Shown here one piece after another: positions 1 through 32,059 of a DNA stretch of 32,059 bases. Made by a program: the position numbers and the translations under genes. Origin of the DNA: a virus; IMG/VR virus record IMGVR_UViG_3300048997_000314, positions 1 to 32,059 of that record; one strand, 5' to 3'. A model generated the notes under the pieces. That model was given only the letters and a program-made list of their open reading frames with translations. It made no database searches and was not told the DNA's origin. How positions within the stretch are numbered: the stretch's first letter is position 1; every line of letters begins with the position of its first letter.

Positions 1-161
1 TGCGGCGTCGGATGCACGCGCTGGGGCTGCGGTGGAAGCGTCCGCGTTACGTCTACCACCTCAAGGACCCGCACAAAGCCCAGAAAAAAGGGGCATTGTT
101 AGATCGGGGGTTCAGCTATCGCGCCGGAAGTCGCCCCGTTGGTTGCATTTGGGAATCGTAG
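1..161 (+). mobile_element. IS630-family transposase remnant (truncated)
   Basis: Reading from base 3, the window opens in frame with a basic segment (RRMHALGLRWKRPRYVYHLK, then a DPHKAQKKGALL-like continuation) that resembles the winged helix-turn-helix region of IS630-type transposases, just before their DDE catalytic domain. The similarity stops after about 35 residues, near base 105, and the frame hits TAG at 159-161, so no DDE domain follows. The 5' part is outside the window. I infer a decayed insertion sequence at the left part of the prophage; it may have replaced or displaced integration genes. The family call rests on pattern recognition of a short stretch. Confidence 0.55.
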
Positions 162-297
162 GTCTTGACTTCGCCGGTCGATCCGTCAATACCGCTGATC
201 ACAACGGCACTCATCGCGTTCTTGTTGTCCACCTCTAAAGCCGGCGCGAGGAATCGCGATTTTTGAGATGATTGCGCCGCACTAGGCGATTCGCATT

Positions 298-306
298 TGC
301 TATCAA
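298..306 (+). promoter_or_regulatory. Extended -10 promoter (TGCTATCAA), possibly leaderless
   Basis: TGC followed by TATCAA resembles an extended -10 element. The box at 301-306 ends 6 bases before the ATG at 313, so the predicted transcription start falls on the start codon. No good -35 box is seen at the usual distance. The same geometry recurs at 3124 and 30522. Confidence 0.35.
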
Positions 307-312
307 ACGCGA

Positions 313-549
313 ATGATCGCCGACGATCACGAAACAGATCAGCTGATCGCTCTGCGTGAGGTACCCGCACTTCCCTGGCTGCCGCGTCGGCGCGGGAAAC
401 TGGTTCATCTTGCGACGATTTATCGATGGGCGACCCACGGGATCCGCGGGCATAAGTTACGCACCGTTCGCGTGGGTGGGATTCTCGCCACGACTGAAGT
501 TTGGTTACACCTGTTCTTCGAGCGAGGAGCCGACGGGGGCTGCCCATGA
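313..549 (+). CDS. DUF1580-like small DNA-binding protein (first of pair)
   Basis: This 78-residue protein has the layout of DUF1580: a leading 'LIALREVPALP' helix, a basic LPRRRGKLVHLATIYRWATHG segment (about residues 23-45) that resembles the recognition helix of an excisionase/MerR-type fold, then 'IRGHKLRTVRVGGILATTE', a beta-wing-like tail. DUF1580 proteins are short, mostly planctomycete proteins often found in mobile regions; their biochemical role is not established. A role as excisionase or transcription regulator is inference. There is no Shine-Dalgarno site, but a -10-like box lies 6 bases upstream, which supports this ATG as a leaderless start. The stop overlaps the next gene's ATG (ATGA), so the two are translationally coupled. 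Confidence 0.7.
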   Translation: MIADDHETDQLIALREVPALPWLPRRRGKLVHLATIYRWATHGIRGHKLRTVRVGGILATTEVWLHLFFERGADGGCP

Positions 550-878
550 TCACTGATGCGGCGATGCTCCAGGAGGAATTGATCTCCGTCAACGAGGCAC
601 GGACGCTCCGCCTACTGCGCCGGGCAGGACGAAGAAACCAACCTGTTGGCCTGGAGGTTATCAGGCGGTGGTGTCGGGATGGGGTGCGAGGGGCAAAGGG
701 ATCTCGTGTCCGCCTCGAGCATGTAAAGATCGGGAAAAAGCTTTACACGAGCGAGCCGGCGGTCGGCCGGTTCGTCATGCGCTTGAACGAGGAAAGCCCG
801 GTTCCTCTCCGCGAAGTGGACGCGGCTGGGCTGGCGCATTCGCGTGCAGAGGCGGAATTGGCGGCTGCGGGAATCTGA
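546..878 (+). CDS. DUF1580-like small DNA-binding protein (second of pair)
   Basis: A 110-residue protein starting at the ATG that overlaps the previous stop (ATGA). It repeats the same plan: 'LISVNEARTLRLLRR', a basic helix 'VIRRWCRDGVRGAKG', then 'RVRLEHVKIGKKLYTSE' and a helical tail ending in 'AEAELAAAGI'. The shared pattern RW-x3-G-(I/V)-RG followed by a strand and 'TTE/TSE' suggests the pair arose by duplication and diverged. Helix-turn-helix DNA binding is inferred from the fold-like pattern. Two such proteins acting together, for example as excisionase plus regulator near the missing left end of the prophage, is possible but not shown. Confidence 0.6.
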   Translation: MITDAAMLQEELISVNEARTLRLLRRAGRRNQPVGLEVIRRWCRDGVRGAKGSRVRLEHVKIGKKLYTSEPAVGRFVMRLNEESPVPLREVDAAGLAHSRAEAELAAAGI

Positions 879-896
879 TCAAAGGACCTGATCCTG

Positions 897-1049
897 ATGG
901 AAAGACTCAAACTCATCCCGCCCGGCCAGCTCCCGGCCCTGTTGAGGGGCGAGGAGGAGGACAGTTTCAACCGGGCAAGGCCGCGGCGCAGGACGGGGGG
1001 TTTGCCGAGAGGTACCCCCTGTTCGCGGGTGTGGATATGTAGTGGGTGA
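897..1049 (+). CDS. Possible small protein, 50 residues, unrecognised
   Basis: An open frame with ATG at 897, 18 bases after the previous stop, preceded by AAAGGA about 10 bases upstream. The product starts MERLKLIPPGQLPALLRGEE and becomes Arg/Gly-rich. Short length, weak ribosome site and composition make it doubtful. If real it is the third gene of the DUF1580 transcript. Confidence 0.2.
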   Translation: MERLKLIPPGQLPALLRGEEEDSFNRARPRRRTGGLPRGTPCSRVWICSG

Positions 1050-1141
1050 CCTGTGGAAGGTTGGATGAAAAACGTCCCAAAACTGTCCGGTGCGAGGAGG
1101 CAGGGTACAAACCCGGCGTCTAGAACATCCAGCATGACTAT

Positions 1142-1181
1142 CCGGCTCATGTGAACCGGCCCGTCGGATGGATCCGACGGG
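1142..1181. promoter_or_regulatory. Two adjacent palindromes upstream of the replication gene
   Basis: At 1142-1159 CCGGCTCA and TGAACCGG face each other around TG (7 of 8 positions pair). Directly next to it, CCCGTCGGAT (1160-1169) and ATCCGACGGG (1172-1181) form a perfect 10-base inverted repeat around GG. No T run follows, so these look more like operator sites for a dimeric regulator than a terminator. They lie about 90 bases upstream of the replication gene start. Confidence 0.45.
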
Positions 1182-1222
1182 AGTTCGGAACGGACTCAGT
1201 TGCCTGTGGCGGCGCATAAAAA

Positions 1223-1254
1223 TGCCCGCCGGCCTTCGTGGGGCCAAGCGGGCA
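1223..1254 (-). terminator. Leftward rho-independent terminator before the rep gene
   Basis: TGCCCGC (1223-1229) pairs with GCGGGCA (1248-1254), extended inside by GGCC/GGCC pairing. Read on the minus strand the hairpin is followed at once by TTTTTATGC, a typical intrinsic terminator. On the plus strand there is no T run. It would end a leftward transcript, possibly an antisense RNA starting within the rep gene, since no leftward gene is seen to its right. Confidence 0.5.
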
Positions 1255-1267
1255 GGATCGATACGAG

Positions 1268-2239
1268 ATGGAATCATATCGCGGTTCCAGCGGGTCGCCA
1301 CAGGGTTGCGGACGCGAGGAACTTTGCAGCGACGGCTATCTTCGCATCCCTAAAACGATTGCGCGATCTCGTTTGCCAGGTGCCGCCAAGCTTGTCTTCG
1401 GCGCCATCATCGAGCATTTGGGCGAGAACGACCATTGCTGGCCAGGTCTATCGACGATCGCCGAACTGGCAGGCGTGAGTCGCCGGACGGCCACCGACGC
1501 GATCGCTGCCTTGGAACGGGAAGGTGTCGTCCTAGCCGATCGCAGTCATGCCTCCGGCAAGTTCTCAAATATCTATCGCTTTGCCCACCCCGACAACTGG
1601 TTTCAGGTCTCCTCAAATCCCCCGATCGTGGCAGCCACTCAGACGACGGCGGGGGAACTCTCCACCATAGCAGAATCTGCTAGGGTGGAAGATTCTGCTA
1701 GGGTGGAAGATTCTGCCATGGGGGGTAGCGAAAACTGCCACGGTGGGTCGCAGAATCTGCTACCGGGGATAGCAGATTCTTCCACCGAACCAATGAAAGA
1801 ACCTACTCAAGAACCAAGTAAAAGAACCAGGTCAAAAGCCGACCTCGACGACACCATGGTGGAGCAAATCTACCAGGCCTATCCCCGTCACAAAGGTCCG
1901 CGGGCCGCCAAGGAAGCCATCCGAAAGGCGATGGCGCGACTACGAGGTGGAGCACTGGAGCCGCCTGAACCCGGGGCTTGCACGCCTGCCGGGTGGTTGC
2001 TGGCGCGCACGAAGCGATACGCGGTGGAACGACAACGCCTCGCGGAGCGGGACCCGGCAACGGCCAATTTCACGCCCTACCCCCAAAAGTGGTTCAAAGA
2101 TGATCGATTCTACGACGAGTCCGACGCGCTCACCGGAGGAGCAAGAAATGCAAGCCAGACCACCTCACGACTCGGTCCAAACGGATATGGCACGGGGGGA
2201 GCGTCAACACTCCCCCCAGCGGTCGCGCGACGTATCTGA
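1268..2239 (+). CDS. Phage replication initiator, lambda O-like (HTH plus C-terminal loader-interaction region)
   Basis: 323 residues from the ATG at 1268; a GTG at 1238 is in frame but lies inside the terminator stem, so I prefer 1268. Residues about 28-100 form a winged helix-turn-helix of the HTH_36 type ('WPGLSTIAELAGVSRRTATD' followed by 'AIAALEREGVVL'). Residues about 130-175 are a low-complexity linker made of a 6-codon repeat (SARVED units), which is also the iteron cluster. The C-terminal part has the features common in phage initiators: 'IYQAYPRHKGPRAAKEAIRK' near residue 200 and 'TPYPQKWFKDDRFYDE' near 275. Initiators of this kind bind origin repeats and recruit the helicase loader. 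The next gene, a DnaC-like ATPase, overlaps its 3' end by 92 bases, as expected for an O-P type pair. Confidence 0.75.
   Translation: MESYRGSSGSPQGCGREELCSDGYLRIPKTIARSRLPGAAKLVFGAIIEHLGENDHCWPGLSTIAELAGVSRRTATDAIAALEREGVVLADRSHASGKFSNIYRFAHPDNWFQVSSNPPIVAATQTTAGELSTIAESARVEDSARVEDSAMGGSENCHGGSQNLLPGIADSSTEPMKEPTQEPSKRTRSKADLDDTMVEQIYQAYPRHKGPRAAKEAIRKAMARLRGGALEPPEPGACTPAGWLLARTKRYAVERQRLAERDPATANFTPYPQKWFKDDRFYDESDALTGGARNASQTTSRLGPNGYGTGGASTLPPAVARRI
1661..1786 (+). repeat. Iteron-like cluster inside the initiator gene; candidate replication origin
   Basis: Three direct 18-base units stand head to tail: GAATCTGCTAGGGTGGAA (1673-1690), GATTCTGCTAGGGTGGAA (1691-1708) and the degenerate GATTCTGCCATGGGGGGT (1709-1726). 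Looser copies follow at 1730-1747 and 1753-1770. Inverted copies flank the set: TCCACCATAGCAGAATC at 1661-1677 and GCAGATTCTTCCACC at 1772-1786. Lambdoid phages carry their origin as iterons in the middle of the O gene; the same placement here supports an origin. Confidence 0.65.
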
Positions 2240-2990
2240 CGCGGCTGCCTCTTTCGCTGTCCTCGCGGCACGAAGGCACCGCGACTCCCAAGAGACGATG
2301 GCGTTGATCGAGGCCGAAAAGGCGGCAAAGCGGAGTGAAGAGACTCGGCTATCCCGCGAACGTCTACACGTCACAAACCGCATCACCTTTGACGCGGCAA
2401 TGGCAAAGTGCGAGCCTGTGAATGACACTGCGGAATTCGACGAGCGGATACTCTCTGAACGATTGCATGACTGGGGTGTGGGCAAGCTTTTTCTCGACGT
2501 ACGACTTGACCGACTCCCGGATTGGCTTCCCGATGGCTACAGGCGCATGGCCAGGCATCTGCTGACGATGCTGAAGAAGCCTCAAACGATGGCTCTTTGC
2601 GGTGATCGCGGCCGAGGCAAGAGCGCATTAGCGTGCGGACTCGTCAGAGCCTTTTGCGAAAAGGAGATGTATGCGCGATACCTCACGGCAAACGGGTTTT
2701 TTAACCAGATTTCACGTGATATGCAGTCGGAGCTGGCCAAGCTGACGAAGCTTCACCTCCTTGTGATCGATGAAGTCCAGAGCCGCAGTCCTCCGCCTTG
2801 GCTCGAGCCGCAGTTGGCCGAAATCATCGACGCTCGCTATGCCGACTCTCGCCCAACGTTGTTGTTGAGCTGCCTGCCGCCGGCCGAGTTGCAAAGCAAT
2901 CTCGGGGATAGCATTCATCGCAGAATAATCGAGCAGGGCGGTTACTTAGAGGCTGACTGGCCTCGTATCGCGGAAGTGCGGCCTGTGTGA
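2148..2990 (+). CDS. DnaC-like AAA+ helicase loader
   Basis: 280 residues from ATG 2148, chosen because GGAGGA sits 7 bases upstream. After a charged N-terminal helix (residues about 20-80) comes an ATPase core: Walker A GDRGRGKS at residues 152-159 and Walker B LLVIDE with Asp208-Glu209. 'NQISRDMQSELAKLTKLHLL' precedes the Walker B strand, as in DnaC/IstB-type loaders. The family places the replicative helicase DnaB on the origin with the help of the initiator. It overlaps the initiator gene by 92 bases in another frame, so both are made from one transcript. The Walker A differs slightly from the usual GxxGxGKT (Ser in place of Thr), which is acceptable. It probably uses the host helicase, since no helicase gene is seen. 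Confidence 0.8.
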   Translation: MQARPPHDSVQTDMARGERQHSPQRSRDVSDAAASFAVLAARRHRDSQETMALIEAEKAAKRSEETRLSRERLHVTNRITFDAAMAKCEPVNDTAEFDERILSERLHDWGVGKLFLDVRLDRLPDWLPDGYRRMARHLLTMLKKPQTMALCGDRGRGKSALACGLVRAFCEKEMYARYLTANGFFNQISRDMQSELAKLTKLHLLVIDEVQSRSPPPWLEPQLAEIIDARYADSRPTLLLSCLPPAELQSNLGDSIHRRIIEQGGYLEADWPRIAEVRPV

Positions 2991-3031
2991 GGGCCGAATT
3001 CTAGCCGAGGCGGTTTTACGGGTTTTCCGCT

Positions 3032-3063
3032 TGCCCAACGGAACATCCCGCTGCCCAACGGAA
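3032..3063 (+). repeat. Direct repeat, two 12-base copies 20 bases apart
   Basis: TGCCCAACGGAA occurs at 3032-3043 and 3052-3063, about two helical turns apart on the same DNA face, 60-90 bases upstream of the next gene's -10 box. This geometry fits a regulator binding site; the regulator is unknown. Confidence 0.4.
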
Positions 3064-3123
3064 GCCGGGGACGCAGTCGTGCTCCCGGAACCTTGACACG
3101 AGGGCGATTCCGAATCTGGGCGG

Positions 3124-3129
3124 TATAAT
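3124..3129 (+). promoter_or_regulatory. Consensus -10 box (TATAAT) for a leaderless transcript
   Basis: A perfect TATAAT ends 6 bases before the ATG at 3136, so transcription would start at or next to the start codon. A TTGACA lies at 3093-3098 but the 25-base spacing is too long for a normal -35. There is no Shine-Dalgarno site. Confidence 0.5.
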
Positions 3130-3135
3130 GCCTCC

Positions 3136-3819
3136 ATGCCCGAGGAAACAACAGTTGCAGCCGCAGTCCTCGCCGTCGCGCACCTTGCCAAACCCATCGT
3201 CGAATCGGGATGTCGGTTCGCAGAGATTTTGCTGGGAAAGCCGATGAAGGCCGCGGCGGGGTTGATTGCCGACCAGATCTACGCCTGGCAGCTGACTAAT
3301 CGGGTGCGCGTCGCAGCCATGGCGAAGGAGAAATGCGATGCCGCCGGCATTCATCCTCGAAAGATCGCCACCGGCTTTCTACTGCCATTCTTCGAAGCCG
3401 CCGGCAACGTCGATGCGACGGACCTTACGGAACTATGGGCCAAACTGCTCGTCTCCGCCGTGTCCGACGATGCAGCACAACACCCGCTATACATTAGAAC
3501 CCTTGAGGGAATGAACGGTGCGGATGCGGCACTTTTGTATGAGCTCGCTGACCCCATAGCATCGCACCGGAAGGGCCGGGGCTACTGTCGGATCGTCGTT
3601 GAGGGCAAACCCGGTCCTACGGATGCGGCGATTGCACGACTCCTCTCGCTTAGCCTCCTAAGCCGCGGAGAGCGTATCGGCGACAAAATCGACGGTGAAC
3701 ATGCGACGTTCGACGTATTGGCGTTAACGCCCTTCGCATGGCAGCTGATCGGCGTCATCATGCCTGAACGCGCCATCGGAGTAGGACAACATCCGCATCC
3801 CTACGTTCACCCGTTCTGA
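3136..3819 (+). CDS. Abi-alpha / DUF4393-like protein (possible phage-defence gene)
   Basis: 227 residues. The middle part, 'VDATDLTELWAKLLVSAVSD' (near residue 95) followed by 'HPLYIRTLEGMNGADAALLYEL', matches the conserved core of the DUF4393/Abi-alpha family, where a 'LxxLFxxLLxxA' helix precedes 'HPxFxxIIxxLSPDEAxIL'. The N-terminus (residues 5-45) has mildly hydrophobic helices also typical of the family. Some members are linked to abortive infection; the mechanism is not known to me. It stands alone with its own promoter between the replication genes and a leftward operon, as expected for a moron expressed in the lysogen. A host-protective superinfection role is inference. It carries no start ribosome site, consistent with leaderless translation. 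Confidence 0.6.
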   Translation: MPEETTVAAAVLAVAHLAKPIVESGCRFAEILLGKPMKAAAGLIADQIYAWQLTNRVRVAAMAKEKCDAAGIHPRKIATGFLLPFFEAAGNVDATDLTELWAKLLVSAVSDDAAQHPLYIRTLEGMNGADAALLYELADPIASHRKGRGYCRIVVEGKPGPTDAAIARLLSLSLLSRGERIGDKIDGEHATFDVLALTPFAWQLIGVIMPERAIGVGQHPHPYVHPF

Positions 3820-3959
3820 CGGCAAGGTCGGGGTCGAAGTTTATGGCCGGAATCGAGGCCGCGGGCGATCACGCCGACAAGCTCAACAAAACCATCGATG
3901 CCGTACAGAAGTGGGTGCCGTGGGGCATGGGCGTGCCGTTCATGCAACTTGAAAGGTCA

Positions 3960-3997
3960 AACCGGGACGGCAGATGCACCGCCCTGTCGTCCCGGTT
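3960..3997 (-). terminator. Hairpin terminator downstream of the cysteine protease gene
   Basis: AACCGGGACGGCAG (3960-3973) and CTGTCGTCCCGGTT (3984-3997) pair over 14 positions (one G-T wobble) around a 10-base loop. On the minus strand it starts 8 bases after the protease stop and is followed by TGACCTTTC, a weak T-rich tail. An open frame of 58 codons crosses it on the plus strand (3843-4019) and is probably not a gene. Confidence 0.5.
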
Positions 3998-4005
3998 ACG
4001 GGCTT

Positions 4006-4677
4006 CTAATTACCAGTGATTGAAGGGAGGAAACTCGAGTTCCAGTCCCGGATCCCGCCCCAGTTCCAGGTAATGTAGCCCTGCTGCGGATCAAAGATGT
4101 GGAGATAAAACGTGCCGTCGCTTCGGTCTTCATACCCGTAGAGAACGACGGCGTGACCGATTGGGCCGTTCTGAGTCGTCACAATGATCGGCGCCGCATT
4201 CCGTTGGGCGAAATGTTGTCGGATCTCCCCGCAGCTGAGCTTTCCAATGGCGTAACGGCATGACGCCCACCTGCAACCCCCATTACCGTTGATCCAAAAC
4301 ATGTTGAGGAAGCCGCGAATCACCGCATCGGATGCGGGGAGGTTGAAAGGACCGTTGAACTGTCGATTGACAAAGAATTCCTGAGGGATGGTCATGCCTT
4401 GCTGGCGATAAACCATCTCCAAACTAGCAGCCCAGCACCACTTGTCGTTGCGCTGGTATACCCCACTGAATGGGAGATCGTACCTCCAAGACGTTACGAT
4501 TGGCGACCGGTCCGGTGCGAGCTGCGCTCGTCCGCCGGAAGTCAGCCCAAGGATGACTACCATGATCACGAGCCCCGGGAGCAACGAAGCGCGCGGTTTG
4601 CGAGCAATCGAGGGCGGGGGGTTGGGGAAAACTGCGTACGAACGAAGACTGGTCCCGATAGCTGAGGCTACGGACAT
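4006..4677 (-). CDS. Secreted papain-like cysteine protease (C39-like/AvrRpt2-like fold)
   Basis: 223 residues from ATG 4677, preferred over an upstream GTG (4728) because GGAG lies 7 bases before it. The N-terminus has basic residues, then a hydrophobic helix 'LLPGLVIMVVILGL' and 'TSGGRAQ', which fits a signal peptide cut after Ala (about residue 50). The mature part carries a full Cys-His-Asp triad: Cys81 in 'NDKWCWAAS', His175 in 'IGHAVVLYGYE', Asp196 in 'HIFDPQQG'. The WCWAAS and GHAVVLxGY motifs are typical of the papain-like C39/C70 group. Four further Cys residues could form disulfides. It would act outside the cytoplasm. It is transcribed opposite to the phage genes with its own terminator, like a lysogenic conversion gene. 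Substrate unknown. Confidence 0.75.
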   Translation of the reverse strand: MSVASAIGTSLRSYAVFPNPPPSIARKPRASLLPGLVIMVVILGLTSGGRAQLAPDRSPIVTSWRYDLPFSGVYQRNDKWCWAASLEMVYRQQGMTIPQEFFVNRQFNGPFNLPASDAVIRGFLNMFWINGNGGCRWASCRYAIGKLSCGEIRQHFAQRNAAPIIVTTQNGPIGHAVVLYGYEDRSDGTFYLHIFDPQQGYITWNWGGIRDWNSSFLPSITGN

Positions 4678-5267
4678 GACACGACTCCAACTGGAACTAG
4701 TGGCCGTATTTTGGGCGCGCACTCGCACGCTTTAATGCAGGCCGATTTTGAACAAGTTCGGAAACCGACTACGCAAAGACTCCGGGCCCCGCTGGCGTCA
4801 GCGACTGCGCGCAACGCCAGCAGGGATGGGTCTCAACTCAAAATTAAGTTCGGTGGTCGCGAAACCATGACCCGGTGGACACCGGCATGTTTCCCGCTAG
4901 AGTCCCGCTCACAGCGACGCTGAGCACACCGAAGGACCGTAGCTCCAAAAGCCCAGGAGCAGTCCAATGTGATTCCTCAATGCGCCAACCTCGATGCTAC
5001 ATCAACACCGAGTTCGCTGCCAACGACACGTTCAAACTGCGAACGCGCGGGAAATATATACTGCCCTTATTCTTACACAACCCACATTACCAGACTTTGT
5101 AAAAAAAAATTTGTCCCCGTTGCACAAGAAGCAGCAAAGCCCCGCCCTTCGTCGAATTGGGCACTGCGGAACCTAATCGGTTTTGCGGAAATCAAGCCCC
5201 CGGATTTGTTCCAAACCACGTTGTTGCGGAATCTGATGTTCCACCCGCCCTTGTGCGAGCATGCACC
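4678..5267. other. Noncoding stretch with short repeats
   Basis: No convincing gene in about 590 bases; small open frames lack ribosome sites and family-like sequence. It holds an 8-base inverted repeat GCTGGCGT/ACGCCAGC (4791-4798 and 4814-4821), an AT-rich patch ending in nine A's (5101-5109), and three copies of TGCGGAA at 5165, 5184 and 5225 (spacing 19 and 41, close to multiples of two helical turns). The left part must contain the promoter of the leftward protease gene; I cannot point to clear boxes. Confidence 0.4.
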
Positions 5268-5726
5268 TTAGGCGGTAACCGATCCATATGCTTCAACCGT
5301 TGTCGGCCCCGGGGCCAACACCCACAGCCCAATCTCCGCTACCCCTTCCTGGTTGATCAGGGGCAATTCCGCCGTGGCGTTGGCGGCAAGACCTTGCAGA
5401 TTGAGCAACCCACCGACCGCCGTGATGGAATTCGTAGTGATGTGCCCGAGCTCCGAGGTGCCGTGAAAGTCGGATGCGCCCTGTTCGAAGTCCCCGTTGA
5501 CCAGCCAATCCAAATGGGCCCGTCCCGGTGCTGCGGCGCGCGTAAGTTTGAAGCCACTGAGCCCTCCGGCCGCCCCCACCTCAACCCGCAGCAACACCTT
5601 CCGCTGCTTCGCCGAGAGCTGAAGATTCGCGACATTCACCCAGTTCGGCGAGACGGACGTGGGGATAGGAACGACGCCGCTGTTGAATGACGTCGGCAGC
5701 GGCCCTTGGCAGTTCAGATTGTTCAT
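5268..5726 (-). CDS. Unrecognised protein, beta-rich, possibly virion-like
   Basis: 152 residues from ATG 5726, chosen because GGAG is 5 bases upstream; a GTG at 5753 is in frame but has no such site. The sequence has no signal peptide or membrane segment. It reads as alternating strands rich in Val, Leu, Asn and Gly: 'NWVNVANLQLSAKQRKVLLR', 'HITTNSITAVGGLLNLQGLA', ending 'GLWVLAPGPTTVEAYGSVTA'. That texture resembles small phage surface or carbohydrate-binding domains, but I recognise no family. It sits alone on the minus strand between the noncoding block and the regulators, with codon use similar to the phage genes. Confidence 0.6.
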   Translation of the reverse strand: MNNLNCQGPLPTSFNSGVVPIPTSVSPNWVNVANLQLSAKQRKVLLRVEVGAAGGLSGFKLTRAAAPGRAHLDWLVNGDFEQGASDFHGTSELGHITTNSITAVGGLLNLQGLAANATAELPLINQEGVAEIGLWVLAPGPTTVEAYGSVTA

Positions 5727-5862
5727 GGCGTCTCCAGGTGAAGGCGTAGGCACATTTCACGATTAGACGGGCGGGGCGAACTCGCAGAACCGATGCGCAT
5801 GTCTAAGGGGGCGGGTTTCGGGACCGACTTCTAAGTCACGGCCTTCAGCAACTCGAGAACGC

Positions 5863-6576
5863 ATGCCCAAAAGACAAACAACGCCTCATTTGTTGTGGGG
5901 TATGCCGGTGGCGGATCTGACGGCGGATGCGCCGGCGCGAACATTGGTCCTGTTCGTCCGTTACCAGCAGGGGTCCATAAGCGCGACGGAGCTGGACGAG
6001 TATTCAAAAATCTTGATGGCCCTGGTTAATCAGCGGCTTACCGAAGACCTCATCCAATCGATTCGTCACGCTCGCTTGGACCCACATGACGTCGCCCAGG
6101 ATGCGGTCTTGCATTTGTTGCACAAGTCCCGGGCGATGAATCTTCGCGCGCCGTGTCCACTGGTGCTGATGAAGATGCTGCATACTTCTTTCCACCGATT
6201 CCTCTGCACCGCTTTCACCACGGCGAAGCGAAAGGGGGCCGGCCGGGAAATAAATTGGACGGAGATGAGTACGGATGAGTCATGGGCCGGAAGATCGATA
6301 GCCCTGAGCATCCCCGCCCCGCCCGCGAGCGTTGTGACTAGGCGAGACATCGCCGCCGCCCTCGATGTCTCGACCGAATCCATGACCGCCGACGTCTGTG
6401 AGGGCGGTGCCGGGCGTCGGCTCTTCACGCATCTTTGCGATCGCCTGTTCGACGGTCGTGGCTTCCCCACATTCGCACAATTGCCCGAGCAGCTTCAGAA
6501 GGAAGGCACTTATGAGCTCCACGCGATTCTCACGTCCCGGATCACCCGTTTCGTCTGCGAGCACGCCGAAGGTTGA
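5863..6576 (+). CDS. Putative sigma-70-like (ECF-type) regulator
   Basis: 237 residues. Residues about 45-125 resemble sigma region 2: a helix 'YSKILMALVNQRLTEDLIQS', then 'LDPHDVAQDAVLHLLHKS' (compare the 'DxxDVxQEVxLRL' signature), and 'FHRFLCTAFTTAKRKGAGRE' in place of the 'WLxxIAxNxxxDxxR' helix. A region 4 helix-turn-helix is not clear; the C-terminus (about 185-237) is helical. I infer a divergent sigma-like protein that could direct RNA polymerase to late phage promoters. The next gene starts inside its 3' end, so it leads a coupled regulator cluster. No good Shine-Dalgarno site precedes the ATG. It could also be an unrelated phage protein. Confidence 0.45.
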   Translation: MPKRQTTPHLLWGMPVADLTADAPARTLVLFVRYQQGSISATELDEYSKILMALVNQRLTEDLIQSIRHARLDPHDVAQDAVLHLLHKSRAMNLRAPCPLVLMKMLHTSFHRFLCTAFTTAKRKGAGREINWTEMSTDESWAGRSIALSIPAPPASVVTRRDIAAALDVSTESMTADVCEGGAGRRLFTHLCDRLFDGRGFPTFAQLPEQLQKEGTYELHAILTSRITRFVCEHAEG

Positions 6577-6988
6577 TCCTCAGGAGCTCCGGCGGAGTCG
6601 GCTCGTCCTCGCACTCCTCATGGAATACTTTGGAGGGTCATCACGTCAGGCTATCGACTTTATGAGGGCTCATACGGGCTGCTCGATCGTGGTGCCGACG
6701 GCGGACGTGGTCGAGCAACTCGCCATGCGGGCCGGAATCGTTGCCTCCATCACGAGGGATCCGTGCCGCGCAAGCGTCTTACGAGTGGCGTCCATTCAGG
6801 GCGTCAGGCCCCAGAGGGTGGCAAAGGTGTTCACCAAGGAAACCGGCTTATCGATACGCAAACTGCGGCGGGAGGCGGAAGGCACAAACGTGCCGTCTAA
6901 TCCCGCGAATGATTGCAACTCAGGCCCCGAAGCATCGATCGTCGTCGAAGTGGCACTATCGGCTTCGCCTGGTGAGTCCGGACGGTAG
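6512..6988 (+). CDS. Putative Mor-like late transcription activator
   Basis: 158 residues from ATG 6512, chosen for AAGGAAGG 5 bases upstream; it overlaps the previous gene by 65 bases. Residues about 25-115 follow the layout of the Mu Mor/C family: 'LLMEYFGGSSRQAIDFMRAH', 'TGCSIVVPTADVVEQLAMR' (compare 'GGxxIYIPK...R'), then a helix-turn-helix-like 'RVASIQGVRPQRVAKVFTKE' and 'TGLSIRKLRREAE'. Mor-type proteins bind as dimers and activate middle or late promoters with sigma-70. The position ahead of the structural operon fits a late switch. The match is by pattern only; a generic HTH protein is the alternative. Confidence 0.45.
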   Translation: MSSTRFSRPGSPVSSASTPKVDPQELRRSRLVLALLMEYFGGSSRQAIDFMRAHTGCSIVVPTADVVEQLAMRAGIVASITRDPCRASVLRVASIQGVRPQRVAKVFTKETGLSIRKLRREAEGTNVPSNPANDCNSGPEASIVVEVALSASPGESGR

Positions 6989-7370
6989 CCTTCTCGTGGA
7001 TGTCCATAAGCCCGCGGGATGGACCATCCCCACAGTAGGATCGATCTACAGCTTTGGCGGCCGGTTCGAGATTCTCTCGGAGCCCCGGAAGTCCGTCGTT
7101 CCGGTCGATCTGGGTGACGGCGCCACCAAGCCCTGCCGCGTCCTCACCGTACGGGCTCGGGAGATTCTCCCTCCGCCTCGATGGAAGGCCTGGCCCAAGT
7201 TCCAACCGGACCAGGGGAAGGAAGGGCAACCCACCCCGATGGTGGAAGCCCCCCGCCAAAACCAGGAAATGCCCCCTGGCAGACCCCTCAACGCGATGCA
7301 CAGGCAATGCCCCCAAAAGGTACTTTCCCCACCAATCAAGGCGGGACCACACACGGAACAGCCGCAATGA
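6909..7370 (+). CDS. Unrecognised protein with a small beta domain
   Basis: 153 residues from ATG 6909, overlapping the Mor-like gene by 80 bases in another frame; no Shine-Dalgarno site, so translation may be coupled. Residues about 10-80 look like a compact beta fold ('WHYRLRLVSPDGSLLVDVHK', 'TVGSIYSFGGRFEILSEPRK', 'PCRVLTVRAREI'), followed by a Pro/Gln-rich tail without clear structure. No motif points to a function. It lies among regulator genes and may be an accessory of them. Confidence 0.5.
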   Translation: MIATQAPKHRSSSKWHYRLRLVSPDGSLLVDVHKPAGWTIPTVGSIYSFGGRFEILSEPRKSVVPVDLGDGATKPCRVLTVRAREILPPPRWKAWPKFQPDQGKEGQPTPMVEAPRQNQEMPPGRPLNAMHRQCPQKVLSPPIKAGPHTEQPQ

Positions 7371-7432
7371 ATGATTGAGTTGGTTGCCCGAACGGAATTA
7401 CGAGCCTCTAAGAATTTTAAGGGTGGTTATGG

Positions 7433-7759
7433 ATGGCCAGCAGGGAGGCGGTGGAGAGAAGGCGGCTGAACCGGGCAGTCTTACACGCCCGTGCCCATCT
7501 GGCGGGGGGGCAGATTGCTATCCGCCCAGGTCCTGCCTCCCACGAAGGCACCATCGCCCTGATCAAACTCGACATTCGGTATTGGCAGGCCTTGCGGTGC
7601 GGATGGGACCCGCTCGCACCACGGTACTGCGGGAGCCTACATGCCGAGGAGTCCGCGTTCTGGCTCTGGTGGAGCGGTCTTCACTGGAAGCAACGGCACC
7701 AACTCGTGGAACAGAGCCGCGCGCTCTTCCACATGAAAGCATTGAATTCGTCTAGTTAA
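7433..7759 (+). CDS. Unrecognised small phage protein
   Basis: 108 residues from ATG 7433, with AAGGGTGG 6 bases upstream; a second ATG 4 bases earlier opens a different frame with an Arg/Pro-rich product that I reject. The N-terminus is basic and helical (ASREAVERRRLNRAVLHARA), the middle Trp-rich (YWQALRCGWDPLAPRYCG, FWLWWSGLHWKQRHQLVEQS). No family is recognised. It follows the regulator cluster and precedes a short helix-turn-helix gene. Confidence 0.55.
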   Translation: MASREAVERRRLNRAVLHARAHLAGGQIAIRPGPASHEGTIALIKLDIRYWQALRCGWDPLAPRYCGSLHAEESAFWLWWSGLHWKQRHQLVEQSRALFHMKALNSSS

Positions 7760-7811
7760 GCGGCGACTGGTCAGGCATTTATCACCTGGCCGTGAATAAA
7801 CGGCGGCATTT

Positions 7812-8033
7812 ATGACGGCATGCGTCAAGGACCAGCTTCGGATCCTTCGCCTGCAACTCGGCAGCCGTCGATTTCGCGTAGCCAAGCTGTACTTCGGCGC
7901 CCGCTTGACTCAGCACGTCGTCGCCAGGCGTCTGCGAGTCAGCCAACCCACGGTTTCGCGTGAAGTCGCGGCAGTCCGCCGGTTGATCCCGATCCTCGCC
8001 GCACGGGCGTACCGCTTTCCAGCCGACAAATGA
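7812..8033 (+). CDS. Short helix-turn-helix protein (sigma region 4-like)
   Basis: 73 residues, mostly helical and basic. 'KLYFGARLTQHVVARRLRVS' followed by 'QPTVSREVAAVRRLIPIL' (about residues 25-62) has the spacing of a helix-turn-helix with SQPTVSREVAAV as recognition helix, as in sigma-70 region 4 or small phage late regulators. The stop overlaps the start of the connector gene (ATGA), so it is the first member of the structural operon. No Shine-Dalgarno site is evident. A role in starting late transcription, or in packaging as a small DNA binder, is inference. Confidence 0.5.
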   Translation: MTACVKDQLRILRLQLGSRRFRVAKLYFGARLTQHVVARRLRVSQPTVSREVAAVRRLIPILAARAYRFPADK

Positions 8034-8668
8034 GCAATCCCAGCGACATCCAGTTTAAGGCCCTCACGGGACTCACGCTCTACACCATGGTGGTGACGCC
8101 GACGGGCCAGTACTTCCGCCACAGCAGTAGCGTCCAGGTCGGCGTCGAGGCGTACGATCCAAGCCATCGCGCCGATTACGCCGTCGCGCTATTTGAACCA
8201 GTCGCGAAGTCGGGCTTCTACTTCGGATCCGTTCCTCACGGCCTTCAGAGCGGCCTGTGGCTCCTCCCGGTGTACAAACAGGCGGGTGGCGCCGTCGCCG
8301 ATGCTGACCAACAGCTGGCCGACGCTTCCTCAGGCAAACAACTGACGCTGGTGCTCGACTGGTGTGTCGACCGCTCCGGATCCCGCGCCAAATCGATTGC
8401 GCCGCTGGGTTCGTGGCCGACGGGCCAGGTGCAGCTTCCCGCGGCTCAGTCGAGTCTCGCGGCCGCCCAGGCCATTCTCGCCGAACTCTATCAATCCCGG
8501 CTGGCCATGGGGCAGACGAACGTCGTCAGCATCACGATTGACGGGGAGCAGACTGTCTTTTCCAGCCCGGGGCAGCTCGAGACTGCGATTTTGTTCTGGG
8601 AGCGCCGGGTCGCGATTCTTTCCGGTAAGCGCCGGCGGGCCGCCACTATCCGTTTGGACGGGTTCTAA
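8030..8668 (+). CDS. Head-tail joining protein: beta domain fused to gpW-like domain
   Basis: 212 residues, start overlapping the previous stop (ATGA). Residues about 5-105 form a beta-sandwich-like domain ('FKALTGLTLYTMVVTPTGQY' ... 'YAVALFEPVAKSGFYFGSVP'), a type seen in phage proteins that bind the head or tail. Residues about 145-212 match lambda gpW closely in layout: 'AAAQAILAELYQSRLAMGQT', 'VVSITIDGEQTVFSSPGQLE', then a helix and 'RRRAATIRLDGF' (gpW: 'TGKRVATVQKDGRRVEFTA' and an Arg-rich tail). gpW stabilises DNA in the filled head below the portal. The order just before the portal agrees. The fusion to an extra domain is uncommon in my experience. Confidence 0.65.
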   Translation: MSNPSDIQFKALTGLTLYTMVVTPTGQYFRHSSSVQVGVEAYDPSHRADYAVALFEPVAKSGFYFGSVPHGLQSGLWLLPVYKQAGGAVADADQQLADASSGKQLTLVLDWCVDRSGSRAKSIAPLGSWPTGQVQLPAAQSSLAAAQAILAELYQSRLAMGQTNVVSITIDGEQTVFSSPGQLETAILFWERRVAILSGKRRRAATIRLDGF

Positions 8669-8674
8669 GCCAAC

Positions 8675-10174
8675 ATGGGATTTCTCAACCGATTTCGGAA
8701 GGCGGGGGCCGCACTGTTCGCAGCACAGAGCGGGTACGACGCCGTGTCCAACAGCGGCCGCCGCAAGCCCCCCTCCGCCCGCGTCCTGTCGGAGGACCAG
8801 GAGCTACGCGCGCACCACCGCCGCGCCATGGCGACGGGCACGCGGAACCTCCAGCGCAACTTCACCATTGCCGCCTGGGCAATCCGCAAGCACCTGGATT
8901 TTCTCACCAGCTTCAGTTTCCAGGCAAAAACGGGAAACAAGGACCTCGATAAGCAGGTGACGGAATTCGTGAAGTGGTGGTCGAAGCCGATGAATTTCGA
9001 CGCCGCGGGCCGCCACGGGCTCCGGCGGTTTCTCCGTCTGGTCGAGGCTCGGCGTACGCTCGACGGCGATATTCTGGTCAATCGGCTGGCCGACGGGCGG
9101 TTGCAGGGCATCGAGGGCGATCGCATCCAATCCGAAGGCGGAACGCCGTACGACACGCTGGGGATCGACCCTATGAAGGTCGTGCTGGGCGTTTACCTGA
9201 ACGACAACGGCAGGGCGAATGGGTACATGGTGTACAAGCGACCTTTCCATCGGGTCGCGCTCGTGTGGGACAAATACATCCCCGCGCTCTTCGCCGACCT
9301 GGTCGGATATTTCGATCGGTTCGATCAAGTGCGCGGCATCTCGCCGATGGCGCCGGGGATCAACTCCCTCCAGGACATCTACGAAAACTTCGATTACGCA
9401 CTGGCCAAGGCCAAGGTCGCACAGCTCTTCGCCCTGGCCATCACCCGGAAGGCAAGTGAGGCGATCGGAGCCCTCGAGGAAGATGAAGAACCGGCCACCG
9501 CTCCCGACGGCAGCATTACGAACGGCACCACCACGCTACCCCAAGCCGACGACGAGGCCAGATATAAAATCAATTTCGGCAAGGGCCCGATGGTGCTCGA
9601 CCTCGACGAAGGGGATGACGCCAAGATCCTTCAGGACCAGACTCCCAGCGACCAGTTCCAGGCGTTCACGCAGGCCATGATCATGGTCGCGATCAAGGCC
9701 CTGGACCTCCCGTTCTCGTTCTACGATGAGTCGCATACCAACTGGGTCGGCCAGCGTCAGGCGAACGCCCAGTACATGTTGTCAGCGTCTATCAAGCGAC
9801 AGGACCTGAGGGACCTGCTGGACAAGTGGACCGACTGGCGACTGCGCATGGCCGTTATGGATGGCGATATCGAGCTGCCTGCGGGGTACACGGCAAGCGA
9901 GCTGGACTGGGACTGGGTACCCACCGGAATCCCGCCCGTCGATCCGCTGAAGGAAGTGACGGCGGACGTCGCCGAAGTGAACGCCGGCTTCAGCAGCCCG
10001 CAGAGAAAGTGCCGCGAAAGAGGTGACGACTACTTTCAGATCATCGACGAGAAGGCGGAGGCCGAACAGTACGCGGCCGATAAGGGCGTGAAGCTCTCGA
10101 CTGTCCTCCCACAGATGTTCCCCGACAACACCGATGGCGGCTCATCAGGAAAGCAAAATGACCAACAAAACTGA
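8675..10174 (+). CDS. Phage portal protein, lambda gpB type
   Basis: 499 residues, in the size range of lambda-family portals. 'RAMATGTRNLQRNFTIAAWA' and 'IRKHLDFLTSFSFQAKTGNK' (residues 48-90) are the characteristic N-terminal region where random packaging orders of helices give way to the wing; 'GDILVNRLADGRLQGIEGDR' follows, with 'HRVALVWDKYIPA' and 'RGISPMAPGINSLQDIYENF' in the stem/clip part. The portal forms the twelve-subunit ring through which DNA enters the head. The terminase, normally just upstream, is about 10 kb downstream. The stop overlaps the protease gene by 17 bases. Confidence 0.88.
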   Translation: MGFLNRFRKAGAALFAAQSGYDAVSNSGRRKPPSARVLSEDQELRAHHRRAMATGTRNLQRNFTIAAWAIRKHLDFLTSFSFQAKTGNKDLDKQVTEFVKWWSKPMNFDAAGRHGLRRFLRLVEARRTLDGDILVNRLADGRLQGIEGDRIQSEGGTPYDTLGIDPMKVVLGVYLNDNGRANGYMVYKRPFHRVALVWDKYIPALFADLVGYFDRFDQVRGISPMAPGINSLQDIYENFDYALAKAKVAQLFALAITRKASEAIGALEEDEEPATAPDGSITNGTTTLPQADDEARYKINFGKGPMVLDLDEGDDAKILQDQTPSDQFQAFTQAMIMVAIKALDLPFSFYDESHTNWVGQRQANAQYMLSASIKRQDLRDLLDKWTDWRLRMAVMDGDIELPAGYTASELDWDWVPTGIPPVDPLKEVTADVAEVNAGFSSPQRKCRERGDDYFQIIDEKAEAEQYAADKGVKLSTVLPQMFPDNTDGGSSGKQNDQQN

Positions 10175-11279
10175 CGCCCGAACCCGCTACCAATTTGGGC
10201 AAGGCGCTTCCCATGCGGTGCCCAAGGCGGCGTTACGCTTCGATTCGGCCGATGTCCAGATCCAAGATGCCGCCGACGGCGCCAAGACCGCGCCCGTCAA
10301 GCTGGTTGCCCGAACTGGTCAGCCCATCGAGCACTGGTACTGGGGCAAGGTCGTCCATGACATGGCGGGCATGAAGTTGACCAAGCCGCGGATCCCGATC
10401 GACTACTGCCACGAGGACGACGAGGTCATCGGCTACGGCGACAAGTTCGATACTTCCTCCGGTGACCTTGTCATCACTGGGGCGATCGTCCCCTATTCGA
10501 CCGATCCGGACGACAAGGGGACCGAGGTGCTTTACAAGTCCAAGGCCGGCATCCCGTATGAGGCCAGCATCAACTTCTGCGGCGACGGCATCCTGGTCGA
10601 GGAAGTGCCCGATGGTTTCGTGACGCAGGTAAACGGCTACCAGTTCGAGGGACCGGGGCTCATCATTCGCCAGTGGCCTTTGCGCGGGGTGGCCATTTGT
10701 CCCTACGGCGCCGACTCGAACACCGAAGCGGAGTTCAAAGAAAGCTCCGACCGAATCACCGTGACACTTTTTTCCAAGGAGACTGGCATGAAGACGGAGC
10801 AAACGCCGGCCGCGCCACCTGCCGCAACGCCGCCCCCCGCGGGGCAATTGGCACAGAAGCCGGGCGAATCCACCGCGTCGACGACGGGCGAGCCCAAACC
10901 GGGCGCCGAGTTCGTTGCCGCATTCGGGGCGCAGGGAGCTGTGTGGTTCCTGGAAGGCCGCAAGTTCGCCGACTGCGTGGCGGAATTCAACGCCGCGCTA
11001 ACCAAGAGCCACACCGACACGGTAGCCGCCCTCAAGACGGGCCACGAGGCCGAGGTGACCGCGCTAAAGGCGAACATCGCCGCCCTCCAGACCAAACTCG
11101 CCAACGCGCCGCGCGGCAACGAAGCGGCCGGCTTCAGCGTCGAGAAGAAACCGGCCGCGGCGCCGGGCTCGAAGCAAGCCAAGCTGTCGAACCTGTCAGA
11201 GAACACGCGCAAGTTCGCCGAGGGCATCCGGTTACCAGGCCAATCAAAGGAAAAGGAAGAGGCCGCGGCGGCAAGCTGA
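10158..11279 (+). CDS. Prohead protease with C-terminal scaffold domain
   Basis: 373 residues from ATG 10158 (AGGA 7 bases upstream). Residues about 25-200 look like an HK97/U35-type prohead protease: His85 in 'IPIDYCHEDDEVIGYGDKF' and Ser137 in 'GIPYEASINF' occupy the positions of the catalytic His and Ser. A Pro/Ala-rich linker follows (about 215-250), then a helical, coiled-coil-like scaffold region with 'HTDTVAALKTGHEAEVTALK' and 'ANIAALQTKLA'. It would guide capsid assembly and then digest the scaffold. Order portal, protease-scaffold, capsid is standard. An internal start for the scaffold alone is present (separate entry). Confidence 0.8.
   Translation: MTNKTDARTRYQFGQGASHAVPKAALRFDSADVQIQDAADGAKTAPVKLVARTGQPIEHWYWGKVVHDMAGMKLTKPRIPIDYCHEDDEVIGYGDKFDTSSGDLVITGAIVPYSTDPDDKGTEVLYKSKAGIPYEASINFCGDGILVEEVPDGFVTQVNGYQFEGPGLIIRQWPLRGVAICPYGADSNTEAEFKESSDRITVTLFSKETGMKTEQTPAAPPAATPPPAGQLAQKPGESTASTTGEPKPGAEFVAAFGAQGAVWFLEGRKFADCVAEFNAALTKSHTDTVAALKTGHEAEVTALKANIAALQTKLANAPRGNEAAGFSVEKKPAAAPGSKQAKLSNLSENTRKFAEGIRLPGQSKEKEEAAAAS
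10788..11279 (+). CDS. Nested scaffold protein from an internal start
   Basis: The in-frame ATG at residue 211 of the protease-scaffold gene is preceded by AAGGAG with 6 bases spacing, one of the strongest ribosome sites in the window. Initiation here would give a 163-residue protein containing only the linker and coiled-coil scaffold, just as lambda Nu3 is made from within gene C. Production is inferred from the ribosome site and from this precedent. Confidence 0.6.
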   Translation: MKTEQTPAAPPAATPPPAGQLAQKPGESTASTTGEPKPGAEFVAAFGAQGAVWFLEGRKFADCVAEFNAALTKSHTDTVAALKTGHEAEVTALKANIAALQTKLANAPRGNEAAGFSVEKKPAAAPGSKQAKLSNLSENTRKFAEGIRLPGQSKEKEEAAAAS

Positions 11280-11407
11280 TTTTGACGGGAGGGGATAGGG
11301 AATAGCTACCCGAAAAGTCGTCCCGCAGACGACCTGCCCCCAACCCAACTTTCTGCGGGCTCACTGACTGCGGCAGTGGAACGACCGAAAGGACCGGAGT
11401 TCCACTC

Positions 11408-12358
11408 ATGAATACATTACTCGACATCGCGAAAATGAACGGCAGCGATGCCGTTGTGGGCCTCATCGACGAAACGACCAAGCTCCACCCCGAGATTACG
11501 AGCGTCGCGGCCCGCACCATCCGGGGCCTGATGTACAAAACGCTCGTGCGGACGGGGTTGCCGACGGCAGGATTTCGAAACGCCGGCGAAGGCGCGACGC
11601 CCAGCAATAGCGTCTACGAAAATCGCCTGGTCGAAACCTACATCCTTAACCCGATGTGGCAGTGCGATCGGGCGGTGGCCGACAAGCACGAGGACGGTGC
11701 CGAGGCCTTCATCGCGCTCGAAGGCGAGGGCATGGTCGAAGCGGCCTTCCAGACGCTGGCCCGACAGTTCTATTACGGTGCGGCGAACGGTGGCGACGCC
11801 AAGGGCCACCCCGGTCTGATCGACGCTTACGACTCGACCAACATGGTCGTCGACGCTGGTGGCACGACGGCCAATACCGGGTCGAGTGTCTGGCTCGTCA
11901 AAACCGACGTCAAGAACGTGCAGTGGGTGTATGGCGCGGACGGCTCGCTTGACCTGTCGGACGTCACCACCCAGCGCGTGGCCGATCCGAACAATGCGAA
12001 CAAATATCTGACAATGTATCTTCAGGAGCTGCTGGCATACCCGGGCCTGCAGGTCGGCAGCATCCGAGGCGTTTGCCGGATCAAAAAGCTCACCGCCGAC
12101 GTCGGCCACACCCTCACCGACGCCGTGCTGGCGCAGGCGATCGCAAAGTTCCAAGCCGGCATTCGCCCGGACCTGATCCTGATGGGCCGGCGATCGCGCT
12201 CACAGCTCCAGCAGTCGCGCACAGTAACACTGTTCGGCAACAGCTCGGGGAAGCCGGACGGCGGTAACGCGACGGTCGCGCCGACCCCGACCGAGTACGA
12301 GGGGATTCCGATCAAGGCGACGGATGCGATCCTCGACACCGAGTCGCTAACGCTCTAA
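11408..12358 (+). CDS. Major capsid protein (HK97 fold)
   Basis: 316 residues. The N-terminus 'MNTLLDIAKMNGSDAVVGLI' followed by 'PEITSVAARTIRGLMYKTLV' and 'RTGLPTAGFRNAGEGATPSN' is the typical opening of a large capsid family of siphophages; 'GGTTANTGSSVWLVKTDVKN' corresponds to the conserved central strand region, and 'FYYGAANGGDAKGHPGLIDA' to the loop before it. The protein would build the icosahedral shell. It is preceded by the scaffold gene and followed by a cement-type protein. AAAGGACCGGAG lies about 8 bases before the ATG. The gene is complete, with no large insertion. Confidence 0.85.
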   Translation: MNTLLDIAKMNGSDAVVGLIDETTKLHPEITSVAARTIRGLMYKTLVRTGLPTAGFRNAGEGATPSNSVYENRLVETYILNPMWQCDRAVADKHEDGAEAFIALEGEGMVEAAFQTLARQFYYGAANGGDAKGHPGLIDAYDSTNMVVDAGGTTANTGSSVWLVKTDVKNVQWVYGADGSLDLSDVTTQRVADPNNANKYLTMYLQELLAYPGLQVGSIRGVCRIKKLTADVGHTLTDAVLAQAIAKFQAGIRPDLILMGRRSRSQLQQSRTVTLFGNSSGKPDGGNATVAPTPTEYEGIPIKATDAILDTESLTL

Positions 12359-12413
12359 GTCGCCTTCGCACGATGAAATCCAAACGCCGTCGAAGAAGCG
12401 GCAAGGGAAGATC

Positions 12414-12695
12414 ATGGCCGAAGAACTCGCTGCCAAAGCCGAAGCCGATGCTGCCAAGCCCGGCAAGCCGGAAGTGACAAAACCCAGCCCCAAGGCTGCG
12501 AAGAAGTTGGTCCCGGGTGATGTCGTCAACGTGGTGAGCGCCAAGGGTACGCACCTATCGGCGCAGGTGATCGCCGTCCGAAGCGACAAGCGCGTGGACC
12601 TCTCGTTCGAGTTCAACGGTGCCGACATGACCATCACGTCGTCGCCCCACGATCCCACCGGCACGCAGCCGGACAGTTGGCATTTGTCCGCCTGA
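12414..12695 (+). CDS. Small Ala/Lys-rich protein, unrecognised, head region
   Basis: 93 residues with AAGGGAAG shortly before the ATG. The first 35 residues are Ala/Lys/Pro-rich (AEELAAKAEADAAKPGKPEV), probably unstructured; the rest is a small beta barrel-like part (GDVVNVVSAKGTHLSAQVIA, VDLSFEFNGADMTITSSPHD). It lies between the capsid and cement genes, so a head accessory role is likely; no family recognised. Confidence 0.65.
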   Translation: MAEELAAKAEADAAKPGKPEVTKPSPKAAKKLVPGDVVNVVSAKGTHLSAQVIAVRSDKRVDLSFEFNGADMTITSSPHDPTGTQPDSWHLSA

Positions 12696-12746
12696 ATCGC
12701 GGAGTAGCCCGCTTCCCACTCATTTCATTCCGAAAGGAGGCCCCCC

Positions 12747-13154
12747 GTGGGCTTCAAACTCAAAGACGCAAATCTGAAGGGCACTTTGGTCCTTCCCAAT
12801 GGAAACGCCAATGCCAGCGGCGCCGCCCTCGACCTTGGCCTCACCGCGTTCGGTGACTTCGTCGCCCAGGCCGAGTTCCTCTTGACCGCCCCGGCCCTCA
12901 CCACGACGGAGCAGCCGGATGCCAAGACCCTTACCTACGACATCATCCAGTCCGACAACGCCGACCTCTCTTCGCCGGTGGCGCTCTACCCGGGCGTATT
13001 GGTGCAGACCGGGGCGGGCGGGGCGGGTGCGGCGGGTGGGACGTTCACCTTCCGCGTCCCCGTGGACGTGAAGCGGTATGTCGGCGTTAAAGCGACCGGT
13101 TCGGCGGCAGGCAACTCGAGCACGAAGTCGGCCACCTTGGAAGCCCTGCTGTAA
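12747..13154 (+). CDS. Capsid cement protein, Bbp16-like
   Basis: 135 residues from a GTG at 12747 with the near-perfect ribosome site AAAGGAGG 6 bases upstream, which fixes this unusual start. The layout 'LKGTLVLP', 'ALDLGLTAFGDFVAQAEFLL', 'TLTYDIIQSDNADLSSPVAL', 'FTFRVPVDVKRYVGVKATGS' matches Bbp16-type cement proteins, which have an 'IDLG' strand, a 'TLTxxLQTSD' strand and a closing 'P...RYLRL' strand. Such proteins decorate and stabilise the HK97 shell. It follows the capsid gene directly. The family assignment is from pattern and position. Confidence 0.6.
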   Translation: MGFKLKDANLKGTLVLPNGNANASGAALDLGLTAFGDFVAQAEFLLTAPALTTTEQPDAKTLTYDIIQSDNADLSSPVALYPGVLVQTGAGGAGAAGGTFTFRVPVDVKRYVGVKATGSAAGNSSTKSATLEALL

Positions 13155-13173
13155 GGGCGGTCCCTGATCATCC

Positions 13174-13548
13174 ATGATCGCCCGCCCCACGTCGATTCCG
13201 GAGGCCATGTTCTTTGCGATCAACCGCGCAAAGTTCAACGGTCTCACGATCACGTACGCGAGGGGCAATCAGTCCGTGGCGGACGTTCCGGCCAACCGCG
13301 GCAAGAGTACCTTGGTGGTGGACGACGCCGCCGGGGTCCGGGTGGAGACGCCGTCGAACGACTTCATCGTGCCGGCGCGCTTCGTGGTGCTGGCGGGAGC
13401 GGTGATTACCCCCAAAGAGGGTGATCGGGTGCTCCTGGTCATCGATCGTCGGACGTACACGTACGAGCTAATGACCCCGCCGTATGACCCCAGCGACCAC
13501 GCCGGCACATTGCTGCGCCTTCACACAAAGTTTGTCTCCGCCACGTGA
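13174..13548 (+). CDS. Head closure / head-tail adaptor protein (putative)
   Basis: 124 residues. After an N-terminal helix 'PEAMFFAINRAKFNGLTITY' come strands 'STLVVDDAAGVRVETPSNDF', 'FVVLAGAVITPKEGDRVLLV', 'RRTYTYELMTPPYD' and 'TLLRLHTKFV'. The pattern resembles small beta-barrel stoppers (lambda gpFII-like) in which a 'GDRV' turn and 'TYEL' strand recur. It sits where head closure proteins usually lie, between capsid genes and the tail terminator. Its stop overlaps the next GTG (GTGA). Function is inferred mainly from gene order. Confidence 0.55.
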   Translation: MIARPTSIPEAMFFAINRAKFNGLTITYARGNQSVADVPANRGKSTLVVDDAAGVRVETPSNDFIVPARFVVLAGAVITPKEGDRVLLVIDRRTYTYELMTPPYDPSDHAGTLLRLHTKFVSAT

Positions 13549-13982
13549 GCACAATCGCCGCGACAATCCGGGACCAGGTCAAGGATGTGCTGGCGGGCGC
13601 TTCGCTCTCGCCCGCGGTGACACCCGTCACACTTTACGACCTGGCCTTTAGCCTTGCGGAGCTTCAGGGCGGGCGGCTGACGATCATGCCGCAAACCAAG
13701 GATCTCTCGCTCCTCAACCGCGGTGGGGCAAAGCGCCAGGACGTGAAGATCGACGTCGCGGTGCAATACAAATACGCCCAGCCGACGTCCAGCGAGCTGG
13801 ACCCGTACCTGGCGCTGGCCGAATCGGTCCCCGACTACTTCCTGGCGCCGGACAAGAAACTGGAGTGTGGTGCCCAGTGCACCGAGGCCAGCTTCCCGCA
13901 CGGCCTGTTCCTGCCTGAACACATCAAGGAGTTCCGCGTGTTCACTTCGGTCGTGACCCTCACCTTCGTCTTAAGCATTTAG
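13545..13982 (+). CDS. Tail terminator / tail completion protein (putative)
   Basis: 145 residues from a GTG overlapping the previous stop by 4 bases (coupled). The sequence alternates helix and strand: 'TIAATIRDQVKDVLAGASLS', 'GGRLTIMPQTKDLSLLNRGG', 'VKIDVAVQYKYAQPTSSELD', and closing strands 'FRVFTSVVTLTFVLSI'. This resembles gpU-type tail terminators, with a leading helix, a central sheet and a 'DVAVQYK' strand. It lies just before the tail tube gene, the usual position. No direct motif for function. Confidence 0.5.
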   Translation: MSTIAATIRDQVKDVLAGASLSPAVTPVTLYDLAFSLAELQGGRLTIMPQTKDLSLLNRGGAKRQDVKIDVAVQYKYAQPTSSELDPYLALAESVPDYFLAPDKKLECGAQCTEASFPHGLFLPEHIKEFRVFTSVVTLTFVLSI

Positions 13983-13998
13983 AAACAGGAGAGACCCC

Positions 13999-14479
13999 AT
14001 GATCCCCTTGGGCATTAACGCTGAAATCCTCGTACCTCCCCACCGGAACCCGTGCGACGTGGGGTCCCGCGACCGACGGCATTCACACCGCGGCAGCCCC
14101 GGCCCTCACCGGCTTCACCAGCGCCCGCGATGTCACGCTCAACCTTGCCAGCGGCGAGGCCAACGTCACGACGCGCGGGGGCGGCGGCTGGAAGCTGAGC
14201 GCCCAAGCGCTTTTCGAATGCACAATCGATCTTGAGGCGCCCTGGAATCCGAGCGACGCCGGCTTCGTCAAGTTCCTCCAGTCCTACCTCACCCGCGCTG
14301 CAATCCCCGTCGCCGTCCTGGACGGCCCGCATGGCGCGAGCGGAAGCCAAGGGGTGTGGGCGGATTTCGCGGTGATGGAGTTCACGCGCGAAGAGAACGA
14401 GGACAAGGAGCAGGTGGCCAAAATCAAGCTCGCCCCGACGCTGTCCGCCGTCCCGCCCGAGTGGGTGGCAGTGCCATAA
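13999..14479 (+). pseudogene. Tail tube (major tail) protein with an apparent +1 frameshift
   Basis: ATG 13999 has AGGAG about 8 bases upstream and opens 'MIPLGINAEILV', a typical tail tube N-terminus. That frame then turns Arg/His-rich and ends at 14235. From about 14033 the next frame continues the expected protein to TAA 14477-14479: 'TGTRATWGPATDGIH', 'GFTSARDVTLNLASGEANVT', 'TRGGGGWKLSAQALFECTID', 'WADFAVMEFTREENEDKEQV'. The 'DVTLNLxxGEAxVTTR' block is a hallmark of TP901-1-type tail tubes. That frame has no ATG, GTG or TTG of its own. One extra base, most simply in the CCCC at 14038-14041, explains it: sequencing error, true mutation, or +1 frameshifting. Repaired length about 159 residues, normal for the family. 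Confidence 0.7.
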
Positions 14480-14513
14480 CGCCGCCCGAATCGATTCTCT
14501 TTTTGGAGATTCC

Positions 14514-15029
14514 GTGTCACTAAACCCAACAATCCTGAACGTTTCCCTCAGCAGTGGCGAGACGAACGTGTTCGGCAACGTGAGCGACCCGGCGAATTTC
14601 GTTCATCAAAGCGCCTCGTCGTCCGCCCCGCTCGGCAACGGGACCGGCTCCGGCCAGGCGAACCATGGCATAAACTTCAATCTGGCCTGTAATGGCGGGG
14701 TGACGCTTGACTTCACCGGCACGGGCGCCGCGACGGGTCTGGATGGGAAGAATCGAGACTTCTCCAACGCCAACTCCGGCGGCGCGATCAAAACGCTGAT
14801 CATTGAGAATCTGGACCTAGTCAACGCGATCATCGTCACACAGCCGGGCTCGAACGGCTGGACCGGTATCAATGGTGCCGCAACGGGCCTTAGCCATTCA
14901 ATCGAGCCGGGGGGGCTGCTCGTCATTCATTCCCCGATCGGCGGCAAGGCGGTCAGCAGCACTAATAAGCTGCTCACCCTCACAGGGAACGCCACCGCAA
15001 AGATCAGCGCGGTCGGCATCGCAGCGTAA
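14514..15029 (+). CDS. Phage structural protein, unrecognised beta-rich family
   Basis: 171 residues from GTG 14514 with GGAG 5 bases upstream. The sequence is strand-rich and Gly/Asn/Thr-rich: 'LNVSLSSGETNVFGNVSDPA', 'GGAIKTLIIENLDLVNAIIV', 'SHSIEPGGLLVIHSPIGGKA', 'LLTLTGNATAKISAVGIAA'. The order of an 'IKTLIIENLD' strand, a Gly-rich loop, 'IEPGG' and a final 'GNATAKISAVG' resembles a widespread small virion protein that is found near tail genes and measures about 170 residues. Role as tail or decoration protein is inferred from position between tail tube and chaperone genes. Confidence 0.6.
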   Translation: MSLNPTILNVSLSSGETNVFGNVSDPANFVHQSASSSAPLGNGTGSGQANHGINFNLACNGGVTLDFTGTGAATGLDGKNRDFSNANSGGAIKTLIIENLDLVNAIIVTQPGSNGWTGINGAATGLSHSIEPGGLLVIHSPIGGKAVSSTNKLLTLTGNATAKISAVGIAA

Positions 15030-15057
15030 GCCGGGTGCGTGGTCAAACGAAAGAAAC

Positions 15058-15534
15058 ATGAGAACCTTCAAAGATGCCAACGGCAAAGACTGGGTTCTGG
15101 CGGTAAACGTTACCACCCGCCAGAAGGTCCGCTCCGACGCCTCATTCGATGTGTTCGGCGTGGTCGATAAGGTCGAGATCGAGAAGCTCGAGGATCCCGC
15201 GACTTTGGTCATGGTGATCTTCAGCCTTTGCGAAGACCAGGCCAAGACGGACGGCGTGAGCGCGGAGCAGTTCGCCGCGGCCATGGTCGGGGATGTTCTC
15301 GATAGTGCGTCGGACGCGCTGTTTGGAGCGATTGCCGATTTTTTCCCCAAAAGCCGTCGGTCAGTGATGACGGCGGCGCTGGAAAAAGGGAAGCAACTCC
15401 AGGAAGCGGCGAGGAACCAGGCACTGGCGAGGATCGCGGCGGTAACGGTCGAATCACTACTGCCGCCGGCGTCGAGCGCCGCTGCTACGAGCTCGCCGGC
15501 ATCGTCGGGATCGACCTCCACGGCTCAGACCTGA
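15058..15534 (+). CDS. Tail assembly chaperone (gpG analogue)
   Basis: 158 residues from ATG 15058. It begins 'MRTFKDANGKDWVLAVNVTT', has a mostly helical middle and the segment 'GAIADFFPKSRRSVMTAALE', a pattern seen in chaperones just ahead of the tape measure gene. The last part is Ala/Ser-rich. In lambda-like phages this gene is followed by a second frame joined by -1 frameshifting, and such a frame is present here (next entry). The chaperone coats the tape measure protein and recruits tube subunits. Position directly before the tape measure block supports the call. Confidence 0.7.
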   Translation: MRTFKDANGKDWVLAVNVTTRQKVRSDASFDVFGVVDKVEIEKLEDPATLVMVIFSLCEDQAKTDGVSAEQFAAAMVGDVLDSASDALFGAIADFFPKSRRSVMTAALEKGKQLQEAARNQALARIAAVTVESLLPPASSAAATSSPASSGSTSTAQT

Positions 15535-15854
15535 CGCTCCGCAGACTCGACTGGATGGCCACCGCCCGCCAGCGTGACGAGTGGGACCGGCTGTCGGCGC
15601 TGCTGGCGATGACGTTCAACGTGCACGCCGACGGGAAGAAGGTCAAGGCTACGCGCCCCGCCGACTTCAATCCGTTCATCAAGCGGCAAAAGCCCAAGCC
15701 ACTCCCGGTCAGCTTCAACGTGCTTCGCGCCGTGCTGTTCCCCGGCAGCGTGAAGGCCGACGAGCTCGTCATCGACCCCGAGGGCAAGGTGAGCGTGATG
15801 TCGCAAGGCCGAACCGTGGCCGGCCCGAATCGATCGATGGGACCCCTCCCGTGA
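15306..15854 (+). CDS. Tail chaperone -1 frame extension (gpT analogue, made by frameshift)
   Basis: The -1 frame is open from 15306 (just after TAG 15303-15305) to TGA 15852-15854. From about 15450 it is clearly protein-like: 'RRCYELAGIVGIDLHGSDLT', 'LRRLDWMATARQRDEWDRLS', 'ALLAMTFNVH', ending 'PVSFNVLRAVLFPGSV' and beyond. The only late ATG (15555) has no ribosome site and would cut the conserved part. Two possible slip sites lie in the overlap: TTTTTTC at 15339-15345, in perfect X-XXY-YYZ phase with the chaperone frame, and GGAAAAAGGG at 15381-15390. Most likely the product is a fusion, made in small amount, as with lambda gpG-T. Confidence 0.65.
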   Translation, partial: CVGRAVWSDCRFFPQKPSVSDDGGAGKREATPGSGEEPGTGEDRGGNGRITTAAGVERRCYELAGIVGIDLHGSDLTLRRLDWMATARQRDEWDRLSALLAMTFNVHADGKKVKATRPADFNPFIKRQKPKPLPVSFNVLRAVLFPGSVKADELVIDPEGKVSVMSQGRTVAGPNRSMGPLP

Positions 15855-16294
15855 CGTTCTACCGCATCCCCAAGTCAAACTTCTTCGACCGGGACAAGGT
15901 CGCTAAGGCGATGGACTCCGCCGGCCGCCGCAACCTTTCTCGGGCGGGCGCGTTCGTTCGCACGGTCGCACAGCGGTCGATGCGCTACACCAACTACTGG
16001 TTCAAGCACTCCCAGCGCGGGCAACCGCCGCTGGCCCACCGCCAGAACCCTCTGCTCCGCAAGCTGCTGTTCTTCGCCTACGACCCCGCGAACAAGTCCG
16101 TCGTCACCGGTCCGGTCCGCGCCAAGGGCGGCTTAGTGCCGCGGCTACTCGAGGAAGGGGGAACGACGACCGTCAATCACAAGGGCGTCCGGCGTCAGGT
16201 GCGCGTCGAGCCCCGTCCTTACATGGGTCCCGCTCTATCGCAGACAAAGCGAGACCTGGCCAACCGCTGGAAGGATTCGGTGAAACGTGGCTGA
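15851..16294 (+). CDS. HK97 gp10-like tail completion / virion morphogenesis protein
   Basis: 147 residues from GTG 15851, overlapping the previous stop by 4 bases (GTGA). A basic helical N-terminus ('GRRNLSRAGAFVRTVAQRSM') is followed by 'LLFFAYDPANKSVVTGPVRA', 'RLLEEGGTTTV' and 'EPRPYMGPALSQTKRDLANR'. The 'xxVxxGP...EEGG...RPYMxPAL' order is that of HK97-gp10-like and Mu gpG-like morphogenesis proteins. These usually precede the tail tube gene; here the gene stands between chaperone and tape measure. It may join the tail to the head. Confidence 0.6.
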   Translation: MTFYRIPKSNFFDRDKVAKAMDSAGRRNLSRAGAFVRTVAQRSMRYTNYWFKHSQRGQPPLAHRQNPLLRKLLFFAYDPANKSVVTGPVRAKGGLVPRLLEEGGTTTVNHKGVRRQVRVEPRPYMGPALSQTKRDLANRWKDSVKRG

Positions 16295-18281
16295 TTCAGG
16301 AGCGATTCGTGCCGGGCGGGCCTTCGTGGAGATTTTCACGCAGGACGTGGAGTTCCAGCGCGGTCTGAAGGCGATCTCGACCAAGATGCGCGCATGGGGT
16401 GCCACGATGACCAGTGTCGGCACCAAGGCCGTCGCCGGAGGTCTGGCCCTCGCCGGCCCGCTCGCCGGTGCCGCCAAGATCTTCGCGGACATGGGGGATG
16501 AGCTGGCTAAGGCCAGCACGCGGACGGGGGTGAGCGTGGAGCAGCTCTCGCGACTCAAATATGCCGCTGACCAATCGGGTTCCTCATTGGAAGGGCTGGA
16601 AAACGGTCTGAAGAAGATGGCCAAGACGATCGTGGCTGCCGGTGATGGCAATCCCGAGGCGGTCGAGTCCTTGCGCGACATCGGTCTGTCGGTTAACGAT
16701 TTGGCCAAGCTCTCACCTGACGAGCAGTTCGTATCGATCGCTAACGCAATTTCGCAAATCCCCAACCCGACGAACCGGGCGGCCGCGGCGATGAAGATCT
16801 TCGGCAAGAACGGTACCGAACTTCTTCCGCTGATGGTCGACGGCGCGAAGGGCATCAACGCGCTGATCGAACAGGCCAACAAGCTCGGTCTGGTGATGAG
16901 CACCGAGGACGCGAAGGCCGCCGAGGAGTTTGGCGACCGCATGAGCGACCTCTGGGCCGTCGCCAAGTCCGTTGCGTTCACGATCGGTGGGGCGGTTGCA
17001 CCGGTCATCCGAATCGCAGCCATCCAGCTCGCTGCCGCGGGCAAGGTGATCAAGGAGTTTGTCCAGGAGCACCGCGGACTGGTGATCGGCGTCGCAGCCG
17101 TGGCGGTGGGCTTGCTGGCGGCAGGCGCCGCTGCGCTGGTGATGGGAACGGCCTTCTCGGTCGTGGGGGGGTTGATCGGAACCGGAATCACCTTGGTGAG
17201 CGGCTTTGTCTCCGTGATGGGCACCATTGGTGCCGCCGTCGCCTCCCCGCTGGGGATTCTGATCGCTGGCATCGCAGCCGGGATTGTCGCCATTTACAAA
17301 TTCACCGACGCCGGCGCATACCTCACCGACACGTTGGGCCCGGTCTTCCAGGATCTTCAAGGTATCGCCCTCGAGGCGTTCGGCGGCATTAAGGACGCGC
17401 TGGCCGCGGGCGACTGGCAGCTCGCCGCCCAGATTGCATGGGCGGGGCTCAAATACGCATGGACGGCCGGCGTGGGAGTGCTGAAGCAAGTCTGGGCCGA
17501 CTTCAAGGGCTGGTTCGTGCAGGGGGCAGTCAACATCTTCGCAGGGATTCTGTCGGCGTGGGTCATCGTGAACAACGCGCTGGACGAGGCGTGGGTCAAC
17601 ACCGTCACCGCCTTCGAGCACGTGTGGGACGCTTTTGCCGACATCGTCCTGAGCGTGTGGGACAGCGTTGCCGGCACGCTGAAGAAGGGCTGGAATGAAC
17701 TCAAGGGAGTATGGGACAGCCTCTTCGGCGACGGGACTTTCGACGTCCAGGCGGCCAACCGGCAAGTAGACCAGCAGAGCAGCAAGAACTTTTCCGACCG
17801 TGAGAACGCCCGTGCCGCAAAATATGCGCAGGAGGAGGCGGAGCGGAAGGCGAAGATCGACGCCCTCCAGAGGGATTACGAGCAGAAGCTCTCCGCGATC
17901 TCCGACGGGGCGACCGCCTTCACGGACACGGACAAGCAGGGGACCGACCAGGAGCTGAGGGACCTAAAGGCAAAGCTCGATGCCGCCAAGGCCGAGCAGA
18001 AGACCCACATCCGCGAGATGGCCTCGCGCGCCGCCAAGGAGCGTAAGGAAACCGCCCCCGATCTGCCCACCGCCCCCTCCCAGTTCTCCGACGCCATGGA
18101 GTTCGGCAACGCCAAGACCAACGCGGCCGGCACGTTCAACCCCAACGCGCTGTTCGGGTTCGGGGGCGGCAGCGTGGTGTCTCGTATTGAGGTGAACACG
18201 CGCAAGACCTACGAGGCCCTCGACAAATACAAGAACAGGATGACCGGTGCGGGCCAGTGGGCGGTGATCCCAGGAGCATAA
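16287..18281 (+). CDS. Tail tape measure protein
   Basis: 664 residues from GTG 16287, overlapping the previous gene by 8 bases. The N-terminus ('AFVEIFTQDVEFQRGLKAIS') and the following helices ('ELAKASTRTGVSVEQLSRLK') are typical of tape measure proteins, with 'MKIFGKNGTELLPLM' near residue 170. Residues about 255-345 hold several long hydrophobic helices rich in Gly/Ala/Val, thought to serve DNA entry. The C-terminal third (about 490-600) is charged and coiled-coil-like ('YAQEEAERKAKIDALQRDYE'). Tape measure length sets tail length; by the usual rule of about 1.5 angstrom per residue, 664 residues suggest a tail near 100 nm. No lytic domain is visible. Confidence 0.85.
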   Translation: MADSGAIRAGRAFVEIFTQDVEFQRGLKAISTKMRAWGATMTSVGTKAVAGGLALAGPLAGAAKIFADMGDELAKASTRTGVSVEQLSRLKYAADQSGSSLEGLENGLKKMAKTIVAAGDGNPEAVESLRDIGLSVNDLAKLSPDEQFVSIANAISQIPNPTNRAAAAMKIFGKNGTELLPLMVDGAKGINALIEQANKLGLVMSTEDAKAAEEFGDRMSDLWAVAKSVAFTIGGAVAPVIRIAAIQLAAAGKVIKEFVQEHRGLVIGVAAVAVGLLAAGAAALVMGTAFSVVGGLIGTGITLVSGFVSVMGTIGAAVASPLGILIAGIAAGIVAIYKFTDAGAYLTDTLGPVFQDLQGIALEAFGGIKDALAAGDWQLAAQIAWAGLKYAWTAGVGVLKQVWADFKGWFVQGAVNIFAGILSAWVIVNNALDEAWVNTVTAFEHVWDAFADIVLSVWDSVAGTLKKGWNELKGVWDSLFGDGTFDVQAANRQVDQQSSKNFSDRENARAAKYAQEEAERKAKIDALQRDYEQKLSAISDGATAFTDTDKQGTDQELRDLKAKLDAAKAEQKTHIREMASRAAKERKETAPDLPTAPSQFSDAMEFGNAKTNAAGTFNPNALFGFGGGSVVSRIEVNTRKTYEALDKYKNRMTGAGQWAVIPGA

Positions 18282-18288
18282 GGACAAC

Positions 18289-19203
18289 ATGGCACTGCGG
18301 GTATCGGAAGCTTGGGAATCGGGCGGCGACGGCGAGCTGGGAAGGGATTCCTACGAGCCGTACACAATCATCATCCAAGGTGATGAGGGTGATAACGCCG
18401 ACGACGAAGCCACAATCATGATCTTCGCGCTGACGAAGTTCGTCGGCGCGACGCCGCTGGGCAACGTCATTTCCAGCTTCACGCGGGAACACCTGGCCCC
18501 GCGGCTGTGGAAGGTCACCGCCCACTACCGCAGCACCCAAGCCGATCCCACTGGCAATTTCTCCTTCTCCACCACGGGCGGCACCCAGCACATCACTCAG
18601 AGCAGGGAGACGGTGGGTAGCTACGCGCCGGCTGGCAAGACCGCCCCCAACTTCAAGGGTGCGATCGGCGTATCGGGAGACACGATCGCCGGCACAGACA
18701 TTTTCCTGCCCGTGTTCGGCTTCAAAGTTACCCACTACCTGACACCACAGCAGATGACGACGGACTTCGTCCGCCACCTCTACACGTCGACCGGCAAGGT
18801 CAACAGCGACAAGGTTACATTCAATGTCGACGGACTCACGTTTGAGCTCGAGCCGGGCGAACTGCTCTCGCTGGGTGCCGAGGGGTGCAAGCGACTGAAG
18901 TACGGGGATTGGGAACTGACGCAGGACTGGGCGGCCAGCCAGAACGTCGAGAACATGACGATCGGCCCGGTAGAGGGAATCACGAAGCGCGGATTCGATT
19001 ACCTGTGGGTGGCGTACGACTCCGACGTAGACCCCAACGCCAAGCGCCGCGTCCAAACGCCGATCGGGGTCTACGTGGAGCGGCTGTACGACTACATCCC
19101 GCTCAATCCTATCGCCACGCCGCCCGCCCGCCCGACTGCCACTGTCCTCGACACGTCAGTCCCCGGCACGGGAACCATCGGCGGCCGTCGCGCCGGCACC
19201 TGA
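18289..19203 (+). CDS. Tail protein after the tape measure, planctomycete-phage type
   Basis: 304 residues, 7 bases after the tape measure gene. Strand-rich sequence with 'ATPLGNVISSFTREHLAPRL', 'VTAHYRSTQ', 'VNSDKVTFNVDGLTFELEPG', and a closing 'RGFDYLWVAYDSDVDPNAKR', 'IGVYVERLYDYIPLNP'. I associate the last pattern with conserved unknown proteins in planctomycete prophages. By position it is the only candidate for a distal tail or tail-tip protein in this short tail region. No enzymatic motif is seen. The C-terminus (last 30 residues) is Pro/Thr/Gly-rich and probably flexible. Confidence 0.65.
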   Translation: MALRVSEAWESGGDGELGRDSYEPYTIIIQGDEGDNADDEATIMIFALTKFVGATPLGNVISSFTREHLAPRLWKVTAHYRSTQADPTGNFSFSTTGGTQHITQSRETVGSYAPAGKTAPNFKGAIGVSGDTIAGTDIFLPVFGFKVTHYLTPQQMTTDFVRHLYTSTGKVNSDKVTFNVDGLTFELEPGELLSLGAEGCKRLKYGDWELTQDWAASQNVENMTIGPVEGITKRGFDYLWVAYDSDVDPNAKRRVQTPIGVYVERLYDYIPLNPIATPPARPTATVLDTSVPGTGTIGGRRAGT

Positions 19204-19230
19204 CGCACTTTCGCACACGAGGTTTGAACC

Positions 19231-19671
19231 ATGGCATCACGCAGAGTCATCGTCTACGAGGGCGGCACCTACACCAGCAGCACCGCCAACGACGCAAACA
19301 CCATTGTCGAGCGGGACAACAGCAAGGCCATCCCGGCCGACATCCTCAACGCCGTGAAGCAGCTCATCGTCGGGGGCGTGCTCGACGTCAAAGGCGTCGC
19401 AGTCACCGCCTCTCAGCCCGTCGACGCCTCGGCCACGTTCTACGAGGGCGACGCCACGGCGGGCGCGATAGTTCTCACATTGCCTCCCGTGGCGACCGTT
19501 ATCGGCCGTGTGTTCGTGACCACCAAGACCGATGCCGGCGGCAACGCAGTGGGATTCAAGGGCAGTGGGTCCGAGAACATCGACGGCGCAAACACCAAGA
19601 ACACGACGACCCAGTTCACGAGCGTCCGCATCCGCGCCAACGCGGGCGGCACCGCATGGCTGTCGTTTTAG
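19231..19671 (+). CDS. Small fibre-like structural protein
   Basis: 146 residues. The first half contains 'GGTYTSSTANDANTIVERDN' and a helix 'ADILNAVKQLIVGG'; the second half follows a common phage fibre module: 'ATFYEGDATAGAIVLTLPPV', 'VIGRVFVTTKTDAGGNAVGF', 'GSENIDGANTKN', 'FTSVRIRANAGGTAWLSF'. Modules with 'AGAxxLTLP' and 'xxIDGA' occur at ends of tail fibres. No catalytic residues are seen. It lies between the tail protein and the terminase pair in one rightward operon. Confidence 0.6.
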   Translation: MASRRVIVYEGGTYTSSTANDANTIVERDNSKAIPADILNAVKQLIVGGVLDVKGVAVTASQPVDASATFYEGDATAGAIVLTLPPVATVIGRVFVTTKTDAGGNAVGFKGSGSENIDGANTKNTTTQFTSVRIRANAGGTAWLSF

Positions 19672-19677
19672 TCAGCC

Positions 19678-19980
19678 ATGGCCGTAACGCCCAAATCAGA
19701 TCCTGGAGCACTTCTCGCGGTTGTCGAGCTGATTGTCGCCGGCTGCTCCGAGGCAGAGATCACGACGGCACTGGCGCGGATCCTCCCGGGTGAAGACACC
19801 CGCCCCATCCTCGTCGCCGCGATGAAAGAGTTGGCAAACGCCGGGCGGACGGATCCGGTTGCCGTCAGGGGCTTCGTCATCGAGGGCACGCGCACGATCT
19901 ACCAGCGCGCCATGAAGAAGGGCGATTACCGCACAGCGCTTCAGGCCCTCAGACAGCTCAATGACGTCGCCGGTCACTGA
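19678..19980 (+). CDS. Terminase small subunit (putative)
   Basis: 100 residues, helical: 'ALLAVVELIVAGCSEAEITT', 'RPILVAAMKELANAG', then 'TIYQRAMKKGDYRTALQALR' and 'QLNDVAGH'. The 'GCSExE' helix-turn-helix-like start and the final 'GDYxxALxALRxLxxxxG' helix are usual for small terminase subunits or their short DNA-binding relatives. It stops 2 bases before the large terminase gene, the normal pairing. The small subunit recognises phage DNA and stimulates packaging. Assignment rests on pattern and neighbour. Confidence 0.65.
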   Translation: MAVTPKSDPGALLAVVELIVAGCSEAEITTALARILPGEDTRPILVAAMKELANAGRTDPVAVRGFVIEGTRTIYQRAMKKGDYRTALQALRQLNDVAGH

Positions 19981-19982
19981 TT

Positions 19983-22073
19983 ATGTTCGGGCTGCGCACC
20001 AAACCTCGTCCTGATGCGTCGGCGGGGAACCGCACGCGCGGCCAGGCCAAGCGCGATCGGGAGAATGCGCGCGGCCGCCGCCTGTCCGAGGCCGTACGGG
20101 ACATCGGGGATTGCCTCCCGCCGCTCAATCCCGCCCGACGGGAAGCATGCAAATACGACTACCGCCGGTTCTGCGAGACGTACTTCCCCGAGATCTTCTA
20201 CCTGCCCTGGTCCACCGACCACCTCAAAGCGATTGCCAAAATCGAGCGGGCGGTTCTCCACGGGGGCCTGTTTGCGCTGGCGATGCCCCGCGGCGCCGGC
20301 AAAACGACGCTGGCCCAGATCGCGGTGGTTTGGGCCCTGCTGTATGGTCATCGCCAGTTCGTCTGCCTTATCGCAGTCACCGACGCCAAGGCCCAAAGCA
20401 TCCTGGCCAACGTCAAGGCCGTCCTGAACACCAACAAACTCCTCGCCGAGGACTTCGACGAGGTCTGCAAGCCGATCCGCGCCATCGAGAACGACGCCCG
20501 GCGGTGCGCCGGTCAGCTCTGCAACAAGCACAAAACGAACATCGTCTGGCACACCCAGAAGGTCGTCCTGCCGACGGTGGCCGGAGCGGTCGCTTCCGGT
20601 TCGATCGTCACCGCCTGCGGCCTCACCAGCAGCATCCGCGGACAGAACCACACGCTGCCCGGGGGCACCATCATCCGTCCCTCCCTCGTGATCGTCGACG
20701 ATCCCCAGGACCGCGAGAGCGCCAACTCCGAGAGCCAGTGTCAGCAGCGCGTCGCCACCCTCAGCGGTGATGTTCTCGGTCTTGCCGGCCCGGGCGAGAA
20801 GATCGCCGGCGTAATGCCGTGCACCGTCATCCGCAGTGGCGACATGGCCGATCAGATCCTCGACCGCCAGCAGCACCCCGACTGGCAGGGCGAGCGTTGC
20901 AAGATGATCTATTCGTTTCCCAGCAATACGGCCATGTGGGAGCGGTACACGAAACTTCGTGTCGAGAGCTTGCAGACGGACGGGGTGGGGCAGGAAGCGA
21001 CCGATTTCTATGCAGAGCATCAGGCGGAAATGGACTTGGGGGCGGTCGTCGCCTGGCCGCAGCGGTTCAACAAGGACGAAATTTCCGCCCTCCAGAACGC
21101 CATGAACCTCAAGCTGAGGGATGAGGCGGCGTTCTGGGCGGAGTACCAGAACGAGCCGAAAGTGAGCCGTGCGGAGGCGCCCATGCTCAAAGCAGAACAC
21201 GTCGTCCGGAAGCTCAACGGGCTGGGCCGGGGGACGTTGCCCCTTGACGTCCAGCATATAACGGCCTTTGCCGACGTCCACGATGCGCTCATTTACTACG
21301 CAGTCGTCGGCTGGACCCACGACAGCTTCTCCGGCTTCATTGCGGATTACGGGGCGTGGCCAGATCAGGGCCGCCGCTACTTCACCAAGCGAGAGGCCGA
21401 GCGAACGCTCCAACGGGTGGCGCCGGGCGCCGGGAAAGAGGGGGCTATTACCCTCGGGCTGCAATCTTTGACGGCCGACCTATTTACCCGTGAATGGCGG
21501 CGCGAGGACCAGACGACGTTGCCGATCTCCAGGCTGTTGATAGACGTGGGATATGTGCCCGACACCGTTTACGGCTTCATCCGGGCCAGCGCGTATCGGT
21601 CCTCTCTCATGGGGAGCAGGGGGATCGGCATCGGAGCGGCGCATAAGCCGATGTCGGAGTATCGACGGCTGCCGGGCGAACAACTCGGTTACAACTGGAT
21701 GATCCCGCGCCCCGCCGGCCGCGAACTCCAGCATGTGAAATTCGACGCCAACTTCTGGAAGACCTTCATCCACGAGCGATTCGGGCTGCCGCTGGGCGAG
21801 AAGGGGACGCTCACGCTCTGGGGGAACGACGGGCAGGAACATCGGCTGATCGGCGATCATGTCACCGGTGAATACGGGACGGCTACCGAGGGGAGAGGCC
21901 GAAAAGTCATCGAGTGGCGCCAGCGCCCCAATCGCCCCGACAACCACCTCCTCGACTGCCTGGCTGGCTGCGCCGTCGGCGCCAGCATGTGCGGTTGTGG
22001 CGGTAGGGGGGGTGCCACGGGGACTCGAGCTTGGAAAAGGAAACGCCCGCGCGTGTCTTACATGGAGGAGTGA
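19983..22073 (+). CDS. Terminase large subunit
   Basis: 696 residues. The ATPase half has Walker A 'AMPRGAGKTT' near residue 101-108 and Walker B 'LVIVDDPQD' near 235-242. The nuclease half shows conserved acidic strands: 'AFADVHDALIYYAVVGW' near residue 428 and 'DNHLLDCLAGCAVGA' near 652, plus 'RLLIDVGYVPDTVYGFI' near 520. The enzyme cuts concatemeric phage DNA and pumps it into the head through the portal. It is longer than many terminases (400-600 residues), closer to lambda gpA type. The gene lies downstream of the tail genes and not before the portal. A Gly/Cys-rich stretch (VGASMCGCGGRGGATG) near the C-terminus is odd. Confidence 0.88.
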   Translation: MFGLRTKPRPDASAGNRTRGQAKRDRENARGRRLSEAVRDIGDCLPPLNPARREACKYDYRRFCETYFPEIFYLPWSTDHLKAIAKIERAVLHGGLFALAMPRGAGKTTLAQIAVVWALLYGHRQFVCLIAVTDAKAQSILANVKAVLNTNKLLAEDFDEVCKPIRAIENDARRCAGQLCNKHKTNIVWHTQKVVLPTVAGAVASGSIVTACGLTSSIRGQNHTLPGGTIIRPSLVIVDDPQDRESANSESQCQQRVATLSGDVLGLAGPGEKIAGVMPCTVIRSGDMADQILDRQQHPDWQGERCKMIYSFPSNTAMWERYTKLRVESLQTDGVGQEATDFYAEHQAEMDLGAVVAWPQRFNKDEISALQNAMNLKLRDEAAFWAEYQNEPKVSRAEAPMLKAEHVVRKLNGLGRGTLPLDVQHITAFADVHDALIYYAVVGWTHDSFSGFIADYGAWPDQGRRYFTKREAERTLQRVAPGAGKEGAITLGLQSLTADLFTREWRREDQTTLPISRLLIDVGYVPDTVYGFIRASAYRSSLMGSRGIGIGAAHKPMSEYRRLPGEQLGYNWMIPRPAGRELQHVKFDANFWKTFIHERFGLPLGEKGTLTLWGNDGQEHRLIGDHVTGEYGTATEGRGRKVIEWRQRPNRPDNHLLDCLAGCAVGASMCGCGGRGGATGTRAWKRKRPRVSYMEE

Positions 22074-22074
22074 T

Positions 22075-22719
22075 ATGGCAGGAACGAACTTCAAACCGGC
22101 GGTCAGCGGTGACTCGATCCAGTTCAGCGCCAATTGGCTGAATGCCGTCAACAACGCCGCTCAGGCGCGGCGCAAGGCGCCGATGTCAGGAGGAGCGCCC
22201 GAGCTGGATATACATGCCGCTGAAGGGCTCATCTTCATCCGAAACGACAGCGGCGCCGACGTCCCCCAGTTCGGGATACTTGGCATCCACAACGTGCTGA
22301 TCGACCCCGCAACGAATCTGACGGCATTCAAGAACGATCCCGCCCTGATCGGCGTCGTGCCGACCACCGCCGACCACAAGGGCAAATTCGTTGTGTGCAA
22401 CGGGCCGCTCCCAAAGGACACCATCGGACGTGCTTGGCTGTTCGGCTACTTTCCCGTCCAGATCAACTTCGCTTCGGCGACGGACACCTTCGCCGACGTG
22501 AAAGACTCCGACGTCACCCAGCTCGCCAGCTCCGGCTCACCAGCCCCATTACAGATCCTCTGGTCACCCGGTGCGACCGGGACGCAATGGGCGCTGGCCC
22601 GCCTGGCTGGCGGCGGGGGAGGAACTATCAGCGGCGGGCAATATCAATACATGCTTTATCAGATGGTCGCCCAGCGGCAGACCGGCTGGGGCTTCGCGAA
22701 GGGTCACCCGCTTATCTGA
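22075..22719 (+). CDS. Unrecognised virion protein, probably tail/fibre associated
   Basis: 214 residues from ATG 22075, with GGAGGAG 7 bases upstream, overlapping the end of the terminase gene's ribosome region by one base gap. N-terminal helix 'FSANWLNAVNNAAQARRKAP', then a beta-rich body 'LIFIRNDSGADVPQFGILGI', 'GKFVVCNGPLPKDTIGRAWL', 'LQILWSPGATGTQWALARLA', and a Gly-rich end 'GGGGGTISGGQYQYMLYQMV'. The style (native contact with 'NDSGADVPQFGILGI') is known to me from conserved unknown proteins upstream of large fibre genes in planctomycete prophages. Function unknown; an anchor for the following adhesin is plausible. Confidence 0.6.
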   Translation: MAGTNFKPAVSGDSIQFSANWLNAVNNAAQARRKAPMSGGAPELDIHAAEGLIFIRNDSGADVPQFGILGIHNVLIDPATNLTAFKNDPALIGVVPTTADHKGKFVVCNGPLPKDTIGRAWLFGYFPVQINFASATDTFADVKDSDVTQLASSGSPAPLQILWSPGATGTQWALARLAGGGGGTISGGQYQYMLYQMVAQRQTGWGFAKGHPLI

Positions 22720-22726
22720 GCACAAC

Positions 22727-25700
22727 ATGGGCTGGACAGGATTCCCCGCCACCTCCGGGACCGACATTCAGGACTACCGGTTCGTCGCGCAGATCCCCCG
22801 CGCGATCCGCGAGCGGTATTGGCCCGTGGCGGGGAACTGGCCGCCGGGCAACTTCCAGTGGGTCACGGGCACCGTCACCGGCGTTACCGACAACGGCGAC
22901 GGGTCATACACCGTCAGCCACGCCTCGGACGGGACCGCGACCAACCGCTGGTTCAACTTCACGGGCCACAGCCCCACCCCCGTCAACTACGACCTTGTCT
23001 TCGACGACAACTTCAACGAGGACCAGGTCGTCCACGTCCGCATCTACGGCAGCACCGCGACCAGCTTCAAAATCGATTCGGCCACTGACCACGTCATCGC
23101 CGACCTCGCCACGGGCGCTTTTCTCTACCCCAACGTCACCATTACCGGGATCCTTTCGTCGCTGACGGGCCGCACCTACCGTGTCATCCAGCGCGGGGGC
23201 GAGTGGTGGCACGAGCGGTGGTTGCCGTGGCCCAACGATCAGGAGCAATGGGCCGACCTCGCTTTGGCCGCCGGGGCGCTCCAGCCGGCCACGTCGCTCA
23301 CCAGCGACGGCATGACCACCGCAACCGCCGTCGTCACCGGCCACCAATTCATTACCGGTGACAGCGTCGCCATCGCCGGGGCCGTCAGCGGCGGCTCGCA
23401 ATTCAACGGCACCTTTTCCGTGACCGTGGTGGACGCCGACACGTTCACCTACACGCTGGCCGCGCCCGACGATTTAGTTGCGACCGGCACAATCACCGCC
23501 AAATGTACCGCCGTCGGTGCCCATGATGCCGCGGCGGCATATCCGGCGGGCGCATGGGCCAGTGGCTACCAACTCATGGTGAACGGGAGCGATACGCTCC
23601 TGAAGCGCATCACGCTCACCGGCAACGACGCCACCAACCTCTACTTCGCCCGCCAGAGCTACACCGTCAGCGGACAGTACGCCGTCGTCGCCGCGACGAA
23701 CACGCTGGGCAATCCCAGCCGGTGGCGGTTCTACACCCTCATCAACGCCCTGTGCAGCTACAACGCGATGGCCGCGACGAACAGCCCCGGTCAGGTGTTC
23801 CTCTGGTACCACTCTCTTTTCGACAACTACAGGACCCGCCTCCCGACCAACCCCACCGACACCCTCGGCACGACCAAAGTCCCGGCCAATTCCATCACGC
23901 TCAACGACGGCACGGGGACGCCCTACCAGCAGGCCGTTTTCGACACCGACTATTTCACGCCCTTCACCGACACCCACAACCCGCCGGACAAAAACTACAC
24001 GCCCGATTACTGGCGGACGATCCGCTCCTGGCAGGTGGCCCTCGAGAACCTGGTGGGAAACATCCCCGCCGCCTCGTCCTACGTCGCCCCCGTCAGCTAC
24101 GAAGGGGCGCAGGCAATCCCCTCGTTCGTCTGCGCCACGTGGTTCGAATACGCCGGCATCAACGCCCGCCGCGGAGCCACTTCGACCACCAGCGGCGGGG
24201 GCATCACCATCAGCGGGTTCTCGGGATTCTTCCCCTACTTCCCCCGGAACGTCTACTTTGCCGTTCTCGACACCGCCACCGGTGACGTCATCTCGGCCGG
24301 CACGGGCTCAGTCAGCAGCGCCACGCACCTCGACAAGGACGTCGGCACCTTCGGGCCGTCGGAGCAGAGCCAAACCCTCGTCATCTCGCTGGGGTGGACG
24401 CGCAACTACGACGACGAATTCCTCTACCTGTACGACAAGAAGTGCTGGGTCCCGACGCCCGACGCGATCACCGGCAACGCGATCGACCCGCCGACCAGCG
24501 CCAGCCCGGGATCATTCACGTTCCGCGGGAAGAGCGCCAAGTACAAAGAGCACGGCGGCACGGGGATCGTCAACGAGGTCAACGGCTTTCGATCTTTCGT
24601 CGACGGCGAATTCGCCCGCTACAGCGGGGACAATTGGAACGACCCTACCATCCACCCGGAGATCCCCGCCACCGACACGCACGGGTTTCAGAGCTACTAC
24701 AACAACTTTTACGAGGGCCTCAAAGACGACGCGACACAGGCGGCTTTGACGGCCGTCATGGCCGGCACCGTCACCGACTCCGACACCATGTGGATCGCCG
24801 ACGGCGCGCAGAACTGGTGGCCGGGCGGGGTGCTGCACACCGAGAGCGGCACGGCCACCGGCGGCAGCACCGCCGACCTGACCGACACTACTAAAAACGG
24901 CAACGGCTTTTGGGGACTGCCCGCCGCCGGCATGCTGGGCAACGTGGTCAAGGTGACCATTTCGGGGATCGATTACTACCGCGTGGTCACCGCCCACTTC
25001 GGCAACTCCCCGGCACAAATCTTCTGGGGCGACGCCCTCCCGAGTTCGGCCAGCGGGAAAACCTACTCGATTCGCTGGCCGAAATACGAGATGAACCGGT
25101 GGAACGGGTTGACGCTGCACATGGTCTACCCCGACGCCAGCATCCACGACGTCGCCATCACGGCCAGCGACGACCAGCGGATTTTCTTTACGGCCCTTGC
25201 CTCTGCCCCGCCCGTCGGGACCACCTACACGATCACCGGCCTGCACTTCCCCGGCGGCGTGTGGCAGTGGAGCGCGTCTCAGTCGAAGTGGATCGTCCCC
25301 ACCGGCAACGACCCGCGGACGGGGACGCCGTGGATGCCGGACCAGACGGCCAACCTTCCCACGCGGTACACCAACTACGGCCGGTTCATGAAGGGGGATT
25401 ACGTCCAGCTCCTGTTCGACGAGATGCAGCGGGCGTGCAACGCGCTGGTCCACACCAAGGCGATCGCCGGCTGGAGTTCGCAGGGCGCGAATAACTACCA
25501 GTTCGGCCAGGTCAACGGCGAACCGGACGCCGGCGGAACCGGGTTTGGGACGGCCCAAACCACCGCCAAGGCCAATTACGCCGGCAGCGGCGGGCCGAGC
25601 AGCGCCAACCCCTTCGCATGCTCCTACACCAAAACCACGTGCAACGGCGGCGGCGGCCCGATCGCCTGCTACGATTACGCGGTCGGGCGGCGCTACGCCT

Positions 25701-26089
25701 ATGGGACCGCCACCAACGCCGTCAACATCCAGAGCAGCGGCACGGACTGGTACGCCTTTTCGGTCATCCCCGCGAACCCCGCCACCGGCGGCTTGCCCGG
25801 CCAGCCGGCCAGTGGGTCATGCCCCGCCGTGGCGGTTTTCGACGCCAACGGGGACGGCGCGATTCTCAACGCCTGGCACCGCTACAGTTCCGACGGCGCC
25901 AGCAGCAGCAGTTCCCGCGCGAGCGGAACGCCGATGGGCGACACGGGACTCCCGGCGCCCACCGACGTCGGGCCGGCCCCGGCGTCTTGCCCCACGAATT
26001 GCAGCTGGTACCAGGGCTACGTCGTCCAAAACAACGGGATTTGCATTTTCCGATGGAACGTGGGGGGTGGAGGGTTTAATTTCCGATGA
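22727..26089 (+). CDS. Giant tail fibre / receptor-binding adhesin
   Basis: 1120 residues from ATG 22727 (start after the previous stop; no strong ribosome site). Residues about 190-255 form an Ig-like phage module ('TATAVVTGHQFITGDSVAIA', 'FNGTFSVTVVDADTFTYTLA'). The rest is strand-rich, with many aromatic and Asn/Gly turns. Near residue 1038 'VFDANGDGAILNAW' looks like a dockerin-type calcium loop, and a Ser-rich run 'SSDGASSSSSRASG' follows near 1053-1068. The C-terminus has eight or more Cys residues ('CSYTKTTCNGGGGPIACYDY', 'CPTNCSWYQGYVV'), suggesting disulfides outside the cell. It likely binds the host surface. Its stop overlaps the next gene's ATG. Confidence 0.7.
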   Translation: MGWTGFPATSGTDIQDYRFVAQIPRAIRERYWPVAGNWPPGNFQWVTGTVTGVTDNGDGSYTVSHASDGTATNRWFNFTGHSPTPVNYDLVFDDNFNEDQVVHVRIYGSTATSFKIDSATDHVIADLATGAFLYPNVTITGILSSLTGRTYRVIQRGGEWWHERWLPWPNDQEQWADLALAAGALQPATSLTSDGMTTATAVVTGHQFITGDSVAIAGAVSGGSQFNGTFSVTVVDADTFTYTLAAPDDLVATGTITAKCTAVGAHDAAAAYPAGAWASGYQLMVNGSDTLLKRITLTGNDATNLYFARQSYTVSGQYAVVAATNTLGNPSRWRFYTLINALCSYNAMAATNSPGQVFLWYHSLFDNYRTRLPTNPTDTLGTTKVPANSITLNDGTGTPYQQAVFDTDYFTPFTDTHNPPDKNYTPDYWRTIRSWQVALENLVGNIPAASSYVAPVSYEGAQAIPSFVCATWFEYAGINARRGATSTTSGGGITISGFSGFFPYFPRNVYFAVLDTATGDVISAGTGSVSSATHLDKDVGTFGPSEQSQTLVISLGWTRNYDDEFLYLYDKKCWVPTPDAITGNAIDPPTSASPGSFTFRGKSAKYKEHGGTGIVNEVNGFRSFVDGEFARYSGDNWNDPTIHPEIPATDTHGFQSYYNNFYEGLKDDATQAALTAVMAGTVTDSDTMWIADGAQNWWPGGVLHTESGTATGGSTADLTDTTKNGNGFWGLPAAGMLGNVVKVTISGIDYYRVVTAHFGNSPAQIFWGDALPSSASGKTYSIRWPKYEMNRWNGLTLHMVYPDASIHDVAITASDDQRIFFTALASAPPVGTTYTITGLHFPGGVWQWSASQSKWIVPTGNDPRTGTPWMPDQTANLPTRYTNYGRFMKGDYVQLLFDEMQRACNALVHTKAIAGWSSQGANNYQFGQVNGEPDAGGTGFGTAQTTAKANYAGSGGPSSANPFACSYTKTTCNGGGGPIACYDYAVGRRYAYGTATNAVNIQSSGTDWYAFSVIPANPATGGLPGQPASGSCPAVAVFDANGDGAILNAWHRYSSDGASSSSSRASGTPMGDTGLPAPTDVGPAPASCPTNCSWYQGYVVQNNGICIFRWNVGGGGFNFR

Positions 26090-27711
26090 GGTACGACCGC
26101 GAAATCAACCTCATTCAGTCCGGCCGCCCGCAGGAGGCGATATCGCTTCTCCTGGCGAAGGTGGCCACCGTCAACGACGACCCCGACCTCTACACCAACC
26201 TCGCCCTCGCCTTCGAAGACGTCGGGGAATTGGCCCGTGCCGAGGGCGGCTACCGGATGATCCTGTCGCGCTGGCCCGGGCATGTGGAGGCGTCGGTCAA
26301 TTACGGCGACCTGCTGGCCCGCGCTAGTCGATTCGAAGAGGCCGCGGCGGTCCTGTCTGCCAGCCCCCACCCGCACTGCCGGGCGGCGCTCGCGATGGTC
26401 AAGATCGAGCAGCTGCGCGTCGCCGAAGGACTGGCCGACATCAAGGCCGTTGCCGACGAGAGCGACAACGCTTTCGCGGCGTCGGTGCACTTGGGCTACT
26501 CCCTCCACCAGGGCTACGACCGCGCGGCGCACGAGGCGTGGCTGAAACGATTCGTGCCGTGGCACGCGACCGCGCCGTCGAAGTGGGACGGCAATCGCCC
26601 CATCCGCATCGGCTACACCGGTGACGTGTTCCGCCACTGCGCCGTCGCGTCGATGCTGGAGCCGGTGCTGGCGAATCACGACCGGGCCCGCTTCACGCCC
26701 TACGTCTACTCCGACGTGATGCCGCCCGACGCCACGACCGAACGGATGATGGCCCTTGCGCCCAACTGGCGCGACACCCGGGGCCTGTCCGACGCCGAAT
26801 TGGCGCAGCAAATCCGCCAGGACAGTATCGACGTGCTCATTGACACCCAGGGCCACAAGCTGGGCAGCCGGATCATGGTTCACGCCATGCGCCCCGCCCC
26901 AATCCAATTTACCTACATCGGTTACGCCGGCGACACGCTCATCGGCCGCAACATCGACCGCGAAGTCGGCTGGGCCTACCGCCCCTCAGACGACGCCCCG
27001 CCCGTGTCGGAGTCGCCTGCAATTCGCAACGGCTTCGTCACGTTCGGATCGGTCAACCGCGCCGCCAAGATCAACCAGGGCGTCGCCGCGGCATGGGGGA
27101 GGATCCTCACCAACGTGCCCACCTCCCGGCTGATCGTCGTCGTGAAGGGCGGCGAATCCAACCGTGTTGCCCGTCAAATGCTCAGCTCTGCCGGCATCCC
27201 CGGCGACCGGCTGGAGCTGGTCGATCGACCCGCGGCGCATGCCGATTACCTTCGGCTCGCCGATCGCTTCGACCTGCACCTCGACACCTTCCCCTACGGC
27301 GGGGGCGCTACCGCGTGCGACATGCTGTGGCAGGGCGTGCCGTCGATCGTGCTTCGCGGGGACGAATATTCGATGGGGGACAAATTATTGGGGGCGGTGG
27401 GATTGGCGGGACTCGTTGCGGGGGATCAGGCGGAGTACGTCGCCAAGGCGTCGACCGAATTGCAAACGCTGGCGGGACTTCGGGCGACGATGCGGAGCCG
27501 AATGCAAACGTTGGTGGACGGGGCGCTGGTGTCGCGGCGGCTGGAGTCCCTGTGTCTGACAGCCGCGGCCACGACCGCCACACCGCCGGTGGCATGTTGC
27601 GACCGAGCCCACCGTCGCTCAATCAACCTGCCGCCATTAACCAGGCGGTTTTTTTATGCGCCGCGCTTTCCCTTCCGCCTCTTTCGGTTCCGGCCTCGGA
27701 ACTGGTCGTAA
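26086..27711 (+). CDS. TPR plus GT41 (O-GlcNAc transferase / SPINDLY-like) glycosyltransferase
   Basis: 541 residues. Residues about 5-120 hold about three TPR-like helix pairs ('DPDLYTNLALAFEDVGELAR', 'ASVNYGDLLARASRFEEAAA'). From residue 172 the protein follows the OGT catalytic fold: 'RIGYTGDVFRHCAVASMLEP' with Asp180 and the key His184 in the D-x3-H spacing of OGT; 'RPAPIQFTYIGYAGDTLI'; Lys354 in 'LIVVVKGG', matching the UDP-binding Lys; and 'DLHLDTFPYGGGATACDMLW' near 395-415. The family moves GlcNAc or another sugar from a UDP-type donor to Ser/Thr. The 4-base overlap with the adhesin gene suggests it modifies that protein; this is inference. The last 45 residues are atypical and run through a terminator, so the true C-terminus may differ. 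Confidence 0.82.
   Translation: MRYDREINLIQSGRPQEAISLLLAKVATVNDDPDLYTNLALAFEDVGELARAEGGYRMILSRWPGHVEASVNYGDLLARASRFEEAAAVLSASPHPHCRAALAMVKIEQLRVAEGLADIKAVADESDNAFAASVHLGYSLHQGYDRAAHEAWLKRFVPWHATAPSKWDGNRPIRIGYTGDVFRHCAVASMLEPVLANHDRARFTPYVYSDVMPPDATTERMMALAPNWRDTRGLSDAELAQQIRQDSIDVLIDTQGHKLGSRIMVHAMRPAPIQFTYIGYAGDTLIGRNIDREVGWAYRPSDDAPPVSESPAIRNGFVTFGSVNRAAKINQGVAAAWGRILTNVPTSRLIVVVKGGESNRVARQMLSSAGIPGDRLELVDRPAAHADYLRLADRFDLHLDTFPYGGGATACDMLWQGVPSIVLRGDEYSMGDKLLGAVGLAGLVAGDQAEYVAKASTELQTLAGLRATMRSRMQTLVDGALVSRRLESLCLTAAATTATPPVACCDRAHRRSINLPPLTRRFFYAPRFPFRLFRFRPRNWS
27631..27655 (+). terminator. Rho-independent terminator at the end of the late operon
   Basis: CCGCC (27631-27635) pairs with GGCGG (27644-27648) across an 8-base loop, followed by seven T's (27649-27655). 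It lies inside the last codons of the glycosyltransferase frame, about 60 bases before its stop, and marks the end of the rightward late transcript. Confidence 0.65.
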
Positions 27712-28023
27712 TAGCGGTTCGACGCCTCAGGGTGAGGCGGTTCGATCATCGGCGGCGCTGTGAGTGGAGAGCCAGGAGTCGCGGGTGCCGGCTTTTGGGT
27801 TTATCGCCTCATGTAGCGACGGTGACACGGGTTTGATGCCCGTGCAAGGGGATGCCCGAGGATTGGATTGGTGAAGAACAGACAAGTGCGGAGCTGGGGC
27901 AATAAAAGACCGCCGCCGGGTTTGCAATGCCGGAGGCCCGGCGGCGGTGGGAGCCAACAAAACTGCTAAGGTTAGACGGCGTTAAGGGTGCTGGCGCGAG
28001 CCGCGTCGCAAGCCCCTCGCCGC
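27712..28023. other. Noncoding stretch with several hairpins
   Basis: No gene is convincing here. It contains a perfect 7-base hairpin CGCCTCA-GGG-TGAGGCG (27723-27739), a 6-base hairpin CACGGG/CCCGTG (27826-27831 and 27839-27844), and the strong hairpin described as a leftward terminator (27909-27948). The dense hairpins between converging operons may be transcript ends or a small structured RNA; I see nothing that matches a known RNA family. Confidence 0.4.
27909..27948 (-). terminator. Leftward terminator of the minus-strand operon
   Basis: ACCGCCGCCGGG (27909-27920) and CCCGGCGGCGGT (27937-27948) form a perfect 12-base stem with a 16-base loop. On the minus strand the stem is followed by CTTTTATT, so it would end leftward transcription about 75 bases after the stop of the 54-residue gene. 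Confidence 0.55.
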
Positions 28024-28188
28024 TCATGTGATATTTGGGTCAGCCCCCGCGAGCTGTACCCTTCCGTTCAACAGGTCGACTTTTATTAGCCGCTCTGTGC
28101 CCGCAACCTTTGCCGAGAGAGTCACACTGTCGACGTCGGAGACAATAGCCCTCAGCATCCGCGCGAATCGCACCGGACAGTAGGGCAT
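28024..28188 (-). CDS. Small unrecognised protein (54 residues), third gene of minus operon
   Basis: From ATG 28188 to TGA 28024-28026. The product is clearly protein-like: 'MPYCPVRFARMLRAIVSDVD', 'SVTLSAKVAGTERLIKVDLL', 'NGRVQLAGADPNIT', a helix followed by three likely strands. It is in the same frame as the upstream 128-residue gene, and the ten codons between that gene's TGA (28219-28221) and this ATG are also open ('KTFNVGVREP'). GGAG lies only 3 bases before the ATG, with GTAGGAG further up. It could therefore be a separate gene or the C-terminus of its neighbour cut off by a stop codon. Function unknown. Confidence 0.5.
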   Translation of the reverse strand: MPYCPVRFARMLRAIVSDVDSVTLSAKVAGTERLIKVDLLNGRVQLAGADPNIT

Positions 28189-28218
28189 CGGCTCCCGAAC
28201 TCCTACGTTGAAGGTCTT

Positions 28219-28605
28219 TCACACTGGAGTTAACGCAAAGTCGTATAAGTCGTCAGGGGTGGGCTTCGTTGACTCCAGCCGGCCGAACGGTTTGCAACTC
28301 CAGCACGACACCCGCGACGTAAGAATAGCTTCGTCGCCGACTTCGATGACGTCGTCGAGTGCGAAGATTTCCGTGACGATGTCACTGAATGACCGGGACG
28401 GGTCCTTTGCTATCGCAATGGCCACCTGCAGCCCTTCGAGTCGCTGCAATGTGCGCTCCTCGGCAGTTCTGTTCATCCGACAGTCGACCACCGCAAAGGG
28501 AATGTCTACGTTACGCCGATCGGTGACCAAGTAGCCGACTTGAAGTTCCGGTTCGGACAGCAGGGTCACGTCCCACACACGTCCAGCCCACACATTCATG
28601 TTCAT
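28219..28605 (-). CDS. Unrecognised protein (128 residues), second gene of minus operon
   Basis: Start ATG 28605, with GGAGGT 6 bases upstream and a 4-base overlap (ATGA) with the stop of the preceding gene. Compact alpha/beta texture: 'RVWDVTLLSEPELQVGYLVT', 'VDIPFAVVDCRMNRTAEERT', 'LQRLEGLQVAIAIAKDPSRS', 'DDVIEVGDEAILTSRVSCWS'. No motif identifies a family. Its close coupling to the 229-residue gene suggests the two act together. No signal peptide or membrane segment. Confidence 0.65.
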   Translation of the reverse strand: MNMNVWAGRVWDVTLLSEPELQVGYLVTDRRNVDIPFAVVDCRMNRTAEERTLQRLEGLQVAIAIAKDPSRSFSDIVTEIFALDDVIEVGDEAILTSRVSCWSCKPFGRLESTKPTPDDLYDFALTPV

Positions 28606-29291
28606 CGCCGACCTCCACTCTTTTTTTGAGACTGAGTCAATTTCCGTTCCACCCGCTGACCTTCTTGGGTGGCGAATGTAAGCCTCTTTGTGATCCATCG
28701 TTCTCGTCGGCTCAACAGCATCCGCGTCACGCCGGCCTCTTCTTGGGCATTTTCGTGGGGATCTGCAATGACGTTGTCCCATCCCGATAGGATCTTTTTT
28801 TTGATGCGATTGAGCGCCGCCAACGCTTCCGACTTCGACGCGCCTAATCTAATAAGCAGCCGTACGCGAGACTCGCTTTCCGTCGACTCCCATTCGCTGA
28901 TGGTATCTACCCTGGTTCCGTCATCTTCGAGGGCCAGCGTGAGCTGACGTCCGGAATATTCCGGCAGCTCGCTCCCCCAACTAAGCAGAAAATTAACCGG
29001 CCATGGGACGGCCCAGCCGTTGAGCAGCCGTCGCTGCTCGTGTGCGGGAAGCCTCTGAAATTGAACGAGGGCTAAAGTCAGGATCTCGGCAGTGGGGGCC
29101 TTCTTCTCGTCCCCCCGATCCCATCGCGTCATCCGAAAAAGGCGGTTGAGTTCGCAGCCTGGATGGGTGTTCGCAAGGACGAGGGCGCCGATCTGATCGG
29201 CCTGCACAAACAAGTCCCACCATATCTCTGTGTCAAACTCGATCTGCGTTGCTCCGGCCAGCCCTTTGATTGGTGTTACACGTGTTGCCAT
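28602..29291 (-). CDS. Unrecognised protein (229 residues), first gene of the coupled minus cassette
   Basis: Start ATG 29291 with AAGGGAG 5 bases upstream. The protein is helical and charged: 'EFDTEIWWDLFVQADQIGAL', 'APTAEILTLALVQFQRLPAH', 'QRRLLNGWAVPWPVNFLLSW', 'SRVRLLIRLGASKSEALAAL', and a very basic C-terminus (RRERWITKRL, ERKLTQSQKKSGGRR), which could bind nucleic acid. I recognise no family. It is followed without gap by two small genes and a terminator, so it leads a self-contained cassette in the lysogenic half of the prophage. Defence, exclusion or regulatory roles are possible but unsupported. Confidence 0.65.
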   Translation of the reverse strand: MATRVTPIKGLAGATQIEFDTEIWWDLFVQADQIGALVLANTHPGCELNRLFRMTRWDRGDEKKAPTAEILTLALVQFQRLPAHEQRRLLNGWAVPWPVNFLLSWGSELPEYSGRQLTLALEDDGTRVDTISEWESTESESRVRLLIRLGASKSEALAALNRIKKKILSGWDNVIADPHENAQEEAGVTRMLLSRRERWITKRLTFATQEGQRVERKLTQSQKKSGGRR

Positions 29292-29378
29292 GTACGCTCC
29301 CTTAAAGAAATGGATTGTGGATTCTGCCTCTGAGTTAGCTCTGCGTCTAGATATATCGTTTGTGGTATAGCCCTCATG
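29292..29378 (-). promoter_or_regulatory. AT-rich gap, possible leftward promoter region
   Basis: The minus strand holds several -10-like boxes (CTATAAC, CTATACC, GATATATC) upstream of the 229-residue gene, in a stretch more AT-rich than its surroundings. No clear -35 partner is seen. The cassette may have its own promoter here. Confidence 0.25.
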
Positions 29379-29726
29379 TTATAGGGTGGGTCCACGACTG
29401 AGCATGGGATCGATTCCCAGCCGAATGCGGTGAACTCGCAGAAGCGGTGGTGCAATTTCCGTGTACTCGAGGCGGACGTAAAGCGGGAATGATTTGCCGA
29501 TCATCCGCTGTCTCTTGAGCGTTTGGCCGGTGCGGAGCCGGCCGATGTTTGCTTCAGGGTCCCCGCCGAGCTCCGCCAGGGCCGCGGCGAGCGTGACCTT
29601 GTCCCGCCACGTCTTAACCTTGCTTCGGTGGCGAATAGTGACCTTGCGGCTCACGCGGACGGTCCGTAGTTCCAACGATTCAGATTTCATGTGGATCCGT
29701 TGAAAGAACAAGGGCAGGGCGGTCAT
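29379..29726 (-). CDS. Unrecognised small basic protein
   Basis: 115 residues from ATG 29726 (AGGA 7 bases upstream); an internal ATG at 29690 is an alternative. The sequence is Arg/Lys-rich: 'ELRTVRVSRKVTIRHRSKVK', 'KVTLAAALAELGGDPEANIG', 'QTLKRQRMIGKSFPLYVRLE'. It starts 33 bases after the HTH gene and probably shares its transcript. It has no recognised domain. Confidence 0.5.
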   Translation of the reverse strand: MTALPLFFQRIHMKSESLELRTVRVSRKVTIRHRSKVKTWRDKVTLAAALAELGGDPEANIGRLRTGQTLKRQRMIGKSFPLYVRLEYTEIAPPLLRVHRIRLGIDPMLSRGPTL

Positions 29727-29758
29727 CCGCCATTCCTGGCCAGGAGAGGGGTTGCGCG

Positions 29759-30334
29759 CTACGAAGCGACGATGCAGCCTCGCCTGTGGTGATTCGGACG
29801 GAGGAGAACCCTCGAAAGCACGCGAGGCAGGTCCTTACGCTGGAAGAAGGCCCAATTGGCCACACGGAGCGGCTTAATGTCTCCCCGCTCGATCGCTCGC
29901 GACAAGGTTCGTTGACCAACGCCCATGAGCTTGCATGCCTCTTCGAACGGCACGGGTGGCCCTTTCGGCAGCTTCTGTAGCTCGTTGAGGCGATTGAAGC
30001 GGTTAATCCGGCGCTGGAGGCGCTGGCGCTTATCCGCGCGGATGGTCAGAGTGTTGAAGGGGCGGGGAACTCCACCGCGGGCGAGGCGGTCGAACTCCTT
30101 CATTGCCGCAATACGGTTGTAGCAGATCGGCCGGACGGGCGGCAGTCCACGTTCAGCCGCGCAGATCGCCTCAAGACGCGCCTGCTGGAGGCGGGTCATT
30201 GCCACCGGCTCATCGAGCAACTCCGCCAGGCGATCGATTGCTTCAGCTTCGCGCTCGGCAGATTGATCAACAGAAGTGTGAAATGCTACCCGCGACCCTT
30301 GGGCGCGCCGCGGCTGGCGCAGTAAAACAGACAT
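29759..30334 (-). CDS. Helix-turn-helix DNA-binding protein (lysogeny-region regulator)
   Basis: 191 residues from ATG 30334, fixed by the full ribosome site AAGGAGG 5 bases upstream. The N-terminal part is helical and basic; residues about 130-175 contain 'VPFEEACKLMGVGQRTLSRA' followed by 'IERGDIKPLRVANWAFFQRK', the plan of an excisionase/MerR-type HTH with a wing (compare 'LTxxEAAxLLGVSxxTLxRx...G.I...R.GRxxRFxxxDL'). It is transcribed divergently from the ribbon-helix-helix gene, with a long structured leader. A role in prophage maintenance or excision control is inferred. Confidence 0.65.
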   Translation of the reverse strand: MSVLLRQPRRAQGSRVAFHTSVDQSAEREAEAIDRLAELLDEPVAMTRLQQARLEAICAAERGLPPVRPICYNRIAAMKEFDRLARGGVPRPFNTLTIRADKRQRLQRRINRFNRLNELQKLPKGPPVPFEEACKLMGVGQRTLSRAIERGDIKPLRVANWAFFQRKDLPRVLSRVLLRPNHHRRGCIVAS

Positions 30335-30337
30335 GCT

Positions 30338-30419
30338 GACCTCCTTACAGGTCGGTCGGCCAGCCCTCGGGGCTGGCCGGGCGATGGGGTGTTGATAGCA
30401 CCCCGTCGCCAAGTTTTTT
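30338..30419. promoter_or_regulatory. Structured leader of the HTH gene; includes a plus-strand terminator-like hairpin
   Basis: Three hairpins lie between the -10 box and the ATG of the minus-strand HTH gene. First, GCGATGGGGTG (30381-30391) pairs with CACCCCGTCGC (30399-30409), with TTTTTT at 30414-30419 on the plus side: a good rightward terminator. Second, GGCCAGCCC/GGGCTGGCC (30358-30366 and 30370-30378), a perfect 9-base stem. Third, GACCT/AGGTC (30338-30342 and 30349-30353), whose minus-strand form encloses the AAGGAGG ribosome site. The leader may control translation of the regulator. Confidence 0.45.
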
Positions 30420-30451
30420 GGATCGTCATGAACCGCTCATGACCGTCCCCA

Positions 30452-30479
30452 ACTCTATCGGCCGTCGATTTAGTGTCAA
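30452..30479 (-). promoter_or_regulatory. Leftward promoter (TTGACA-16-TAGAGT)
   Basis: On the minus strand TTGACA (30479-30474) and TAGAGT (30457-30452) are 16 bases apart. A transcript would start near 30445 and run through about 110 bases of hairpin leader into the HTH gene. Its -35 stands back to back with that of the rightward promoter. Confidence 0.5.
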
Positions 30480-30498
30480 CACAAAAATAATTATTCCG

Positions 30499-30527
30499 TT
30501 GACATCTGAGTTGAACGTTTTCATAAT
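30499..30527 (+). promoter_or_regulatory. Rightward promoter (TTGACA-17-CATAAT), leaderless
   Basis: TTGACA (30499-30504) and CATAAT (30522-30527) have the ideal 17-base spacing. The -10 ends 6 bases before the ATG at 30534, so the transcript would begin with the start codon. GTCAAC (30475-30480) and GTTGAC (30498-30503) form an inverted repeat linking both promoters across a 17-base AT-rich centre. Confidence 0.65.
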
Positions 30528-30533
30528 CCGGGG

Positions 30534-30746
30534 ATGAACAGACCGAAGAGCAAGCCGCCAAGTCGGGGACGCGGCCGCCCGCGCAAAGCCGACGATGAGA
30601 GGGCCAGCGAGTCCCTCTTCGTCCGCGGCACGGCCGAGCTCAAAGAGGCGATCCGGGCGTTTCAGAAGGCAAACATGATCGGCACCGAGTCTGAGGCTGT
30701 GAGGCAGCTTCTCGTTCGGGCCCTGAGGGCTGAGAACCTGCTCTAA
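30534..30746 (+). CDS. Ribbon-helix-helix (Arc-like) regulator
   Basis: 70 residues. A basic tail 'KPPSRGRGRPRKADDERASE' is followed by 'SLFVRGTAELKEAIRAF', which fits the beta strand and first helix of a ribbon-helix-helix fold, and 'MIGTESEAVRQLLVRALR', the second helix ('SEAVRxLLxxAL' is typical). Such proteins bind operators as dimers and often repress their own promoter. It is transcribed from the leaderless promoter directly before it, in the divergent region opposite an HTH gene. Two unknown small genes follow in the same direction. Probably a repressor in the lysogeny switch. Confidence 0.7.
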   Translation: MNRPKSKPPSRGRGRPRKADDERASESLFVRGTAELKEAIRAFQKANMIGTESEAVRQLLVRALRAENLL

Positions 30747-30758
30747 TGGAGGGAACTT

Positions 30759-30977
30759 TTGGGACTTAAGCGTCACGAAAAAGAGGTGATTCTGGCTTGC
30801 CTGCGCCGACTGGATATCGCGGCAACTCTTTCCGAGTTGCCCGACGATTGCGTTCGGATCCGCTGGCCCGGTCATGAAGACGCGAAGGTGATGCGTGAGC
30901 ATTTGCTGAAGGTCTGTCGTGAGGAGGTCGCGGACCAAGACGAGTTCTGGAACCGAATCGAGAAGGGGCGGTTTTGA
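30759..30977 (+). CDS. Small unrecognised protein from a TTG start
   Basis: 72 residues starting at TTG 30759; GGAGGGA 5 bases upstream supports the rare start. Helical and charged: 'KRHEKEVILACLRRLDIAAT', 'VRIRWPGHEDAKVMREHLLK', 'VCREEVADQDEFWNRIEKGR'. No family recognised. It follows the RHH gene by 12 bases and overlaps the next start by one base (TGATG), so the three genes form an operon. Confidence 0.6.
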   Translation: MGLKRHEKEVILACLRRLDIAATLSELPDDCVRIRWPGHEDAKVMREHLLKVCREEVADQDEFWNRIEKGRF

Positions 30978-31333
30978 TGTGCCGGCAGCTCGAACTTTTT
31001 CAACCTCCACCCGTTCGGCTCGAAAGTTCATTTGACGAAATTCTTGGCCGATCGGCAAAGGAGCTTTCCGAACCAAGCCGTCGCGCCCGCTGGCAGCAAT
31101 GGCTCGACCTCGCCAGCGCGGAGGCGGTGGAGTGGTGGACCGACAGCACAGGATGCGAGGGTTGCACTTTTCTTGATGGCAACTGGTGCAAACTCATGGG
31201 GCTTCCGTGCACCGTAAACCCCCTCCTGAGTTTCCGGCATGGCATGGCCGGCATGGCTTGCGCGGGGGCTGGCTACGAGACTGACACAAATGGCGGGTCA
31301 TCAAACGGGATCGATCCCTCGATCCCCTTTTGA
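30977..31333 (+). CDS. Cys-motif protein (possible zinc or Fe-S binding)
   Basis: 118 residues from ATG 30977 (a TTG three bases earlier also fits). Helical N-terminal half ('RARWQQWLDLASAEAVEWWT'), then a cysteine cluster Cys60-x2-Cys63-x7-Cys71-x6-Cys78 in 'GCEGCTFLDGNWCKLMGLPC', plus another Cys in 'GMACAGAGYETDT'. The cluster could hold a zinc ion or an iron-sulfur centre. The tail is Gly/Ser-rich. It is the last gene before the att junction; function unknown. Confidence 0.55.
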   Translation: MCRQLELFQPPPVRLESSFDEILGRSAKELSEPSRRARWQQWLDLASAEAVEWWTDSTGCEGCTFLDGNWCKLMGLPCTVNPLLSFRHGMAGMACAGAGYETDTNGGSSNGIDPSIPF

Positions 31334-31490
31334 CGAGGGGCCGACGGCAGATTATTGTCCAGTGCGTTGACCGGTTTGACCGGAAAACCCCCCGTCTGAC
31401 CGCTTTATTCGAACGCGAAAGGGAGCAATCAGAGAGATAAAAAGCTCGTTTCCGATCGCAGATGCGGGTTTGGGACCCCAGGGATATGCA
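31334..31490. other. Noncoding att flank with tandem repeat
   Basis: No gene here. TTGACCGG appears twice in tandem with 9-base period (31367-31374 and 31376-31383), 110-120 bases from the att junction, where arm sites of integrases often lie. A weak hairpin CCCCT/AGGGG (31324-31328 and 31336-31340) overlaps the stop of the last phage gene. Confidence 0.4.
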
Positions 31491-31531
31491 TGACACGCTG
31501 GGGGTCACAGGTTCGAGCCCTGTATCGCCCA
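31491..31531 (+). tRNA. tRNA-Val(GAC) 3' half, attachment-site junction (not a functional tRNA)
   Basis: From T33 the sequence reads anticodon GAC, A37, C38, the 3' anticodon stem strand GCTGG, a 5-base variable loop GGGTC, T stem ACAGG/CCTGT around loop TTCGAGC, acceptor strand ATCGCCC and discriminator A (31531). The 5' half (acceptor GGGCGAT, D arm, CCAGC) is missing; the bases before it match nothing of a tRNA. CCA is not encoded. Phages that integrate into a tRNA leave the chromosomal 3' half displaced at the far end, so this marks the right border of the prophage and predicts an intact tRNA-Val(GAC) to the left of the window. Confidence 0.75.
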
Positions 31532-31642
31532 TTATCCCAAGTTTCTAGTGCGCCCGCGCCGCGCTGTTATGAACGACCGACGATGGGCTCCAGCCTTAGG
31601 GGAGGATCCCGCCGGGAGCGGGCGTTTGCGCGCGCAAAAAAA

Positions 31643-31671
31643 GCGCTGCTCACTTGTGGCGCTGCTCACTT
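31643..31671. repeat. Tandem 13-base repeat near the chromosomal gene
   Basis: GCGCTGCTCACTT occurs at 31643-31655 and 31659-31671, separated by GTG, right at the stop of the LuxR-type gene. A palindrome TTTGCGCGCGCAAA lies just before it and a 5-base hairpin CCCGC/GCGGG at 31608-31622. Part of this may end the leftward transcript. Confidence 0.4.
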
Positions 31672-32059
31672 CATGACGCCTTGGCCGACGGCGCTCCCGC
31701 CCGCCCCGTGCGTTTGCTCAGGAACCCGGCAAGCAGCTCACCCCGACTGCTCACGTCGAAGTGGCGGTACAGAGCCGTCACATAGACATGAATGGTGTTC
31801 CGGCTCACCCCCAGCTTTGCCGCGATCTGCTTCTCGCTGTCACCCTCCAGGAGATGTTCCAACGTCTGGCTGTGGCGGGGAGGGAGCCCGGGCGTGGCCC
31901 GGCCGGGCGGACAGGAATACTGCACCCCCAGCAGTTGGCAGAATTCGGCCACCATCTTCCGCTTCCTTGCTACTTCGTCGGAAGGGGGGACGGGCAGGGC
32001 GCGCACCACCCTCGCCAGGGCGGTCAGGCTCCCAAGCCGCAATGTCGAACGCCGCGCCA
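31671..32059 (-). CDS. LuxR-family transcription regulator, C-terminal part (gene continues beyond window)
   Basis: The visible 129 codons stay open to the window edge, so the start lies outside. The C-terminus is a LuxR/GerE helix-turn-helix: 'PRHSQTLEHLLEGDSEKQIA' and 'AKLGVSRNTIHVYVTALYRH', then 'FDVSSRGELLAGFLSKRTGR'. The linker before it (LLGVQYSCPPGRATPGLPPR) is typical of planctomycete members with unknown input. It lies outside the att junction and is read as host chromosome. It ends within the tandem repeat at 31659-31671. Confidence 0.75.
   Translation of the reverse strand, partial: ARRSTLRLGSLTALARVVRALPVPPSDEVARKRKMVAEFCQLLGVQYSCPPGRATPGLPPRHSQTLEHLLEGDSEKQIAAKLGVSRNTIHVYVTALYRHFDVSSRGELLAGFLSKRTGRAGAPSAKAS

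Follow-up and report, generated by a model that had tools for sequence, protein, structure and literature searches.

The late genes of the 32,059-base linear virus record IMGVR_UViG_3300048997_000314 (here called the window, i.e. the whole stretch of DNA that was analysed) end with a divergent GT41 glycosyltransferase, which is encoded directly behind a large putative adhesin. Adhesin, enzyme and the last ~27 residues of the gene upstream of them look like a cassette that was exchanged between unrelated phages. The coupling of a phage GT41 to an adhesin, as proposed in an initial annotation of this DNA, is sound, but the catalytic and donor details given there are not. We consider it most likely, at about an even chance, that this divergent GT41 glycosylates its own adhesin and that both genes form a mobile two-gene attachment cassette. 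The features discussed below are collected in Table 1.

Table 1. Location of late genes, cassette genes and enzyme features in the window.
Feature	Position	Strand or direction	Remarks
Portal	8675-10174	rightward	
Head-maturation-protease-like gene		rightward	between portal and major capsid protein in late-gene order
Major capsid protein	11408-12358	rightward	
Tape measure	16287-18281	rightward	
Terminase	19983-22073	rightward	
Upstream late gene, putative virion protein	22075..22719	+	214 aa, ATG at 22075
Putative adhesin / receptor-binding protein	22727..26089	+	1120 aa from ATG 22727
ATGA, adhesin stop/GT41 start overlap	26086..26089	+	ATGA overlap in the second virus (G001) too
Divergent GT41 glycosyltransferase (TPR + GT-B)	26086..27711	+	541 aa as read
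TPR superhelix, residues 1-165	26086..26580	+	Pfam TPR_19; ten model helices up to residue 156
N-lobe loop with V181 and C185 (D491/H495 of SPINDLY)	26626..26640	+	D180 and H184 are neighbours
Shortened inter-lobe linker (DTLIGRNIDREVGWAYRP)	26929..26985	+	alignment, both phage copies
K328, invariant lysine (K842 OGT, K665 SPINDLY)	27067..27069	+	invariant column, 68 sequences
Donor pocket Y404-G-G-G-A-T409-A-C-D412	27295..27321	+	alignment
Terminator-like hairpin with T-run	27630..27656	+	within the C-terminal part of the GT41 ORF that is ascribed to a probable stop-loss

The GT41 reading of this open reading frame is real and far beyond chance because the Pfam score, the TPRs, a confident structural model and GT41 structural relatives all support it. 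The frame exists at the annotated length and its product matches the profile PF13844 (Glyco_transf_41) with 82.9 bits (E=2e-23), above the curated cut-off of 25, in two blocks that correspond to profile positions 78-192 and 368-525; the enzyme of the second virus described below reaches 73.4 bits. Also the TPRs read from the letters were recovered by Pfam, while NCBIfam gave TPR matches alone (all below cut-off) and PHROG no match. With 68 aligned sequences as input, AlphaFold2 gave a model of high confidence over its whole length (pLDDT 93, pTM 0.90), in which N-terminal TPRs precede a GT-B double Rossmann fold. Among its best 50 Foldseek matches all are GT41. The expected OGT-type fold was found in this comparison, with SPINDLY (SPY), the GT41 protein O-fucosyltransferase of Arabidopsis, as the nearest solved structure and human OGT as a less similar one.

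At its C-terminus the protein of the second virus stops directly after a Cys-Cys common to both copies. The last ~36 residues of the enzyme in the window are probably a stop-loss extension, with the ancestral end near residue 505 (about position 27600). The terminator-like hairpin located in this extension is likely the end of the late transcript; the argument is its position, and the number of such hits is not above the shuffled background.

The rightward late genes follow each other in the order portal, head-maturation-protease-like gene, major capsid protein, tape measure, terminase, a 214-aa protein, putative adhesin and enzyme. The late setting ascribed to the enzyme is confirmed by the upstream location of portal, major capsid protein, tape measure and terminase. 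Searched against 8 genomes or records, the capsid protein gave no match. The body of the 214-aa protein shows weak similarity (21%, E 4e-6) with a protein from the tail region of L088, a relative by its major capsid protein; at the corresponding place this relative has a different protein of 390 aa. The ATG of the enzyme overlaps the adhesin stop codon TGA as annotated, and a GGAGGG lies within the adhesin gene upstream of the enzyme start. Translational coupling of both genes is likely.

The pair of adhesin and enzyme, in the same order and with the start/stop overlap kept, is present in a second virus (G001, IMGVR_UViG_3300048997_000489), the sole other orthologue found, which makes two known cassette copies. 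Amino acid identity between both viruses is 71% for the adhesin and 77% for the enzyme. At the DNA level blastn reveals one common block (window positions 22771-27558, 75.5%), and a masked search beyond this block detected no DNA similarity between the two records; protein similarity beyond the cassette is restricted to a 23% portal match. With tblastn the 27-residue C-terminus of the pre-adhesin gene is added (22636-22716, GQYQ..MVAQRQTGW.F...HPLI, 67% identity, corresponding to residues 260-286 in a longer reading of the upstream ORF). The pre-adhesin proteins (214 aa in the window, 87 aa in G001) are different save for this common tail, which is the 5' edge of the shared cassette and possibly an attachment peptide that was brought along with it. 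Capsid and tail protein families differ between the two phages.

An exchanged cassette is suggested because the pair is linked in both viruses while the remaining genome shows no DNA similarity, and this dissimilar remainder also rules out that the block is explained by two closely related genomes. No GT41 was found in 49 other phage records that possess the window's terminase or capsid, so the enzyme apparently follows the adhesin and not the phage backbone, of which it could otherwise have been considered a part. The coupling to the adhesin is now better supported than from the window alone, as this pair of genes is the sole block common to two otherwise unrelated phages. The orthologue does not lie among unrelated neighbours, both copies being located directly behind the adhesin.

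Read from 22727 the putative adhesin has the annotated length, and it contains 12 Cys and, at about residues 1058-1063, the Ser-rich run that had attracted attention initially. This run is only partly conserved (SSSSS in the window and NNSSS in G001) and therefore represents weak evidence for acceptor sites. Residues ~183-270 form a generic surface-protein domain of ~70 aa, the matches of which we take to be PilY1-like and phage-like proteins from their sequence features. Outside this region no family membership could be detected: searches in Pfam, PHROG, NCBIfam and PDB gave no match to a known fibre, tailspike or other family, nothing was found among annotated phages, and in 392 + 399 bacterial genomes the generic 70-aa domain alone was matched. 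As the AlphaFold model of the adhesin, built from two sequences, is poor (pLDDT 27), the putative receptor-binding identity rests on position, size and the surface-type domain.

The active site deviates from what had been proposed. The initial annotation assumed that Asp180-x3-His184 and Lys354 of the catalytic fold are retained. Alignment to GT41 sequences from bacteria (66) and from other viruses (7) showed that the first motif is shifted by one residue. The canonical S-P-D-F-R-x-H-x-V pairs with G-D-V-F-R-H-C-A-V of the enzyme with no gap needed, and so the conserved Asp/His columns are occupied by V181 and C185 (D491 and H495 in SPINDLY, numbered according to PMC9715652). Both phage copies have the Asp/His pair replaced. 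In phmmer alignments with SPINDLY the pair is restored only with two compensating gaps, and in the AlphaFold model the preceding strand ends at 179 and the next helix starts at 186, which is the loop length expected for the ungapped reading when the SPINDLY side is taken from sequence. In SPINDLY the exchanges H495A/F kill the enzyme (PMC9715652). The N-lobe Asp/His pair is not strictly diagnostic of GT41. As for the hallmark lysine, the invariant residue of the family is K328 and not Lys354. Additionally, both phage copies lack ~25 inter-lobe residues that bacterial GT41s possess (D..PPG..YSEKLxRLP); the alignment columns gapped in both phages include 426 (D, 100% in bacteria), 431 (P, 95%) and 442 (E, 100%; n=66), and an Arg conserved in 97% of the 66 bacterial sequences is missing from both phage enzymes.

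SPINDLY (PDB 8dti, 7y4i) is the best PDB match by sequence (E 8e-55) as well as by fold (Foldseek TM 0.90 normalised by query, 27% identity). Both proteins have TPRs and GT-B with no intervening domain and share K665=K328, Y744=Y404 and N661=N324. In contrast with SPINDLY, the phage enzyme has far fewer TPRs, lacks about 25 inter-lobe residues, and shows V352 in place of K689 (guanine, essential), L391 in place of A731 and G407/A408 in place of T747/T748. Similarity to human OGT and bacterial OGT-like proteins (Thermobaculum 5djs, Xanthomonas 2jlb) is lower; they share the GT41 fold, K842=K328, D925=D412 and T922=T409, but the phage enzyme has no intervening domain and OGT residues R904, C917 and T921 are replaced by L391, Y404 and A408. 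Of the three neighbouring Thr positions in the donor pocket (functional positions according to PMC10027727 and PMC9715652) the one of T749/T922 is kept as T409, and those of T747 and T748/T921 are lost; N324 and a GH motif are kept too. The loss of donor-binding residues is thus partial: the Lys, the Asp, the Tyr and one Thr are retained, the other Thr positions, the N-lobe Asp/His pair and the Arg are not.

These positions also bear on the donor sugar. The signature of UDP-GlcNAc-dependent OGT is L866/R904/C917 (PMC10027727) and that of GDP-fucose-dependent SPINDLY is K689/A731/Y744. The phage enzyme has V352/L391/Y404, in which the first residue alone is similar to OGT and Y404 alone matches SPINDLY. 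Since the donor-signature residues differ, the original assignment as a plain O-GlcNAc transferase was rejected. Judged from sequence, Y404 argues against an N-acetyl sugar donor, and the mixed signature speaks less strongly against UDP-hexose or GDP-fucose than against UDP-GlcNAc.

Neither the enzyme nor a bacterial GT41 domain found any match among 50,697 GenBank phages. Motif scans of IMG/VR revealed at least six further viral GT41 lineages (L187, L188, L189, L190, L191 and L192/L193/L194/L195), a minimum number, as such scans detect nothing but exact short motifs. Like the enzyme described here these GT41s are found on viral contigs, some of them near or between terminase and portal genes and one in a row of sulfotransferase, methyltransferase and GT41. 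They differ from it in that the canonical inter-lobe segment is kept and D-x3-H mostly kept, that none stands beside this adhesin and that they form separate tree branches. Distant phage GT41s thus do have other neighbours. In the open literature no phage GT41 was found described, save for one virome table that lists GT41 among annotated enzyme families. In a FastTree reconstruction of the catalytic domain the phage pair sits on a long branch and joins three betaproteobacterial GT41s with a support of 0.93, and one of these, from Pseudothauera, adjoins a flagellin-like gene (flagellin identity judged from its N-terminal sequence). Scans of bacterial genomes detected no close copies of the enzyme, the best match reaching 45%.

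Phage proteins are known to be glycosylated, and chaperone genes are often found directly after phage tail-fibre genes. The HMW1C-like N-glucosyltransferases with the adhesins HMW1A and EtpA are comparable in that a soluble GT41 is encoded next to a giant surface adhesin; these enzymes act or are proposed to act on the neighbouring adhesins, with the modification proposed to take place in the cytosol (PMC3983070). However, these enzymes are bacterial and have an AAD domain in place of the TPRs matched here, and their partner adhesins are two-partner secreted, whereas the putative adhesin of the window would be a virion protein. No HMW1C structure is among the listed PDB matches of the phage enzyme. 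In the mycobacteriophages Che8, Corndog and Myrna, phage-encoded glycosyltransferases modify capsid and tail proteins of the phage itself (PMC12363180 citing Freeman 2023); the targets are capsid and tail tube instead of a receptor-binding protein that is transferred together with its enzyme.

If the GT41 glycosylates its own adhesin, a large tail-borne adhesin would be made late in infection together with a dedicated cytosolic enzyme, the short TPR arm of which would hold an extended segment of the newly made adhesin. The GT-B domain would then transfer a single sugar from a host nucleotide sugar to adhesin side chains ahead of fibre assembly on the virion, and this sugar may affect stability, folding or receptor binding of the adhesin. 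We infer in this scheme the activity of the enzyme, the adhesin as acceptor, the binding of adhesin to a receptor and the effect of the sugar. Doubtful is the combined proposal that a fibre with its private glycosyltransferase moves as a module between unrelated phages, that the enzyme represents a new compact GT41 subfamily devoid of N-lobe Asp/His and inter-lobe segment, and that its donor is neither UDP-GlcNAc nor GDP-fucose.

The loss of N-lobe Asp/His, donor-contacting Thr pair, near-invariant Arg and inter-lobe segment in both phages, together with the position directly behind a fibre-like gene, would fit an inactive GT41 that works as a non-catalytic TPR chaperone in adhesin folding or attachment. 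We regard such an assembly factor as rather unlikely, as K328, T409, D412, Y404, N324 and the GH motif are kept and the donor-binding lobe is the best conserved region. Between window and G001 the enzyme gene has dN 0.17 and dS 0.69 (dN/dS about 0.25 overall) and by this measure is under purifying selection. The donor-binding lobe exhibits 93% identity and dN/dS of about 0.11 versus 65% and about 0.23 in the TPRs, whereas a pure chaperone should conserve its binding arm. Nevertheless, recombination inside the cassette may inflate donor-lobe identity because synonymous divergence is uneven and lower in this lobe (0.40 versus about 1.06).

The acceptor could also be a host surface protein (flagellin, pilin) that serves as receptor of the adhesin, its glycosylation excluding superinfecting phages; the fit of both to one receptor would then explain why adhesin and enzyme travel together. 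Joint transfer agrees equally well with such receptor-matched exclusion, TPR-GT41s are protein-modifying by family and the nearest bacterial clade includes the GT41 beside a flagellin-like gene. A host-directed role is still unlikely, since a gene that is last in a run of late virion genes and overlaps the adhesin stop with its start should be expressed late, when exclusion is of little use, and since GT41s act on cytosolic proteins prior to export and the late infected cell makes mostly virion protein. Quite improbable is that both genes are chance neighbours, the enzyme being moron cargo or a decaying gene behind the adhesin and the block stemming from a single recent transfer of a larger tail region, without any link in function. 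The existence of two cassette copies only, the different neighbours of distant phage GT41s and the probable C-terminal stop-loss in the window copy are compatible with this, but the pair has jointly diverged to 71-77% identity, the start overlap has been retained and dN/dS is clearly less than 1, and the block begins in the last codons of the pre-adhesin gene and ends at the enzyme end.

If a host-attachment protein is indeed exchanged among phages along with a protein glycosyltransferase of its own, the sequence alone would not set receptor specificity, which could hinge on a post-translational sugar as well. If the enzyme is active, GT41 chemistry would be possible without the N-lobe Asp/His pair, a point of relevance to the debate on which base OGT and SPINDLY use in catalysis.

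The two proteins encoded directly ahead of the putative adhesin gene, one in the window and the other at L004 (the locus with the orthologous adhesin–enzyme cassette in a second virus, IMGVR_UViG_3300048997_000489), are unrelated, except that they end in a near-identical C-terminal tail, GQYQ..MVAQRQTGW.F...HPLI. A loose motif search of the other 90-odd loci gave no further copy. The shared tail is possibly a docking peptide. The large terminase gene of the window (19983-22073) follows the tape measure gene; in the relatives examined the terminase gene precedes the portal gene. In the early phage region an ORF on the plus strand (3136-3819) matches the Pfam model Abi_alpha (abortive infection alpha) with 37.6 bits (cut-off 29).

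Positions of features in and around the cassette
Feature	Window	L004	Remark
Shared C-terminal tail	22636-22716	about 9905-9987	
Domain of ~70 aa in adhesin	23270-23540		residues ~183-270
Terminator-like hairpin	27630-27656		within 36-codon read-on of enzyme ORF

The ~70-aa domain of the adhesin recurs as tandem repeats in ORFs of ~1600 aa, which were found in 12 of 399 genomes from the phylum of Niveispirillum and look like PilY1-type pilus-tip proteins.

In the window the enzyme ORF continues at its 3' end (27600-27711) for 36 codons past the stop position of the second virus and ends at the stop at 27709, the earlier stop having probably been lost from the window copy. The read-on passes through the terminator-like hairpin, and any enzyme transcript terminating there would lack an in-frame stop codon. 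On the IMG/VR viral contig L190 (3211-5838) sulfotransferase, methyltransferase and canonical GT41 genes are consecutive and flanked by terminase and portal genes, and the Pirellulales MAG contig L102 (1781-12306) carries in tandem two genes of GT41 type and another two that resemble TPR glycosyltransferase genes.

Between the two cassettes (window 22727-27510 versus L004 10001-14880) dS is uneven and varies in blocks, with about 0.4 in adhesin residues 161-320 and 641-800 and in the enzyme C-lobe and values as high as 0.9-1.07 in the remainder, a pattern that suggests recombination within the cassette.
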